Shown in pieces: positions 1 through 64,000 of a stretch of DNA of 64,000 bases. Every line of letters starts with the position of its first letter. Positions within the stretch are counted from its first letter, which is position 1. Below the pieces are notes generated by a model. It searched no databases, had not been told where the DNA came from, and saw only the letters and a program-made list of their open reading frames with translations. The translations under genes and the position numbers were made by a program. Source of the stretch: Lactobacillus sp. PV034 (GTDB lineage: Bacteria > Bacillota > Bacilli > Lactobacillales > Lactobacillaceae); assembly GCF_014522305.1 (NCBI RefSeq), contig NZ_CP041982.1, positions 1,520,655 through 1,584,654 on the forward strand, read 5' to 3'.

Positions 1-52
1 TTTGAAGGTTTATTTTTTTGAATAAAATAAGTGTATTTGTTTAAATAAAGGT

Positions 53-916
53 ATGATTAAGAAATATTTGAATCGCCGTATTATCTACAAATGGATAATC
101 GCAATTTTGGCAATTTGGGATATCCTATTAATTTTTATGGATTTTGCCGGATTTGTGAATATCAATTCGCCTGATTCTAAATGGTTTTGGGTTAATAATT
201 TAATTTTAGTAATTTTTGCCATTGATTATTTTGTTCAACTAGCTCACGCTAAAAATAAAAAACGCTATGTAGCAACCCATATCTTTGATTTGCTGGCAAT
301 TATCCCAGTAGGACTTGTTTTTAGTGGAATGCAGTTAGCCAAGTTAGGAGATGTGGGATTATACTTTAGGCTGCTTAGATTAATTCGTTTAGCTGGTTTA
401 ATGGGTAAATTAAGAGAAATTTGGCATACTAATGGTATTCTTTATATTCTCTATTTCGCAATGGCGTTTATTATGCTAGGTGCAGTTGCCATTTCTATTA
501 CAGAGCATGTTACTTTAGATACCGCTTTTTGGTGGGCAATTACAACTGCTAGCACGGTTGGGTATGGAGATATTTCTAGCCGAACTTTAACACCTGATTC
601 GCTAATTGGAAAAGGTGTCGTCTTAATAATGATTCTAGTAGGTGTTGGTGTAATGGGTTTGGTTACGAGTTCGCTGACAGCCTATCTGATGCGCCGAGAT
701 CGCAAGCAAGTTCAAGAACCAATTGAGCCTAAGTCCGAGGCTGATCGTTTAAATTTAATTCTAGATAAATTAGAAAAATTAGAAAAACAAAATCAAGATT
801 TGATGAAAACAAATCAAAAGATGCAAATGCAAATTGATGCTTTAGAAGACCATCCTCATCACTCTGATTGGAAGAAATTTAAGACTTGGCTAAAAGACCA
901 CAAAGAAACTAAATAA
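53..916 (+). CDS. Voltage-gated-type potassium channel, 6 TM
   Basis: Integral membrane K+ channel of the voltage-gated ion channel superfamily, 287 aa. The selectivity filter is plain at about residues 165-173 (TTASTVGYGD), preceded by a pore helix rich in Trp and followed by the last membrane helix. An S4-like stretch with regularly spaced Arg/Lys (RLLRLIRLAGLMGKLR) sits at about 106-121. The cytoplasmic C-terminus (about 220-287) is charged and predicted coiled coil (LEKLEKQNQDLMK), which would tetramerise the channel. The ATG follows AAAGG closely. It is monocistronic, with a terminator directly behind. Whether it is truly voltage-gated cannot be told; the fold and filter are secure. Confidence 0.88.
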   Translation: MIKKYLNRRIIYKWIIAILAIWDILLIFMDFAGFVNINSPDSKWFWVNNLILVIFAIDYFVQLAHAKNKKRYVATHIFDLLAIIPVGLVFSGMQLAKLGDVGLYFRLLRLIRLAGLMGKLREIWHTNGILYILYFAMAFIMLGAVAISITEHVTLDTAFWWAITTASTVGYGDISSRTLTPDSLIGKGVVLIMILVGVGVMGLVTSSLTAYLMRRDRKQVQEPIEPKSEADRLNLILDKLEKLEKQNQDLMKTNQKMQMQIDALEDHPHHSDWKKFKTWLKDHKETK

Positions 917-943
917 GGGCATCCTACTTCGGGATGCCCTTTG
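917..943 (+). terminator. Rho-independent terminator of the K+ channel gene
   Basis: Inverted repeat GGGCATCC, loop TACTTC, GGGATGCCC, then a short T run and a T-rich tail. It lies immediately behind the channel stop codon. The U tract is weak on the minus strand, so it probably serves only the plus-strand gene. Confidence 0.8.
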
Positions 944-959
944 TGTTTTATTACTTAAA

Positions 960-1187
960 TTAATATAATCTAAAGTATAAGTGTAAGATGATGCCAAAAA
1001 TAAAGTAGACTACAGAAAGTAATAATACTGTCCAGCCTGCGGTGATCCAGAATCTAGCCCATCCTTGACGACTAGTTTGTAATTCTTGACCAAAAACTTT
1101 ATTTTTTCCTTTAATTAAGAAGCCAATTACTAAGGCGGCAACACCGATAACAAGTAAAACTATAAAAATTGGGATTGAAATGTCCAT
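960..1187 (-). CDS. Small two-TM membrane protein of unknown function
   Basis: 75 aa, not recognised by function. One hydrophobic helix occupies about residues 5-25 and a second about 47-70. Between them is a short polar loop with Lys and Arg (KGKNKVFGQELQTSRQGWARF), giving a helical-hairpin topology. The start ATG at 1187 is preceded on the minus strand by a good AGGAGAAAG ribosome binding site. It is transcribed divergently from the rsmC-like gene and convergently with the channel. The ribosome binding site and the hydrophobic pattern support a real gene; nothing suggests its role. Confidence 0.6.
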   Translation of the reverse strand: MDISIPIFIVLLVIGVAALVIGFLIKGKNKVFGQELQTSRQGWARFWITAGWTVLLLSVVYFIFGIILHLYFRLY

Positions 1188-1292
1188 TTTCTTTCTCCTA
1201 TTACATTATTCTTCTTTTCTAGATTACCACATTTATGGTAAAAGAAGATATATTAAGATGAGAGATTTATAAGATAAAAGAAGAGATTTAAG

Positions 1293-1907
1293 ATGACTGA
1301 AGAAAAAAATCAAATGTATTTTGCTACTGCCCCAACTGCTAAACACGATGAGCACTTGGTGAATTATCGAATTGACGACTTTAATTTGAAATTTTATACA
1401 GATGCGGGAGTTTTTTCAAAATTAAGAATTGATTATGGCTCAGGTGTTTTGATTAAAGCAATGAAGGATCAAGAATTCCCTGCAGCTGGTATCTTAGATG
1501 TAGGCTGCGGTTATGGGCCTATTGGATTATTTGCGGCAAAATTTTGGCCTGAACAAGAAGTTGATATGGTTGATGTTAATGAACGAGCATTAGCGTTAGC
1601 CAAAAGAAACGCAAAATTAAATGGGATTGATAATGTTAAGATTTATTGTTCTGATGGTTATGAAAAAGTTACCCAAAATTATGGTCTAATTCTTACTAAT
1701 CCTCCTATTAGAGCTGGAAAAAAAGTTGTCGATGAAATTTTAACTGGCGCTTATGATCATTTAGTGACTGATGGCCTTTTACTGGCTGTACTGCAAAAAA
1801 AGCAGGGTGCTCCAAGTGCTAAAAAATTAATGAATCAAACTTTTGGCAATTGTGAAATCATTAAACGTGATAAGGGCTATTACATTTTAGCTAGCCGTAA
1901 AAAATAA
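1293..1907 (+). CDS. RsmC-like class I rRNA methyltransferase
   Basis: SAM-dependent methyltransferase of the RsmC/RlmG type ('MTS' small domain), 204 aa, the length of Firmicutes YbxB-like proteins, which lack the extra N-terminal domain of E. coli RsmC. Motif I DVGCGYGPIG lies at about 69-78 and the catalytic N6/N2-type motif NPPIRAG at about 136-142. NPPxR is typical of guanine-N2 methyltransferases such as the 16S rRNA G1207 enzyme. ATG after AAGAGATTTAAG. It is directly upstream of tadA with a 13-nt gap and probably co-transcribed, so two RNA-modifying enzymes are paired. The exact target base is inferred from the family. Confidence 0.85.
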   Translation: MTEEKNQMYFATAPTAKHDEHLVNYRIDDFNLKFYTDAGVFSKLRIDYGSGVLIKAMKDQEFPAAGILDVGCGYGPIGLFAAKFWPEQEVDMVDVNERALALAKRNAKLNGIDNVKIYCSDGYEKVTQNYGLILTNPPIRAGKKVVDEILTGAYDHLVTDGLLLAVLQKKQGAPSAKKLMNQTFGNCEIIKRDKGYYILASRKK

Positions 1908-1920
1908 AGGAGTTAAATTC

Positions 1921-2376
1921 TTGTTAACTAAAGCTGAAAAAGAAAAGGGAATGAAGTTTGCCTTTGCCCAAGCCAAACTTGCTCAAGACCAAAATGAAGT
2001 ACCGATAGGAGCTGTTGTATTAGATGCTGATGGTAAAGTGATTGGTACAGGCTATAACCGTCGTGAGCTTGATGAAGATGCAACCCAGCATGCTGAACTG
2101 ATTGCGATTAAGGCGGCTTGTCGTCACCTCGGTTCTTGGCGTTTAAATGATTGTAGCCTCTTTGTTACACTAGAACCTTGTCCGATGTGTGCGGGAGCAA
2201 TTATTAATTCACGTCTAGCTAATGTTTTTTATGGCGCATTTGACCCAAAAGCCGGAGCAAGTGGTAGTGTGATTGATCTCTTCAAGGTGGACAAGTTTAA
2301 CCATCATCCTCATGTTTATGGTGGTCTGTATCAGGATCAGGCCGCGCAATTATTAAAGGATTTTTTAGAGAAATAA
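1921..2376 (+). CDS. tadA: tRNA-specific adenosine deaminase
   Basis: Deaminates adenosine 34 to inosine in the anticodon of tRNA-Arg(ACG), an essential zinc enzyme. The zinc/catalytic signature is complete: HAELIAI (His plus catalytic Glu, about residues 57-63) and EPCPMCAGA (PCxxC, about 86-94). 151 aa is the usual length. The start is a TTG at 1921 with AAAGGAG nine bases upstream; no ATG is better placed. It follows the rsmC-like gene with 13 nt between and is followed by the SRP RNA gene and dnaX, a neighbourhood shared by many Firmicutes. Confidence 0.93.
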   Translation: MLTKAEKEKGMKFAFAQAKLAQDQNEVPIGAVVLDADGKVIGTGYNRRELDEDATQHAELIAIKAACRHLGSWRLNDCSLFVTLEPCPMCAGAIINSRLANVFYGAFDPKAGASGSVIDLFKVDKFNHHPHVYGGLYQDQAAQLLKDFLEK

Positions 2377-2455
2377 GACAAAAGCAAAAGCGAGCAAAAG
2401 AGATAAAATCAACAGATAATGGTGGAAAAAATTCGTAAAATACGCTATTATATCT

Positions 2456-2536
2456 GTAGGCAATATCCATCTTCTGAATCGTGTCAGGACCGGAAGGTAG
2501 CAGCACTAAGGTTGCTTGGGTATGTGCCTTTTTTTG
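2456..2536 (+). ncRNA. ffs: Small bacterial signal recognition particle RNA (4.5S-like)
   Basis: The universally conserved SRP Alu-less hairpin cap is present: GTGTCAGGACCGGAAGG followed by TAGCAGCACTAAG (positions about 2481-2510). The outer ends pair (AGGCA at 2458 with TGCCT at 2525), and a T run follows at 2529-2535, acting as terminator. It sits between tadA and dnaX, the position of the scr/ffs gene in Bacillus. The RNA binds Ffh to target membrane proteins co-translationally. The exact 5' end is not determined; a TATTAT-like -10 lies just upstream at about 2445-2451. Confidence 0.92.
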
Positions 2537-2599
2537 TAGTAGACAATGACTCTTAGCTCTTATTTGAGAGTTAGGAGTTTTTTAGTTAAGAGGTGCAAA

Positions 2600-4438
2600 A
2601 TGGCTTATCAAGCCCTTTATCGTAAATGGCGCCCCAAGACCTTTGATGATGTAGTGGGTCAAGGTGCGATAACTGATACTTTGAAAAATGCTATTACGCG
2701 TAATAAAATTTCTCATGCATTTTTATTTGCAGGGCCACGTGGTACAGGTAAAACTTCTTGTGCAAAAATTTTTGCTAAAGCTCTCAATTGTACTAACCTT
2801 CAAGATGGTGAGCCATGTAATGAATGTGAGAATTGTCTAGCTGCGGATAAAGGCTCAATGAACGATATTATTGAAATTGATGCCGCTTCAAATAATGGAG
2901 TTGACGAGATTCGGGATATTCGTGATAAGGTGAAGTATGCTCCTACCCAAGGAAAGTATAAAGTTTACATCATTGACGAGGTGCATATGTTGTCAATGGG
3001 AGCTTTTAATGCCTTATTAAAGACACTAGAAGAACCACCCGAGCATGTAGTATTTATTTTAGCAACTACTGAGTTGCAAAAGGTACCAGCAACTATTATT
3101 TCACGAACTCAACGTTATAATTTTAAAAGAATTAGTGAACAGGATTTGGTTGCCAGAATGCAATATATTTTAAAGCAGGAACAAATTGATTTTGAACCTA
3201 AGGCTTTAGATGTGATCGCACAAATTGCTGATGGTGGAATGCGTGATTCTTTAAGCATTTTGGACCAGATTTTATCTTATGATCAAGATACTGTTAAATA
3301 CGATGATGCTCTCAAAATTACTGGTTATGCTGATCAGACTAAGATTGAATCTTTGCTATTAAATTTATTGCAACATCAAACGCAATCTGCATTAGATTTA
3401 GTCAAAGAATTAATTCAAAATGGATCTTCAAGTCAAAATATTTTGGATGAAATCATTCAATTGACTGTGCGAGTAATGCTAGCAGTTAAAGGAAAACAAG
3501 AAGAACATTTTTTAATTGAGAATTATCTTGAACAAGTTAAAGGATTTGACCAGGCAGAATTTTCTCAAATTGTTGAACGGGCAAATGAGGCTTTAAATGA
3601 TTTACGGTTTACTAATCAGCAGCAAATCCCACTGTATGTGTTCATTGTTAAAGTGACGCAAGAACAAGATCAAATAGTAACAAAAAATACTGCTGCTAAT
3701 CCTAACCAGACACCAAGTAAAGATGATTCTGGGATAATCAAACTGCAAGAACAAGTTGCTAGTTTGCAAAAGCAAGTTTTAGCTTTACAAAAGAGCGCAC
3801 CTAGTGCTATAAATAATAATTTTTCAGGTAGAATTACTGATGATTATCAAAGTAAAAAGGCGCCAGTTAAACAAGAAATAGCAAAATCAAGTTCAAGCCC
3901 AGAAACACCAAAGATTGCTAAGCGTATTAATAAGAATACAAAAGCTGCGCAAGAAAATAATCGTCGCCAAGTTTATCATGTTTTGGAAAATGCCACTAAA
4001 CAAGATATTGCAGCCATTAAAGATATTTGGCCTGATTTATTAACGATGCTAGAAGTATCGCAAAGGGCAGTCTTAGAAGTTTTAGAACCTGTTGCTGCAA
4101 GTTCTAGTCAGGTTGTTTTAAAATGTAAATATGAGTTATGGTTTGAACGTGCTAATAAGGATAATGATTTAGTTGAACAATTAGAAAGTAAGATTGCACG
4201 ACTAACCAAGCATAATTATGATATTGTGTTAGTAGCAGATGGAGCTTGGGCACAGGTGAGAAAAGATTTTGTCGCCAGTCATAAAGAAGAATTACTTGCG
4301 AAAAAGTTAAAAAAGATCGAAGCTAGCGAACAAAAAGAAAGTGAAGCTAAGGATTCTCAGCCAACAGCTCAGCAACAACAAGAAGTAGTTGATAAGGCAA
4401 AAGACTTATTTGGTGATTTAGCCCAGGTTAAAGATTAA
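2600..4438 (+). CDS. dnaX: DNA polymerase III subunits gamma/tau
   Basis: Clamp-loader ATPase, 612 aa. Walker A GPRGTGKT at 45-52, zinc cysteines C64, C73, C76, C79, Walker B DEVH at 126-129, SRC-like SRTQ around 170. Domain III follows to about residue 370, then a variable Gln/Lys-rich linker with coiled coil and a C-terminal tau region (about 455-560) that binds the polymerase. I chose ATG 2600 (MAYQALYRKWRP, the invariant N-terminus), with AAGAGGTG upstream, over an in-frame ATG at 2546. Near the 3' end the codons TTA AAA AAG form an in-phase A AAA AAG slippery heptamer at 4309-4315, with a -1-frame TAG three codons on. First gene of the replication/repair operon dnaX-ybaB-recR. Confidence 0.95.
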   Translation: MAYQALYRKWRPKTFDDVVGQGAITDTLKNAITRNKISHAFLFAGPRGTGKTSCAKIFAKALNCTNLQDGEPCNECENCLAADKGSMNDIIEIDAASNNGVDEIRDIRDKVKYAPTQGKYKVYIIDEVHMLSMGAFNALLKTLEEPPEHVVFILATTELQKVPATIISRTQRYNFKRISEQDLVARMQYILKQEQIDFEPKALDVIAQIADGGMRDSLSILDQILSYDQDTVKYDDALKITGYADQTKIESLLLNLLQHQTQSALDLVKELIQNGSSSQNILDEIIQLTVRVMLAVKGKQEEHFLIENYLEQVKGFDQAEFSQIVERANEALNDLRFTNQQQIPLYVFIVKVTQEQDQIVTKNTAANPNQTPSKDDSGIIKLQEQVASLQKQVLALQKSAPSAINNNFSGRITDDYQSKKAPVKQEIAKSSSSPETPKIAKRINKNTKAAQENNRRQVYHVLENATKQDIAAIKDIWPDLLTMLEVSQRAVLEVLEPVAASSSQVVLKCKYELWFERANKDNDLVEQLESKIARLTKHNYDIVLVADGAWAQVRKDFVASHKEELLAKKLKKIEASEQKESEAKDSQPTAQQQQEVVDKAKDLFGDLAQVKD

Positions 4439-4467
4439 GATAGATAAGTAAGAAGGAGAGATTAATT

Positions 4468-4797
4468 ATGAGCAAAGGTCCAAATTTTGGTGGTATGAAC
4501 ATGGGAAACATGCAAAGCTTGATGAAACAAGCCAAAAAAATGCAAAAGCAAATGGCTGAAGAGCAAGCTAATTTAGCTCAGCAAGAATTTGTCGGTAAAT
4601 CTGCTGATGATTTAGTAGTTGCTACTTTTAATGGTGACCGTAAATTGAAGGATCTTAAGATTAATGCTGAAGCAATTGATCCAGATGATCCTGATATGTT
4701 ACAAGATTTAATTATTGATGCTGTTAATAAGGGGATTAAAGCAGTTGAAGATGCAACCCAAGCATCAATGGGTAAATATACTAAAGGATTTATGTAA
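4468..4797 (+). CDS. ybaB: Nucleoid-associated protein YbaB/EbfC
   Basis: DNA-binding dimer of 109 aa. It starts with a Gly/Met/Asn-rich N-terminus ([22 protein letters not shown]), as usual in Firmicutes, followed by a long helix ([17 protein letters not shown]), the central beta sheet, and the conserved [19 protein letters not shown] segment (about 74-93). AGAAGGAGAG ribosome binding site upstream. It lies between dnaX and recR, the near-invariant bacterial order, with only 1 nt before the recR start. Presumed role is nucleoid organisation coupled to replication and recombination. Confidence 0.93.
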
Positions 4798-4798
4798 A

Positions 4799-5398
4799 AT
4801 GCAATATCCATTGCCAATCGCTCGTTTAATTGAAAGTTACATGAAGTTGCCTGGGATTGGAGAAAAAACTGCTACACGGCTTGCTTTCTATACTTTGGAC
4901 ATGCCAAAAGAAGATGTAGAAGATTTTTCTAAATCTTTGCAAGATGCAAAAAATAATTTACATACTTGTTCTATTTGTGGCAATATTACTGAAAATGATC
5001 CTTGTGCAATTTGTAAGGACCAAAGTCGTGATCAAACAACCATTATGGTTGTTGAACAGCCCAAAGATGTCATGGCTTTTGAAGAAATGGGTGAATATAA
5101 TGGCTTATACCATGTATTACACGGTGTCTTATCACCAATGGATGGGATTGGGCCAGAAGAAGTTAATATTAAGAGTTTAATTACTCGTTTACAAAAAAAT
5201 GACCAAGTTAAGGAAGTAATTTTAGCCCTTAATTCAACTCCAGAAGGAGAATCAACTGCAATGTATATTGGTAAGTTGATCAAACCTGCTGGGATTAAAG
5301 TATCACGTCTGGCTGCTGGTCTTGCAGTTGGAAGTGACATTGAGTATGCAAACTCGATTACCCTGAAAAGGGCAGTTCAAGGGAGAACTACCTTATGA
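4799..5398 (+). CDS. recR: Recombination mediator protein RecR
   Basis: RecFOR pathway protein that helps load RecA on gapped DNA. 199 aa with the family architecture: HhH motif ([16 protein letters not shown], about 16-31), C4 zinc finger CSICGN...DPCAIC (about 57-72), then the Toprim domain ([15 protein letters not shown], about 81-95). ATG 4799 gives the canonical [22 protein letters not shown]-terminus; in-frame ATGs further upstream lie inside ybaB and are rejected. Translation is probably coupled to ybaB (1-nt gap). Its stop overlaps the yaaL start (ATGA). Confidence 0.95.
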
Positions 5399-5634
5399 GT
5401 TTATTAAATAAAAATCGCATTAAAAAGTTAGGCGATGACCAGTTAATTGAAGTCATTTCAAGACTTCAAACTCAACTTGCAAATCAAAAAATGCTTGATC
5501 AAACAACAATTGATTTATCAGATGATAATCGGATTGCAGATCGTATCTTACAAGCAAAATATAATTTTTTATACGATGAAGCAAAACGAAGAAACACAAA
5601 ATCTAGTGGCTTAGCAAGCGTGATTACACAATAA
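5395..5634 (+). CDS. yaaL: YaaL-family small protein (DUF2508)
   Basis: 79 aa, all-helical and charged. It overlaps recR by 4 nt (ATGA), as yaaL does in Bacillus. It has the family's pattern of two helices, the second ending in [15 protein letters not shown]. No biochemical function is established. It closes the dnaX-ybaB-recR operon, because a clear terminator follows. Assignment rests on position, size and composition. Confidence 0.75.
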
Positions 5635-5638
5635 AATG

Positions 5639-5666
5639 TACCCATCTTAGATGGGTATTTTTTTTT
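5639..5666 (+). terminator. Terminator after yaaL
   Basis: TACCCATC, loop TTA, GATGGGTA, followed by nine T. A strong intrinsic terminator that separates the dnaX operon from tmk. Confidence 0.88.
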
Positions 5667-5741
5667 ACAAAAAGTTAAATTTATAAATACAAGACTATTT
5701 TTAACTAATTATTTCCAGTAGAATTATTTTGGAGGTTGAAA

Positions 5742-6380
5742 ATGAGAGGACATTTTATTACTTTTGAAGGACCGGATGGTGCCGGGAAAACAACTATTAT
5801 TAATGAAATATTAAAGCAAATTCCGGCAGCGAAGAAGAAAAATATCTTGGTTACTCGTGAACCAGGCGGTTCCAAAATATCAGAAACAATTAGACAAATA
5901 ATCTTAGACCCAGCTAATAAGGAAATGGATGATCGAACAGAAGCTTTACTCTATGCTGCGCAGCGAGGTCAGCATATCAATGAAACTGTCCGGCCAGCGC
6001 TTATGGCAGGGAAGAATGTATTCTCAGATCGTTATATTGATAGTTCACTTGCTTACCAGGGAGTTGGGCGCAATTTGGGAATTGAAGCAGTCCAGTTGAT
6101 TAATGACTTTGCGACTAATAATTTAGTAGCTGACTTAACTCTATTTTTTGACCTTAAACCAGAAATCGGTTTAGCTAGAATTAAGAAGTTACGTCCTGAT
6201 CAAGAAGATCGCTTAGAACAAGAAAAACTTGCTTTTCACCAAAAAGTCTATGAAGGTTATCAAGAACTTTTATCACGTGATAAGAAGCGGATTAAAGTTG
6301 TTGATGCCAGTCAGTCAATTCCTGATGTTGTTGCCCAAAGTGTTAAAATAATAAAAAGTAAATTTCCTGAGATATTTTAA
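5742..6380 (+). CDS. tmk: Thymidylate kinase
   Basis: Phosphorylates dTMP to dTDP in dTTP synthesis; 212 aa, normal length. P-loop GPDGAGKTT at about 9-17, the DR(Y/H) motif [17 protein letters not shown] at about 88-104 and a LID region with RxxxxDR-like residues ([13 protein letters not shown], about 142-154). ATG 5742 has GGAGG six bases upstream and gives [13 protein letters not shown]; a TTG two codons earlier would overlap the ribosome binding site. First gene of tmk-darA-holB-yabA-rsmI, the conserved Firmicutes order. Confidence 0.95.
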
Positions 6381-6396
6381 AAGGAATGATGGCTAA

Positions 6397-6717
6397 ATGA
6401 AATTAATTATTGCCGTAGTGCAAAATAAAGATGCTGATGAATTAGTTAAACAATTTATTGAAAATGATATTCGTGCCACTAAATTAGCTACCAGTGGCGG
6501 TTTTTTAAAGGCAGGCAACACCACTTTAATGATTGGAATTGAAGATAAGCGTGTTGATGAAGTTATTGCTCTAGTTAAAAAGTATTCCCATAGACGTAAA
6601 CAATTTTTAGCTCCTAATATGAGTATGGGTTCAACCATGTTTGCTAAAGGTGTTGAAGTTGAAGTGGGCGGAGCTACTGTTTTTGTGTTACCAATTGAAA
6701 GTTTTAAGCAATTCTAA
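6397..6717 (+). CDS. darA: Cyclic-di-AMP receptor, PII-like (DarA/PstA/YaaQ)
   Basis: Trimeric PII-like protein that binds c-di-AMP; 106 aa. The ferredoxin-like PII core is visible with the family residues NDIRATKLATSGGFLKAGNTTLMIG (about 22-46), the glycine-rich ligand-binding B-loop area, and FVLPIESFKQF at the end. ATG with GGAATGATGG upstream. It overlaps holB by one base (TAATG). The downstream partner is unknown in lactic acid bacteria; binding c-di-AMP is the established property of the family. Confidence 0.88.
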   Translation: MKLIIAVVQNKDADELVKQFIENDIRATKLATSGGFLKAGNTTLMIGIEDKRVDEVIALVKKYSHRRKQFLAPNMSMGSTMFAKGVEVEVGGATVFVLPIESFKQF

Positions 6718-7565
6718 TGATTGATTTAAAAAAAGCCGATCAACACCAAATTACATTTTTAAATGATGCGTATCAAAATAAAAAGATTGCTCATGCTTAT
6801 TTATTTGTCGATCCGATTCAGGAAAGTGGGATTGCTACTGCATACTGGTTAGCTTGTCGCTTCATGTGCACTGGTGAAAAAAAGCCTGATGGTCAATGTA
6901 ATAATTGTCAACGTATTTTATCTGGTAATCATCCCGATGTTTTTTTGGTTAAATTAGATGGTAAACAGTCACTCTCGATTGAGCAAATTAGGCCTTTAAA
7001 AGCTGAATTGGCCAAGAGCCCTGTTGAAGGAACCCACAGATTCTTTATTATTGAAAATGCTGAAAAATTAACATTAGCTGCTAACAATGCTTTGCTTAAT
7101 TTGTTAGAAGAGCCTGTTGCGCCTGTAGTAACAATTTTAGTAACGAATAATGAGAGTAAAATTTTACCCACTGTTCGCTCTAGAACACAGATACTTCATT
7201 TTGAAGAAGAAGTACAAGACAATCGGGCCCTAGAACTGTTAGAATATGGATTGAGTAATGAAGAAATTGCGGATCTAACTAATAGTGAAAAATTAGAACA
7301 AGAGACTAAGTATCTTTATCAAGAAATTAAAGAAAAAGATAATTTTGCCTTGGTGAGAGTACACCACTTAGCCGAAAATAAGAGTTCGGCAGAGCAGAAG
7401 TTTATCTTGTTTATCTTAAAGAAACTTGCACTTACTGATTTAGAACAGGATTTGACCAGACAGTCAGCTGCAAGAATATTAGATTTACTAGTGCATTGTG
7501 ATCAGATGCGTGCTAGTAATGTAAGTTTTCGCAATTGTTTAGACTATTTAGTCTTAAAGTATTAA
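6717..7565 (+). CDS. holB: DNA polymerase III subunit delta'
   Basis: Clamp-loader subunit of 282 aa, homologous to dnaX but without a P-loop. It retains the family HAYLF start (about 23-27), the zinc cysteines of the CxxC type (MCTGEKKPDGQCNNC, about 43-57), the NALLNLLEEP motif (about 123-132) and the SRTQ motif after TVRSR (about 152-156), the arginine finger region. It overlaps darA by one base and shares an operon with tmk and yabA. Confidence 0.92.
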   Translation: MIDLKKADQHQITFLNDAYQNKKIAHAYLFVDPIQESGIATAYWLACRFMCTGEKKPDGQCNNCQRILSGNHPDVFLVKLDGKQSLSIEQIRPLKAELAKSPVEGTHRFFIIENAEKLTLAANNALLNLLEEPVAPVVTILVTNNESKILPTVRSRTQILHFEEEVQDNRALELLEYGLSNEEIADLTNSEKLEQETKYLYQEIKEKDNFALVRVHHLAENKSSAEQKFILFILKKLALTDLEQDLTRQSAARILDLLVHCDQMRASNVSFRNCLDYLVLKY

Positions 7566-7596
7566 GCGATATGATGTAGTAAGGTAGGTGAATAGG

Positions 7597-7941
7597 ATGG
7601 ATCCATTTTCACAATTAACACAATTACAACAGGGATTAGATGCGATGACTAAAACCGTGACTGGTCTAAAAAATGATCTTTTAGATGTATTAAAAGAAAA
7701 TACAGAGCTAAAAGTTGAAAATCAATTATTACGTGAAAAAATTAGTAAATTAGATAAAAAAGAAAATTCTTCTTCAAAATCTCAAGCTGGTTTAAAGTCG
7801 CTGCGTAATATCTATAATTCAGGATATCATATCTGTAACATGTACTATGGTTCACATCGTGATGAGGGTGAAGACTGCATGTTTTGCCTAGACATTCTGG
7901 ATAATTTTGAAAATCATGCTCAAAAACCAAAGAAGGACTAA
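7597..7941 (+). CDS. yabA: Replication initiation control protein YabA
   Basis: Negative regulator of initiation that bridges DnaA and the DnaN clamp, 114 aa. The N-terminal half is a leucine-zipper helix (about 5-60, NDLLDVLKENTELKVENQLLREKI), which tetramerises. The C-terminal zinc domain shows HICNMYYGSHR and CMFCLDIL (about 77-100), the family's CxxC/H ligands. ATG 7597 gives MDPFSQL with AAGGTAGGTG upstream; a GTG at 7588 is in frame but lies in the ribosome binding site. Conserved between holB and rsmI. Confidence 0.9.
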   Translation: MDPFSQLTQLQQGLDAMTKTVTGLKNDLLDVLKENTELKVENQLLREKISKLDKKENSSSKSQAGLKSLRNIYNSGYHICNMYYGSHRDEGEDCMFCLDILDNFENHAQKPKKD

Positions 7942-7943
7942 TT

Positions 7944-8798
7944 ATGCAAGTACAAAGTAGTTTTAAAGATGACAAGATTGGTCATCTTTATTTAGTACCT
8001 ACCCCAATCGGAAATTTAGAAGATATTACTTTAAGAGCAAAAAGAATTTTAGCTGAAGCAGATTATGTCGCGGCAGAAGATACTCGCACGAGTGGAATTT
8101 TATTAGAAAAAATTGGTGTCCATAATCATATGCTTTCTTTTCACAAATATAATTCTAAAGAAAGAGCACCAGAATTGATTAAGCTATTGAAGTCAGGAAA
8201 AAACATTGCTGAAATTTCCGATGCAGGGATGCCAGTGATTTCTGATCCAGGATATATTTTAGTTCAGGAATGTATCAAAAATGATATTCCAGTTATTCCT
8301 TTACCTGGACCATCAGCTTTTGCGACTGCTTTGATTGCTTCGGGCTTTGATGCGCAACCTTTTACTTACTACGGTTTCTTATCACGTAAAAGTAGTGAGC
8401 AAAAAGTATTTTTTGAGAAAATGAATAAAGCACCAGCTACTTCTATCTTTTATGAAGCACCACACCGTTTAAAGAAGACTTTAAAAAATCTAGGAGAAGT
8501 TTTAAGTCCTGAACGTCAAATTGTCTGTGCGCGAGAATTAACTAAAATTCACGAGGAATTTATTCGCGGAAGTGTAAAAGAAGTAATTGATTATTTTGAT
8601 CAAAATGATCCTCGTGGTGAATTTGTAGTTTTGGTCTCACCAAATGAAGACCAAGAAGAGACACTTTCATGGCCAGAATTAATTAAACAGGTGGATGAAT
8701 TAGTCGCACAAGATATTTCTAAAAAGGACGCAATTAAGCAAGTTGCAAAAGAAAATAAAGTTTCAAAAAATGAGCTTTATGATAAATATCATCAATAA
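7944..8798 (+). CDS. rsmI: 16S rRNA 2'-O-ribose C1402 methyltransferase
   Basis: 284 aa SAM enzyme of the tetrapyrrole-methylase fold that modifies C1402 in the ribosomal P site. Signature segments: LYLVPTPIGNLEDITLRA (about 13-30), EDTRTSG (about 47-53), SDAGMPVISDPG (about 93-104), PLPGPSAFATALIASG (about 118-133), and FYEAPHRL (about 171-178). AAGGAC ribosome binding site, start two bases after the yabA stop. A conserved partner of yabA in Firmicutes. Confidence 0.94.
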   Translation: MQVQSSFKDDKIGHLYLVPTPIGNLEDITLRAKRILAEADYVAAEDTRTSGILLEKIGVHNHMLSFHKYNSKERAPELIKLLKSGKNIAEISDAGMPVISDPGYILVQECIKNDIPVIPLPGPSAFATALIASGFDAQPFTYYGFLSRKSSEQKVFFEKMNKAPATSIFYEAPHRLKKTLKNLGEVLSPERQIVCARELTKIHEEFIRGSVKEVIDYFDQNDPRGEFVVLVSPNEDQEETLSWPELIKQVDELVAQDISKKDAIKQVAKENKVSKNELYDKYHQ

Positions 8799-8813
8799 TA
8801 ATGGGGTATTTAA

Positions 8814-9545
8814 ATGTCAGCATATAAAATGAAACATACGGTAACTTTTTCTGATGCTGATGAGCAAGGAAGAATAAAGTTATCAACATTAGTAAGTTAT
8901 ATGATGGAAACTTCAAATCGTCAGTTAGCACAAGGAAATGCAAGTGTTGAAGCTTTTATCAAACGTGGTATCGGGTGGGTAGTGTTAGACTATCATTTTG
9001 AAATCGAACGTTTACCTAAAGCAAATGAAACAGTAACTTTTTCTGCTGATGTAGCTGGATATAATCGCTTTTTTGCTTATCGTGATTTTAATGTTACCGA
9101 TGAAGCCGGTCACGAGATTATTACAGTACATAGCCAATGGGTTATTCTTGATCTAAAAGAACGCAAAATTAAAGAAGCTGATCCTAAATTAATGGCCAGC
9201 TTTAATAATTATGAACTAAAGAAGATGCCTCGTTTTAAGCGAGTAAGACCCTTGAAAGACTATGAAGAAAAGTATGACCAAAAATATCAGGTAAGATATT
9301 ATGATTTAGATACTAATCATCATATGACTAATACTAAGTATTTTGATTGGATAGTTGATTCTTTACCACGTGACTTTTTAAATAATCATCAACCTAAGAT
9401 TTTAGATATTTGTTTTAAAAAAGAAATTCATTATGGACAAGATGCAGTATCACATGTAAAACTAGATACAGAAAAACTTACCTCAAAACATGAAATAGTA
9501 CATGGTGACGATATTGCTACTTTAGCAGAAATCACTTGGTTATAA
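8814..9545 (+). CDS. Acyl-ACP thioesterase (FatA/FatB family)
   Basis: Double hot-dog thioesterase, 243 aa, that hydrolyses acyl-ACP to release fatty acids and so sets chain length and free fatty acid levels in the cytoplasm. The N-terminal hot dog has the FSDADEQGRIKLSTLVSYM-type helix; the second hot dog carries RYYDLDTNHHMTNTKYFDW (about 161-179), holding the conserved D/N/H catalytic residues. ATG 8814 with a GGGG-type ribosome binding site. The stop codon is part of the stem of the terminator behind it. Common in lactobacilli; substrate chain length cannot be read from sequence. Confidence 0.9.
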   Translation: MSAYKMKHTVTFSDADEQGRIKLSTLVSYMMETSNRQLAQGNASVEAFIKRGIGWVVLDYHFEIERLPKANETVTFSADVAGYNRFFAYRDFNVTDEAGHEIITVHSQWVILDLKERKIKEADPKLMASFNNYELKKMPRFKRVRPLKDYEEKYDQKYQVRYYDLDTNHHMTNTKYFDWIVDSLPRDFLNNHQPKILDICFKKEIHYGQDAVSHVKLDTEKLTSKHEIVHGDDIATLAEITWL

Positions 9546-9570
9546 AGCATGACCTCCGTCATGCTTTTTT
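9544..9570 (+). terminator. Terminator between thioesterase and folT
   Basis: AAAGCATGAC, loop CTCC, GTCATGCTTT with six T. The first arm overlaps the thioesterase stop codon. GGGAGG of the folT ribosome binding site starts at the next base, so folT has no room for its own promoter except inside the thioesterase gene; readthrough is implied. Confidence 0.85.
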
Positions 9571-9584
9571 GGGAGGATAACTTA

Positions 9585-10100
9585 TTGAATAAAAGAAACC
9601 TAACATTAAAAAAAATGGTTTTATTAGCTGTTTTGGTGGCGATAAATATTATTCTTCAAAAGATTTCTTTTGGACCAGCTTATTTAAAAGTAGGTTTAGG
9701 TTTTCTTGGTCTAACTATCCTTGGCTATTATTTTGGCCCTTTTTGGGGAGGAATTGGAGCAGGAATCAGTGATTTGGCAATGGCTTCAATTTTTGGAGTT
9801 GAAGGTGGCTTTTTTCCTGGATTTACAATTTCGGCAATTATTTCCGGGGTAATATATGGCTTTTTCTTTTATCAAAAGCCAATCAAAATTTGGCGGATTA
9901 TTGTAGCGAGTTTGCTAGTTACAATAATTGTTAATCTTTGCCTTAATACATATTGGTTACATGTACTTTATGGGTTGAATTTAAGAGCTGCTTTTCTACA
10001 GAGAGTTTTAAAAGAATTGATTACACCGTGGATCCAAATGATTGTTATTTACCTAGTTTTAAAAGCACTTCAACGTGTTAAAATAGTAGATAAATTCTAA
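9585..10100 (+). CDS. folT: ECF transporter S component, FolT-like (folate)
   Basis: 171 aa membrane substrate-binding subunit of an energy-coupling-factor vitamin transporter. About six hydrophobic helices; the LKKMVLLAVLVAINIILQKIS start and the GPFWGGIGAGISDL loop (about 52-66) resemble the FolT family. It needs the shared EcfA/A'/T module, which is not in this window. Start TTG 9585 with GGGAGG eight bases upstream; an ATG at 9549 is in frame but lies within the terminator hairpin. Folate as substrate is inferred from family resemblance. Confidence 0.75.
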   Translation: MNKRNLTLKKMVLLAVLVAINIILQKISFGPAYLKVGLGFLGLTILGYYFGPFWGGIGAGISDLAMASIFGVEGGFFPGFTISAIISGVIYGFFFYQKPIKIWRIIVASLLVTIIVNLCLNTYWLHVLYGLNLRAAFLQRVLKELITPWIQMIVIYLVLKALQRVKIVDKF

Positions 10101-10116
10101 AAAGAAAGAATGTATT

Positions 10117-10860
10117 ATGAAAGTATTAAGTATAACAACGGCAACAAACCATCTTAGTGTTGCCCTGACTGATGGTCAAAAAGTGATTGCAGAAAAAAAT
10201 GAAGAAGATCAAAGAAATCATAGTGAACATTTAGATCCTATGATTACTGAAATCTTAAAAGAAAATAATCTTAAACTAGCTGATATTGATCGCTTTGCTG
10301 TGGCTCAAGGCCCTGGTTCTTATACCGGGTTAAGAATTGGAGTCACAACTGCCAAAATGTTTAGTTCGATTTTACAAAAAGACTTAGTAGGGATATCAAC
10401 TTTAGCCGCATTAGCAAAGGGTATTGAACAAAGTCAAGCCGTTATTGTCGCAGAAATTGATGCTCGTAATAATAATTTCTTTGCTGGTGCCTATGTTCAA
10501 GATGAAACAGGACTGAAAAACGTTGTTCCTGATGGTCATTATCATTTAGATGAACTTTTAAAACTCGTCAAAGAACAAGCTGAGCATACTCAAAAACAAA
10601 TTGTTTTTGTTGGTAGTGAAATGGAAGCTTATAATGAGCAGTTGAAGCAGCAGGTAGCCGGATTTAATTATCAACAAGTTACAGGGGATGTTAATCAAGT
10701 TCATGCCAAAAATATTGGCTTCTTAGCTGAAAATGCTCCAGTGATTGATCCTGACAAAATGGTTCCAAAGTATTTACGACGCACGCAGGCAGAATTAGAT
10801 TGGCATAAAAAGACAGGGAAGGCATATGGCTCTGATAGCGACTATGTTGAAGAAGTTTAA
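10117..10860 (+). CDS. tsaB: tRNA threonylcarbamoyladenosine synthesis protein TsaB
   Basis: ASKHA-fold partner of TsaD in t6A37 tRNA modification, 247 aa. N-terminus MKVLSITTATNHLSVAL and the AVAQGPGSYTGLRIGVTTAKMF motif (about 62-83) are diagnostic. The C-terminal part ends in VPKYLRRTQAELDW, the usual TsaB tail. It overlaps the rimI-type acetyltransferase reading frame by 35 nt and is followed by tsaD, giving tsaB-rimI-tsaD, the standard cluster. Confidence 0.93.
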   Translation: MKVLSITTATNHLSVALTDGQKVIAEKNEEDQRNHSEHLDPMITEILKENNLKLADIDRFAVAQGPGSYTGLRIGVTTAKMFSSILQKDLVGISTLAALAKGIEQSQAVIVAEIDARNNNFFAGAYVQDETGLKNVVPDGHYHLDELLKLVKEQAEHTQKQIVFVGSEMEAYNEQLKQQVAGFNYQQVTGDVNQVHAKNIGFLAENAPVIDPDKMVPKYLRRTQAELDWHKKTGKAYGSDSDYVEEV

Positions 10861-11404
10861 CTACTTCTTTCATCAGCCAGAAATTGATCTCTCTTTTCCT
10901 TCATATGCTTTAAGGATTAATGGTCAAACATTACAAATTATGAAGGCAAGTGATGAAAATATTGCAGATCTTTTGGTTTTAGAAGAACAAGTTTATTCTG
11001 GAAAAACTCCATGGAATAAGTTCTCTTTTAAAAGTGAATTACAAAAGCATTCTAATTCTATTTATTTAGTAGTGTACGAAAGTTCGACTTTGGTGGCTTT
11101 CGTAGGAATGAGAATGCAGGCCCAAGAAGGACATATCACTAATATTGCGGTCAAGCCTGCTTATCAACATCAAGGAATTGGGACTTATTTGTTGAATACA
11201 ATGATTGAACTTGCGCGCAAGAATCATGCTGTCCAAATGACCTTAGAAGTTAGAGTAGATAATGATAATGCCAAAAATGTATATCAGGGGCTGGGATTTA
11301 AACCCAATTTTGTTAGAAAAAATTACTATGCTAGTGAACATGTCGATGCACTAAGTATGATTAAAAAATTAACTGATCAGGAAGGAGAAAAAGTAGTAAA
11401 TTGA
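10826..11404 (+). CDS. rimI: Ribosomal protein S18-alanine N-acetyltransferase-like (GNAT)
   Basis: 192 aa GNAT acetyltransferase. Motif A is clear at about residues 105-120 ([15 protein letters not shown], the Q/RxxGxG/A acetyl-CoA loop), followed by [21 protein letters not shown] (about 140-160), typical of RimI. A roughly 40-residue N-terminal extension precedes the domain. The start is uncertain: ATG 10826 has GGGAAGG but only 3 nt away; ATG 10844 is the alternative. Both overlap tsaB. Overlaps tsaD by 4 nt. The substrate S18 is inferred from family and location. Confidence 0.85.
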
Positions 11405-12450
11405 CTGAGAAAAAAGATATCCGTATTTTAGCTTTTGAAAGTTCTTGTGATGAGACATCAACTGCAGTTATTAAAAATGGTCAAGAAATCGAGAGTTTAA
11501 TCGTTGCCACTCAAATTAAGAGTCATCAGCGTTTTGGTGGAGTTGTACCTGAAGTAGCAAGCCGTCATCATATTGAGGTAATTACCCAAATTACTAAAGA
11601 AGCTTTAGCACAGGCAAATAAAAATTGGGATGATATTGATGCGATTGCAGTTACCTATGGTCCAGGACTGGCTGGTGCTTTGTTAGTCGGAGTCAGTGCT
11701 GCCAAGGCTACTTCAATGGCAACTGGAATTCCGCTAATTGGCGTTGATCACATTATGGGGCATATTATGGCAGCGCAATTAAAAGATGAAATTGAGTATC
11801 CCGCTTTTGCATTGCAAGTCTCTGGTGGGCATACTGAAATTGTTTTGCTAAAAGATCCAACTCATTTTGAGATCATTGGTGATACACGTGATGATGCAGC
11901 TGGAGAAGCTTACGATAAAATTGGACGAGTTCTCGGAGTAAATTATCCAGCAGGAAAAACAATTGATCAGTGGGCTCATAAGGGAAAAGATACATTTAAT
12001 TTCCCAAGAGCAATGATAGATAGTGATGATTATGACTTTTCATTTTCTGGGTTAAAGAGTGCTTTTATCAATACTTGCCACCATGCAGATCAAATTCATC
12101 AAGAATTAAATAAATATGATTTAGCTGCCAGCTTTCAAGCAGCAGTCATTGACGTGCTAGCAACAAAAACTATCCGAGCAATCAAAGAATATCAACCTAA
12201 AACTTTTATTCTTGGTGGTGGGGTTGCTGCAAATCAAGGACTGCGTGATCGCTTAAATAAAGAAATTGAAAATATCCCAGTTGGACAAAGACCAAAAGTT
12301 ATCTTACCTGAGCTTAAATTATGTGGTGATAATGCAGCGATGATCGGTGCTGCTGCATATAATTTGTATCAAAAAAATAAGTTTAGTGATGAACATTTAA
12401 ATGCTGATCCATCACTGGAATTACCTTATGCCGATCACATGTTAAGTTAG
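11401..12450 (+). CDS. tsaD: tRNA threonylcarbamoyladenosine synthase catalytic subunit
   Basis: Kae1/Qri7-family metalloprotein, 349 aa, that transfers the threonylcarbamoyl group to A37. Metal ligands in HHIEV (about 56-60) and HIMGHIMA (about 115-122); [13 protein letters not shown] at 11-23; nucleotide-binding [11 protein letters not shown] (about 140-150); [15 protein letters not shown] (about 277-291). Start TTG 11401 inside a TTGA overlap with rimI, after AAGGAGAAAA. A strong terminator ends the operon. Confidence 0.95.
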
Positions 12451-12452
12451 TC

Positions 12453-12488
12453 AAAAGAGTTTCTATTTAAAATAGAGACTCTTTTTTT
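12453..12488 (+). terminator. Terminator after tsaD
   Basis: AAAGAGTTTCTATT pairs with AATAGAGACTCTTT (one G-U), followed by seven or eight T. The T run overlaps the -35 of the next promoter. Confidence 0.88.
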
Positions 12489-12546
12489 AACAATTTATAA
12501 AGTTAAAGTTTATAATAAAGTTGAAAAGAAAGTGGAAGCGCTTTTT
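12487..12546 (+). promoter_or_regulatory. Promoter with cre-like (CcpA) site
   Basis: TTAACA at 12487, 18-nt spacer, TATAAT at 12511. The segment TGGAAGCGCTTTTT at about 12533-12546 matches the cre core TGNAANCGNW, but the right end is TT rather than CA. It would lie about 10 nt downstream of the start point, a roadblock position for CcpA. Promoter confident; the cre assignment is tentative. Confidence 0.55.
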
Positions 12547-12562
12547 AGGAGGCTATATTATT

Positions 12563-13195
12563 ATGGATAATGATGAAAAAGAACAAAAATTAGGCTATTG
12601 GAGATGGATGGTAGAATCATGGCGTCGACCAATGGGGATGGAAAGCAATGCCAGTCATGGCTATGGAATTTGGACCTTAATTTGGGAAGACATTATTTTA
12701 TTCTGGGGTTTTGAAGTAGCTGGTGCAAGTATTATTGATGCTGCTTTTCCTGGTGTAATTGCCCAACAATTAAGCACAGAAGTGAATAAGTTCTTATTTA
12801 GTTTAATGGTTCTAATTTTCTGTTTCCAAATTGTGACTGTCCTTTGCTCAATGGTTGGTCATTTGTTTGTCTTTGGTTCTGGTTCAATTGGAAACTTTTG
12901 GAGCTATTTTAATAAAATAATGCAAGCAAGTAACTGGAATATTTGGATTTCAATTGTTGCATTCATTAGTTTATTGTTCACTTCCAACATGGGCTTTGTT
13001 GTGGTAGGATACCGTCTAACATTACTATTTTGTGCTTTCTTTGGTTTAGCAGCATTTGTAAATGTATTGCGTGGTGAACCACAAGATAAGCCAGTTAAGC
13101 ACGATACATTTTATGGCGCTTTAATTTATGTAGTACTCTTAAGTTTTGCTTATGCAATCTTAATTGCACTATTTAGATTCGTTTTAAGCTTCTAG
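12563..13195 (+). CDS. Unknown multi-pass membrane protein
   Basis: 210 aa, not recognised. An acidic/aromatic N-terminus (DNDEKEQKLGYWRWMVESWRRPMG) precedes about five hydrophobic helices (roughly 35-55, 75-105, 120-150, 152-170, 185-208), with few charges in the rest of the chain. ATG 12563 is chosen for the perfect AGGAGG nine bases upstream; an in-frame ATG at 12521 would lie before the ribosome binding site. Monocistronic between two terminators, with its own promoter and a cre-like sequence, so sugar-responsive expression is possible. No transporter signature is visible. Confidence 0.75.
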   Translation: MDNDEKEQKLGYWRWMVESWRRPMGMESNASHGYGIWTLIWEDIILFWGFEVAGASIIDAAFPGVIAQQLSTEVNKFLFSLMVLIFCFQIVTVLCSMVGHLFVFGSGSIGNFWSYFNKIMQASNWNIWISIVAFISLLFTSNMGFVVVGYRLTLLFCAFFGLAAFVNVLRGEPQDKPVKHDTFYGALIYVVLLSFAYAILIALFRFVLSF

Positions 13196-13218
13196 ATTAA
13201 TTAATTAATGATTTGAGT

Positions 13219-13254
13219 AAAAAGAGTTATCCTTTGTAAAGGATAGCTCTTTTT
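13219..13254 (+). terminator. Terminator after the unknown membrane protein
   Basis: AAAAAGAGTTATCC, loop TTTGTAAA, GGATAGCTCTTTTT (one G-U). T-rich arms allow use on both strands. Confidence 0.85.
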
Positions 13255-13392
13255 AATGTTCGTGTTTTAATAATTTATTTATATAAATACTATTTTGATT
13301 AAAAATTATTCCAAAAATATGAACTTTGTAGATACATAATTAAAATAATGTTCGTAAAGTGTGTTGACTTAATTAACTCATCTTGCTACACT
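13255..13392 (+). promoter_or_regulatory. purA promoter with PurBox-like repeats
   Basis: Promoter TTGACT at 13364, 17-nt spacer, TACACT at 13387. Upstream, AATGTTCGT occurs twice, at 13255 and 13346. Read on the minus strand both give ACGAACATT, the core of the PurR PurBox of Bacillus and Lactococcus (CGAACATT). A degenerate forward copy ATGAACTTT lies at 13319. Control by PurR and PRPP is inferred from this match and from the purine genes downstream. Confidence 0.65.
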
Positions 13393-13427
13393 AGAAGTCG
13401 GTTTTAAAAATAGTTTTTATGAGGTGA

Positions 13428-14723
<1,296 letters not shown>

Positions 14724-14726
14724 TAA

Positions 14727-16022
14727 ATGCTTGAACGTTATACTCGCCCAGAAATGGGCAAAGTTTGGACAGATAAGAATCGTTATAATGCTTGGTTAAA
14801 GGTAGAAGTTGCTGCAACTAATGCTTGGGCAGAACTCGGTGAAGTACCAGTAGAAGATGCTAAAAAAATTGCTGAAAATGCTAGTTTCACTCCAGAAAGA
14901 GTAGCTGAATTAGAAGCAATTACTCACCATGATGTTGTTGCCTTTACTCGGACAGTTTCTGAAAGTCTTGGTGAAGAAAAGAAATGGGTTCACTTCGGCT
15001 TAACTTCTACTGATGTCGTAGATACGGCTCAGGGTGTTCTTTTAAAAGAAGCTGATGAAATAATTCGTAAAGATTTGGCTGAGCTGAAAGATACTATTGC
15101 GCAAAAAGCTCGAAAATATAAAAATACTGTTATGATGGGACGTACTCACGGAGTACAAGCTGAACCAACTACTTTTGGCTTGAAGCTTGCACGTTGGTAT
15201 ACAGAACTTGAACGTGACATTGATCGTTTTGAACATGCAGCTAAAGGCGTAGAATCGGGCAAGATCTCTGGAGCAGTTGGAACTTTTGCTAATGTCCCTC
15301 CAGAAGTTGAAACAAGTGTCTTAAAGCAGTTAGGTTTGAATCAACAACCTGTTACTTCACAAGTCTTACCACGAGATTTGCATGCTGAATATATTGCAAT
15401 GCTGGCTTTAATTGCAACGAGTATTGAAAACTGGGCTACTGAAATTCGTTCCTTGCAAAGATCAGAAATTCATGAAGTTGAAGAGCACTTTAGAGCGGGT
15501 CAAAAAGGTTCTTCAGCAATGCCGCATAAACGTAATCCTATTGGTTCCGAAAATTTATGTGGAATGGCACGTGTGGTTCGTGGAAATATTGTAGCAGCCT
15601 ATGAAGATGTATCATTATGGCATGAACGCGATATTTCTCATTCAAGTGCGGAACGGGTAATTTTACCCGATACTACAATTGCAATCGATTATATGCTTCA
15701 CCGGTTTAATAATATCTTGTCTAATTTGGATGTCTTTCCGGAAACAATGCTCAAGAATATGGATCGTACTTACGGTTTGATTTATTCTCAACGCGTATTA
15801 TTAAAATTGATTGATGAAGCAGGTTTATCACGTGAAAAGGCTTATGACATGGTTCAAAAGCTTACCGCAAAGTCTTGGAACGAACAGTTACAGTTCAGAG
15901 ATTTAGTTGAGAACAGCGAAATCATGAATTATTTATCAGAAGCAGATATTGATGATGCGTTTGATTATCACTACCATTTACGTCATGTCGATGAAATTTT
16001 TGAAAAATGTGGTTTAAATTAG
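14727..16022 (+). CDS. purB: Adenylosuccinate lyase
   Basis: Fumarase/aspartase-superfamily lyase, 431 aa, acting twice in purine synthesis (SAICAR to AICAR, adenylosuccinate to AMP). The signature loop GSSAMPHKRNPIGSE is at about 261-275, the TSTDVVDTA motif at about 92-100 and the MMGRTHGVQAEPTTFG histidine region at about 136-151. N-terminus MLERYTRPEMGKVWTD is typical. Immediately downstream of purA; the ribosome binding site is poor, so translational coupling is likely. Confidence 0.96.
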   Translation: MLERYTRPEMGKVWTDKNRYNAWLKVEVAATNAWAELGEVPVEDAKKIAENASFTPERVAELEAITHHDVVAFTRTVSESLGEEKKWVHFGLTSTDVVDTAQGVLLKEADEIIRKDLAELKDTIAQKARKYKNTVMMGRTHGVQAEPTTFGLKLARWYTELERDIDRFEHAAKGVESGKISGAVGTFANVPPEVETSVLKQLGLNQQPVTSQVLPRDLHAEYIAMLALIATSIENWATEIRSLQRSEIHEVEEHFRAGQKGSSAMPHKRNPIGSENLCGMARVVRGNIVAAYEDVSLWHERDISHSSAERVILPDTTIAIDYMLHRFNNILSNLDVFPETMLKNMDRTYGLIYSQRVLLKLIDEAGLSREKAYDMVQKLTAKSWNEQLQFRDLVENSEIMNYLSEADIDDAFDYHYHLRHVDEIFEKCGLN

Positions 16023-16050
16023 GATAAAGTTGAAAGACTTATCCTTTTTT
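16021..16050 (+). terminator. Terminator after purB
   Basis: AGGATAA and TTATCCT arms around an 11-nt loop, then six T. The first arm overlaps the purB stop codon. Confidence 0.8.
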
Positions 16051-16124
16051 ATTGCACTAAATAATGAAAAAGGAATAAAATTAAATCATTAGTGTTAATT
16101 TTTATAAAGTGGGTAGAGAAATAT

Positions 16125-17471
16125 ATGGTAAAAACAGCAAAACAAATTTTGCACAAGCCTTTTACTTCTAAAATTACTTATATCTTATTTGGGGCAATTG
16201 CAACGGGACTGGGAACAGGATTCGTTGTCAGCGTTTTTCGCTGGATCATTGACCGGACAATGGAAGGATTATTTATTATTTATCCTGTGATGAAGCACAA
16301 TCTCTGGTTTCTGTTACCTTATATAGCATTGATGTTTGTCGTTTGTTGGTTAATCGCTATTGTCATTAAGCCCCAAATCAAGAATTTAGTGGGATCAGGT
16401 GTACCTCAAATTGAAGCGGTATTTTTAAAAGAAAATAAAATGCCGTGGTGGTCAATTTTGTGGCGCAAGTTCATTGGTGGCTTATTAGCTATTTGTCCTG
16501 GATTAATGCTTGGACGAGAGGGTCCATGTATTGAAATGGGTGCCATGATTGGTCAAGGAATAGAAAAAAACTTAATTCATACAAAAAGTGAGATCCGCCA
16601 GCAATTGCTATTTCAATGTGGTATTGCTGCTGGCTTATCAGCTGCATTTTCTGCACCATTAGCAGGAGTTTTATTCTTAGTAGAAGAAATTACTTTTAGC
16701 TTTACTCCTCTTGAAGTAATTGCGGCCTTAATTGCAAGTTTTTGTTCTGATTGGGTTACTTTGCTATTCTTTGGTACTACTCCATGTCTTTACTTACCAG
16801 TAAATGGTCCACTTCCTTTGAAATATTACTGGATAATCTTAGTTCTAGGAGTAGTATTAGGCTTATTTGGATATGTTTATCAATATTGTTTATTGAGCTT
16901 AAGACCTATTTATAGCAAAATAACTAAACTCACTAAGCTACCCAATGTTTACCACAGTATCATTCCCTTACTATTAATTATTCCCGTGGGTTTATGGGAT
17001 GCAAAAATACTTGGTGGATCGCATGTTTTCATTAGTAGCTTATCTAATGCTAAATTTATGCATACAATGTTTGATAGTTCCTGGGAAATAATTTTTCTTC
17101 CCCTTGTGTTCTTTGTGGTGAGATTTATTTATTCAATGATTTCATATGGTAGTTCAGTTCCTGGTGGTATTTTTATGCCAATTTTAGCTTTGGGTGCTAT
17201 TTTAGGTGCTTTTGCTGCTACTTCACTCATCCATATGAATTTATTGTCTACTAATTATTATCCACATTTAATCGTAATTTCAATGGCTGCTTATTTTGGC
17301 TCAATTGAAAAAGCTCCGTTTACAGCAATTTTATTATTGACTGAAATGGTCGGAAGTGTGGAACAAATTTTGCCAATGGTAATTGCAACCTTCATTTCTT
17401 ACTATGTAGTTGATTTACTAGGTGGTCGTCCAATTTACGAAGCATTACGCTTACAAATGAATTACAAATAA
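16125..17471 (+). CDS. ClC-family chloride/proton antiporter
   Basis: 448 aa membrane protein. The three anion-binding loops are present: GSGVPQIE (about 99-106), GREGPCIEMG (about 138-147, with the gating Glu) and GGIFMP (about 346-351). VEEITF (about 191-196) supplies the internal Glu associated with H+ coupling, so an exchanger rather than a channel is favoured. The GSG serine argues against the fluoride-specific CLC-F group. ATG 16125 is used (MVKTAKQI); an in-frame GTG at 16092 would add a poorly conserved extension. The ribosome binding site is weak. Lies alone between two terminators. Confidence 0.9.
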   Translation: MVKTAKQILHKPFTSKITYILFGAIATGLGTGFVVSVFRWIIDRTMEGLFIIYPVMKHNLWFLLPYIALMFVVCWLIAIVIKPQIKNLVGSGVPQIEAVFLKENKMPWWSILWRKFIGGLLAICPGLMLGREGPCIEMGAMIGQGIEKNLIHTKSEIRQQLLFQCGIAAGLSAAFSAPLAGVLFLVEEITFSFTPLEVIAALIASFCSDWVTLLFFGTTPCLYLPVNGPLPLKYYWIILVLGVVLGLFGYVYQYCLLSLRPIYSKITKLTKLPNVYHSIIPLLLIIPVGLWDAKILGGSHVFISSLSNAKFMHTMFDSSWEIIFLPLVFFVVRFIYSMISYGSSVPGGIFMPILALGAILGAFAATSLIHMNLLSTNYYPHLIVISMAAYFGSIEKAPFTAILLLTEMVGSVEQILPMVIATFISYYVVDLLGGRPIYEALRLQMNYK

Positions 17472-17518
17472 AAAGAGTTTAAGTCATGATAAAGTTCATG
17501 ACTTAAACTCTTTTTTTA
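17470..17518. terminator. Bidirectional terminator between clc and the ABC-F gene
   Basis: Near-perfect 20-bp inverted repeat beginning AAAAAGAGTTTAAGTCATGA around a 6-nt loop, with T runs on both strands. It terminates the two convergent genes. Confidence 0.92.
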
Positions 17519-19444
17519 TTCAAATTTATCTAAGGCTTCAATTGCCTTTTCCCATTCATTGTTGGCTTGTTCAAGTTGTTTTTGCACTTTAGTCAGATCT
17601 TCTTGTAATGGGCCTAATTTTTCAAATGAAGCAGCAATTTCTGGATTAGCCATTTCAGTTTGAATACTATTTTCTTGATTTTCTAAGTCTTCAATTAAAG
17701 TTTCAGCATCTTTGACTGCACGTTCAAGTTTACGCTTTTGAGAATCTCGTGCCTTTTGCTCTTGATAGGAAAGTTTGGTTTTACTTTCGGAAGTAGTTGT
17801 AACTTTGTTATTTGAAGAGACAACATTATTTTCGGTTTGGGCAACTTTTTCTTTTTCTCTTTCACTAAGATAATAAGAATAATTACCTTCATAAATTTTA
17901 GCATGGCCATCTCTGACAGAAATAATCTTGTTAGCTAATTCATTGATGAAGTAACGGTCGTGAGAAACAAAAAGTAAAGTGCCATCATATTTATCTAAAG
18001 CAGCTTCTAAAACTTCTTTAGCTTCAATATCTAAGTGGTTTGTTGGTTCGTCCATTAGTAAGAAGTTGTCATGTTCCAATGAAAGAACAGTTAAGGTTAA
18101 ACGCGCTTTTTGTCCACCAGATAATTGACCGACAGTTTTATCAATATCCTTAGCAGTAAATAAGAAACTAGCCAGAATTGAACGTACATCTTTTTCTGGC
18201 ATAGTTTTATGACGATCCCAAATAGTGTCAAGAACTGTTTTGCGAGGTTCAAGGGTTTGGAGTTCCTGGTCATAGTAACCAAGGTCTAGACTGGCACCTA
18301 ATTTAATAGAACCAGTTTTTGGTGTTAATTTGTCAACAACTGTTTTTAATAAAGTAGACTTACCAATTCCATTAGGGCCAATGATTGCTACGCGATCATT
18401 TTTGTTAACTTGGAAGTTAATATCTTCGACCATTGTTTTGTCAGGATAACCAATAGATAAATCCTTAGCTATTAAGACTTCTTTACCAGAAGGACGTTCA
18501 CTAGAAAAATGAATTCTAACTTTATTTTTGTGCTTAGGTGGATTGATCCGCTCTAATTTTTCTAGTTGTTTACGTCTACTTTGAGCACGTTTGGTTGTAG
18601 AGACTCTAACTAAGTTTTTTTGAATGAATTCTTCTTCTTTTTTGATGTGTTCTTGTTGTTTTTCATAAGCTGCTTCTTGTTGTGAATCCATTAATTCACG
18701 TTCTTTAGTGTATTGAGTATAGTTACCCTTAAAAGTAGTTAGCTTACCAAAATTTAATTCAAAAATTTCATTAGTTAGATTGTCCAAAAAGTATTGATCG
18801 TGAGAAACAGTAACAATAGCGCCTTGATAGTTCTTGAGAAAACTTTCTAGCCAGTCTAATGTATCTAGGTCTAAGTGGTTAGTGGGTTCGTCAAGTAGTA
18901 ACAAAGGTGGTTTTTGTAAAAGTAACTTTACAAAGGCCAAGCGTGTTTTTTCACCGCCTGATAAAGTCCCAATTACTTTTGACCAAGTATCTTCCTTAAA
19001 GTTAAATCCATTTAAAACGCTTTTAATCTCTGCTTGGTAGGTAAAGCCCCCAGCTTGTTCAAAGTCATATGCTAGTTGATCATAGCGTTTTAAAAGTTCT
19101 TGATCTTCGGGATGATCTGCAATTTGTTCTTGCATGCTAGTGATTTTTTTATTTGTCGCAATTAAGTCTGCAAAAACAGAAAGCATTTCTTCCCAGATGG
19201 TCTTACTTTCATCTAGACCATTTTCCTGAGCGATATAACCGACATCAATATTTTTGTTAATAGTGAACTCACCACCAGATGGATTTTGTTCGCTAGTCAT
19301 TATTTTTAATAGAGTAGTTTTTCCAGCTCCATTTGGTCCAACAAGACCGATGCGAGCATTGTCAGGAATTGAAAAGGTAACTCCTGAAAAAATTGTATTA
19401 GCGCCAAAACGCTGTTCAAGATTTTGTCCTTGTGCAATTATCAT
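17516..19444 (-). CDS. ydiF: ABC-F family ATPase (YdiF/Uup type)
   Basis: Soluble duplicated ABC ATPase, 642 aa, without membrane segments. First domain: GPNGAGKTT (about 36-44), LSGGEKTRLAF (about 165-175), LLLDEPTNHLD (about 188-198). Interdomain linker with KKEEEFIQKNLVRVSTTKRAQSRRKQLE, the P-site tRNA interaction motif region. Second domain: GPNGIGKST (about 355), LSGGQKARLTL (about 443), LLMDEPTNHLD (about 466). C-terminal coiled coil (about 560-640). Family members act on the ribosome. Divergent from rex, as ydiF is near rex in Bacillus. Antibiotic resistance is not implied. Confidence 0.9.
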   Translation of the reverse strand: MIIAQGQNLEQRFGANTIFSGVTFSIPDNARIGLVGPNGAGKTTLLKIMTSEQNPSGGEFTINKNIDVGYIAQENGLDESKTIWEEMLSVFADLIATNKKITSMQEQIADHPEDQELLKRYDQLAYDFEQAGGFTYQAEIKSVLNGFNFKEDTWSKVIGTLSGGEKTRLAFVKLLLQKPPLLLLDEPTNHLDLDTLDWLESFLKNYQGAIVTVSHDQYFLDNLTNEIFELNFGKLTTFKGNYTQYTKERELMDSQQEAAYEKQQEHIKKEEEFIQKNLVRVSTTKRAQSRRKQLEKLERINPPKHKNKVRIHFSSERPSGKEVLIAKDLSIGYPDKTMVEDINFQVNKNDRVAIIGPNGIGKSTLLKTVVDKLTPKTGSIKLGASLDLGYYDQELQTLEPRKTVLDTIWDRHKTMPEKDVRSILASFLFTAKDIDKTVGQLSGGQKARLTLTVLSLEHDNFLLMDEPTNHLDIEAKEVLEAALDKYDGTLLFVSHDRYFINELANKIISVRDGHAKIYEGNYSYYLSEREKEKVAQTENNVVSSNNKVTTTSESKTKLSYQEQKARDSQKRKLERAVKDAETLIEDLENQENSIQTEMANPEIAASFEKLGPLQEDLTKVQKQLEQANNEWEKAIEALDKFE

Positions 19445-19503
19445 AATTCTAATTCTCCTAGCAAATATTGTAACATAGCGCTTTATCCTAAATTTATTTT
19501 AGA

Positions 19504-19620
19504 TTGTGAAATATTGGTATTTTTATTTAAAAATATTAATTTGTGAACTTGCTTACTTGATTTTTTTCGAAAGTATCGCGTATTATTGATGTGAAAAGTA
19601 AAATAATTCACATTCACAAA
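19504..19620 (+). promoter_or_regulatory. rex promoter with Rex-type half sites
   Basis: Promoter TTGATT at 19557, 18-nt spacer, TATTAT at 19581. TTGTGAA half sites lie at 19504 and 19541. Around the expected start point is a perfect inverted repeat TGTGAA (19590) and TTCACA (19607) spaced by 11 nt, followed by TTCACAA at 19613. Known Rex operators are TTGTGAA-N4-TTCACAA; here the same half sites are used with longer spacing. Autoregulation by Rex is inferred. Confidence 0.6.
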
Positions 19621-19643
19621 CTATTGATGATGAGGTAAAAGAA

Positions 19644-20285
19644 ATGGAAGCAATTAAAATTCCTAAGGCAACGGCAAGACGATTACCGTTATATTACCGC
19701 TATTTAATTTTTTTAAATGATGAAGGAAAAGAAAAAGTTTCTTCTACGGAATTATCAGAAGCAGTGCAAGTAGATAGTGCATCTATTAGAAGAGATTTTT
19801 CTTATTTTGGTGCTCTTGGTAAAAGAGGCTATGGTTATGATGTCAAAAGTCTCTTGAATTTCTTTAAAAAGATTTTAAACCAGGATACTTTAACTAATGT
19901 TGCTTTAGTTGGCGTCGGAAATATGGGGCAAGCCCTTTTAAATTACAATTTTAAGCGCACTAATAATATTCGTATTTCAGCAGCTTTTGATATTAATCCT
20001 AAGATTACGGGAACAATTATGAGTGGCGTTCCTGTTTATGATATGAGTGAAATGAAGAAGCAATTGCAAGAGCAACAAATTACGATTGCTATTTTATCAG
20101 TTCCACAAGCAGCTGCTCAAAAGACAGCTGAAGAAATGATAGAAGCTGGAATTAAAGGAATTATGAATTTTACTCCTTTACGCCTGTCTGCTCCTGCAGA
20201 TATTAGGGTACAAAATGTCGACTTAGCAACTGAACTTCAAACTTTAATTTATTTCTTGGATTCAGATAAGAAAACTGATGACTAA
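19644..20285 (+). CDS. rex: Redox-sensing transcriptional repressor Rex
   Basis: NADH/NAD+-sensing repressor, 213 aa. N-terminal winged helix (about 1-80) with [16 protein letters not shown] and [23 protein letters not shown] (about 47-68), the recognition helix and wing. Rossmann domain from about 88 with GVGNMGQAL and the C-terminal domain-swapped helix ([12 protein letters not shown]). ATG after GATGAGGTAAAAG. Divergent from the ABC-F gene and upstream of groESL, as in other lactobacilli. Targets are normally fermentation and redox genes. Confidence 0.95.
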
Positions 20286-20299
20286 TTAAAATTAATTTT

Positions 20300-20334
20300 A
20301 AAACACAGACTTAGGTAATAGCCTGTGTTTTTTG
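20300..20334 (+). terminator. Terminator after rex
   Basis: AAACACAG and CTGTGTTT arms around a 14-nt loop, followed by T residues. Separates rex from groESL. Confidence 0.78.
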
Positions 20335-20338
20335 CTAT

Positions 20339-20451
20339 TTAGCACTCAATGATAAAAAGTGCTAATTTTTTGAACGTAAATTCTTGCATTCATCTTCTAA
20401 AGAGGTTAATATTTTAATTGTGAGTTAGCACTAGACAAAAATGAGTGCTAA
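20339..20451 (+). promoter_or_regulatory. groESL promoter with two CIRCE elements
   Basis: Two HrcA operators. CIRCE 1 at 20339-20365: TTAGCACTC, 9 nt, AAGTGCTAA (one mismatch to consensus). CIRCE 2 at 20425-20451: TTAGCACTA, 9 nt, GAGTGCTAA (one mismatch). Between them lies a good promoter, TTGCAT at 20384, 17-nt spacer, TAATAT at 20407. One operator is therefore upstream of -35 and one covers the start of transcription. HrcA repression and heat induction are established for this motif. Confidence 0.95.
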
Positions 20452-20481
20452 ATATTAATTATGCAATAGGAGGCATGCATC

Positions 20482-20766
20482 ATGTTACAACCAATCGGTG
20501 ATCGTGTAATCGTAAAAGTTGAAGAAGAGGAAGAACAAAAGGTTGGAGGCATTGTCCTTGCTTCTAATGCCAAAGAAAAACCTCAAGAAGGACAAATTGT
20601 ATCTGTTGGTGAAGGCAGACGTAGTGCAAACGGCGAATTAATTCCAATGTCAGTTCAAAAAGGTGAAAAAGTATTCTTTGACAAGTATGCTGGAACTAAG
20701 TTGAACTACGAAGGTGAAGATTACTTAGTTCTTCACGAAGGCGACATTATCGCTGTCATTAAGTAA
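20482..20766 (+). CDS. groES: Co-chaperonin GroES
   Basis: 94 aa heptameric lid of the GroEL chamber. Family N-terminus [18 protein letters not shown], mobile loop [18 protein letters not shown] (about 21-38) with the GroEL-binding hydrophobic triplet IVL, and C-terminal [21 protein letters not shown] ribosome binding site. First gene of groES-groEL under CIRCE control. Confidence 0.97.
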
Positions 20767-20776
20767 TTTTAAATAA

Positions 20777-22423
<1,647 letters not shown>

Positions 22424-22466
22424 TAAGCTAACTCCTATTAAAAAGTTTATTAATCTTAAATAATTA

Positions 22467-22498
22467 AAATGCTGATGACTAAGTCATCAGCATTTTTT
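22467..22498 (+). terminator. Terminator after groEL
   Basis: AATGCTGATGACT and AGTCATCAGCATT, nearly perfect 13-bp arms, followed by six T. It marks the left border of the accessory cluster. Confidence 0.92.
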
Positions 22499-22561
22499 GT
22501 TGTTCTGTTATAGTGAATTTAAACAGAGAAAAAATACTTTTATATAGAATTGGAGATAAAG

Positions 22562-23392
22562 ATGAATCAAGAAAGAAATATTGGAAAATTCTTATATCAA
22601 GAACGTAAAAAAAGAGGATTAACTCAAAAAGAATTCGTTAGAAATATTATTTCAGTATCTCAATATTCAAGAGTTGAACAAGGGCAACAAGATTTACGCA
22701 CTATAGATTTCTTTAAAATAATTAATATTAATAAAATTAAATTAAATGAATTGATGACAGCTGTTAATGAAGAAAAGTTAGTTAACGAAAACTCAGATGA
22801 TGAAATTTTAAAACGACTAGCGAACGCTTTTTATGATCGTAATTTAGTAGAAATAAAATCTATTAAAGAAAAATATCGTCCCATAAAATTAAAAGAAAAT
22901 ATTGTTTTACAAGCTACGTTGATGGAGTCAATTTTACAAGATAATTTAAAAAATTTAGATCCTATAATTATTAAAAAATTATCTCAAAAATTAAATGAAG
23001 CTGATGAGTGGACTACAAATAAAGTATTTTTACAACTATTTGGAAGTTCTATGATGATTTTTGATATGCAACGATTGAGTATTTATATGAAAAAAATTAT
23101 ACGAACTTATATGAATAAAATATCTCAGTATTCCTTTGAAACTCAAAGGAGAATAGGATCGATTTGCATTAATTATTTAGGCAGGGCATACCAAGAACAA
23201 GATCAGCAGTTGCTAACAAACATACTGAAGTTACTAGAAAATATGTCAGCTAATCCTGATATGTTAATGTATAAATTATTAGGGAAATATTTTGAAAGTT
23301 TATTTAAGAATGATAGAAGTCAAAGTGAGGAGATTCTAGAGATTTTATCTTTATCAGGATATAAGAAATTTATTGTAAATTTGCCAAAATAA
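22562..23392 (+). CDS. Rgg/RopB-family peptide-sensing transcriptional regulator
   Basis: 276 aa. N-terminal XRE-type HTH (about 1-65): FLYQERKKRGLTQKEFV and VSQYSRVEQGQQDLRT match the Rgg/MutR pattern. The rest (about 70-276) is all-helical and lacks enzymatic motifs, as expected for the Rgg C-terminal TPR-like peptide-binding domain. ATG 22562 has GGAGA seven bases upstream. No signal peptide or membrane segment. It is followed in the same direction by an inverted repeat, a promoter and a 10-codon peptide gene, the arrangement of Rgg quorum-sensing pairs. Members of this family bind imported hydrophobic peptides and activate the adjacent locus; that it does so here is inferred. Lower GC and more ATA codons than groEL. 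Confidence 0.88.
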   Translation: MNQERNIGKFLYQERKKRGLTQKEFVRNIISVSQYSRVEQGQQDLRTIDFFKIININKIKLNELMTAVNEEKLVNENSDDEILKRLANAFYDRNLVEIKSIKEKYRPIKLKENIVLQATLMESILQDNLKNLDPIIIKKLSQKLNEADEWTTNKVFLQLFGSSMMIFDMQRLSIYMKKIIRTYMNKISQYSFETQRRIGSICINYLGRAYQEQDQQLLTNILKLLENMSANPDMLMYKLLGKYFESLFKNDRSQSEEILEILSLSGYKKFIVNLPK

Positions 23393-23440
23393 ATTTGCAT
23401 ATTTGCAAATTTTAACAAAAAATTTATTCGTGATGATATT
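23391..23440 (+). promoter_or_regulatory. Putative Rgg operator and promoter of the peptide cluster
   Basis: Perfect inverted repeat AAATTTGCA, centre TATT, TGCAAATTT at 23391-23412, overlapping the rgg stop codon. It directly abuts a -35 box TTAACA (23412-23417), with a 17-nt spacer to GATATT (23435-23440). Activator sites of Rgg proteins characteristically sit against the -35 of the target promoter. It could alternatively be a weak terminator of rgg, but the following T run is only four bases. Confidence 0.6.
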
Positions 23441-23474
23441 ATTTCTCTAATTATTAATTTAGGAGGAATAAATT

Positions 23475-23507
23475 ATGATTATTGTAACATTGCCTATTTT
23501 ACCTTAA
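23475..23507 (+). CDS. 10-residue hydrophobic peptide, candidate leaderless signal
   Basis: Open frame of ten codons, MIIVTLPILP, with a perfect AGGAGG (23461-23466) eight bases before ATG and a promoter about 35 bp upstream. The product is entirely uncharged and hydrophobic, with no signal peptide or propeptide. This resembles the leaderless communication peptide SIP of Streptococcus pyogenes, an 8-residue hydrophobic peptide sensed by the Rgg protein RopB; the regulator here is of that family and adjacent. An alternative is a short regulatory leader frame for the next gene, 39 nt downstream. Expression and activity are unproven. Confidence 0.65.
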   Translation: MIIVTLPILP

Positions 23508-23546
23508 ATAAAAATTACATAAATAAGAGTTAAAGGTAGAAAATTA

Positions 23547-24629
23547 ATGCAAAAAGAATCTAAACTTATTCAACAGTTAGTCAATGAGTCTAATTCGTAT
23601 CAATCTCCTGTTGTGTTATATTCTCATAGATTACTAATCAATAATTTGAATAAAATAATTAAGGATTTAAGTTATTCGAAGAATAGAGTTTATTTATTTT
23701 ATTCTGTTAAAGCTAACATGAATCCTGAAGTATTACAAATTATAAATAAGAAAGTTAGTGGTTTTAGTATCTCTTCAGATCAAGAGTATGAAAGTATAAG
23801 ATTATTCAAAAATAAGATTATTAGTAGAACAGGCTTTTCTTTTCTTCATAATCATATTTCTAAGAATAAGGAAATTTTTTATTTTAATTCTATTTCTCAA
23901 TTAGAAAATTTTCTTAAGTTAAATAGTGATAGGGCTTTACAAATAGGAATTAGAATAAGAGCTCCAAGGAACTTATATGATCGAAATTCATCTATCTCTA
24001 GATTTGGATTTTCAGAAGGCGCACTACGAGATTTAGAGTCATTACAAAAAAGATACAGTTTTAAAATAGATAGTATTCTTATTCACCAAGAAAACAAAGT
24101 TTTAGAAGATTGGCATAGACTCAGTAAATTTATTAAAGATATTTTGAAGAAGAAATTATTAAAGAATATTTCTTCTATAAATTTAGGTGGAGGATGGGAT
24201 AATCTTTTTTTAAAGAATCAAATAGGATTGTTTATTAATCATTTAGGCATTCCCATCCACTATGATGTTTATATAGAACCAGGATCAGCTATAGTAAGAA
24301 CTATTGGTATATTAAAAGCGGCTGTAATTGATGAAAATGAATTTGAGGATAAGCGTTATATAGTGGTAGATACTTCTCAATTTAATAATAGTTCATGGTA
24401 TATACCGAGAATAATTGGATATTCAAAAAATGAAATAAATAGGAAGCCTATGACCACAAATGTTTATGGAAATACTTGTTATGAAAAAGATTATTTTGGA
24501 CAGTATACAAAATGTACTATCAGCTTTGGAAGCAAAGTGTTTATGTTTCCAATTGGAGCATATTATTCTACTACTCATAGAGAATTGCATGGAATAAAAT
24601 TTCCAAGAGAGTATGTTATATATGATTAA
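23547..24629 (+). CDS. Fold-III PLP-dependent decarboxylase (Orn/DAP decarboxylase family)
   Basis: 360 aa, alanine-racemase-like barrel plus C-terminal beta domain. The PLP lysine is K55 in YSVKAN. SRFGF at 151-155, glycine loop LGGGW at 213-217, EPGS at 244-247 (family EPGR), GNTCYEKD at 309-316 with the catalytic Cys311 and Asp315 positions, GAYYST at 337-342. The usual HxGS histidine loop reads IHQENK. Most active-site elements are kept, so it is probably an active decarboxylase of a free amino acid; the substrate is unknown and it is clearly not housekeeping LysA. AAAGGTAG ribosome binding site. Rich in ATA and AGA codons. Its last 8 nt overlap the next gene, so it forms a coupled pair. 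Confidence 0.82.
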   Translation: MQKESKLIQQLVNESNSYQSPVVLYSHRLLINNLNKIIKDLSYSKNRVYLFYSVKANMNPEVLQIINKKVSGFSISSDQEYESIRLFKNKIISRTGFSFLHNHISKNKEIFYFNSISQLENFLKLNSDRALQIGIRIRAPRNLYDRNSSISRFGFSEGALRDLESLQKRYSFKIDSILIHQENKVLEDWHRLSKFIKDILKKKLLKNISSINLGGGWDNLFLKNQIGLFINHLGIPIHYDVYIEPGSAIVRTIGILKAAVIDENEFEDKRYIVVDTSQFNNSSWYIPRIIGYSKNEINRKPMTTNVYGNTCYEKDYFGQYTKCTISFGSKVFMFPIGAYYSTTHRELHGIKFPREYVIYD

Positions 24630-25920
24630 GAGCTATGAAATATATATGAATCAAATAGAAGAGGTTAGAAATCTGACTGATATAGCAAGGGAAATGGAAT
24701 TATCAAGACCTCATATTTCATTAAAGGAAGATACAATAATTCAAAATGAACGGTTAATTATACAGCTAAATCAGGAGATAAGGAAAAGTTGGATAAAAAA
24801 GTGTTGCAATAGAACGGCACCAATATATAAATCACCATTATGGAATACAAATGTAAAAGATTTACAAAATTATTCTTATCATTATTCTTATGAAACCCTC
24901 TTAAATGATGAAAATGACTTTGCGGATTTATTAGGTTATCAAATCAAAAATATGACAAGTAAAACATTTCTTTTTTCAAGTGGAATGAATGCAATTTCGA
25001 ATATTTTAAATTGCTTTAGTAGCTTGATTAAAGAAAAATTAATTATTCAGGCTAGTGCAGGGTATTTTGAAACAAAATATTTATTAAAAATTTTAAAAAG
25101 TATGGGAAATGAAATCTATACTGATTTTACTAATAATGTAAATGCCAATCTCTTTTATTTTGAACCGATTAAGTATGATGCTTCATTATCAACTACGGAT
25201 TTAGATAAATTAATAAGCAGGGTTAATCAGTCTACACATTCGCTTAAATTTATAATTATGGATTCTACTATGCATAATAAAACTAAGATTTTTGATGAAT
25301 TAAAAAATAAAATTTATAACTTAGATAATGTAGTATTATGTGATATTCGTTCTGGATTGAAATTGGATCAGGAAGGATTAGAGCTTTCAAATTTAGGTAT
25401 ATGTTCTATTTTTGTATCAAAGAATAACATGAATTTATTTCAAATAGTAAAAAGATATATTGAACACTATAAAAACTTAACGGGTGCAAATTTATCTTTT
25501 TATTCTTTGGTATTAAGTCATTATTTTAAAGGAAAAATTAAATCTGTAGAGTATACTCAAAAAGTTAAAAAACAGATAATGTGGGCTAGCAAAGCTATCA
25601 CTTCGGATTCTTCTAGAATTATTAAAAGACTAATTTGGAGAAATAAGCGAATAGCTAATGAAAATTTAATAGCACCTTTTTTATTTATTGAATTATTTTC
25701 GCAAGAAGAAGAAGAGTATTTAAATTATATTCATAATTTTCAGAAGTTTATGAAAAAAAGGGGTACCCCAATAGACTATAGAAATAGTTGGGGATTCCGA
25801 ATGCCATCGGTAGAATATTTTAATGATATCTTCACTCGAAAAAAATATATTAAATTTTATCCTGGATCTTTTCAGGGACTAACAGCTGTTAATGCTATTT
25901 ATTATTTAAATAGGATATAA
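24622..25920 (+). CDS. Divergent fold-I PLP enzyme (Cys/Met-metabolism-like)
   Basis: 432 aa. Residues about 60-200 contain FLFSSGMNAISNIL, the phosphate-binding SGMxAI signature of cystathionine gamma-synthase/lyase-type enzymes, and later DIRSGLKLDQ where the family has its PLP-pyridine Asp, then IFVSKNN, whose Lys is the likely Schiff-base lysine. The C-terminal part (SWGFRMPSVEYF ... YPGSFQG) resembles the small domain. An N-terminal helical extension of about 60 residues is not typical. Highly divergent; it may act by transamination, gamma/beta-replacement or elimination. Start: ATG 24622 overlaps the decarboxylase stop (ATGATTAA) with AAGAGAG ten bases upstream; ATG 24613 is possible. 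No known pathway fits. Confidence 0.65.
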   Translation: MIKSYEIYMNQIEEVRNLTDIAREMELSRPHISLKEDTIIQNERLIIQLNQEIRKSWIKKCCNRTAPIYKSPLWNTNVKDLQNYSYHYSYETLLNDENDFADLLGYQIKNMTSKTFLFSSGMNAISNILNCFSSLIKEKLIIQASAGYFETKYLLKILKSMGNEIYTDFTNNVNANLFYFEPIKYDASLSTTDLDKLISRVNQSTHSLKFIIMDSTMHNKTKIFDELKNKIYNLDNVVLCDIRSGLKLDQEGLELSNLGICSIFVSKNNMNLFQIVKRYIEHYKNLTGANLSFYSLVLSHYFKGKIKSVEYTQKVKKQIMWASKAITSDSSRIIKRLIWRNKRIANENLIAPFLFIELFSQEEEEYLNYIHNFQKFMKKRGTPIDYRNSWGFRMPSVEYFNDIFTRKKYIKFYPGSFQGLTAVNAIYYLNRI

Positions 25921-25953
25921 AATCTTAAGTATTATTAAAGGAGGTGAAGTAGT

Positions 25954-26100
25954 ATGGAAATAAGACTTTCTAAAGATCAGCTTTCTATGAAAAATATGGA
26001 AATTAATTTGGATGAATTAGATAAAACATTAATGCCTGCATTATCAGATAGTGCTGAAATTTTAATGACAGCTTATCCAACGGTAGATAAGCCATATTAA
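25954..26100 (+). CDS. 48-residue peptide, candidate precursor or scaffold
   Basis: ATG with AAAGGAGGTGAA upstream, the strongest ribosome binding site of the cluster, indicating high translation. 48 aa, no Cys, no signal peptide, no membrane segment, and no double-Gly site. The N-terminal two thirds are charged and amphipathic (MEIRLSKDQLSMKNMEINL, DELDKTLMPALSDS), like a RiPP leader; the last ten residues (TAYPTVDKPY) carry two Tyr and two Pro and look like a core. Directly followed by a terminator, as with many precursor genes, so it would be in excess of the downstream enzymes. No similarity recalled. It could instead be a carrier peptide or small subunit. Confidence 0.7.
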   Translation: MEIRLSKDQLSMKNMEINLDELDKTLMPALSDSAEILMTAYPTVDKPY

Positions 26101-26109
26101 AACGAAAAC

Positions 26110-26142
26110 CATATATGGGTTCTAACCTATATATGTTTTTTT
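26110..26142 (+). terminator. Internal terminator behind the 48-residue peptide gene
   Basis: CATATATGGGTT and AACCTATATATG arms (one G-U) with a minimal loop, followed by seven T. It lies inside the operon, between the peptide gene and the FAD oxidoreductase, so downstream genes depend on readthrough. Confidence 0.85.
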
Positions 26143-26160
26143 ATTCAAGGAGAAAAATAA

Positions 26161-27108
26161 ATGGAAGAAAATAAATATGATGTACTAATAGTGGGCGGTG
26201 GACCTGCGGGATTATATACAAGTATTATGTTAAAAAAGGGAACTCCTATGCAAGTTCCAAATGAAAATATAAAAGTAGGAATAATTGAGCCAAATAGAGT
26301 AGGCGGTCTTACTCAGTATGCTTATATACAAATAACTAAACACTGGGCATTTTCTGGAAGAAATCTTATTAATACCTTATGGAATGATGCAAAAGAAGCA
26401 GAAGTAAATTTTATACAAGAATATGTAGTACAAATTGATAAGGAGAAAAAGTTTTTTAAAGTTATAACAAATCAACGGATTTTAAAAGCAAAATATGTAA
26501 TTATTGCAACCGGAATTATGACACATCCAAATATATTAGATACACCAGAAGTCGCAACAATTGGATTACATACGCCAGAGGAAATGATAAACGAAGCAGT
26601 AAATGATCATAATTGGAAAAGAGTATTAATAGCTGGAACAGATAAAAACTCAGTACAAGATTTATCAAAAACTATTTCTAAATTAGGTAAAAATAAATTG
26701 GAGTTAGTAAATTATTATGTATTTGATGAAACAGTAAATATTCAAAAGAAAAATTATGGAATTAATAATAATATTCTTCGTAAATATGATGGGATAATTT
26801 TTGATTATAATTCTTACAAATTAAAAAATGGAAGTACATCTTATTTTAAAAATTTAGGAATATTACAGAAGAATGGCTTTATAAAAACTAATAGTTTTGG
26901 GGAAACAAATGTTTTAGGGATATTTGCCGTCGGAAGCGTCACAATGCCGATATCCGGTATACCAGAAGCCATATATTCAGGACAAGTAACAGGACTGTAT
27001 GTAGGGCGATTGTTAAAGAAGACGACTATCGCTGAACCAAGTGGAAGATTTCCATTTTTCCCTCGGGAACTTAATTGGAATTTTAGTTTTCAACATGAAA
27101 TGGAATAA
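26161..27108 (+). CDS. FAD-dependent oxidoreductase, thioredoxin-reductase-like, cysteine-free
   Basis: 315 aa, the size and fold of low-Mr thioredoxin reductases and YumC-type proteins. FAD motif GGGPAG at 12-17; VIIATGIMTHP (about 117-127) is the ATG motif. The second dinucleotide motif is degenerate (AGTDKNS, about 158-164), and the final FAD motif reads GIFAVGSV where relatives have GD. The protein contains no cysteine, so it cannot use a CxxC redox centre. It may be an oxidase or dehydrogenase on the cluster product, with oxygen or a small amount of NAD(P)H as partner. AAGGAGAAAA ribosome binding site; ends 6 nt before the MFS gene. Confidence 0.8.
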   Translation: MEENKYDVLIVGGGPAGLYTSIMLKKGTPMQVPNENIKVGIIEPNRVGGLTQYAYIQITKHWAFSGRNLINTLWNDAKEAEVNFIQEYVVQIDKEKKFFKVITNQRILKAKYVIIATGIMTHPNILDTPEVATIGLHTPEEMINEAVNDHNWKRVLIAGTDKNSVQDLSKTISKLGKNKLELVNYYVFDETVNIQKKNYGINNNILRKYDGIIFDYNSYKLKNGSTSYFKNLGILQKNGFIKTNSFGETNVLGIFAVGSVTMPISGIPEAIYSGQVTGLYVGRLLKKTTIAEPSGRFPFFPRELNWNFSFQHEME

Positions 27109-27114
27109 TATAAA

Positions 27115-28356
27115 ATGAATAATTTTACGAAATACGGTAATGTATATAGGCTACTGGGAGGGAGAATAGCTACTAATATAGCTGATAGTCTTTTTTATAT
27201 GTCTATTTTATGGCATTTTAAAGAAATAACGAACTCTACTTTAGTAGTTTCTATAATTTTTGCAATAACATCAGGAATTGACACGATATCTTTTGGTTTT
27301 GGACCTTTAATCGATCGAATTTCTATAAAAAGGCTTTTAAAAATATCTACTTGCATTCAGATTTTAATTAGTATTGGAATTGTAGTTATGTTAACTATTA
27401 ATATTAGAAATATAATAGTTAGTATTTTAATACTCATACTTTTTACAATTTCTTCTATATTATCTTCTGTGGTTTATCCTGCAGAAGACAAATTGTTACC
27501 TCTTTTTGTATCGGAAAGAGAAGTTTTGCGATTTAACGGCATTTTTCAGTTAACTTATAAAGTTTTAGATATAGCTTTAGATGCTTTTGTAACTGTTATT
27601 ATTACAATAACTTCCATAAACATTACAGTAATTTTCTCTGGGATTGTTTTTGCTATTGCTTTATATTTTTATTCTAATTTAAAAATTAAAGTTATAGCAA
27701 AAAAAGTTCTTGAAGAAGAGGAATATTTTACTGGTTCGTATATAAAGGATTTATTAATAGGATGGAAAACTCTAAAAGAACAAAAAACAATTTTGGAATT
27801 GATTTTACCCATTTGTGTCATTAATCTATTTTATGGCATTTTTATGGTTGGTTTACCTTATTTTGCACAAAGCTATGTTAAAAATTCTGCGCTTGGTTAT
27901 GGTGCATTACTTTTTGCTTCTTCTTTAGGTAGTATTTTAGGCGCTTTATTAGTTCAAAAATTTAAGATTGGAAAAGAAGAAATGCATGTATTTGTAGCTC
28001 TTTGCTTTTTAGGAGCAGGGATCTTTCGATTAATTGTACCTTTGGCTATAACGCTAAATGTATGGATAATACTTTTTGCTTCAGCAATATCAAGCGCTTG
28101 GATTACAATGATGAATATTAATTTTGAATCCTTAGTTCAATTAAGTTTTTCATCTTCTGTTTTAGGACGAGTTCAAACAATTAATTATAGTATTTTGTCG
28201 GTAATGATTCCAATTGGCTCTATACTCGGCGGCTGGATTGTAAGACTATGGGGATCACTATGTACACAATATATTTATGGGATTTCGTTATTACTGTGTG
28301 CACTATATTATATTTTAGTAATTAAAAGAAAGCCTGATATGTCAGCAGAGGAATAA
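27115..28356 (+). CDS. MFS transporter, probable exporter of the cluster product
   Basis: 413 aa, about 12 membrane helices. The pattern FGFGPLIDRISIKRLL (about 61-76) is the MFS loop 2-3 motif (GxxxDRxxxR-like). The overall form resembles the drug/siderophore-efflux branch (EntS or macrolide-efflux-like). Start ATG 27115 has no clear Shine-Dalgarno, so translational coupling to the FAD gene is likely. Position at the end of the operon suggests that it exports the product or the signal peptide. Substrate unknown. Confidence 0.8.
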   Translation: MNNFTKYGNVYRLLGGRIATNIADSLFYMSILWHFKEITNSTLVVSIIFAITSGIDTISFGFGPLIDRISIKRLLKISTCIQILISIGIVVMLTINIRNIIVSILILILFTISSILSSVVYPAEDKLLPLFVSEREVLRFNGIFQLTYKVLDIALDAFVTVIITITSINITVIFSGIVFAIALYFYSNLKIKVIAKKVLEEEEYFTGSYIKDLLIGWKTLKEQKTILELILPICVINLFYGIFMVGLPYFAQSYVKNSALGYGALLFASSLGSILGALLVQKFKIGKEEMHVFVALCFLGAGIFRLIVPLAITLNVWIILFASAISSAWITMMNINFESLVQLSFSSSVLGRVQTINYSILSVMIPIGSILGGWIVRLWGSLCTQYIYGISLLLCALYYILVIKRKPDMSAEE

Positions 28357-28466
28357 AATAGGGCAACTAGTATTTTTAGAAGGAACGAATATTTTCACCT
28401 CTCTACAACTGAATTTTATTTCCGTTACTAGCCTTGGCTTTAGTAGCTATTTTGTTAGATAATTAT
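28357..28466 (+). pseudogene. Possible gene remnant downstream of the MFS gene
   Basis: Short reading frames without start codons end here. One frame reads GQLVFLEGTNIFTSLQ followed by LNFISV, and another ends ILFPLLALALVAILLDNY before TAA at 28466, which looks like the last membrane helix of a protein. The two frames are shifted relative to each other. It may be the 3' scar of a gene truncated when the cluster arrived. Weak evidence; it may be non-coding. Confidence 0.25.
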
Positions 28467-28467
28467 T

Positions 28468-28499
28468 AAATCTTCATGTGATCAGACATGAAGATTTTT
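28468..28499 (+). terminator. Terminator ahead of mutS
   Basis: AAATCTTCATGT, loop GATCAG, ACATGAAGATTT with T run. It closes the cluster or the remnant and marks its right border. A TATAAT -10 for mutS follows at 28538. Confidence 0.88.
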
Positions 28500-28579
28500 G
28501 TCATCTAAGAGTTAATATGTTTCAATGAGTTTTACGTTATAATAGAACGTAGGTTTGTAGAAAGGATCCTGAGTTAAGT

Positions 28580-31162
28580 ATGGCCAAAAAAGACACTACT
28601 CCCATGATGAAACAATACTATGAAATTAAGGATCAATATCCTGATGCCTTCTTATTTTATCGGGTGGGAGATTTTTACGAATTATTCGAAGATGATGCAG
28701 TTAAAGGAGCCCAAATCTTAGAATTAACCTTAACTCATCGTTCTAATAAAACAGACAATCCTATCCCTATGGCAGGAGTGCCCCATATGGCTGTGGATTC
28801 TTATGTGAATACTTTAGTGGAAAAGGGATATAAAGTTGCACTTTGTGAACAACTGGAAGATCCTAAGCATGCTAAAGGGATGGTTAAGCGTGGAATTGTT
28901 CAATTAGTCACTCCTGGAACAATGATGGCAGATCGCCCTGATCAAGCTAAGGAGAATAATTATTTAACTTCAGTAGTTTCGACAAGCAGTGGTTTTGGTT
29001 TAGCTTACAGTGACTTATCCACTGGGGAAACTTTTGCAACTCATTTAAAAGATTGGGAAGCAGTAGCAAATGAACTACTATCACTACAGACAAAAGAAGT
29101 AGTTTATGAGGGTGCATTAACTCCGGCAAATAGAGATTTTATAGATAAGGCTAATATTACTTTGTCGGCACCGGTTAAATTAGATGAAGAACATGCTGAA
29201 ATCTCTTATGTAATGCAGAACTTAAGCCATCAAGCAGAAAAACTTGCTACGCGTCAGCTAGTTGCTTATCTTTTGTCTACTCAAAAACGTAGTTTGGCTC
29301 ACTTACAAATTGCTCAAAGCTATGAACCAAATCAATACTTACAAATGTCACATACTGTTCAAACTAACCTTGAGTTAACTCATTCAGCAAAAACTGGAAA
29401 GAAGATGGGATCGCTATTTTGGTTGTTGGATAAAACCAGTACAGCTATGGGAGGCCGTTTATTAAAGGCTTGGATTGAACGTCCTTTACTTTCATTAAGC
29501 GATATTAAGGCACGCCAGGAAATGGTTCAGGCATTTTATGATGACTACTTTACGCGTGAAAATGTAATTGATAACCTCAAGGGTGTTTATGACTTGGAGA
29601 GATTAACTGGACGCATTGCTTTTGGTTCGGTTAATGCTCGTGAAATGTTGCAATTATCGAATTCACTTAAAGCAGTTCCTGGTATTTTAGATACTTTAAA
29701 AAATTCTGGAAATAAATATTTAGTGGATTTTGCCAAACAAGTTGATCCTTTAACAGGCATCCAAAAATTAATTGAAGAAACTATTGTTGAGGCACCACCT
29801 TTATCTACAACTGAAGGAGGAATTATTCGCAAGGGTGTTTCTGATCAATTAGATCGTTATCACGATGCTATGACAAATGGTAAAAAGTGGCTTTCAGAAA
29901 TGGAGGCTAATGAACGTCAAGCAACAGGAATTAACAATTTAAAAGTTGGTTACAACAAGGTTTTTGGTTACTACATTGAAGTGACGAACTCTAATAAGAG
30001 TAAAGTACCTACAGATCGTTATACGCGTAAGCAAACGTTGACTAATGCCGAACGTTATATCACTCCGGACCTGAAGGAACATGAAGCACTTATTTTAGAA
30101 GCAGAAACAAAATCCACTGATTTAGAATATGAGCTGTTTGTTAAATTAAGAGAAAATATTAAGACTTATATTCCTGCGCTGCAAACTTTAGGTAAACAAT
30201 TAGCTAGCCTTGATGTTTTAGTTGCTTTTGCTACTGTTGCAGAACAAAATAATTACGTACGTCCAGCCATGACCAATGAGAGTCACGAAATTAGAGTTAC
30301 TAATGGACGCCATCCAGTTGTGGAAAAGGTGTTAACTGCTGGAAGTTATATTCCTAATGATGTGATGATGGATAAAAATGTGGATATCTTTTTAATCACA
30401 GGTCCTAATATGTCTGGGAAATCCACCTATATGCGTCAAATGGCGCTAATTGCGATCATGGCGCAAATTGGGAGTTTTGTTCCAGCAGATCGAGCTCAGT
30501 TACCAATTTTTGATCAAATTTTTACTAGAATTGGTGCAGCAGATGATTTAATTTCTGGTCAAAGTACTTTTATGGTAGAAATGAGTGAAGCTAATGATGC
30601 GCTTCAACATGCAACTGAACGTTCTTTGATTTTGTTTGATGAAATTGGTCGTGGAACGGCTACTTATGATGGGATGGCTTTAGCTGGGGCAATTGTAAAA
30701 TATTTACATGATAAAGTTGGAGCAAAGACCTTATTTGCAACTCACTACCATGAATTAACCGATTTAGCAGAAACTTTAACTCACCTAGAAAACATTCATG
30801 TTGGTGCTACTGAAGAAAATGGTAAACTAATTTTCTTACATAAGATTTTGAGTGGCCCTGCTGACCAGTCTTATGGTATTCATGTAGCTCAATTAGCTGG
30901 CTTACCTAAACGAGTTTTGCGCGAGGCTACAAGTATGTTGCATCATTTAGAAGCACAAGGAGCTCAGACTACTACTGAGCAACTTGATTTATTTACAGCT
31001 CCAGTTGAGGAGCCAGTAGCAGAGGCTCCAGCTTTAACTGATGAGCAAGCTGATGTCTTAGATGATATTAAAGATATTTATTTAGCAGATAAAACTCCGC
31101 TTGAAGTAATGCAGCTAGTAGCGCAATGGCAAAATGAACTAAAAGATAAGAAGAAGGACTAA
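28580..31162 (+). CDS. mutS: DNA mismatch repair protein MutS
   Basis: Mismatch-recognition ATPase, 860 aa. N-terminal mismatch-binding motif [15 protein letters not shown] (about 21-35, with the Phe-x-Glu wedge), core and clamp domains, Walker [10 protein letters not shown] (about 610-618), [12 protein letters not shown] (about 689-700) and FATHYHEL. The C-terminal region after about 800 is the usual linker plus tetramerisation segment. ATG after AAAGGATCC. Overlaps mutL by one base; followed by ruvAB, as in other lactobacilli. Confidence 0.97.
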
Positions 31163-33060
31163 TGGCAATAATTCATGAATTATCACCGGAATTAACTAAT
31201 CAAATTGCAGCTGGAGAAGTTATTGAGCGCCCAGCTAGTGTTGTTAAAGAATTATGTGAAAATGCGATTGATGCTGGTAGCACTAGAATTAGAATAAATT
31301 TTGTAGCAGCAGGTTTATCAGAAATTACGGTCCAAGATAATGGTAGTGGGATTGCAAGTGATGAAATTGATTTAGCTTTTACGCGTCATGCTACTAGTAA
31401 GATAAGTACTCAAAGAGATTTGTTTAATATTTCAACCTTAGGATTTAGGGGTGAGGCTTTAGCTTCAATTGCGGCAGTAGCTCATGTGGATATTGTAACT
31501 AGTGATGGCAGTGAAGTAGGAACCAAGGCAAGTTTTGCTGGTGGACAAAAGAAGGAGCAAGAAGATGCGGCTTCCCCTCAAGGAACAAAAATTACCGTCC
31601 GCGATTTGTTTTACAATACTCCTGCACGATTAAAGTATCTAAAGTCAGAACGGACTGAGATTTTAAAAATTGTAGATATTGTTGATCGTTTAGCTTTAAG
31701 TCATCCTGAAATAGCCTTTACTTTAACCAATAACAACAAACCTATTTTAAAGACTATGGGACGCAATGATTTAAAGCTAGATGTTGCTAATATTTATGGC
31801 CGTCATTTAGCCGAAAAAATGATCCCAATTGCAGGAAATAGCCCAGATTTTAAAATTAAAGGATTAATTTCTAGTGTAGAAGATACGCGTTCGAATCGTA
31901 ATTTTATCTCTTTACTTTTAAATGGCCGCTATGTGCGCAATAATCAATTAACGCAAAGTATTATGGCCGGTTATGGTAGTAAATTGCGTCCGCGTCGCTA
32001 TCCAATTGCGGTGATTAATATTGAACTTGATCCTTTGCTAGTTGATGTTAATGTTCACCCGACTAAACAAGAAGTGCGGCTTTCTAAAGATAAGGAATTG
32101 GAGCGGTTATTAACTGAAACTATTTCTGATACATTAATGAAGAATGAACACGAAAGTTCAGGATTAGATAACCTGTTAGCCCAAGATAAAAAGGAAGATC
32201 AAATTAGTCAATTGCAGTTTGATTTAAATAAAAATGCTGTTAATACTAAGCGTCCAGTTATCTTTGAAGATAATGAATCAGAAGAAAAGAGCCAAAGTGA
32301 TAATCATTTAGAAGTAAATGAAGCAACTTATGTTGATTTAGATAAGCCACGTAGTGATGATCAGTATGTAATCACTGCTTCTTGGAATAAGAATGTTAAT
32401 GAGCAAGTAAAACTTACGCCATTTGGCAAATCAGCCGAAAAAGAAGATACATCACTTTTATCTCAGGGTGATGAAGTTGTTGCTAGTCGTTTGGCAGACT
32501 TGGTATTGGTAGGGCAGATGGAAGGGTATATTATTGCCCAAGCTCAAGGTGATTTATATTTAGTGGATCAATTGGGAGCGCAAAGAAGATTGAAGTTTGA
32601 TCAAGTTTATCATGAACTAGAGCAAGAAAATGCATCCCAGCAAGGTTTGTTAGAACCGATCTTGTTAGATTTTTCTAATGTAGATTATTTAAAAATTAAA
32701 GAGCAACTAGAACAGCTAAAACAGTTTGGGCTATTTTTAGAAGATTTTGGACAAAATAGTTTCATTTTAAGAACTTATCCTATTTGGTTAAAGCATGATG
32801 TTGAGCATCAAGTTCGAAATTTACTAGATATATTTTTGAATGGACTAGCTTCAAATAGTGAAAAATTAAAAATTGAAATTACAAACCAAATTGTTACCCA
32901 AAGTATTAGAAATCGTAGAAAACTTTCATCTTTAGAAGCCCAAAATTTATTAAAGGACTTACGTTATAGCTCAGATCCATATCAAGATAGTAATGGAAAA
33001 ATTATTATTGTTCGTTTAAGTGCGAATGATTTAAATAAGATGTTTAAAAAGAATGAGTAA
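31162..33060 (+). CDS. mutL: DNA mismatch repair protein MutL
   Basis: GHKL ATPase, 632 aa. Motifs [22 protein letters not shown] (about 9-30), DNGSGI (about 59-64), [13 protein letters not shown] (about 91-103), [16 protein letters not shown] (about 139-154). A linker of about 100 residues separates it from the C-terminal dimerisation domain. The DQHAxxER endonuclease motif of other Firmicutes MutL reads DQLGAQRRL (about 469-477), so the His and Glu of the motif are changed and nicking activity is doubtful. Translation coupled to mutS (TAATG). Confidence 0.95.
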
Positions 33061-33064
33061 TTAA

Positions 33065-33643
33065 ATGTACGAATATTTAAAAGGTATTGTTACTAAAGTT
33101 GAACCAAGTTATATTGTATTAGAAGTAAATGGCGTAGGATATAAGCTTTATTCGCCGACACCATATTCTTATACCGAAAATAAAGAAGCGACAGTTTATG
33201 TTGAACAAATTGTTCGTGATACGGGAATTACGCTTTACGGTTTTGTTAAGTCAGAAGATAAAGAATTATTTTTAAAATTATTATCTGTTTCAGGAATTGG
33301 TCCTAAGTCTGCCTTAGCTATTATGGCAGCAGAAGATTCGGATTCATTAGCAAGTGCGATTCAAGAGGGGGAAGTTAAGTACTTAACCCGTTTCCCTGGT
33401 GTCGGTAAGAAGACAGCCTCACAAATTGTCTTAGATTTAAAGGGAAAATTAGGCGACTATGTCAAAAAGAGTGCCAAGACAGCAGATCTTCCAGCAAGTT
33501 TACAAGATGCACTTTTGGCTTTAATTGCCTTAGGCTATACTCAAAAAGAAGTAGACCGGATTACGCCAAAATTAGCTAAGTTGCCTGAAAATACAGCAGA
33601 TGGTTACATTAAAGAAGCTTTAGGTTTATTATTAAAAAAATAA
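33065..33643 (+). CDS. ruvA: Holliday junction DNA helicase RuvA
   Basis: Junction-binding tetramer subunit, 192 aa. OB-fold [28 protein letters not shown] at the start, HhH motifs [16 protein letters not shown] (about 72-87) and [20 protein letters not shown] (about 107-126), and the flexible acidic linker plus C-terminal domain III ([11 protein letters not shown]) that contacts RuvB. 4 nt after mutL, 34 nt before ruvB. Confidence 0.96.
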
Positions 33644-33677
33644 TTAATTAACAATTTAGTAAAGGAAGTGAAGCTAA

Positions 33678-34685
33678 GTGTCTGATGAAGAAAGAATAGT
33701 AGATGGACAAAGTAATGACGAAGAAGAAAATACCGAATTATCATTACGTCCACAGTTTTTAAGCCAATATATTGGTCAAGATAAAGTTAAGTCAGAAATG
33801 AAAGTTTATATTCAGGCTGCTAAACAAAGGGATGAAGCTTTAGATCATGTTTTACTTTATGGACCTCCTGGTTTAGGTAAAACAACTTTAGCCTTTGTGA
33901 TTACTAATGAAATGCAAGTTCATTTAAAAAGTACTTCAGGTCCCGCAATTGAAAAAGCTGGTGATTTAGTTGCTTTACTATCTGAACTGGATCCCGGGGA
34001 TGTTTTATTTATTGATGAAATTCACCGTTTAGCAAAACCCGTTGAAGAAGTTCTTTATTCAGCAATGGAAGATTATTATATCGATATTGTTGTTGGTGAA
34101 GGGCAAACAACCCATGCAGTCCATGTGCCACTTCCTCCCTTTACTTTAATTGGTGCTACTACCAGAGCTGGACAATTATCAGCGCCATTGCGCGATCGCT
34201 TTGGGATTGTTGAGCATATGGAATACTATGAAATTGCTGACCTTGAAAAAATAATCTTGCGTTCTAGTGAAGTTTTCAATACTCAGATTAATGAAGATGC
34301 GGCTTTAGAGTTGGCACGTAGATCACGTGGTACGCCAAGAATTGCCAATAGATTATTAAAACGTGTCCGTGATTTTGCGGAAGTTAAAGGCGAAGATGCA
34401 ATTTCTTTAGCAACCACGCAACATGCATTGACTCAACTAGAAGTAGATAATGAAGGGCTAGATCAAACTGACCGCAAGTTACTCGCAACAATGATTGATT
34501 CTTATTCTGGAGGTCCTGTAGGGATAAAAACTTTAGCTGCTAATATTGGTGAAGATACTGATACGATTGAATCGGTTTATGAACCATATTTACTACAAAA
34601 AGGTTTTATTATCAGGACGCCACGCGGAAGAGTAGCTACGGATAAAGCTTATTTGCAGTTGGGCCTACCACCTAAAAATAAGTAA
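33678..34685 (+). CDS. ruvB: Holliday junction branch-migration ATPase RuvB
   Basis: AAA+ motor, 335 aa. [23 protein letters not shown] (about 23-45), Walker [10 protein letters not shown] (about 63-71), Walker B FIDEIHRL (about 113-120), sensor [18 protein letters not shown] (about 159-176) with arginine finger, winged helix at the C-terminus ([14 protein letters not shown]). Start GTG 33678 with AAAGGAAGTGAAG upstream. Confidence 0.96.
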
Positions 34686-34759
34686 CTGTCAGATTTAAAG
34701 AAATAGGTTATAATTAATAATTAAGAAATAAGAGCTAGTTATTTTATGAGGTGAAAATT

Positions 34760-35155
34760 TTGAATTTATTTTATTTAGCTAATACAGCTGCTAAGGGCGG
34801 CAATAATATGTTTATGTGGATTATCTTCATTGCATTGATTGCTTTTTCATATTTCTTTGTAATGCGTCCACAAAAGAAAATGCAACAACAAAAACAACAA
34901 ATGGAAGCAGGTTTAAAACCTGGTGATCGCGTAATGATGTCAAGCGGTCTTTATGGAACAATTGATACTGTAAATAAACAAGAAAATACTGTAGTAATTG
35001 ATGCAGATGGCATTTATTTAACTTATAATATTCGTGCCATTGCTAAAGTAGTTAAGTCTGGAACTACTGTGACTAAGACACAAATGGAAAATGCAGCCAA
35101 AGAAGATTCTACTGAGAATGAGGAATCAAGTAGTGAAAACCAAAAAGATGAATAA
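34760..35155 (+). CDS. yajC: Preprotein translocase subunit YajC
   Basis: 131 aa, single N-terminal membrane helix (about 18-36, MWIIFIALIAFSYFFVMRP) followed by the conserved RPQKKMQQQKQQM and LKPGDRVMMSSGLYGTI (about 53-69). It associates with SecDF/YidC. The C-terminus is acidic and low-complexity (Glu/Ser/Asn). Start: TTG 34760 with GAGGTGA at the right distance; GTG 34751 in frame is part of the ribosome binding site. Follows ruvB; a terminator ends the unit. Confidence 0.9.
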   Translation: MNLFYLANTAAKGGNNMFMWIIFIALIAFSYFFVMRPQKKMQQQKQQMEAGLKPGDRVMMSSGLYGTIDTVNKQENTVVIDADGIYLTYNIRAIAKVVKSGTTVTKTQMENAAKEDSTENEESSSENQKDE

Positions 35156-35163
35156 TCTTTCCC

Positions 35164-35189
35164 AAAAAGCGCATTAAGGCGCTTTTTTG
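35164..35189 (+). terminator. Terminator after yajC
   Basis: AAAAGCGC, loop ATTAAG, GCGCTTTT with T run. Confidence 0.85.
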
Positions 35190-35192
35190 TTT

Positions 35193-35220
35193 TTGTCTTA
35201 AGTGCAGCCTATTGTAAAAT
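35193..35220 (+). promoter_or_regulatory. zwf promoter
   Basis: TTGTCT at 35193, 16-nt spacer, TAAAAT at 35215, about 34 bp upstream of the zwf ATG and just behind the yajC terminator. Confidence 0.6.
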
Positions 35221-35253
35221 AAAAACAAGTAGTATTTAAAGGGGGACTATAAA

Positions 35254-36702
35254 ATGAATAACATTCCTGTAGTAATGATTATTTTTGGTGGTTCAGGAGA
35301 TTTAGCTCACCGTAAATTGTACCCAGCTTTATTTAATTTATATGAAAAAGGATTGATCAAGGATAATTTTGCGGTAATTGGTACTGCTCGTCGTCCGTGG
35401 AGTCATGAATACTTAAGGGGACAAGTTGTACAAGCAATCAGTGAAAGTAATGAGCACTATGATGAACAAGCTGCAGCAAATTTTGCCTCTCATTTTTATT
35501 ATCAATCTCATGATGTGACTGATATTGATCACTATATTGCTTTGAAAAAGTTAGCAGAAGATTTAGATGAAAAGTATCACGCTCAAGGTAACCGTATTTT
35601 CTATATGGCAATGGCTCCAAGATTCTTTGGTACAATTGCCTCACATATTAATGATCAACATTTAGTTGGTTCAGGATTTAACCGTTTAGTAGTCGAAAAA
35701 CCATTTGGTCATGACTTAGCTTCTGCAGAAGAATTAAATAAAATAATTCAAGGAAGCTTTGATGAAGAAAATGTTTACCGCATTGACCATTATTTAGGTA
35801 AAGAAATGGTGCTTGATATTACACCTTTTAGGGTGACTAATCCTTTAGTAAGAAATAGTTGGAATGCTGAAGTAATTCAAAATATCCAAGTAACGGTAGG
35901 CGAAAGCCTAGGTGTGGGGACTCGTGGTGGTTATTATGATACGTCAGGTGCCTTGCGTGATATGGTTCAAAATCATATTTTCCAAATTATTACTTTATTA
36001 GCAATGCCTGAACCAAAGAAATTAACTTCTCAAGATATCCATCAAGCAAAAAAAGATCTTTTGGATAGTCTAGAAATTCCAACTAAAAAAGATGTTGAAG
36101 AACACTTTGTCCGGGGTCAATATGAAGCAGGAAAAGATAACCCTGCTTATTTAGAAGAAGACCAAGTAGATCCAAACTCAAATACAGAAACCTATACTGC
36201 CGGGATGGTTAAATTTAAGCGTGGTCCAATTGCAGGTGTACCAATTTATTACCGTACTGGAAAAGAATTAAAAGAAAAAGTAACCCGCATTGATATAGTC
36301 TTAAAACAAGTAGAGAATTCATATGGGACTACAGAGCCAAATGTCTTAACAATTATTGTGGATCCAAGTAAAGAAATAATTTTTACAATTAATGGTAAGA
36401 AGGTTTCTGGTTCTGGTTTAAGAGAGGAATTGTTGAAATTCAATTATTCACAAGCAGAGTTAGACAAGATTCCAGATGGTTATGAACGTTTAATTCATGA
36501 TATTTTAGTTGGTGATAATACTAACTTCACTCATTGGGCTGAATTAAAGCAATATTGGAAGTTCATTGATGCTATTGAAGCTGCATGGAGCGAATTAAAT
36601 AAAGAAGGAAAGAAGCCTGCAACTTACAAGCCAGGTTCATTTGGCCCAGCAAGTGCTAATAACATTTTTGAAAATCCTACCGATAAGTGGATTTATCGTT
36701 AA
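35254..36702 (+). CDS. zwf: Glucose-6-phosphate 1-dehydrogenase
   Basis: Oxidises glucose-6-phosphate with NADP+ in the oxidative pentose phosphate branch; 482 aa. N-terminal GGSGDLAHRKLYPALFNL (about 11-28; GxxGDLA coenzyme motif), substrate signature RIDHYLGKEMV (about 174-184, active-site Asp-His) and EKPFGHDL (about 148-155). Strong AAAGGGGGA ribosome binding site. Overlaps dinB by one base, an unusual pairing that may link NADPH supply and a translesion polymerase only through transcription. Confidence 0.95.
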   Translation: MNNIPVVMIIFGGSGDLAHRKLYPALFNLYEKGLIKDNFAVIGTARRPWSHEYLRGQVVQAISESNEHYDEQAAANFASHFYYQSHDVTDIDHYIALKKLAEDLDEKYHAQGNRIFYMAMAPRFFGTIASHINDQHLVGSGFNRLVVEKPFGHDLASAEELNKIIQGSFDEENVYRIDHYLGKEMVLDITPFRVTNPLVRNSWNAEVIQNIQVTVGESLGVGTRGGYYDTSGALRDMVQNHIFQIITLLAMPEPKKLTSQDIHQAKKDLLDSLEIPTKKDVEEHFVRGQYEAGKDNPAYLEEDQVDPNSNTETYTAGMVKFKRGPIAGVPIYYRTGKELKEKVTRIDIVLKQVENSYGTTEPNVLTIIVDPSKEIIFTINGKKVSGSGLREELLKFNYSQAELDKIPDGYERLIHDILVGDNTNFTHWAELKQYWKFIDAIEAAWSELNKEGKKPATYKPGSFGPASANNIFENPTDKWIYR

Positions 36703-37820
36703 TGAAAGAGTTATTACCACGTAATAATACTAAAAGAAAGATTATCCATTTAGACATGGATGCTTTCTATGCATCTGTGGAGATGCGTGATAATCCTGCT
36801 TTGGCTAAAAAGGCACTAATTGTGGGACAAGATCCACGAAAAGCAAATGGTCATGGTGTAGTTGCGACCGCAAATTATGTTGCACGCCAATATGGTGTCC
36901 ACTCTGCGATGCCAACCATGAAGGCTTTACGCTTAGTTCCCAAGGATAAAATTGCTTTTGTCAGACCAAATTTTGAAAAGTATCGAGCTGTTTCAGCTCA
37001 AATTCATGAATTAATGTATGAGTTAACGGATGTAGTAGAATCAGTTGCTTTAGATGAAGCATATTTGGACGTAACCAAAAATAAACTTGGAGTTTATTCA
37101 GCAGTTACTTTAGCAACCCGTTTGCAAGAAAAAATTTTTAAGAAGACTGGATTAACATCTTCGTTTGGAGTTAGCTATAATAAATTTTTAGCTAAAATGG
37201 GTTCAGAATTTGCTAAGCCTTTTGGGAGAACAATTATCTTACCAGAAGAAGCAGAGGATTTTTTAGCTCAGCAACCAATTGAAGCTTTTCCAGGAATTGG
37301 TAAGAAAACGCAAGAACAATTGCACAGTATGGGAATATTTACTGGAGCTGATTTACAAAATTTGGACGTTAAATTTTTGATTGAGCGTTTTAAAAGAATG
37401 GGATATTTTATTGCCCAACATGCTCAGGGAATTGATTTAAGACCGGTAAATAGTACGCGACAGCGGAAGTCAATCGGAACTGAACGGACCTTTGAACCTA
37501 ATATTTTTGATGAGAATATAGCCTTAACTACTTTGAGAAAATATAGTGAAAACTTGAGTAAAAAATTAAAAGAGAAAAACTTTTTAGCGCAAACGTTAGT
37601 AATCAAAGTTAGAAATAATAATTTTGAAACGGTAACTAAAAGATCAAAATTAACAAAACCCACTAATGATGCAATTGAGATTTTTCAAACTGCAAAAGAA
37701 CTTTTTAAAAGTGTAGATAATTTTTTAACTCAAGGGATCCGCTTATTAGGATTATCAACAACTGACTTGCAAACAAATCAATATGAAGAGATAAGTTTAG
37801 ATCTTTTTACAACTGAATAA
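36702..37820 (+). CDS. dinB: DNA polymerase IV (Y-family translesion polymerase)
   Basis: 372 aa. Catalytic motifs HLDMDAFYASVEMRDNP (about 17-33, first Asp), VATANYVARQYGVHSAMP (about 55-72), SVALDEAYLDVT (about 112-123, Asp-Glu), then the HhH thumb FPGIGKKTQEQL (about 189-200) and little-finger domain. ATG 36702 overlaps the zwf stop (TAATG); a GTG five codons upstream is in frame. No LexA box was seen upstream, so it seems expressed with zwf. Confidence 0.93.
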   Translation: MKELLPRNNTKRKIIHLDMDAFYASVEMRDNPALAKKALIVGQDPRKANGHGVVATANYVARQYGVHSAMPTMKALRLVPKDKIAFVRPNFEKYRAVSAQIHELMYELTDVVESVALDEAYLDVTKNKLGVYSAVTLATRLQEKIFKKTGLTSSFGVSYNKFLAKMGSEFAKPFGRTIILPEEAEDFLAQQPIEAFPGIGKKTQEQLHSMGIFTGADLQNLDVKFLIERFKRMGYFIAQHAQGIDLRPVNSTRQRKSIGTERTFEPNIFDENIALTTLRKYSENLSKKLKEKNFLAQTLVIKVRNNNFETVTKRSKLTKPTNDAIEIFQTAKELFKSVDNFLTQGIRLLGLSTTDLQTNQYEEISLDLFTTE

Positions 37821-37873
37821 TAATTTTAGTAAAATATAATAAAAATAGAACTTATAACTAAGGAGTAATGATA

Positions 37874-38839
37874 GTGGCAACTTTTGATGAAATCTATGAA
37901 AAAATAAAAGAATATCCAACAATTATTTTGCATCGTCATACTAGTCCTGACCCAGATGCACTAGGTTCCCAAGCCGGCTTAGGTCGTGCTTTGAAGGCAA
38001 GATTTCCTGAAAAGAAAATTTTGTTTGCAGGTGAAAACGATGAAGGCGATCTTGCTTGGATTAATACGATGGATGATGTATCAGAAGCGGATTATCAAGG
38101 TGCTTTAGTTATCACAACGGATACTGCAAATACACCACGTATTTCTAACAAAAATTATGATAAAGGTGATTTCTTAATTAAAATTGACCACCATCCAGAT
38201 GTTGATCCTTATGCAGATATGAGTTATGTCGATCCCGATTCTCCTGCAGCTTCACAAATTATTGCAGAATTTTTAAATGCAGAAGGGATGGAAATTACTC
38301 CAGATATTGCTTATCCACTTTATGCAGGAATCGTAGGAGATACTGGTCGTTTTATGTATCCAGAAACCTCTGCTAAGACTTTTGAAATAGTGGCGCAATT
38401 GGCTAAGACAGGCATTAATATTAATGAAATTGCCCGTAATATTAGTGATGTAACTTTTGAACAAGCTAAATTACAAGCTAAGGCAATGGATGAAATGATT
38501 GTAGATCCTTCTGGTGCAGCTTATGCAGTTTTAACTCAACAAGATCTGAAAGATCTAGGTGTAACTGGTGATCAAGCATCGGTAACTGTTTCAACTCCTG
38601 GCCGCATTAAAGACGTAATTGCCTGGAATGTTTTTGTGGAAAAACCAGATGGCACTTATCGGGTTCACTATCGTTCAAAGGGTCCTGTAATTAATGAATT
38701 AGCTGCAAAACATGATGGTGGCGGTCATGCTTTAGCAAGTGGTGCTAATGCTAAGGATATGGATGAAGTAAAGCAAGTATTTGCAGAACTTGTAGAAGTT
38801 ACTAGAAAGTATCAACAAGAAAATGGCACAAACAAATAA
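37874..38839 (+). CDS. nrnA: DHH-family bifunctional oligoribonuclease/PAP phosphatase
   Basis: 321 aa manganese phosphoesterase that degrades nano-RNA and pAp. HRHTSPDPDALGSQAGL (about 19-35), DTANTPRIS (about 82-90), IDHHPD (DHH motif, about 105-110), and the DHHA1 domain with GGGGHALASGA-like HDGGGHALASGA (about 283-294). Start GTG 37874 is eight bases after AAGGAG; ATG 37868 is only two bases from it. The 3' end overlaps the helicase gene by 17 nt. c-di-AMP hydrolysis is possible for some relatives. Confidence 0.9.
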   Translation: MATFDEIYEKIKEYPTIILHRHTSPDPDALGSQAGLGRALKARFPEKKILFAGENDEGDLAWINTMDDVSEADYQGALVITTDTANTPRISNKNYDKGDFLIKIDHHPDVDPYADMSYVDPDSPAASQIIAEFLNAEGMEITPDIAYPLYAGIVGDTGRFMYPETSAKTFEIVAQLAKTGININEIARNISDVTFEQAKLQAKAMDEMIVDPSGAAYAVLTQQDLKDLGVTGDQASVTVSTPGRIKDVIAWNVFVEKPDGTYRVHYRSKGPVINELAAKHDGGGHALASGANAKDMDEVKQVFAELVEVTRKYQQENGTNK

Positions 38840-40202
38840 TATTTTTGAAAGTGAAAAATTAAGACCTGAGGTAAAAAACGCCTTAGAAAAAATTAAATTT
38901 AAGAAGCCTACCAAGGTTCAAGAAAAAGTTATTCCTGAATTATTAACAGATAAAAATGTGGTAGTTCAAGCCGCTACTGGTTCTGGGAAAACTCATGCTT
39001 ATTTAATTCCAATTTTTAATATGATTGATGAAACAGCTCCCGTTACTCAAGCAGTAATTACTGCACCTAGTCGTGAGCTAGCTAATCAATTATATAAAGT
39101 GGCTCGTCAACTAAAAGAAGCTTCTGACTTAAATATTTCAATTGAATATCTTGGTGGTGGTAATGACCGCAATCGTCAAATCGAAAAAGCTTCAAATAAG
39201 GCTCCCCAATTAGTAATTGCAACTCCAGGAAGATTACATGATTTTGTTTCTAAAAAGATTATTAACTTAGAAAATGTTAAAGTTTTTGTAATCGATGAAG
39301 CTGATATGACTTTAGATATGGGCTTTTTAGGCCAAATGGATCAAGTGATGGCCAAGCTTTCATCTAAGACCTTGCTAAGTGCTTTTTCAGCAACTATTCC
39401 AGTTAAGTTGGAAAACTTTTTACGTAAATACATGTCTAAACCAGAATTTATTGTAATTGATAATCCAACTGTTATTGCGCCAACAATTCAAAATGATTTA
39501 ATTGATGTCGGTTCTGGCGATAAAAAAGAACTGCTATATAAGCTGTTAACTATGGGCCAACCTTATTTAGCCGTTACTTTTGCTAATACTAAAAAGACGG
39601 TTGATGAATTAGCAGATTATCTAGAAAATCAGGGCCTTAAAGTAGCGAAAATTCATGGTGGAATTACCGAACGTGAGAGAAAAAGAACCATCCGTCAAGT
39701 ACGCGAAGGTCAGTATCAATATGTAGTAGCAAGTGATTTAGCAGCTCGGGGAATTGATATTCCTGGTGTTAGTTTGGTAGTTAACTATGAAATTCCAAAA
39801 GATTTGGAATTTGTAATTCACCGCATTGGGCGTACAGGTAGAAATAATTTACCTGGTCATGCAATCACATTGATCTATGACGATGAAATGCCAGACATTG
39901 AAGATCTCGAAAAATTAGGGATCAACTTTGATTTTAAAGAATTAAAAAATGGTGAGTTAGTTGAACGTACCCACTATCACCGTCGTGATAATCGTCGCGT
40001 ACGTACTCAAAAACTTGATAACAATATCCGTGGTATGGTTAAAAAAGCTAAAGCTAAACGTAAGCCGGGATATAAGAAAAAGATTCAAAAAGCGATTCAA
40101 GAAGATCGTCGCCAAAAACGTAAGTTAGAAGAGCGTCACGAAATGCGTAAAGCAAAAAGAAAACGTAAGCGTGAACGTGATCGTGCACGTGAAAATAATT
40201 AA
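38823..40202 (+). CDS. cshB: DEAD-box ATP-dependent RNA helicase (CshB-like)
   Basis: 459 aa. Q-motif region with KFKKPTKVQEKVIPEL (about 24-39), Walker A AATGSGKTH (about 51-59), PSRELANQL, ATPGRLHDF, VIDEADMTLDMGF (about 156-168, DEAD box), SAFSAT (SAT-type), then helicase C with ASDLAARGIDIPGV and HRIGRTGR. The C-terminus (about 395-459) is an extremely basic Lys/Arg tail for RNA binding. Overlaps nrnA, so an RNA turnover pair. Likely roles are ribosome assembly and cold adaptation. Confidence 0.9.
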   Translation: MAQTNNIFESEKLRPEVKNALEKIKFKKPTKVQEKVIPELLTDKNVVVQAATGSGKTHAYLIPIFNMIDETAPVTQAVITAPSRELANQLYKVARQLKEASDLNISIEYLGGGNDRNRQIEKASNKAPQLVIATPGRLHDFVSKKIINLENVKVFVIDEADMTLDMGFLGQMDQVMAKLSSKTLLSAFSATIPVKLENFLRKYMSKPEFIVIDNPTVIAPTIQNDLIDVGSGDKKELLYKLLTMGQPYLAVTFANTKKTVDELADYLENQGLKVAKIHGGITERERKRTIRQVREGQYQYVVASDLAARGIDIPGVSLVVNYEIPKDLEFVIHRIGRTGRNNLPGHAITLIYDDEMPDIEDLEKLGINFDFKELKNGELVERTHYHRRDNRRVRTQKLDNNIRGMVKKAKAKRKPGYKKKIQKAIQEDRRQKRKLEERHEMRKAKRKRKRERDRARENN

Positions 40203-40203
40203 T

Positions 40204-40233
40204 TTGGTCAGTCTTTTTAATTTGTAGTAAAAT
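40204..40233 (+). promoter_or_regulatory. Promoter of the alaS leader
   Basis: TTGGTC at 40204, 18-nt spacer, TAAAAT at 40228. It lies directly behind the helicase gene and about 210 bp before alaS, so the T-box leader is transcribed from here. Confidence 0.6.
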
Positions 40234-40239
40234 AGAGAA

Positions 40240-40425
40240 AGCTTAGGATATGTCTCCAAGTTTAACTTTTCAAAGAGAGAGTTTGATGGTGAGAAAACTT
40301 AAAGTTAGCTTGAGGGATGCTCCCTATCCTTTAATAATGAAATAATTGAGAGGTAACAAACACTGTTGCAATCAAGGTGGTACCGCGCTTTAAGCGTCCT
40401 TGGCATGCAAACAGTGTTTTTTATT
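40240..40425 (+). promoter_or_regulatory. T-box riboswitch (alanine) controlling alaS
   Basis: The T-box sequence AAGGTGGTACCGCG is at 40374-40387. Stem I is framed by AGGATA (40245) and TATCCT (40324); on its 3' side GCT at 40319-40321 is a good alanine specifier codon. The terminator hairpin pairs AACACTGTTGCA (40359) with TGCAAACAGTGTT (40406) and ends in six T, directly before the alaS ribosome binding site. Uncharged tRNA-Ala would stabilise the antiterminator. Confidence 0.93.
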
Positions 40426-40441
40426 ATTTAGGAGAAAATCG

Positions 40442-43090
40442 ATGAAACAATTAACCAGTTCTCAAGTTCGTCAAATGTTCTTAGATTTCTTTAAAGAACA
40501 TGGACACACAATTATGCCTAGTGCATCATTAATTCCACAAGATGATCCAACTTTATTGTGGATTAACTCAGGTGTTGCAACCATGAAGAAGTATTTTGAT
40601 GGTTCCGTTGTTCCTAAGAACCATAGATTAACTTCTTCACAAAAATCAATTAGAACTAATGATATTGAAAATGTTGGTAAAACTGCCCGTCACCAAACTT
40701 TCTTTGAAATGTTAGGTAACTTTTCTGTTGGTGATTACTTTAAAAAAGAAGTTATTCCATGGGCATGGGAATTTTTAACTAGTCCAAAATGGTTAGGTTT
40801 AGATCCGGATAAGCTTTATGTAACTGTTTATCCAAAAGATACTGATGCTTACCACATGTGGCATGATGTTGTTGGCTTACCAGATGATCACATTGTTAAA
40901 TTAGAAGAAAACTTCTGGGATATTGGTGAAGGTCCATGTGGTCCTGACTCAGAAATTTTCTATGATCGTGGTCAAGAAAATAACGACGTAGCTGAAGATG
41001 ATCCAGAAAACTTCCCTGGTGGTGAAAATGCGCGTTATCTTGAAATTTGGAATATCGTATTTTCACAATATAATCACTTACCAAATGGCAAATATGTTGA
41101 TCAACCACATAAAAACATTGATACCGGTATGGGTTTAGAACGTGTTGTATCAATTATTCAAGATGCACCAACTAACTTTGAGACTGACTTATTTATGCCA
41201 ATTATTCGTGAAACTGAAAAGTTAAGTGATGGTAAAAAATATGGTGCAAATGCCGAAGATGACATTTCATTTAAGATTATTGCTGACCATGTCCGTACAG
41301 TGTCATTTGCAATCGGTGATGGTGCACTTCCATCTAATTCAGGTCGTGGTTATGTTTTACGTCGTTTAATTAGACGTGCTGATTTGAATGGTCAACGTTT
41401 AGGAATTAAAGGCGCATTTTTATATAAACTTGTTCCAGTTGTTGGCGAAATTATGAAGAGTCACTATCCAGAAGTTGTAGAACAAGAAGACTTTATTCAA
41501 AAAGTAATCAAGAACGAAGAAGAAAGATTCCAAGAAACACTTTCATCTGGTCTTAACTTACTTGACAACTTAATTGCGCAAGCAAAAGAAAATGACGATA
41601 AGACTATTTCAGGAAAAGACGCCTTCAAGTTATTTGATACTTATGGTTTCCCATATGAATTAACTGTTGAAGCTGCTGAAGACGCTGGCTTAAAAGTTGA
41701 TAAGGCTGGCTTTGATGCTGAAATGAAGGCACAAAAAGAACGTGCACGTAATGCTCGTGGTAACTTACAATCAATGGGTTCACAAGATGTTACTTTAATG
41801 AATATTAAAGATAAGAGTGAATTCGAATACGGTAAGTTAGAAGAAGATCATGCCAAATTAATTGATATTGTTGTGGATGACAAATTAGTAGATAGTGCTG
41901 ATGGTGAAACTGCAACTTTGATTTTTGATAAGACACCATTTTATGCAGAACGTGGGGGACAAGTTGCTGATCATGGTGATATTTATAACCAAAGCGGCGA
42001 ATTAGTAGCTAAAGTAACAGATGTCCAACATGCACCTAATGATCAAAACTTACATTTTGTTGATGTGATCTTGCCACTTAAGAAAGGCGAAGAATATGTC
42101 CTTAAGGTCGATCAAAAACGTCGTCGTGGCCTTAAACATAATCATACTGCTACTCACTTGCTTCATGCAGCACTTCGTGAAGTTTTAGGCGATCATACTC
42201 ACCAAGCTGGGTCATTAGTGGAACCTGATTACTTAAGATTCGACTTTTCAAGTTTAGAACCAATGACCAAACGTGAAATTGATAATGTTGAACGTTTAGT
42301 TAATGAGAAGATTTGGGAAGAAATTCCAGTAGAAACTACTGTAACTGATCCAGAAACTGGTAAGAAGATGGGAGCATTGGCCTTATTTGGTGAAAAATAT
42401 GGCGATACTGTTCGAGTAGTTAAGATCGATGACTTTTCAACTGAATTTTGTGGTGGTACTCATAGTGAAAATACTGCTCAAATTGGTATGTTTAAGATTG
42501 TTTCAGAATCTGCTGTTGGTGCTGGTACTCGTAGAATTATTGCTGTTACTGGCCCTGAAGCTTACCAATATATGACTGATCATGATGAAATCTTAAAAGA
42601 AATTCAAAATGATGTTAAGGCTACTAAGGTTGAAGATGTTAAGACTAAGATTGATTCAATTGAAGATGATTTACGTGCAAGTCAAAAAGAAGTTGAGCAA
42701 TTAAAGGCACAAATTAATCAAGCTAAAGCTGGCGATTTATTTAGTGACGTCAAGCAAGTCAAAGACCTTACTGTAATCGTCCAAGTAGCTGATGTTGAAG
42801 GCATGAATGATTTACGTGAATTAGCTGATAACTGGAAGAGTGCAGATAAATCTGATATTTTAGTCTTAGCTGCGGAAGTAAATGGTAAAGCTAATATGGT
42901 TATTAGCTTAGGAGATAAGGCACTAAAAGCTGGTCTTAAAGCCGGTGATTTAATTAAACAAGCTGCTCCATTATTTGGCGGTGGCGGTGGTGGCCGTCCA
43001 AATATGGCTCAAGCAGGTGGTAAGAATCCAGCTGGTTTAAATGATGCCATTGCCCAAGTATTAAAAGATATTGAAGAAAAACAAAATTAA
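40442..43090 (+). CDS. alaS: Alanyl-tRNA synthetase
   Basis: 882 aa class II synthetase. Catalytic core from MKQLTSSQVRQMFLDFFKEHGH with motif 1-3 segments (SQKSIRTNDIENVGKTARHQTFFEMLGNF near 60-90; GLERV), editing domain with HNHTATHLLH (about 563-572) and FCGGTH (about 667-672), zinc-dependent, and C-terminal C-Ala with Gly-rich GGGGGGRPNMAQAGG (about 845-860). ATG 40442 with AGGAGAAAA; an in-frame ATG at 40400 lies inside the T-box terminator and is rejected. Confidence 0.97.
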   Translation: MKQLTSSQVRQMFLDFFKEHGHTIMPSASLIPQDDPTLLWINSGVATMKKYFDGSVVPKNHRLTSSQKSIRTNDIENVGKTARHQTFFEMLGNFSVGDYFKKEVIPWAWEFLTSPKWLGLDPDKLYVTVYPKDTDAYHMWHDVVGLPDDHIVKLEENFWDIGEGPCGPDSEIFYDRGQENNDVAEDDPENFPGGENARYLEIWNIVFSQYNHLPNGKYVDQPHKNIDTGMGLERVVSIIQDAPTNFETDLFMPIIRETEKLSDGKKYGANAEDDISFKIIADHVRTVSFAIGDGALPSNSGRGYVLRRLIRRADLNGQRLGIKGAFLYKLVPVVGEIMKSHYPEVVEQEDFIQKVIKNEEERFQETLSSGLNLLDNLIAQAKENDDKTISGKDAFKLFDTYGFPYELTVEAAEDAGLKVDKAGFDAEMKAQKERARNARGNLQSMGSQDVTLMNIKDKSEFEYGKLEEDHAKLIDIVVDDKLVDSADGETATLIFDKTPFYAERGGQVADHGDIYNQSGELVAKVTDVQHAPNDQNLHFVDVILPLKKGEEYVLKVDQKRRRGLKHNHTATHLLHAALREVLGDHTHQAGSLVEPDYLRFDFSSLEPMTKREIDNVERLVNEKIWEEIPVETTVTDPETGKKMGALALFGEKYGDTVRVVKIDDFSTEFCGGTHSENTAQIGMFKIVSESAVGAGTRRIIAVTGPEAYQYMTDHDEILKEIQNDVKATKVEDVKTKIDSIEDDLRASQKEVEQLKAQINQAKAGDLFSDVKQVKDLTVIVQVADVEGMNDLRELADNWKSADKSDILVLAAEVNGKANMVISLGDKALKAGLKAGDLIKQAAPLFGGGGGGRPNMAQAGGKNPAGLNDAIAQVLKDIEEKQN

Positions 43091-43119
43091 TTGAGTTACG
43101 TTTTAATATCAAGTAAAAT
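43091..43119 (+). promoter_or_regulatory. Promoter of ireB-ruvX-UPF0473
   Basis: TTGAGT at 43091, 17-nt spacer, TAAAAT at 43114. No terminator is visible between alaS and this promoter, so readthrough from alaS may add to it. Confidence 0.6.
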
Positions 43120-43150
43120 TAATAGTGATTAGTTAGATGGGAGGAGTTCT

Positions 43151-43408
43151 ATGAGTTCGCTAGATAAAACTATGCATTTTGATTTTAATCAAAATAAAGG
43201 TAAAAATATTTATGATACTTTACAAGAAGTCTATGCCGCTTTGGAAGAAAAGGGCTATAATCCAATTAATCAAATTGTAGGGTACTTACTTTCAGGCGAT
43301 CCCGCTTATATTCCTCGTCATAATGATGCACGTAACTTGATTTTGAGACATGAACGTGATGAAATTATTGAGGAATTAGTTAAAAGCTATTTAGGTAAAG
43401 ATAAATAA
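43151..43408 (+). CDS. ireB: IreB-family regulatory phosphoprotein (UPF0297/YrzL)
   Basis: 85 aa. [31 protein letters not shown] start with the conserved TMxF N-terminus and [20 protein letters not shown] (about 46-65), typical of UPF0297. In Enterococcus faecalis IreB is phosphorylated by the kinase IreK and affects cephalosporin tolerance; function here is inferred. GGGAGGAG ribosome binding site. Overlaps ruvX by one base; the trio ireB-ruvX-UPF0473 behind alaS is a conserved Firmicutes block. Confidence 0.9.
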
Positions 43409-43851
43409 TGCGTCTTCTGGGACTAGATGTGGGTAGTAAAACTGTTGGCGTTGCGATTAGTGACCCTTTAGGAATTACTGCTCAAGAAGTAGAAACGATT
43501 CCGATTGATGAAACTAAAATGAATTTTGGGATGAAACGAATTAGAAAGCTAGTTCGCAAATTTCAAGTTGACGGTTTTGTCTTAGGATTACCCAAAAAAA
43601 TGGATGGAACAAATGGAGAATCAGTCCAAAGAAGTAAGAATTATGGTCAAAGATTAAAAGATAAGTTTGCTTTGCCAGTATATTACGAAGATGAACGTTT
43701 AACCACCAAGGTAGCAAATCGCGTTTTAGTCCAAGAGGTTGGGATTCATGATCGGACTGAAAGAAAAAAAGTCATTGATCAGATGGCCGCTGTGCTTATT
43801 TTACAGAATTATTTGGAACGAACTAGAAAGGATAAACTAAACAATGAGTGA
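43408..43851 (+). CDS. ruvX: Putative pre-16S rRNA nuclease / Holliday resolvase RuvX (YqgF)
   Basis: 147 aa RNase H-fold protein. [22 protein letters not shown] start with the first catalytic Asp (D7), FVLGLPKKMDGTNGESVQ (about 57-74), YYEDERLTTKVA with the second acidic site (about 91-102), and DQMAAVLILQNYL (about 128-140) with the third. Length and motifs are typical. Overlaps UPF0473 by 8 nt. Confidence 0.93.
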   Translation: MRLLGLDVGSKTVGVAISDPLGITAQEVETIPIDETKMNFGMKRIRKLVRKFQVDGFVLGLPKKMDGTNGESVQRSKNYGQRLKDKFALPVYYEDERLTTKVANRVLVQEVGIHDRTERKKVIDQMAAVLILQNYLERTRKDKLNNE

Positions 43852-44155
43852 AAAAATAAATAATCAAGACTCTGAACGACAAATTACTTTAGTTGATGAA
43901 AATGGTAATGAAGAATTGTTTGAAGTATTATTTACTTTTACTTCAGAAGATTACGGGAAGTCTTACGTATTACTTTATCCTGCTGCCATTGGTGAAGATG
44001 ATGATGTGGAAGTCCAAGCATTTTCTTACGATGCAGATGGAGATGGTGATGTAACAAGTTCTGATCTTCATGAAATTACTAATGATGACGAATGGAACAT
44101 GGTGCAAGGAGTATTAAATACTTTTCTATCAGATGATCGCTTAAGTGGAGAATAG
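43844..44155 (+). CDS. UPF0473 (DUF1292/YrzB) acidic protein
   Basis: 103 aa, strongly acidic. ITLVDENGNEELFEVLFTFTSEDYGKSYVLLYPA (about 14-47) is the DUF1292 core; an Asp/Glu-rich tail with SYDADGDGDVTSSDLHEI follows (not a convincing EF hand although similar in composition). Function unknown. The start overlaps ruvX; a terminator follows. Confidence 0.88.
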   Translation: MSEKINNQDSERQITLVDENGNEELFEVLFTFTSEDYGKSYVLLYPAAIGEDDDVEVQAFSYDADGDGDVTSSDLHEITNDDEWNMVQGVLNTFLSDDRLSGE

Positions 44156-44163
44156 AGTGCTAG

Positions 44164-44190
44164 AAAAGGCTAGCTTAGCTAGTCTTTTTT
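44164..44190 (+). terminator. Terminator after UPF0473 gene
   Basis: AGGCTAGC, loop TTA, GCTAGTCT (one G-U), then six T. Confidence 0.82.
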
Positions 44191-44206
44191 AGTAAAAGGA
44201 AAAAAT

Positions 44207-44749
44207 ATGTTTTCATTTTTCATTATTTTAATATATGTTTATTGCCTTTATGTTGGTTACCGTCGCGGCCTAGCATATGAAGGACTAAGTGCTTTAGGAT
44301 ATTTAATAAGTTTTATAATTGCAGTACTTTTTTATAAACCATTTAGTTCATTATTGACCTTGTGGATACCTTATCCTTCAGCAAATGATCGCAGCAGGTT
44401 TGCCTTTTTTGATCAAACTACTGGTTTAACTTTAGATAAGTCATTCTATGCAGTTATTGCTTTTGTCATTATCTTGCTATTTTTCTATGGTATTTGGCGC
44501 ATAATTATGCATGGATTTAATCAGTTAAAATTCGTTGAGATAAATAAGGAAATTAATACTTTAGCAAGTATTTTAATTGCTTTAATTATTACTCAAATTG
44601 GAGTTTATTTATTTTTATTTATCTTAGCAACTATTCCGTCTCCTGGGTTACAGAGTGCGCTAGGTAAATCTATCTTAGCTAATAGTATTTTGCGTTATAC
44701 GCCAGGGTTATCAAATTTCTTTATAAATTTATTTATCAATGCAATTTAA
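44207..44749 (+). CDS. cvpA: CvpA-family membrane protein
   Basis: 180 aa with four hydrophobic helices (about 2-14, 24-43, 80-100, 122-145). The second part carries the CvpA arrangement of a YRRGLAYEG loop after the first helix. In Bacillus the homologue (YshB) also precedes mutS2 (mutSB). CvpA proteins are linked to colicin V production in E. coli and to envelope processes in others; the role is not known here. AAAGGAAAAAAT ribosome binding site. Confidence 0.82.
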   Translation: MFSFFIILIYVYCLYVGYRRGLAYEGLSALGYLISFIIAVLFYKPFSSLLTLWIPYPSANDRSRFAFFDQTTGLTLDKSFYAVIAFVIILLFFYGIWRIIMHGFNQLKFVEINKEINTLASILIALIITQIGVYLFLFILATIPSPGLQSALGKSILANSILRYTPGLSNFFINLFINAI

Positions 44750-44750
44750 A

Positions 44751-44780
44751 GTGGGGGTCCCGGTTATGGGCCCTCTTTTA
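44751..44780 (+). terminator. GC-rich hairpin between cvpA and mutS2 (possible attenuator)
   Basis: GGGGGTCCC pairs with GGGCCCTC (with G-U pairs) around a loop CGGTTAT, followed by TTTTAG. The block is strikingly GC-rich for this genome. The short T run makes it a weak terminator, so partial attenuation of mutS2 is more likely than complete stop. Confidence 0.5.
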
Positions 44781-44792
44781 GTAGGTATAAAA

Positions 44793-47162
44793 ATGAATCC
44801 AAAAATTATTGAAAAATTAGAATATAAACGAATTACTAGTCAATTAAGTGATTTTGCAATTACTAGTCCAGCTAAAAAAGCAGCTCTTGATTTATTACCA
44901 AGTTCAGATTATGAAGAAGTAAATAAAATGCTTGCTCAAACACAGGTATTAAGCAATATATTGCGTATTAAGGGCCCCTTACCAATTACAGATTTTATTG
45001 ACGTTAAACCTAGTTTGAAACGATTGAAAATTAAAGCTGATTTGAACGGTGAAGAATTAGGAAATATTTTTTTAGTTTTGGATCTAACACAAGATGTAAA
45101 TAATTTTAGAGCTGACTTTGAAGATAGAGAAATTGATACTGATCCTATTAGGGAATATCTAGATAAGTTAATAGTTCCCGAAGATTTGTATAAAAAACTT
45201 GCTAAAGCAATTAGTAGCGATGGGCAGGTGCTTGATTCAGCCTCAGTAGCTTTAAGTAAAATTCGTCGTGCCCTTAAAGCTAATGAAAATGAAATCAAGA
45301 ATAAGATGAATAGTTTTATTAAGGGAAATAACTCTAAGTATTTATCTGAACAAATTATTACTATTCGTGACGGCCGTTATGTTGTTCCAGTAAAACAAGC
45401 TTATAAAAATAAATTCGGCGGCGTGATTCATGATCAAAGTGCAAGTGGTCAAACTATTTTTGTTGAACCGGAATCAGTATTAACCATCAATAATCGCCAG
45501 CAAAATTTACAAGCAGAAGAGCGTCAAGAAATTAGAAATATTTTAAAAGAATTATCTGCTTTTACGGCTGATTTTATTACTGAAATTGCAGCGGATGCTG
45601 AAGTATTGACACAGTTGGATTTCTTGAGTGCAAAAAGCAAATTGGCTAAAGCAATGAAAGCAACAGAGCCAGTTTTAACAAATAATCAAGTCTTGAATTT
45701 GCGTAAAGCACGTCATCCCTTAATTGATCCTAAAAAAGTCGTAGCTAATGATATCGAATTAGGAGAAGAATTTGATACCATGCTAATTACCGGGCCAAAC
45801 ACAGGTGGTAAAACAATCACCCTTAAAACTATGGGGCTACTTCAATTAATGGCACAGTCAGGTTTATTTATTACAGCTGAGGAAGGTAGTAAAGTAGGCG
45901 TCTTTAACGAAATTTATGCTGATATTGGTGATGAGCAATCAATTGAACAGTCTTTGAGTACTTTTTCTTCTCATATGGATCAAATTATCAAGATTATGAA
46001 CCAGGCAAATGCGCAAGATTTGGTATTAATTGATGAGTTAGGTGCTGGTACTGATCCTGAAGAAGGTGCTAGTCTTGCAATTGCAATTTTGGATGATTTA
46101 CAAGCAACTGGTTGTAAAATTGCGGTTACTACGCACTATCCAGAATTGAAGCTTTATGGTTATAACAGAGTTCGGACAACTAATGCATCTATGGAATTTG
46201 ATTTAGAGTCACTTTCACCAACATATAAATTAAGAATTGGGGTGCCTGGACAAAGTAATGCCTTTGCTATTGCTAAACAACTAGGAATGGATGAGCAGGT
46301 TGTTGCTAATGCCCAGAATCTAGTTAAAGATGAAAACAGTGATATTAATCATATGATTGATCGGTTAACTGAACAAACTAAGCAGGCAGAAGATTTACGG
46401 ATACGTTTGGAAAAAGACGTTAGCCAGAGTGAAAATCTGAAAAAGCAGCTTCAAGATGGCCTAGATTGGTACAATCAACAAGTAAATAAGCAATTAGAGA
46501 ATGCTCAAGAAAAAGCAAATGAACTTGTAGCGAAAAAACGTAAAAAAGCAGATAAGATTATCGCTGACTTAGAACAGCAACAAAAATCTGGCGCGATGGT
46601 CCGAACTAATAAGGTAATTGATGCCAAAGGTGCACTTAATAGTTTAGAAAGAGAAAGCTCTAATTTAGCTAAAAATAGAGTACTACAGCGTGAAAAGAGA
46701 CGCCATCATGTAAATGTTGGAGATACGGTGAAAGTACTCTCGTATGGTCAATCTGGTCAGATTACTAAGAAGCTAAGTGAACATGACTACGAAGTACAAA
46801 TTGGCATTTTAAAATTAAAAGTTAGTGATCGTGATATTGAAAAAACAGGGACTACTAATAGTAAAAAGAAAAAGACTGAGGTTTCTGTTCGTTCAAGTAG
46901 AGGGTTACGTTCTCACAATGCCCACTCCCAATTAGATCTTCGTGGTCAGCGTTATGATGAAGCAATGACAAACTTGGATCGCTATATTGATTCAGCTCTT
47001 TTAAGTGGACTTAATAGCGTCACTATTGTTCATGGTATTGGTACAGGTGCTATTCGTAAGGGTGTGCAGCAATATCTTAAACGCAATAAGCATGTTAAAA
47101 GCTTTGGTTATGCTCCAGCTAATGAAGGTGGAACAGGGGCAACTATTGTTGAATTTAAATAA
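44793..47162 (+). CDS. mutS2: Endonuclease/ATPase MutS2
   Basis: 789 aa, without the MutS mismatch-recognition domain. Starts MNPKIIEKLEYKRITSQLSDFA; Walker A GPNTGGKTI (about 334-342), LIDELGAGTDPEEGASLA (about 412-429), TTHYPELK; long coiled coil (about 510-620); C-terminal Smr nuclease domain with LDLRGQRYDEAM (about 713-724) and HGIGTGAIRKGV (about 747-758). Acts in recombination suppression or ribosome collision rescue in relatives. ATG 44793 is used; an in-frame ATG at 44739 lies in cvpA and before the hairpin. Confidence 0.93.
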   Translation: MNPKIIEKLEYKRITSQLSDFAITSPAKKAALDLLPSSDYEEVNKMLAQTQVLSNILRIKGPLPITDFIDVKPSLKRLKIKADLNGEELGNIFLVLDLTQDVNNFRADFEDREIDTDPIREYLDKLIVPEDLYKKLAKAISSDGQVLDSASVALSKIRRALKANENEIKNKMNSFIKGNNSKYLSEQIITIRDGRYVVPVKQAYKNKFGGVIHDQSASGQTIFVEPESVLTINNRQQNLQAEERQEIRNILKELSAFTADFITEIAADAEVLTQLDFLSAKSKLAKAMKATEPVLTNNQVLNLRKARHPLIDPKKVVANDIELGEEFDTMLITGPNTGGKTITLKTMGLLQLMAQSGLFITAEEGSKVGVFNEIYADIGDEQSIEQSLSTFSSHMDQIIKIMNQANAQDLVLIDELGAGTDPEEGASLAIAILDDLQATGCKIAVTTHYPELKLYGYNRVRTTNASMEFDLESLSPTYKLRIGVPGQSNAFAIAKQLGMDEQVVANAQNLVKDENSDINHMIDRLTEQTKQAEDLRIRLEKDVSQSENLKKQLQDGLDWYNQQVNKQLENAQEKANELVAKKRKKADKIIADLEQQQKSGAMVRTNKVIDAKGALNSLERESSNLAKNRVLQREKRRHHVNVGDTVKVLSYGQSGQITKKLSEHDYEVQIGILKLKVSDRDIEKTGTTNSKKKKTEVSVRSSRGLRSHNAHSQLDLRGQRYDEAMTNLDRYIDSALLSGLNSVTIVHGIGTGAIRKGVQQYLKRNKHVKSFGYAPANEGGTGATIVEFK

Positions 47163-47173
47163 AGCTTTTCACT

Positions 47174-47201
47174 TGCAAAAAGTAAGTAAAGCGTTAGAAT
47201 A
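47174..47201 (+). promoter_or_regulatory. trxA promoter
   Basis: TTGCAA at 47174, 16-nt spacer, TAGAAT at 47196, 43 bp before the trxA ATG. Confidence 0.55.
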
Positions 47202-47243
47202 TAGGTATAAATATTTTAGAAGTTAAAAAGAGAGGTATGTCTT

Positions 47244-47555
47244 ATGGTTGAAGAAATTAATGACAAATCTTTTGAAAATGAAACCAGTGAAGGTGTTGTA
47301 TTAACTGACTTTTGGGCAACTTGGTGTGGTCCATGTAAAATGCAATCTCCAGTAATTGAACAATTATCTCAAGAAATGGATGATGTAAAATTTACGTCAG
47401 TTGATGTTGACCAAAACCAAGATCTTGCAAAAGAACTTGGTATTATGGCTATTCCAACTTTAATTATTAAGAAGGATGGCAAGATTGTTGACCGTTTAAC
47501 TGGTTACACTCCAAAAGAAAAGTTAGAACAAATTTTAGATCAATATACTGATTAA
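47244..47555 (+). CDS. trxA: Thioredoxin
   Basis: 103 aa disulfide reductant. Active site WCGPC at about 27-31 within FWATWCGPCKMQSP, cis-Pro in IMAIPTLIIKKDG (about 67-79). N-terminal VEEINDKSFEN. GAGAGGTATG ribosome binding site, own promoter, and terminator. Expected partner is a thioredoxin reductase outside the window (the cysteine-free FAD protein at 26161 cannot serve). Confidence 0.95.
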   Translation: MVEEINDKSFENETSEGVVLTDFWATWCGPCKMQSPVIEQLSQEMDDVKFTSVDVDQNQDLAKELGIMAIPTLIIKKDGKIVDRLTGYTPKEKLEQILDQYTD

Positions 47556-47556
47556 G

Positions 47557-47588
47557 AAAAAGCACTGACGTCACGTCAGTGCCTTTTT
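47557..47588. terminator. Bidirectional terminator between trxA and yslB
   Basis: AGCACTGACG, loop TCA, CGTCAGTGC, with A/T runs on both sides. It serves the convergent genes. Confidence 0.88.
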
Positions 47589-47589
47589 C

Positions 47590-47988
47590 TTAATCTGTTT
47601 GAACCGTAATTTCAACGGTTTGCTTTTTTTCGTTTACGCTTGCTGCAGCTTCAGTAGGAGTTCCATTTTGTCTTTCGATACATTCAGCGATAATACCACA
47701 TTCTAGAGAAAATTCATCACTCCCACTGGCAATACGATCTTGCACAATTTGACCAGAAAGTTCAAATGACGCTGATCTTTTTCGTTCTTTGAGAATTTTA
47801 AGTGTACCAAATTCAGCCATATCAAAAAATTCAGGCAGGTCAGTCACGCTTGAAAGATCATATTTGCGACTAACATGCTTACCAGCCCAATAAAGAATTT
47901 GCTCTGTATCTTGACCTAAGATTTGCGGTAAAATAGTATCTCGATATAGTGAATTTAAAAAATATAAGTGTTCTTGATTGTCTGCCAT
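47590..47988 (-). CDS. yslB: YslB-family protein (DUF2507)
   Basis: 132 aa soluble protein. LPQILGQDTEQILYWAGKHVSRKY (about 18-41) and the FELSGQIVQDRI...FSLECGIIAECIE segment (about 75-105) are typical of the DUF2507/V4R-like fold, probably ligand-binding. Function unknown. It is divergent from murI, with which it is also neighbour in Bacillus (racE). AGGAAATG ribosome binding site on the minus strand. Confidence 0.8.
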   Translation of the reverse strand: MADNQEHLYFLNSLYRDTILPQILGQDTEQILYWAGKHVSRKYDLSSVTDLPEFFDMAEFGTLKILKERKRSASFELSGQIVQDRIASGSDEFSLECGIIAECIERQNGTPTEAAASVNEKKQTVEITVQTD

Positions 47989-48084
47989 AATTTCATTTCC
48001 TTTTTGTCTTCTTTAGTATTTTAACCTAAAATAAGTAAAGTAGAAAATATTTTTCTCTTCAATATATAGTGAAGGAGTTAACTG

Positions 48085-48876
48085 ATGGATAATCGTCCAA
48101 TTGGAGTATTAGATTCAGGTTTAGGTGGATTGACGGTTTTGAAGAAGGTAATCAAGAAATTACCTAATGAATCCACTATCTTTATAGGTGATCAAGCTCA
48201 TATGCCATATGGGGATCGAAGTGAAAAAGAAATCATTGATTTGACAATGGCGAGCGTTGATTTTTTATTGAAAAAAGATGTTAAAGTTATTATTTTTGGT
48301 TGTAATACCGCAACTGCAGTAGCAATGCCAATTATTCAAAAACAAGTACCAGTTCAATTAATTGGGGTAATCCAGTCAGGAGCATTAGCAGCTTCAAGAG
48401 AAACAAAAAATAAAAAAGTTGCTGTTTTAGGTACGACTGTAACGACAGAAAGCCATGCATATCAAAGAGAAGTTAAGGGCCGCAACCCAGAAATTGAAGT
48501 AAAAGAATATGCACAACCTCTCTGGGCTCCTTTAGTTGAAACTGATCCCGATGAAAAAGAGAAACTTGCAGTTGTCCGAAAAGGAATAGAGGAAATCAAA
48601 GATCAAGATTTTGATACTTTAATTTTAGGTTGTACTCATTATCCACTATTAATGGATGAAATTAAGGCTAATTTAGACCCCTCAAAGCAAATTCTAGATC
48701 CTGCTGATCAAGTGGCTCAGTATACATATAATGTTCTTAAACGCGATAATATGCTTGCTCAGGGAAAAGCTGAGCATGAATACTTTACTACCGCTACTAA
48801 TACAGAGAAATTTAACAAATTGGCACAAAAATGGATGGAAGATTCTTCTATTCAATCTAAGCATGTTGATGATTAA
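48085..48876 (+). CDS. murI: Glutamate racemase
   Basis: Makes D-Glu for peptidoglycan, 263 aa, cofactor-independent. GVLDSGLGGLTVLKKV (about 7-22), the first catalytic cysteine in IFGCNTATAVA (about 71-81), the second in LILGCTHYPLL (about 180-190). GAAGGAG ribosome binding site. Next to rdgB (17-nt gap), as in many Firmicutes. Confidence 0.95.
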   Translation: MDNRPIGVLDSGLGGLTVLKKVIKKLPNESTIFIGDQAHMPYGDRSEKEIIDLTMASVDFLLKKDVKVIIFGCNTATAVAMPIIQKQVPVQLIGVIQSGALAASRETKNKKVAVLGTTVTTESHAYQREVKGRNPEIEVKEYAQPLWAPLVETDPDEKEKLAVVRKGIEEIKDQDFDTLILGCTHYPLLMDEIKANLDPSKQILDPADQVAQYTYNVLKRDNMLAQGKAEHEYFTTATNTEKFNKLAQKWMEDSSIQSKHVDD

Positions 48877-48893
48877 AAGAAGTGGAAGTTAAA

Positions 48894-49529
48894 ATGAAAC
48901 CAGATACCTTATTATTTGCTACCAATAATCAAAATAAAGCTAAAGAAGTAGCTGAAGCACTAAAAAAGGCAAATTTTCCTTTAAAGGTCATCACTAACCG
49001 CGACTTAGTTGATCCACCTGAAGTTGTTGAAAGTGGCACAACATTTTTAGCAAATGCCAAATTAAAAGCGCATGCTTTAGCAGAGTTTAGTAATTTACCA
49101 ACTCTTGCTGACGATTCTGGACTTAAAGTAGATAAATTAAATGGTGCACCCGGAGTTCATTCCGCCCGTTTCGCTGGAGAAGCTCATAATGATGCCTTAA
49201 ATAATGCCAAGTTATTAGCAGAATTAGGTGGAGTACCAGAAGAAGAAAGAACAGCTACTTTTCATACGACGATGGTAGTTGCATGGCCAGAACATTTTGA
49301 TGATGATCTAGTGACTGAGGGCGAGATTAAAGGACGAATTCTTACTTATCCTCAGGGTGAAGGGAAGTTTGGTTATGATCCATTATTTTTTGTCCCTAAT
49401 AAAGGCAAAACTTTTGCTGAAATGACAACTGATGAAAAAAATAGTATTTCTCACCGAGGACAGGCTCTAAGAAAATTATTAGCTGAACTACCAGCTTGGT
49501 GGCAAAAGATGGAAAAATTAACTAAGTAA
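48894..49529 (+). CDS. rdgB: dITP/XTP pyrophosphatase (non-canonical purine NTPase)
   Basis: Cleans the nucleotide pool of dITP, ITP and XTP; 211 aa. LLFATNNQNKAKEVAEAL (about 5-22), LADDSGLKVDKLNGAPGVHSARFAG (about 69-93) with the catalytic Asp, FGYDPLFF (about 161-168), and SHRGQALRKL (about 186-195). ATG 48894 is used with AGAAGTGGAAG upstream; GTG 48882 lies in the ribosome binding site. Paired with murI. Confidence 0.95.
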   Translation: MKPDTLLFATNNQNKAKEVAEALKKANFPLKVITNRDLVDPPEVVESGTTFLANAKLKAHALAEFSNLPTLADDSGLKVDKLNGAPGVHSARFAGEAHNDALNNAKLLAELGGVPEEERTATFHTTMVVAWPEHFDDDLVTEGEIKGRILTYPQGEGKFGYDPLFFVPNKGKTFAEMTTDEKNSISHRGQALRKLLAELPAWWQKMEKLTK

Positions 49530-49570
49530 AAAAGTGGAAGAAAGATAAAACTTTCTTCCACTTTTATTTT
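49530..49570. terminator. Bidirectional terminator between rdgB and mscS
   Basis: AAAAGTGGAAGAAAG, loop ATAAAA, CTTTCTTCCACTTTT: a perfect 15-bp stem with T runs on both strands. Confidence 0.92.
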
Positions 49571-50412
49571 TAGCTTAGTGCAATATTATGTTTTTTTAGA
49601 GCTTTAATATATTCACTAAGATAAGTATTTTTAACTTTGGCTTCCCAGCCTGATACTACTTGGAAGTGAATATTATAAGTTAAAATATTACCATTTTGTC
49701 CTGTAAGACCAACGATGGTTGGGCCCTTTTTTATTCTTCGTTTAAAAGTGCCTTTAAGCAATTCATTAGTGGTTTCAATAATTTGGTTTAATTCATGTAA
49801 ATCGGTAGTTACACTTACTTGGAGGTTAATATCGACTCCGATGCCACCTCGAGTTACATTTTCAACCACGGTAATATTGCGATTAGGAATATAAGTAATA
49901 GTTCCATCATAGTTTTTAAGGCGAGTAGTACGTAAGCCAAGAGCTTGTACGGTTCCAGTATAATTTCCAATTTTGACAATATCTCCAACATCGAATTGGC
50001 CTTCACTTAAAATTACTAGGCCATTTACCATATCGCTTACAAAGCCTTGTGCACCCATCCCTAAAGCTAGGGAAACAATTCCAGCACTGGCTACTAAGGT
50101 TCCAACAGGTAAGCCGAGAATTGAAAGTACACTATATAAATAAAACAGGAGTAGGGTATATTGAAAAATATTCATTGAAAGCTCAGAGAGGGTGCGCTTT
50201 CGACCAGTAATTTTATTCTTAAATTTAGAATTATTAATGACATATTTTGCAATGAGAGTTTTCCCAATTCGCCAAATTATTAAGAAAATTACTGAGGTAA
50301 TTGCAAGCTGAATTGTCTTTCCCAGTAAATTATGAGCAACATCATCCCAATCAATGGGGGAAATTTTGTTGGAAGTTGCTTTATATTTTGAAACAAATGA
50401 AGAATAATTCAT
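49570..50412 (-). CDS. mscS: Small-conductance mechanosensitive channel, MscS family
   Basis: 280 aa. Three N-terminal helices (about 28-48, 78-100, 103-125); the third is the pore helix LVASAGIVSLALGMGAQGFVSDMVNG (about 109-134) with the Gly/Ala packing of TM3. A beta domain follows (FDVGDIVKIGNYTGTVQALGLRTTRLKNYDG, about 140-170; PNRNI). Opens on hypo-osmotic shock to release solutes. Monocistronic and convergent with rdgB. Good AGGAG on the minus strand. Confidence 0.93.
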   Translation of the reverse strand: MNYSSFVSKYKATSNKISPIDWDDVAHNLLGKTIQLAITSVIFLIIWRIGKTLIAKYVINNSKFKNKITGRKRTLSELSMNIFQYTLLLFYLYSVLSILGLPVGTLVASAGIVSLALGMGAQGFVSDMVNGLVILSEGQFDVGDIVKIGNYTGTVQALGLRTTRLKNYDGTITYIPNRNITVVENVTRGGIGVDINLQVSVTTDLHELNQIIETTNELLKGTFKRRIKKGPTIVGLTGQNGNILTYNIHFQVVSGWEAKVKNTYLSEYIKALKKHNIALS

Positions 50413-50532
50413 CTCATAACTCCTTTACTTTGATGTTTGTAGTATATCAAATTATCGGAGGCTATTCATTGCTTGCTTAATTAATTAATGCTAGACTTTA
50501 AAGTGAATAGGAATTATTGATGGAGGTAATTT

Positions 50533-50964
50533 ATGACTATTTCATTTGGTGCTCTAGCTGGATTAATTGCTGCTATTGCTTTTCTTATTTTAGTTTTATT
50601 TACACTTCCAATATTGGTTAAGTCAGTAAAAACAATTAATAAAGTAAATGTAACTTTAGATAGTACAAATAAAACTATTAATGAGCTCACTGCTCAAGCT
50701 TCAGTATTAATGAAGCAAACAGAGGATTTACTTGATAAAAGTAATGATTTATTAGCTGATATAAATAAAAAGTCTGAAGATCTTGATCCAGTTGTTAAAG
50801 CAGCAGCAGATTTAGGTCGAAGCGTTTCCGGAATTAATGAATCTTCAAAAGATTTGGTAAACCGCATGGCAAAAAATCATGCTAGAAGAAGAAGCTTTAG
50901 CATTTTAGGTTCATTAACAAGCCGAATTTTTGCTAGACGTAAACGTAGAAATGGTGAAGATTAA
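50533..50964 (+). CDS. ytxG: YtxG-like DUF948 membrane protein
   Basis: 143 aa. N-terminal membrane helix (about 5-27) followed by a methyl-accepting-chemotaxis-like coiled coil (TLDSTNKTINELTAQASVLMKQTEDLL, about 45-72) and a basic C-terminus (RIFARRKRRNGED). DUF948 proteins are general stress-associated in Bacillus. Followed by ytxH after 22 nt; in Bacillus ytxG-ytxH also sit just upstream of ccpA, as here. AGGAGG-like TGGAGGTAA. Confidence 0.85.
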   Translation: MTISFGALAGLIAAIAFLILVLFTLPILVKSVKTINKVNVTLDSTNKTINELTAQASVLMKQTEDLLDKSNDLLADINKKSEDLDPVVKAAADLGRSVSGINESSKDLVNRMAKNHARRRSFSILGSLTSRIFARRKRRNGED

Positions 50965-50986
50965 ATTATAAAGGAGATCTTGCATT

Positions 50987-51325
50987 ATGAAAAAAGTATT
51001 TAGTTTTGCATTAGGAAGTATTGTTGGTTTGGGTGCAGGTTTAATTGCAGCATCAATGTTTCTTCCAGATGATACCGAAGATGAATTAAAAAAGAAAATC
51101 TCAGAGAATGATAAAATTCAAAATTTAAAGGAAAAATATAATAAGGGAACTGAAGTGCTCAGAACTCAATTAAAATCTTTCCCAAAGAGTGTTGATGATG
51201 ATTCTGAATTGAAAGACTTTGACGATATTGTCATTGATGGCTCTGCAGATGATTTAGGTGAAGACGAAAAAGCTGATAAGAATGCTGTTTCTGATTTATC
51301 TAATGCCGAAGCTGATAAGAATTAA
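50987..51325 (+). CDS. ytxH: YtxH-like membrane-anchored protein
   Basis: 112 aa. The N-terminal hydrophobic Gly-rich helix (FALGSIVGLGAGLIAASMFLPDD, about 5-27) is the YtxH-type anchor; the remainder is charged, ending in a strongly acidic segment (DDLGEDEKADKNAVSDLSNAEADKN). AAAGGAGAT ribosome binding site. Same operon as ytxG and ends in a terminator. Function unknown beyond stress association. Confidence 0.82.
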   Translation: MKKVFSFALGSIVGLGAGLIAASMFLPDDTEDELKKKISENDKIQNLKEKYNKGTEVLRTQLKSFPKSVDDDSELKDFDDIVIDGSADDLGEDEKADKNAVSDLSNAEADKN

Positions 51326-51349
51326 TCACTTTCTTTATCCAGTAAATTA

Positions 51350-51386
51350 AAAGGACTGAAGTAGATATTGACTTCAGTCCTTTTTG
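51350..51386. terminator. Terminator between ytxH and pepQ
   Basis: AAAAGGACTGAAGT, loop of about 8 nt, ACTTCAGTCCTTTT. Symmetric, so both convergent genes can use it. Confidence 0.88.
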
Positions 51387-51394
51387 TCATTCTA

Positions 51395-52504
51395 TTAATC
51401 CTTTGCCGGAATATATTTTAGGTCTTTCGGAGTATGGGTAAAGGTTTCAAAGCCATGATTAGTTACAACACCACAGTCTTCAATTCTGACTCCTGCTACA
51501 TTTGGAATGTAAATACCGGGTTCGATTGAAAAACACATTCCCTCTTGAAGGACAATGTCATTGCCTTCCATAATTTGTGGTTCTTCATGAACATTTAAGC
51601 CAATACCATGACCTAAACGGTGTATAAAGTATTCTCCATAGCCAGCTTTAGTAATAATATCTCTAGCTACAGCATCAAGTTCTGCAGCAGTGATTCCAGG
51701 TTTTGCAGCATCGATAGCAGCTTGTTGGGCTTCACGGTCTACTTCGTAGATTTCCTTTTCTAAATCTGTCGGAGTACCATAAGCTACTGTACGACTTGAA
51801 TCCGATGCATAACCATTATGCATGGTTCCAAGATCAAATAAAACTAATTCGTTAGGCTCAATTTTGTTCATAGTAGGACCTAGGTGAGGATTAGCTGCAT
51901 TTTTACCGGCCTGTACAATCGTTTCAAAACTTGTATGCATAACACCTTTTTGGAGTTTTAATTGATAATCAATTTGTCCGGCAACGTAACGTTCGGTAAC
52001 TCCATTGCGTAAAGCATCGAATCCAACAGTGAAAGCAAAATCAGCTTCCTCTCCTGCAGCCTTCAGTTGTTTGATTTCGTCTTCAGTTTTAACTAAACGT
52101 GCCTTTGCAATAAAAGGCGAAACATTGGCAGCGAAAATTGAATTAGGAAAAGCAATTTTTAATTGTTCAGAGCGATCAACAGATAGATGATTTTTTTCAA
52201 TCGCAATATTTGCAACAGAATTGACTTTATTTTTGACTAAACTTGCAATTTTTTCCCAAGGATTTTCGTGATCAAGATAGCCATAAACATCACCATCCCA
52301 TGCTGAAGCCTTAGCTTCTTCAACATTAAGCTCTGGAGCAAAAATAAATGCTGGAGCATCTTTAAATGCAAGTAATGCAAAAATTCTTTCATGTGGCTCC
52401 ATACTATAACCAGTAAAATAATTGATACTAAGTGGATCTGATATATAGGCAACATCGTTATTGGTATCAATTAACCATTGTTGTAACTTATCAAGATTTT
52501 TCAT
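51395..52504 (-). CDS. pepQ: Xaa-Pro dipeptidase
   Basis: Cytoplasmic M24B metallopeptidase (prolidase), 369 aa. N-terminal creatinase-like domain; catalytic domain with [18 protein letters not shown] (metal Asp residues, about 221-238), [15 protein letters not shown] (about 291-305) and SIEPGIYIP (about 328-336), and final Glu in GVRIEDC (about 339-345). It frees proline from casein-derived peptides. Divergent from ccpA, the classical lactobacillus arrangement. Confidence 0.94.
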
Positions 52505-52641
52505 AGAATAGCTCCTTTTTGGATTAACTTGTTAAGGTGAGTATAGCATAATTTTTGCGAAAGAAGTTTGAAATTACATGATAAAACTTGCAATGAAGAA
52601 GTATTATTGATAAGTTAAGAAGGAATGGAGTGTGAAAACGG

Positions 52642-53640
52642 ATGCAAAAACAGGAAGTTACAATTTATGATGTTGCCCGCGAAGCTAAAGTTTCGATGGC
52701 AACTGTTTCACGTGTTGTAAACGGCAATAATAATGTTCGTAAGGAAACACGAGATCGTGTACTTAAAGTAATAGAGCGTCTCCACTATCAACCAAATGCT
52801 GTCGCACAAGGTCTAGCTTCGAAAAAGACAACTACTGTTGGACTTATTGTGCCTGACTTTTCTAACTTACACTTTGCAGAGCTATCTCAAGGAATAAATG
52901 ATATTGCAACTTTATATAAGTACAATATTCTTTTATCTAGTGTTGGAAATACTTTAGTCGGGGATGATCATGTAATTCAAAACTTACTTAATAAACAAGT
53001 TGACGGCATTATTTATATGGCTGATCAAATTTCTGAAAAGGGTAAAGAAACTTTATTAAGATCAAAAATTCCCGTAGTATTAGCAGGCACTTTATCTGAA
53101 AATAAGGAAACATTTGGTAGTGTTGCAATTGATTATAAAAAGGCAGTAGAAGAGTCACTTGAAATCTTTTATCAAAATGGAAAAAGAAACTTTGCTCTTG
53201 TTCTAAATAATCCTGAAACTTATTTAAGTAGCAAGGAATTAATTCCTGCATTTAATCAATTTGCTCAAGAGCATAAATTGAGTAATAATCATGTTTATAG
53301 TGATATCTCAACCTATGAGGATGGTTATAACTTAGTTGATCAATTAAGACAAGATAAGATTGATGCAGTTATTACGCTAAAAGATATGACTGCAGGTGGT
53401 ATTATCAATGGAGCCCTAGAAAAGGGAATGACTATCCCAAAGCAATTAGAAATTATTTCAGCTGGATCAACAAATGTAGCCAAATTGGTAAATCCTCAAC
53501 TAACTGTAGTCCAACAACCTCTTTATGATATTGGTGCTATGGCAATGAGAATGTTGACTAAATTAATGAATAATGAAACAGTCGAGGACAAAAATATCAA
53601 GGTTCCTTATCTTTTATTAAGAGGTAAGACGACTCTTTAA
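52642..53640 (+). CDS. ccpA: Catabolite control protein A
   Basis: LacI/GalR-family global regulator, 332 aa. HTH at 5-25 (VTIYDVAREAKVSMATVSRVVNG) with hinge helix HYQPNAVAQGLASKK (about 50-64), then the periplasmic-binding-like core that binds HPr-Ser-P. N- and C-terminal lengths are standard. Divergent from pepQ; downstream of ytxGH as in Bacillus. AATGGAGTG upstream of ATG gives somewhat long spacing. Its likely target in the window is the cre-like site at 12533. Confidence 0.94.
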   Translation: MQKQEVTIYDVAREAKVSMATVSRVVNGNNNVRKETRDRVLKVIERLHYQPNAVAQGLASKKTTTVGLIVPDFSNLHFAELSQGINDIATLYKYNILLSSVGNTLVGDDHVIQNLLNKQVDGIIYMADQISEKGKETLLRSKIPVVLAGTLSENKETFGSVAIDYKKAVEESLEIFYQNGKRNFALVLNNPETYLSSKELIPAFNQFAQEHKLSNNHVYSDISTYEDGYNLVDQLRQDKIDAVITLKDMTAGGIINGALEKGMTIPKQLEIISAGSTNVAKLVNPQLTVVQQPLYDIGAMAMRMLTKLMNNETVEDKNIKVPYLLLRGKTTL

Positions 53641-53648
53641 TTAGATAA

Positions 53649-53683
53649 TAAAAAGAACGGAAGTTAGCTTCCGTTCTTTTTTA
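53649..53683. terminator. Bidirectional terminator between ccpA and pbp
   Basis: AAAAGAACGGAAG, loop TTAG, CTTCCGTTCTTTT, T runs on both strands. Confidence 0.9.
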
Positions 53684-56413
53684 TTGCCCGTTATTTTCCG
53701 AGACTTGATTATTTTCCGTTGCTGCTTCAGCACTATCTGCATTAGTAGAGGGTGCTGCTTCATTGTTTGAAACTGAGGCATCGGCAGCATTGCTTGTGTC
53801 ATTAGATTTATTACCATTACCATTTCCCGAACTACCTTGTCCGGAATTAGCTTGCTGGTCATTTGCACCAATATTTCTTTCTGAAGTAGAGGAGCCCTTG
53901 CTATTCACGTTACTTTCTTTGCCGTAATATTCATCATTAGAAGGGTTACCATTTGCTACTGCAAAGAGATCATCTAAGTTACGTTTCTTAGAAATTGTCT
54001 TTCCAGTATAAATCAGAGTTTTGCCATAATCATTATCCATATCATCAAGATAATCATAGAATAAGCGGTAATCTTTATGAGAAGCTCCTATACCAAATTC
54101 ACTGTTAGCTTCAGGAGCAGGGGATAAGCTTAAAGCAGTAACTTTCTTGCCAGAAATACGGTAATCTTCACCATCAAAGTTAACCGTACCAGGAAGCGTA
54201 CCTGTTTTCTTTACCACTCGATTCTCATAAACACTATCTGGCTTAGGCATTTTCTTGCTAAGATTAAAGATTGATGGATCTTCTTGGTATAAAGCATTTG
54301 CAATATTAGCCCATAACTGAAGATTGGTTTCACTTGAGTTAGTATCTAAGGTGTAAGAGTGGCCATAGAAATTGTCATAACCAATCCAACTTGAGATAGT
54401 TACTCCAGGAGTCGCACCGTTGAACCAAATATCACGGTAATCATTACTTGTACCAGTTTTACCAATTAAACTCTTAGTGCTAAATTGTAATGAACTCTTG
54501 AGACTTGATGCAGTACCACTGGCAACCACTTGGTGTAACATCTTTTGCATGATATAGGTAGTTCCTTTAGAGAAGACTTTGGTCTTTTTGGTGTGGTGTT
54601 TATAGAGCACGCGACCAGTAGGATCAGTAATTTCATCAATGTAGTAAGCAGAGCTGCGGTTACCATTATTGTAGAAATTAGAGAAGGCACTGGCATTATC
54701 AGCAACTGAGAAACCATAATCGGTACCACCAAGAGCTAATCCAAGGTTTTCGTATTCACTCTTGCTAAGGTTCAAACCTAATTTCTTCATAGTTGCTTGT
54801 TCATCAATACCCCGTGTATGAAGAAGTTTATTATAAATATTTACTGCTGGAAGATTATATGATTTTGCTAACGCTTCTTGTGCAGGAATAAAGCGGTTTT
54901 CAATCGTCATATTGTAATCGGTTGGAATATAATTTCCATAATTTTTAGGGAAATCGGCGATTGCAGTTTGACTAGAAATAATTTTATGTTCAATTGCAGG
55001 AGCATATACTAAGTAAGGCTTAATTGAAGAACCAGGAGAACGATAAGTATCAAAGGCATGATTTATCTGTGAATTTTTAAAATCAACACCACCGGAAAAG
55101 GCTAAAACTGCACCCGTTTCATTATCGATAGCAACACTACCATTTTCAACGTTTTCAGTTGTGTTCACGTATTTATTAGTGGATTGGTCATAATCTTCAC
55201 TAGTATGACTTTCACCCAGATTAGATTCTTTTACTGCAGTCTGCATTGCCTGGTAAAGTGGTTTGCGAATCGTAGTATGAACTGTATAACCCTTTTCGTG
55301 TAATAATTGGGTTGCATTTGCTAGATACTGATTATATTGGTTGGTATCCTTTTTTACATCCGAAGGATTAAGTCCATCTTGCTGAATTAAATCATCAGCA
55401 ATTATCTCTGAACTCTTATTCATCACTAAATTAAATAAGTATGAATTTTGTTTCTTTTGTTTCTTTGCTTTACCTGGTTTTAAGAAATCTTTAGTTAAAT
55501 CGTATTTCTTAGCAGATTCATATTGTTCTTTAGTAATATCACCATTACGATACATTCTAAATAAAACAATATCTTTACGGCGCATACCCAAGGAAATATT
55601 ACTTTTCAGCTTGCCGTTTACTGTATAAGGAGTATAAACAGAAGGACTTTGTGGTAAGCCAGCGATAAAAGCGACTTCAGGTAAGGTCAGATCATTTAGA
55701 TCTTTACCAAAAATTCCTTGAGCAGCAGTTTTTATTCCGTTAATGTTTTCACCATTATTATTTTTACCATAAGGTGCAGAGTTTAAATATGCGCGTAAAA
55801 TCGTATCCTTAGAGAAGTTTTGTTCAAGTTTATGTGCATAAAACATTTCAGTTATTTTGCGACGCCAAGTAGTCTGACTAGTCAAAAATTGCATTTTTAC
55901 CAGTTGTTGCGTTAGCGTTGAACCACCCGTTTGGACACCAATTCCCGTAAATTCTGAAATAACAGCTCTGACTAATGACTTGGGAAGCACACCTTTATGT
56001 TCGTAAAAAGTTTCGTCTTCGGTAGCAGTGACTGCCTTTTTGATTAACGGTGTAATTTCTTCATCACTCGCCTTGTCAACTTTAATATCAGAATTAACTT
56101 TGGCAATTTTTTGGTTACCAGAATAATATAAAGTAGCGGAACTTTGGGCATGATTAATTGGTCGATTAAGTTGACTTACAGTTGGAATAGGGGGTTGCCG
56201 TACGATTCCAACAGCGTAGCCACTACCAAAGCCTACAAGTAAAAAAATAATAAAGGCTAAAATAGCAAAAGCATAATGAAAAATACGATGGAGAGTAAGA
56301 TAAGTTACTCCCGCGTAAAAAGATAGTTTGCTTTCATCAGATTCTTGAGCTAATTCATTAACTTTGGGACCAGCCGTCAAGAAATTAATAAATTTTTCTT
56401 TTAAATTTTTCAC
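53681..56413 (-). CDS. Class A penicillin-binding protein (PBP1A-like)
   Basis: Bifunctional peptidoglycan synthase, 910 aa. Cytoplasmic N-terminus, signal anchor at about 45-70, glycosyltransferase domain with EDETFYEHKG (about 131-140) and GGSTLTQQLVKM (about 160-171), transpeptidase domain with SPGSSIKPY (active Ser about 461), SYN (about 517) and KTGTS (about 653). After about residue 790 is a long Ser/Asn/Gly/Glu low-complexity tail of roughly 80 residues (SSTSERNIGANDQQANSGQ), outside the membrane. Monocistronic; convergent with ccpA. Confidence 0.92.
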   Translation of the reverse strand: MKNLKEKFINFLTAGPKVNELAQESDESKLSFYAGVTYLTLHRIFHYAFAILAFIIFLLVGFGSGYAVGIVRQPPIPTVSQLNRPINHAQSSATLYYSGNQKIAKVNSDIKVDKASDEEITPLIKKAVTATEDETFYEHKGVLPKSLVRAVISEFTGIGVQTGGSTLTQQLVKMQFLTSQTTWRRKITEMFYAHKLEQNFSKDTILRAYLNSAPYGKNNNGENINGIKTAAQGIFGKDLNDLTLPEVAFIAGLPQSPSVYTPYTVNGKLKSNISLGMRRKDIVLFRMYRNGDITKEQYESAKKYDLTKDFLKPGKAKKQKKQNSYLFNLVMNKSSEIIADDLIQQDGLNPSDVKKDTNQYNQYLANATQLLHEKGYTVHTTIRKPLYQAMQTAVKESNLGESHTSEDYDQSTNKYVNTTENVENGSVAIDNETGAVLAFSGGVDFKNSQINHAFDTYRSPGSSIKPYLVYAPAIEHKIISSQTAIADFPKNYGNYIPTDYNMTIENRFIPAQEALAKSYNLPAVNIYNKLLHTRGIDEQATMKKLGLNLSKSEYENLGLALGGTDYGFSVADNASAFSNFYNNGNRSSAYYIDEITDPTGRVLYKHHTKKTKVFSKGTTYIMQKMLHQVVASGTASSLKSSLQFSTKSLIGKTGTSNDYRDIWFNGATPGVTISSWIGYDNFYGHSYTLDTNSSETNLQLWANIANALYQEDPSIFNLSKKMPKPDSVYENRVVKKTGTLPGTVNFDGEDYRISGKKVTALSLSPAPEANSEFGIGASHKDYRLFYDYLDDMDNDYGKTLIYTGKTISKKRNLDDLFAVANGNPSNDEYYGKESNVNSKGSSTSERNIGANDQQANSGQGSSGNGNGNKSNDTSNAADASVSNNEAAPSTNADSAEAATENNQVSENNGQ

Positions 56414-56453
56414 AATAAATTCCTTTTTATAATGTACTTTTCCTTATTATAGC

Positions 56454-56484
56454 AAAAAGGACGGTTAATTAACCGTCCTTTTTT
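56454..56484 (-). terminator. Terminator after pepV
   Basis: Perfect palindrome AAAAAGGACGGTTAA and TTAACCGTCCTTTTT. It lies behind the minus-strand pepV and 40 bp upstream of the pbp start. Confidence 0.9.
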
Positions 56485-56507
56485 GAATTGTAGCAATATT
56501 ATAAAAA

Positions 56508-57905
56508 TTATTTAGTTAATTCATAGATTGCTTGGGCATAAATAGCAATTGAATCAATCCAATCGTCAACCTTCATATATTCATTAGGTTGGTGCATTAC
56601 TAAAGGAGCACCTTCAGGTTGTGCACCAAAAGCTACCCCATGTTCAAATAAGCGACCATAAGTACCGCCACCGATAACTACTTCATGGCCCTTTTTACCT
56701 GTTTGTTCTTCGTATACTGAAAGTAAAGTTTGAACTAAAGGATCAGTAACTGGAACATAGTGAGGAGCTTCGTTTTTACCATTAACACGTGCAACTAAAA
56801 TATCGCCATATTTTTCATTGATTTGTTCGCACATTTTTTCGGGATTCGTACCTTGAGGGTAACGGACATTGTTCAAAATGTAAGCATCTTGGCCTTCTAC
56901 TTTAAAGATTGAAGGTGAACTTGCAATATCGCCCATTAAATCGTCATGGTGAGCAATACCCAATTTTTCACCATGGAAATCTTTGTGTTCAACAGTAGCA
57001 ATAAAATGGAGGAAGTTCTTAACTTGACCACCAAAATCAAGTGAATCAAGGAATAAAGCAAGGTAGGTTGCAGCGTTACGACCAGTTTCTGGAGCAGAAG
57101 CATGAGCACCTTGACCAGTTAAAGTTAAAAGAGCGCGGCCACTGACCATTTCAAACTTACCTTCGAGATTATGTTCTTTAAGGAATAAGTCGTATTTAGG
57201 CTTGATGCTTTCTAAATCTTCACCATTTAATTGAGCAGTAGCAGTTTGGGGAATAACGTTAGCAGCAATACCGGCATTAAAGGTCCAAAGTTTTACGCTA
57301 CCTTCGTTAAAGTCATCTTTAAAGTCTAATTTTAAAGTTACAATACCTTGTTCACCGTTAATGATTGGAAATTCTGCATCAGGTGAGAAAGCAACATCAG
57401 GTGCAGGTTGATGCTTAAGGTAGTATTCAATTCCTACCCAATCGGTTTCTTCATTAGTACCTACAACAAAGTCAATCTTTTTCTTTGGTTCAAAACCATG
57501 TTCTTTTAAAATTAACATACCGTAGTATGCAGCAAGAGATGGCCCCTTGTCATCAGCACTACCACGACCGTAGATTTTGCCATCTTTGATAGTCATTTTG
57601 AAAGGATCAGTCTTCCAGCCATCACCAGCAGGAACAACATCCATGTGACCAATGATACCTACACGCTTATCGCCTTCACCGTAATTGATACGACCAGCAT
57701 AGTTATCAAAGTTTTCTGTATCAAAGCCATCACGTTTAGCAAATGAGAGAAACTTCTTCATTGCTTTAACAGGTCCTGGTCCTACAGGATATTCCTTACT
57801 TGCTTCATCTAAATTTTCGGCAGAATCAATTGCAATTAATTCACCTAGATCTCTTAGAATGTCATCTTTCTTTTCTTTAGCTAATTTTTTATAATCTAGT
57901 TCCAT
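56508..57905 (-). CDS. pepV: Dipeptidase PepV
   Basis: M20-family zinc dipeptidase, 465 aa, cytoplasmic. [17 protein letters not shown] (about 86-102, first zinc His), [17 protein letters not shown] (about 113-129, bridging Asp), [10 protein letters not shown] (about 149-158, catalytic Glu pair), and the zinc-binding and lid regions ending [16 protein letters not shown] (about 418-433). Broad dipeptide specificity is known from Lactobacillus delbrueckii PepV. AGGAGTTAA ribosome binding site. Possibly co-transcribed with the GDPD gene 18 nt upstream. Confidence 0.94.
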
Positions 57906-57923
57906 AATTAACTCCTTTATTAA

Positions 57924-59306
57924 TTATTGTCTATCATTATATATTATTGCATTTTCAGCTCGATAAGTATTCCAAAAATTGAAACTTACAACTCTATTGT
58001 GAGTTAAAGTTGGGAAAAGAGCAATATTTGTGGCTTGTGAACTTTTAGGTAGTTGGCGATATTCTTTAAAGGTAAGTGAATTTGAATTAAACAAACCATA
58101 ATATAAGATGTCAGTTGCTTTAACCCAACCTTGTTTTGTTAAAATCCAATTAATTTTTTCACCGCCGTTAACTGCTAGAATCTGATATTTTTGGTTGGGA
58201 TTTAAGGAAGATGTTAAATGAGAGTTTTGAGTAGGTTGTTGATAAGTTTGAGCTAATTTAGTTTTAGATATGACTTGTAAGTTCCAATAAGGTAGAACAT
58301 TTTTAGGATCTAAATCTAAACTAACGGCATCGGCAGGAACGAATTCTTTATCACCGATTTGATAGAAAATTTTATTATCATTTACAACAGCTGAAGAAAC
58401 GTGAACAGGTTGTAAGAAATTAAGTGATTCATTAGTTTTAGTTTGAATATATGGATTTTCGGTACTATTAAGAGGGGCGCGCCCGAAATAGTAGCCATCT
58501 TTATTGATACTATACTTTTTAGTTCCGTCTTTAGCTAACTTGTACTTATATCCAGTTGCTGGGAAGTTGGTTACGACACCATCAATATCATTATTAATGA
58601 GCCAGTTCCATAATTTAGGTGATTCATTCATCTCAGCCCAGACAAAAACTTTTTTATCTAATTTATGGAGTTGGCTAATTAAATCAGGATTATCAGTAAT
58701 AAGATCCGAAGAAATGTTTACACCATTAACATAAGAAAGTACTTCAAAGTTAATTCGCTTAAGAGATCCAACAATAAAAAAACGCGGTACACTTGGCAAT
58801 AACTTACTCATTTTTTCTAAACTGCTTGCAGAAAAAGAATGAATCATTACACGATCTTGCATATGATATTTTTTGATGCTTTTTGCAAGTAAGTCTTCCA
58901 TGTTTTTGGGATAACCATGTGAAGTTTTCTTTGTTTCAATTAAAAACTTAGTTTTTGGTTTATTCTTATAATATTGAAATAATTGATCCAAAGAAATTAT
59001 ATGTTCACCATTAGGCTGAGTTAGTGAGTGTAAATAGTTAAAATTGTTTTGTGATACAATAACCGATGACCCGACAACTCTTGAAAGATCACGATCGTGT
59101 GAGACAACCAAGATATTGTCTTTGGAAACATGCAGATCAAGTTCAACATAATCTGCACCATCTTCGAAAGCGGAGTTGTCACTTTGAATAGTTTCTTCAG
59201 GATATTTGGATGGATTACCTCGGTGACCTATAACCAAAAATCCAGAATTAAAAACAAAGATAATCGTTAATATTAAAGTAAAAAAAGATAAATGTTTAAC
59301 CTTCAT
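57924..59306 (-). CDS. Membrane-anchored/secreted glycerophosphodiester phosphodiesterase with C-terminal SH3/SLAP-like domains
   Basis: 460 aa. N-terminal hydrophobic helix (about 6-27) as signal or anchor. GDPD domain about 28-255: IGHRGNPSKYPEETIQS (catalytic His), DGADYVELDLHVSKDNILVVSHDRDL (metal Glu, Asp, second His), GVVTNFPATG near 240. From about 260 the chain has beta-rich repeats (GYYFGRAPLNSTENPY ... GEKINWILTKQGWVKATDILYY), reminiscent of lactobacillus SH3-like cell-wall domains. It could trim teichoic-acid glycerol phosphate or scavenge lipid head groups outside the cell. The fusion is a lactobacillus speciality. Confidence 0.83.
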   Translation of the reverse strand: MKVKHLSFFTLILTIIFVFNSGFLVIGHRGNPSKYPEETIQSDNSAFEDGADYVELDLHVSKDNILVVSHDRDLSRVVGSSVIVSQNNFNYLHSLTQPNGEHIISLDQLFQYYKNKPKTKFLIETKKTSHGYPKNMEDLLAKSIKKYHMQDRVMIHSFSASSLEKMSKLLPSVPRFFIVGSLKRINFEVLSYVNGVNISSDLITDNPDLISQLHKLDKKVFVWAEMNESPKLWNWLINNDIDGVVTNFPATGYKYKLAKDGTKKYSINKDGYYFGRAPLNSTENPYIQTKTNESLNFLQPVHVSSAVVNDNKIFYQIGDKEFVPADAVSLDLDPKNVLPYWNLQVISKTKLAQTYQQPTQNSHLTSSLNPNQKYQILAVNGGEKINWILTKQGWVKATDILYYGLFNSNSLTFKEYRQLPKSSQATNIALFPTLTHNRVVSFNFWNTYRAENAIIYNDRQ

Positions 59307-59403
59307 ATATTCACCTCTATCTTTTTAACGATAGCATGGTTATAATATTTTTTCTATATAAAACATGAGGGAAGATAAATTTAGAAACATTAGGTGGAAA
59401 ATT

Positions 59404-59736
59404 ATGGCTAGTAAGTATCAACAACTAAATTTAATCGAAGAAGTTACCCGTAATGATGGTACTAAATATTATGAAATATCGAATGTTGATCAAAATGGTA
59501 TTGCTGAATTGGCAGTAGATCAGGGAAAAATTAAAAGAGTAAGAATTTTACAGCTGAATTTAGCTCGTACTAAAGCACTGCAGACTTACGAGAAGTATAT
59601 TAATGAGACCTATGAACTGGAAACATTATTGAATGAAGATGATTGGAAACATCCAGAATGGGTTGAATGGGATAAGCCAAAAGGGAAAGTACTTGATGCA
59701 TATCATAGTATTTTAAAAGCAAATCGCATTGGATAG
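59404..59736 (+). CDS. Conserved hypothetical small protein
   Basis: 110 aa, not recognised. Mixed charged composition, Trp/Lys-rich end (WKHPEWVEWDKPKG, about 81-94), no membrane helix, no signal peptide. Reads as a soluble alpha/beta protein. ATG 59404 is used because AGGTGGAAA lies at the right distance; in-frame ATG 59365 is upstream of it. 5 nt before yutD, so it is the first gene of the yutD-yutF-DUF1461 operon. The neighbourhood gives no clear role. Confidence 0.6.
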   Translation: MASKYQQLNLIEEVTRNDGTKYYEISNVDQNGIAELAVDQGKIKRVRILQLNLARTKALQTYEKYINETYELETLLNEDDWKHPEWVEWDKPKGKVLDAYHSILKANRIG

Positions 59737-59741
59737 GTAAT

Positions 59742-60326
59742 ATGAAAAATAAAGCGAAGTTTAACGATAAAAAAGACAATAATTTTAAGAAAAAAGAACG
59801 CGAGCAGCCAACTGAGCCTGTCAAAAAGTTTCATCCTGATGCTCATATTGTTATGGGAGAAGGGGAGTTACTGATTGAGGGACGTAAGTATGAAATTCTT
59901 ACTAATGAAAAAAATGCTTTGGATGTTTCGCTCTTAAAAGAAAAATATGATCCTTTTTTGAATCAATATGACTATCTTGTCGGTGATATTGCAAGTGAGC
60001 ATTTAAGATTAAAGGGATTTTATGATAGTAAAGACCATGTTGCAATCGATAAAAAGGCACTTACAATTGTGGATTATCTTGATGAATATTCTAATCCCGG
60101 TAGTCCGTATTTTATTCTTCACTTAATTGGAGAAAACCAGGTTAAAAGGGTGGTTTTGGGACGTAAAAATAAGCATAAAAAACGGAATTTACATAGTTAT
60201 TCGGGAAAAAGACATAATTTTAAAGAGAGAAAAGTACGTAAAACTACCTTGAATTCTCATCATGGCAAGGTAGTTAAAAAAAGTAAAAATAGGGGATTTA
60301 TTATTAAAAAGAGAGGAGACAAGTAA
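59742..60326 (+). CDS. yutD: YutD-family protein (DUF1027) with basic tail
   Basis: 194 aa. The DUF1027 core is about 35-145 (GEGELLIEGRKYEILTNEKNALDVSLLKEKYDPFLNQYDYLVGDIASEHLRLKGFY in part), typical of YutD. After about residue 145 follows a 50-residue tail rich in Lys, Arg and His (RKNKHKKRNLH, KERKVRKTTL), likely RNA-binding. A charged N-terminal extension also occurs. One-base overlap with yutF (TAATG). Function unknown; order yutD-yutF is shared with Bacillus. Confidence 0.82.
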   Translation: MKNKAKFNDKKDNNFKKKEREQPTEPVKKFHPDAHIVMGEGELLIEGRKYEILTNEKNALDVSLLKEKYDPFLNQYDYLVGDIASEHLRLKGFYDSKDHVAIDKKALTIVDYLDEYSNPGSPYFILHLIGENQVKRVVLGRKNKHKKRNLHSYSGKRHNFKERKVRKTTLNSHHGKVVKKSKNRGFIIKKRGDK

Positions 60327-61102
60327 TGAAAAAATATAATGCTTACCTAATAGATTTAGATGGAACTATCTATCGAGGTAGTGACACAATTGATTCTGGA
60401 GTAAGATTTGTTAAAAGGCTTCAAGAAAAAAATATTCCCTATCTTTTTTTAACAAACAATACGACCCGTACTCCGGAAATGGTTGTAGCTAAGTTAAAAG
60501 GACACGGCATTGAAACTGATGTTAATCATATATACACGCCAGTTTTAGCTGCGAAAACTTATCTAAAAGAACAAAATCTAACTACTACTAAAATTCCTGT
60601 TTATTTAATTGGCGAGCAAGGCTTAATAAACGGATTCTTATCAGATCCTCGATTTTATTTGGATGCACAAAATCCAAAATATGTAATAGTGGGGATGGAT
60701 ACTGATTTAACCTATAAAAAAGTCCGTACTGCATGTCGAGCAATTAGGAATGGCGCTACTTTTATAGGAACAAATGCAGATAAGGTATTGCCAGCAGCAA
60801 ATGAGTTTCTTCCTGGAAATGGTTCACAGTGTAAAATGATTGAGGAAGCAACTGGACAAAAGCCAATCTATATTGGAAAACCGGCTAGTCCAATTATTGA
60901 ATATGCCTTACAATTAATTAATAAAAATAAGGATGAAGTGGTAATGGTAGGCGATAATTATCAAACTGATATTAAAGCTGGGATGGATAATGGCTTAGAT
61001 ACTATCTTGACGCTTACTGGGGTATCTAATTTAGAAGAGGTTGAAAAAGAAGAAGCTCAACCAACTTATATTGTTAAGAATATGGATGATTGGAAATTAT
61101 GA
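60326..61102 (+). CDS. yutF: HAD-superfamily subfamily IIA phosphatase (YutF/NagD-like)
   Basis: 258 aa. HAD motif I DLDGTIYRG (about 11-19; two catalytic Asp), motif II FLTNNTTRTPE (about 41-51), the large C2 cap (about 75-185), motif III lysine GKPASPI (about 187-193), motif IV MVGDNYQTDIKAG (about 207-219). Substrates are sugar phosphates or nucleotides; the exact one is unknown. Ends with ATGA overlap into the DUF1461 gene. Confidence 0.9.
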   Translation: MKKYNAYLIDLDGTIYRGSDTIDSGVRFVKRLQEKNIPYLFLTNNTTRTPEMVVAKLKGHGIETDVNHIYTPVLAAKTYLKEQNLTTTKIPVYLIGEQGLINGFLSDPRFYLDAQNPKYVIVGMDTDLTYKKVRTACRAIRNGATFIGTNADKVLPAANEFLPGNGSQCKMIEEATGQKPIYIGKPASPIIEYALQLINKNKDEVVMVGDNYQTDIKAGMDNGLDTILTLTGVSNLEEVEKEEAQPTYIVKNMDDWKL

Positions 61103-61704
61103 AAAGTAAACCTTTAATTGCAATAATCTATAACTTTTTTAATTCCCTATCATTGGCGACAATAGCTACTATTGTGATTAGTTATCCGCTATTAGCTCTA
61201 TTTACCCTTGGTCAAAAAAATTATCTAATTGTTTATCAATCGATTCCATCAATTATGTATGCTTACGGACAATTATTAATTTATCTTTTGTGGCCATTTT
61301 CAACTAAATTACAGATGCGAAATTTTCCTACCTCAGTTTCTGCCGCGGAACACTTTTATGAATGTAAGCTTTTGTTTAGTTTGGCCCTAATCGTTTTTAT
61401 AATCGGCTTAATCATATATTTATATTTAAAAAGAAGAAAAAAGGTTGGCTATATTGCTTTAACCAAAAATGAGGCAATATTTTTTATGATCTTGCCAATT
61501 ATCTTATTACCTTTAGCATTAACGAATTTCGATGAATTTTTTATTAGTTTTCATCAAATGATTTTCCACAATAATAATTGGTTGTTTGATCCTAATACGG
61601 ATCCTATTATTAATGTATTAACAGAAAATTTTTTTGCTGCTTGTTTTGCAGTTGCAGGAATAGTATATGAGATGTATTATAGCCGCTACTTATTTAGCAA
61701 ATAA
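61099..61704 (+). CDS. TIGR01906/DUF1461 integral membrane protein
   Basis: 201 aa. About five membrane helices (roughly 8-30, 50-70, 92-113, 133-150, 175-195) with a large outside loop containing FDEFFISFHQMIFHNNNWLFDPNTDPIINVL (FxxxHxxxFxNxxWxxDP in the family). That conserved His/Asn/Trp loop identifies DUF1461. ATG 61099 is inside the ATGA overlap with yutF; translation coupled. Function unknown. Confidence 0.85.
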   Translation: MKSKPLIAIIYNFFNSLSLATIATIVISYPLLALFTLGQKNYLIVYQSIPSIMYAYGQLLIYLLWPFSTKLQMRNFPTSVSAAEHFYECKLLFSLALIVFIIGLIIYLYLKRRKKVGYIALTKNEAIFFMILPIILLPLALTNFDEFFISFHQMIFHNNNWLFDPNTDPIINVLTENFFAACFAVAGIVYEMYYSRYLFSK

Positions 61705-61735
61705 AAAAGAACTTCATTAGCGAAGTTCTTTTTTT
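61703..61735. terminator. Bidirectional terminator between DUF1461 gene and dedA
   Basis: AAAAAGAACTTC, loop ATTAGC, GAAGTTCTTTTT with long T runs. It covers the dedA stop codon. Confidence 0.9.
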
Positions 61736-62367
61736 AATGCTATCTTTTTTTGAAGCCACATGATTAATGGTGGTAGGACCGAAATTAAAATAATTCCAAT
61801 TACAATTAAAGAAAAGTGTTCTTGGACAATAGGAATATTACCAAAGAAGTAACCCAAAGCTGAGAAAAGACTTACCCAGCAAAATGCGCCTAAAATATTA
61901 TAGAAGATAAAAGTTCGATAATGCATTTTACTTGCACCTGCTACGAAAGGTACAAAAGTTCTAATAAAGGGAATAAAGCGTCCAAGTAGAATTGTAATAC
62001 CTCCGTGTGTATCGAAGAAGTTTTCTGCAGCTTTACGATGATTCTCGTTAATTAGTTTGTTGAACCAATTATGATCAGCACTTTTTGTTTCAGACCAGTG
62101 TCCAATCTCATAGTTAGAAGAATCGCCGATTATAGCTGCTAATAAAAACAAAAAATAGCAAAGCCAGATATTTAAACCATATTTAGGGGATGCTGCCATG
62201 GCACAAGCGGCAAAAACAAGTGAATCGCCAGGTAAAAAGGGAAAAATTACCACTCCAGTTTCGACAAAAATTATTGCAAATAAAATAAGATAGGACCAAT
62301 TTCCGAAGGTGTTTACCAAAGTAACCAGGTGATCATCAATATGCAAAATAAAATCGATTAGATTCAT
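61717..62367 (-). CDS. dedA: DedA-family membrane protein
   Basis: 216 aa with the DedA/SNARE-associated domain: VVIFPFLPGDSLVFAACAMA (about 35-54), GDSSNYEIGHW (about 80-90), and the conserved GRFIPFIRTFVPFVAGASKMHY (about 125-146) with essential Arg/Pro. About five helices. Recent work assigns several DedA proteins to undecaprenyl phosphate or phospholipid flipping; that function is inferred here. Minus strand, between yumC and the terminator. Confidence 0.9.
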   Translation of the reverse strand: MNLIDFILHIDDHLVTLVNTFGNWSYLILFAIIFVETGVVIFPFLPGDSLVFAACAMAASPKYGLNIWLCYFLFLLAAIIGDSSNYEIGHWSETKSADHNWFNKLINENHRKAAENFFDTHGGITILLGRFIPFIRTFVPFVAGASKMHYRTFIFYNILGAFCWVSLFSALGYFFGNIPIVQEHFSLIVIGIILISVLPPLIMWLQKKIALKKELR

Positions 62368-62391
62368 TATTTAATAACCTTTCTATAATTA

Positions 62392-63342
62392 TTAGATACT
62401 TGTTGAGTGTAGGGTGATTTTTTTATTAGGAAATAGATTAGCCATGATATTAGTGATAGCTATTTGTGCTTCACCAAACCCTAATGCAATCATTGGTACG
62501 CGTCCTTCATATTCTACACTATCTCCGACGGCATAAATACCTGGAATATTAGTTGCCATAGTTCGATCAACTTTAATGCCACCAGCGCAAAGCTCAAGAC
62601 CCCACTTTTTTAAGAGACGATTATCCGACTTAAAGCCATATGCAATAAAGATATTATCGAAATTGGATGTAATAAGCTCTTTATTGCCTACCTTATTAAG
62701 GGTGATTTCTAATGATGTTGTCTTTGATTGTAATTTTTTTGGAAGGTAAGGAGTAGTAATTTTAACATTTTTTAAATTTTTGAGTTTATCAAGAGAGGCT
62801 TCTAGTCCTCTAAATTCTGGGCGTCTATGGATTAAAGTTAATTCTTCAACTTCTGGAGCTAATTGAAGAGCCCAATCTAAAGCTGTATCACCACCGCCTA
62901 AAACGGCTACCTTTTGATGTTGATATTTTTTGGGATCAGTCATGAAATAGTTAATAAATTTATCTTCAGCTTCAGAGGTCTTAATAGGTAAAGTTTTCGG
63001 ATGAAAAGCTCCTAATCCTGTAGTTAACAAAATAGTTTTAGCCTTATATTCATTATTTATAATAAAGAAATCATCATTTTTGGTAATTGATTCAACTCGG
63101 TAGTTAGATTTAAGTTTATTATTAATAGAAAATTTAAGTTGTTCTATAAGGTTATAACCACTTATTGTTGGATATGCTGGAATATCTTTAATTTGTTTAT
63201 TTGGGTATAGCCATTTTACTTGTCCTCCAAATTGATCGAGGACTTCAAAAGTAATTGTGCTTAAATTGTGCAGCTGAGCAAATTGAGTTGCAAATAATCC
63301 AATTGGACCGCCCCCAATAATTGCTAAGTCAAAGGTTGTCAT
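62392..63342 (-). CDS. yumC: Ferredoxin/flavodoxin-NADP+ reductase type 2 (YumC)
   Basis: 316 aa flavoprotein. FAD motif IGGGPIGLFA (about 9-18), FGGQVKWLYPNKQIKDIPAYP (about 38-58), ATG-like TTGLGAFHP, NADPH motif VLGGGDTALDWAL (about 146-158), final FAD motif GIYAVGDSVEYEG (about 268-280). All expected glycine motifs and Asp are intact, in contrast to the divergent relative at 26161. Lacks CxxC, as in FNR-type enzymes. AGGAGC-type ribosome binding site on the minus strand. Confidence 0.92.
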   Translation of the reverse strand: MTTFDLAIIGGGPIGLFATQFAQLHNLSTITFEVLDQFGGQVKWLYPNKQIKDIPAYPTISGYNLIEQLKFSINNKLKSNYRVESITKNDDFFIINNEYKAKTILLTTGLGAFHPKTLPIKTSEAEDKFINYFMTDPKKYQHQKVAVLGGGDTALDWALQLAPEVEELTLIHRRPEFRGLEASLDKLKNLKNVKITTPYLPKKLQSKTTSLEITLNKVGNKELITSNFDNIFIAYGFKSDNRLLKKWGLELCAGGIKVDRTMATNIPGIYAVGDSVEYEGRVPMIALGFGEAQIAITNIMANLFPNKKITLHSTSI

Positions 63343-63443
63343 ATAGTTTGCTCCTTATGAGTTTGTTTAAAGGTATCAAATATTAGCTTTTACAATTAAC
63401 TAGCTTACAATAAAGCTAGGGGAAGAGAAAGAGATGAATTAAG

Positions 63444-63809
63444 ATGAACCTTCAAATCGGACAAATAGTAAAAGGTGTGATTAATGGAGTTCAGCAGTAT
63501 GGTATTTTTGTACGATTAGATAAAAAGAATGAAGGATTATTACACATATCAGAAATAAATAAAACTAATCCATCAATCAAGTATAAAGTTGGCAAAGAAA
63601 TAAAAGTAATGATTTTAGATATTGATCCCTTTTCAAATAAGATAAGTTTATCGCAACGAGGTTTATTAACAACTGCGATAAATATCAGAAGAAAAAAGAG
63701 ACATTTTTGGACTTCAAGAAGTGTAAGAACGGGATTTGAACCGTTAAAGCAAGCCCTACCAGAAGAAATAAAAGCAGGCTTAAAAAAATACAAAAAATAT
63801 CTTGCATAA
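63444..63809 (+). CDS. S1 RNA-binding domain protein (YugI/CvfD-like)
   Basis: 121 aa. S1 domain about 3-70: GQIVKGVINGVQQYGIFVRLDKKNEGLLHISEI in the classical OB-fold pattern, with KVGKEIKVMILDID following and ISLSQR at its end. A short basic C-terminal extension (RRKKRHFWTSRSVRTGFEPLKQALP) follows. General-stress-13-like proteins associate with ribosomes or act as translational regulators. ATG preceded by GGGGAAGAG at a longer distance. No intrinsic terminator is evident behind it. Confidence 0.85.
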   Translation: MNLQIGQIVKGVINGVQQYGIFVRLDKKNEGLLHISEINKTNPSIKYKVGKEIKVMILDIDPFSNKISLSQRGLLTTAINIRRKKRHFWTSRSVRTGFEPLKQALPEEIKAGLKKYKKYLA

Positions 63810-63878
63810 GTAAAATTAATCCTGTAATATATTTATTGCTGTCAGGGATGACAGGCAGAGTTAATAAATAAAAAGCTC

Positions 63879-63975
63879 TTGCATTATTTTATAAGCTCTG
63901 TATAATAATAAACTGTTGTTAGAAAGAGAAAGGATAAATTGATCCTTGACACTATTCTAATAGCTGTGCTATAAT
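63879..63975 (+). promoter_or_regulatory. Tandem near-consensus promoters facing out of the window
   Basis: P1: TTGCAT at 63879, 16-nt spacer, TATAAT at 63901. P2: TTGACA at 63946, 18-nt spacer, TATAAT at 63970. P2 matches both hexamers perfectly. Two strong promoters in series about 70 bp apart are typical of rRNA or tRNA operons in Firmicutes. The transcribed unit is beyond the window. Confidence 0.75.
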
Positions 63976-64000
63976 TATTAAGCTTCATTTTTGAGAAGCA

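What the first reader, a model, noticed from the sequence alone, without database searches (positions are those of the whole stretch)
22562..28356. Undescribed-looking biosynthetic cluster: Rgg, signal, two PLP enzymes, 48-aa peptide, FAD enzyme, MFS
Seen: seven co-directional genes bounded by the groEL terminator and the terminator at 28468, with coupled starts between the two PLP enzymes and no clear SD for the MFS gene. The enzyme set (fold-III decarboxylase, divergent fold-I PLP enzyme, cysteine-free TrxR-like flavoprotein) plus a small, highly translated peptide does not match lanthipeptide, thiopeptide, lasso, sactipeptide, YcaO or PEARL pathways that I know. Inference: a new class of peptide-derived or amino-acid-derived product exported by MFS and switched on by quorum.
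Basis: partly seen in the sequence, partly recalled or inferred. Interest (0 to 1): 0.9.

Follow-up and report, generated by a model that had tools for sequence, protein, structure and literature searches.

The report
Undescribed quorum-linked peptide-modification gene cluster
A small gene island in a Lactobacillus looks like a previously undescribed pathway in which two vitamin-B6 enzymes and a flavin enzyme remodel the end of a short ribosome-made peptide, and related versions with matching peptides turn up across distant bacteria.

Summary
22562-28356 carries Rgg, a 10-aa signal ORF, two PLP enzymes, a 48-aa peptide, a Cys-free TrxR-like flavoprotein and an MFS exporter, on a 27% GC island between groEL and mutS. 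Pfam and NCBIfam do not name the fold-I PLP enzyme. In other Bacillota the same PLP pair sits beside an SD-led peptide with a conserved end: VDKPY or VDKVY with the FAD enzyme (3 of 3 whole precursors), VDKPC or PDKVC with a LanD-type flavoprotein (2 of 2). Related clusters pair it with an arginase and mostly GGSR peptides, or with a ThiF-like enzyme and ...RT peptides. So this is a RiPP pathway. Best mechanism, inferred: PLP-I (cystathionine-gamma-synthase fold) adds an aminocarboxypropyl group, probably from SAM, to the core Lys; PLP-III (LysA/carboxynorspermidine-decarboxylase family) decarboxylates it; the flavoenzyme oxidises the C-terminal Tyr; MFS exports. Chemistry and quorum control are untested. 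Odds: RiPP 0.9, aminopropylation 0.45. The literature searches listed no description of this set.

The parts
22562..23392 (+). Rgg-type transcriptional regulator (HTH_3, 276 aa)
   Evidence: HTH_3 above cut-off, no Rgg_C hit; one PDB hit, a 288-aa transcriptional regulator, E 3e-6 over residues 5-246; Rgg_C regulators sit beside related clusters L078, L079, L081
23391..23412 (.). 9+9 bp perfect inverted repeat, candidate Rgg operator
   Evidence: just upstream of TTAACA-17-GATATT; role inferred
23475..23507 (+). Candidate leaderless communication peptide MIIVTLPILP
   Evidence: sequence and AGGAGG SD read directly; SD-led 8-10 aa hydrophobic ORF next to the receptor matches the LCP description (PMC10518010 section 6 part 1)
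23547..24629 (+). PLP-III: fold-III PLP decarboxylase, LysA/NspC-like
   Evidence: profile A7 best PDB match carboxynorspermidine decarboxylase 3n29, 2.1e-47, then LysA; catalytic-type Lys55 invariant in 18 of 18 aligned
24613..25920 (+). PLP-I: divergent cystathionine-gamma-synthase-fold PLP enzyme with N-terminal helical extension
25954..26100 (+). 48-aa RiPP precursor peptide, core end ...YPTVDKPY
   Evidence: similar precursors in L071, L081, L067, L079
26110..26135 (+). Attenuator-like hairpin with T-run between precursor and FAD genes
26161..27108 (+). TrxR-like flavoprotein, no Cys; proposed C-terminal Tyr oxidase/oxidative decarboxylase
   Evidence: Pyr_redox_2; 44 and 40% identity to L071 and L081; subfamily in 2 of 398 class genomes at E 1e-20, both with PLP-I
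27115..28356 (+). MFS exporter
   Evidence: MFS_1 and MFS_3 above cut-off; TIGR00900 112 bits, under its cut-off; homologues in L071, L081, L067
28468..28500 (+). Terminator-like hairpin after the cluster

Best explanation
A horizontally acquired RiPP pathway. Shown by comparison: a 48-aa precursor with a conserved VDK[PV][YC]-type end is encoded with a conserved pair of PLP enzymes, a flavoenzyme whose type follows the C-terminal residue, and an MFS exporter. Inferred: (1) Rgg plus the 10-mer switch the operon on at density; (2) PLP-I binds a C4 donor, most likely SAM, forms a vinylglycine-type intermediate and lets the core lysine (Lys46) attack C-gamma, giving N-(3-amino-3-carboxypropyl)lysine; (3) PLP-III removes the CO2, leaving an N-(3-aminopropyl)lysine, a short polyamine side chain; (4) the TrxR-like flavoenzyme oxidises the C-terminal Tyr48, most simply by oxidative decarboxylation, as HFCD enzymes do on a C-terminal Cys; (5) the leader is cut and MFS exports the product, probably an antibacterial. 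My odds: RiPP 0.9; Lys as target 0.7; aminopropylation 0.45; flavoenzyme on the C-terminal residue 0.65.
Against: No product, activity or regulation is measured. By NCBIfam score PLP-III of the window is slightly nearer LysA (51 bits) than NspC (46), and for L078 clearly nearer LysA (138 v 65), all far under cut-off; family does not fix the substrate. Fold gives the mechanism class, not gamma-replacement over elimination. The position that I read as carboxylate-binding is Lys in 16 of 19 rows and Arg in 3 (window Lys414). PLP-I occurs without a PLP-III in the extract in 9 of 23 non-Bacillota loci (three of these, L047, L050, L061, end near the gene; L063's PLP-I is in two frames), so the two are not always partners there. 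ThiF-type cores end in Arg-Thr without arginase, so Lys/Orn alone does not unify all types. FAD v HFCD association is 5 of 5, but chance alone gives 1 in 10. No leader protease was identified in the window cluster.
Confidence: 0.5

Rival explanations
1. A RiPP, but PLP-I works on the Lys/Orn side-chain amine itself (transamination or elimination to an aldehyde that cyclises), and PLP-III decarboxylates another group.
For: Core amine residues Lys and arginase-made Orn would both form aldimines; fold-I enzymes do many reactions; PLP-I differs strongly from named CGS enzymes, 10-15% identity in the 50 structural alignments shown.
Against: The gamma-family fold and the frequent LysA/NspC-type partner fit transfer-then-decarboxylation better.
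Confidence: 0.2
2. The peptide is a scaffold: its C-terminal residues are modified and then clipped off as a small amino-acid-derived molecule, as with PEARL or LysW-type carriers.
For: The best conserved part is the last four or five residues; leaders are acidic and variable (by eye); the MFS has a weak resemblance to drug-efflux families.
Against: No PEARL or ligase domain among the window's proteins; precursors look like leader plus short core, which fits either.
Confidence: 0.15
3. The PLP pair makes a free polyamine that a ligase attaches to the peptide.
For: EnfB, a ThiF-like RiPP enzyme, can amidate the activated C-terminus with amines (PMC12250964 section 18); ThiF enzymes occur in three sister clusters.
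Against: No ligase domain in the window cluster and no ThiF profile hit in the arginase or HFCD loci; other ligases were not looked for in those loci.
Confidence: 0.1
4. An ordinary metabolic operon (Lys/Met metabolism) with an unrelated small ORF.
For: LysA-like and Cys/Met-like domains.
Against: Scores far under the LysA and Cys/Met cut-offs; peptide conservation; low-GC island, no hit to its proteins in the stretch upstream of mutS in 12 of 12 genus relatives fetched.
Confidence: 0.03

Closest known systems
Microcin C7 (MccB, MccD, MccE-N/C, MccC)
   Same: Peptide antibiotic logic: aminopropylation in two steps with a PLP decarboxylase, MFS export and acetyltransferase immunity (recalled); sister clusters have a ThiF enzyme similar to PaaA and MccB
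   Different: Window cluster has no ThiF; the transferase is a PLP gamma-family enzyme, not a methyltransferase-type MccD; precursor is 48 aa with C-terminal Tyr
Mur24/LipJ/SphL aminocarboxypropyl transferases of nucleoside antibiotics
   Same: PLP enzyme that puts an aminocarboxypropyl group on an amine (PMC10491745 passages)
   Different: Those resemble ACC synthases and act in nucleoside antibiotic pathways; PLP-I is CGS-like and is proposed to act on a peptide
Loline LolC/LolD
   Same: Gamma-substitution enzyme LolC (proposed) and a fold-III decarboxylase LolD (recalled)
   Different: Fungal alkaloid from free proline, not a peptide
LanD/HFCD RiPP pathways
   Same: Sister clusters L067 and L079 have a PF02441 flavoprotein with C-terminal Cys precursors
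   Different: Window uses a TrxR-like flavoprotein with C-terminal Tyr; no lanthionine enzyme domain in the window cluster
OspR peptide arginase (landornamide)
   Same: Arg-to-Orn on a RiPP core, as proposed for sister clusters
   Different: OspR is pfam12640 (PMC10028609 passage); the two sister arginases scanned with Pfam are PF00491 with about 100-130 aa before the domain
Rgg/LCP quorum systems
   Same: Rgg neighbour plus SD-led 10-aa hydrophobic ORF
   Different: This 10-mer is in no text of the library (figures, where LCP sequences are listed, are not held); Rgg_C Pfam not matched in the window's Rgg

Membership tests
RiPP pathway | Short ribosomal precursor, SD-led, beside tailoring enzymes, conserved across relatives | tested here: met
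RiPP pathway | Precursor actually modified and cleaved | not testable with these tools
   no experiment possible
Microcin C family | ThiF/MccB-type adenylyltransferase in the cluster | tested here: not met
   none among the window's genes; among the loci a ThiF hit only in L007, L011, L038
Lanthipeptide / thioether RiPP | Core Cys and lanthionine synthetase | tested here: not met
   48-aa peptide has 0 Cys; no such enzyme domain in the cluster
Daptide | Precursor C-terminal Thr (recalled) | tested here: not met
   C-terminal Tyr in the window
Daptide | Characteristic oxidoreductase, aminotransferase and methyltransferase set (recalled) | not tested
   no daptide profile was run
Cys/Met (gamma) family of fold-I PLP enzymes | Fold, Schiff-base Lys and Asp | tested here: met
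   residue roles assigned by motif from recall
Named CGS/MGL/CGL equivalogs | NCBIfam or Pfam curated cut-off | tested here: not met
   best Cys/Met model 12.9 bits against 487.5; no Pfam hit
Diaminopimelate decarboxylase / carboxynorspermidine decarboxylase equivalogs | NCBIfam cut-off | tested here: not met
   51 v 297.9 and 46 v 409 bits; superfamily membership met
Thioredoxin reductase | Redox CxxC | tested here: not met
   0 Cys in 315 aa; 58.6 v 343.45 bits
LCP/RopB-clan quorum system | SD-led 8-10 aa hydrophobic ORF next to the receptor | tested here: met
LCP/RopB-clan quorum system | Receptor falls in the RopB clan | tested here: inconclusive
   HTH only in Pfam; one PDB hit 3e-6
RRE-containing maturases (sister loci) | N-terminal RRE in ThiF and arginase proteins | tested here: inconclusive
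   ThiF of L007 matches PaaA (97-228) and MccB (65-228), mainly the E1 part; the N-terminal extensions matched nothing in Pfam

The most novel reading that the evidence does not exclude
A new RiPP class, spread over Bacillota and Actinomycetota, defined by a PLP-only aminopropylation module that gives ribosomal peptides polyamine side chains on Lys or arginase-made Orn (a peptide analogue of deoxyhypusine), with an exchangeable flavoenzyme (HFCD for C-terminal Cys, a TrxR-derived enzyme for C-terminal Tyr) finishing the C-terminus, under Rgg quorum control.
Probability: 0.4. Interest if true: 0.9.

Novelty: new variant of a known kind. Interest (0 to 1): 0.78.

Why it matters
If right, it adds an undescribed way of decorating ribosomal peptides, built from two PLP enzymes and no methyltransferase-type transferase, and a new flavoenzyme for the C-terminus. 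Co-occurring arginase, HFCD, ThiF and FAD versions give a natural series for testing what each enzyme does. The acetyltransferases in sister clusters hint at amine-bearing antibacterial products, and the lactobacilli and bacilli that carry them are, in general, easy to grow.

Tried and rejected
Housekeeping operon: rejected on scores and on peptide conservation. Homoserine-ester donor for PLP-I in this host: made unlikely by no PF00742 and no PF04204 match in the genome (PF00742 rang in 14 of 14 control genomes, PF04204 in 8 of 14); MetX-type acetyltransferases were not tested. Microcin C and lanthipeptide membership: not met. The order search listed 25 of 395 genomes, but I treated as members only G000 and G670, plus G486, G566 and G407 as remnants; the other 20 rows, best E 2.6e-9 to 9.7e-4 over part of the profile, look like ordinary Cys/Met enzymes, a judgement not checked one by one. 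The first genome-contig scan, with the window PLP-I alone, found nothing. Phages: no match for PLP-I; plasmids: PLP-I in 3 records in all, the FAD enzyme in none at 1e-20. The FAD model is weak (pLDDT 69) and was not searched. L081: no obvious SD-led 8-10 aa ORF in the 5400-5760 stretch read by eye. Literature: searches (open-licence PMC only) showed no paper on this gene set, judged from titles and abstract starts of capped listings (20 of 367, 25 of 48, 20 of 286, 15 of 47, 12 of 14 in 123; 4 of 4, 18 of 18, 4 of 4 and 0 of 0, 84, 122, 128). The ThiF review names decarboxylases and PLP enzymes near Enterococcus and Streptococcus ThiF clusters without describing them (PMC12250964 section 19); the ThiF branch may thus be partly known. 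PMC3717770 was opened and not used; PMC10036551 (daptides) was seen in listings only.
Full report
WHAT IS THERE. The window is the last 64 kb of the single 1.58 Mb contig of its genome. Seven co-directional frames lie between groEL and mutS: Rgg; a 10-aa ORF, MIIVTLPILP, at 23475-23507 with AGGAGG; PLP-III; PLP-I overlapping it by 17 nt; a 48-aa peptide with a near-perfect SD; a Cys-free TrxR-like flavoprotein; and an MFS protein without an SD. GC is 26.9% over 22562-28356 and 34.6% over 1-22000 plus 28581-64000. Upstream of mutS I fetched 3-3.4 kb in 12 of the 24 relatives with a MutS match; none had a hit to the cluster proteins there. Three show groEL close upstream of mutS, with gaps of about 0.16, 0.7 and 0.2 kb against 6.2 kb here; in three more (L098, L104, L106) groEL lies 2.2-3.0 kb upstream with other DNA between; in six no groEL was in the stretch. 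In the nearest relative (L099; groEL 98%, mutS 94%) homology to the window stops just after the groEL terminator and resumes just before mutS. I read the cluster as an acquired island.

REGULATION SIGNALS. An attenuator-like hairpin with a T-run follows the peptide gene (26110-26135; z -3.7). A 9+9 bp perfect inverted repeat lies just after rgg and before a weak promoter-like site. The LCP paper describes SD-led, mostly 8-10 aa, hydrophobic ORFs beside RopB-clan receptors in Lactobacillaceae and other families (PMC10518010, section 6 part 1 read). Whether the window's Rgg belongs to that clan is undecided: Pfam shows only HTH_3, and its similarity to the Rgg proteins of L081, L078 and L079, which do carry Rgg_C, is confined to the N-terminal part (22-25% identity).

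FAMILY SEARCH. PLP-I has no Pfam match and no NCBIfam match near a cut-off. It is rare: 4 of 397 family genomes, 3 of 398 class genomes at 1e-8, 5 of 200 in the order of G775, 2 of 108 in the family of G894, and 25 loci from the 84,980-species collection with two motif patterns, which is a lower bound. Plasmids gave three more: Enterococcus faecalis LR962333.1, Mammaliicoccus sciuri NZ_CP077961.1 and Lactococcus lactis NZ_CP053672.2. I examined 43 extracts, 42 distinct places (L064 repeats L009), with profiles of each enzyme. A PLP-III hit lies in the same extract in 15 of 19 Bacillota loci; the other four (L040, L041, L042, L082) hold only partial PLP-I. Outside Bacillota it is there in 14 of 23; of the nine without, L050 ends at a contig edge and carries an arginase, L047 and L061 end near the gene, L063 has PLP-I in two frames, and L046, L057, L058, L059 and L065 have PLP-I with no PLP-III in reach.

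THE PRECURSORS. Lys-type clusters: window ...TAYPTVDKPY (FAD), L071 ...LEVVDKVY (FAD), L081 ...INLVDKVY (FAD), L067 Terrihalobacillus insolitus ...ELMVDKPC (HFCD), L079 ...FMLIPDKVC (HFCD) (HFCD = PF02441). So Tyr goes with the FAD enzyme in 3 of 3 and Cys with HFCD in 2 of 2 clusters with a whole precursor. The other FAD-type loci, L009, L010 and L082, are decayed; L010 has an SD-led 16-aa ORF, perhaps the start of a peptide gene, directly before its FAD remnant, and no precursor was found in L009 and L082. As a control, 5 of 1949 distinct SD-led ORFs of 20-80 aa in the DNA fetched by then end in DK[PV][YC], and these are the five precursors. Arginase-type clusters...GGSRPRLK...GGSRIDKDRL...GGSRPRVN...GGSRPRGDLQQF...GGGSRLRQRMS in 5 of 5 Bacillota loci, and in 7 of 9 arginase loci outside Bacillota, six ending GGSRPR plus one to four residues and one ...AASRPSGN; none was found in L050 and L066. 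ThiF-type clusters...SVERT...ATERT...MRVRT in 3 of 3. The PLP-I tree of 19 rows puts the five rows from FAD or HFCD clusters in one clade (96/92; L010 placed in this group by its FAD remnant) and the three ThiF-type rows in another (95/87, with a long-branch warning); the arginase rows are not one clade; the HFCD row lies beside an FAD row (91/82) (L079 left out because its PLP-I is interrupted). The flavoenzyme and the last residue may have been exchanged together inside one lineage.

MECHANISM. The usual pair is a gamma-family PLP enzyme and a decarboxylase of the family that turns carboxynorspermidine into norspermidine; the common feature of the Lys and arginase cores is a side-chain amine, or an Arg that the arginase could turn into Orn. 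That suggests transfer of a 3-amino-3-carboxypropyl group followed by decarboxylation. Two PLP precedents exist for the first step: Mur24, LipJ and SphL, shown in vitro with SAM (PMC10491745 passages), and LolC, proposed for proline and homoserine (PMC4274035 passage). Microcin C shows the two-step logic in a peptide antibiotic, with the order of steps not fully settled. The host genome has SAM synthetase and MTA nucleosidase and no homoserine dehydrogenase or HTS match, so SAM is the likelier donor. For the C-terminus, HFCD enzymes decarboxylate C-terminal Cys oxidatively (LanD, recalled); C-terminal styrylamine moieties are a feature of plant cyclopeptide alkaloids, in a paper on oxidative decarboxylation by a different enzyme type (PMC12871766, title and start of abstract only). 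None of this is measured here.

LIMITS. The large protein database was off, so frequency statements are from samples. Sister ThiF clusters do not fit a pure Lys/Orn rule. At least 9 of the 19 Bacillota loci have a split, interrupted or partial gene in the cluster (L009, L010, L011, L038, L040, L041, L042, L079, L082), so these clusters are often lost; intactness of the others was judged from open frames only. RRE domains in the arginase and ThiF proteins were not demonstrated. Absence from print means absence from the nine searches named in Tried and rejected, open-licence papers and capped listings only.

VERDICT. A real, recurrent RiPP system that no curated model met here in Pfam or NCBIfam names; new variant of a known kind on present evidence, a new RiPP class if the aminopropylation is confirmed.

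Noticed in passing
L049, L051, L053, L055, L056, L060 (PLP-I with PLP-III); L046, L057, L058, L059, L063, L065 (PLP-I alone): Loci from Pseudomonadota and kin carry PLP-I homologues, in six beside a PLP-III, with no arginase, ThiF or FAD profile hit; the pair might be a free-standing route to aminopropyl polyamines.
   Followed up: partly
L043, L044, L045, L048, L052, L054, L062: Actinomycete loci with PLP-III, PF00491-type arginase and PLP-I and 54-63 aa precursors, six of seven ending in GGSRPR plus one to four residues: an apparently widespread arginase-type branch.
   Followed up: partly
L007 4558-12544, L011 6497-13045, L038 5629-12219: ThiF-type branch with an uncharacterised protein of about 390 aa without significant Pfam match (in two frames in L011 and L038)...RT precursors, and a GNAT (L007) or AAC(3)-family (L038) acetyltransferase.
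   Followed up: partly
L078 4421-4439 and 4620-4638: The arginase-type precursor gene is flanked by a 19-nt perfect inverted repeat that could close an RNA stem around it; read by eye.
   Followed up: no
L099 2519-3207: In the nearest relative the groEL-mutS gap holds a short acetyltransferase-like ORF (read by eye) in place of the cluster.
   Followed up: no
L009, L010, L040, L041, L042, L079, L082: Many Bacillota copies are decayed; in L010 a 16-aa ORF with precursor-like SD stands directly before the FAD remnant, in L040 an 18-aa one before the PLP-I remnant, which suggests deletions starting in the precursor gene.
   Followed up: partly
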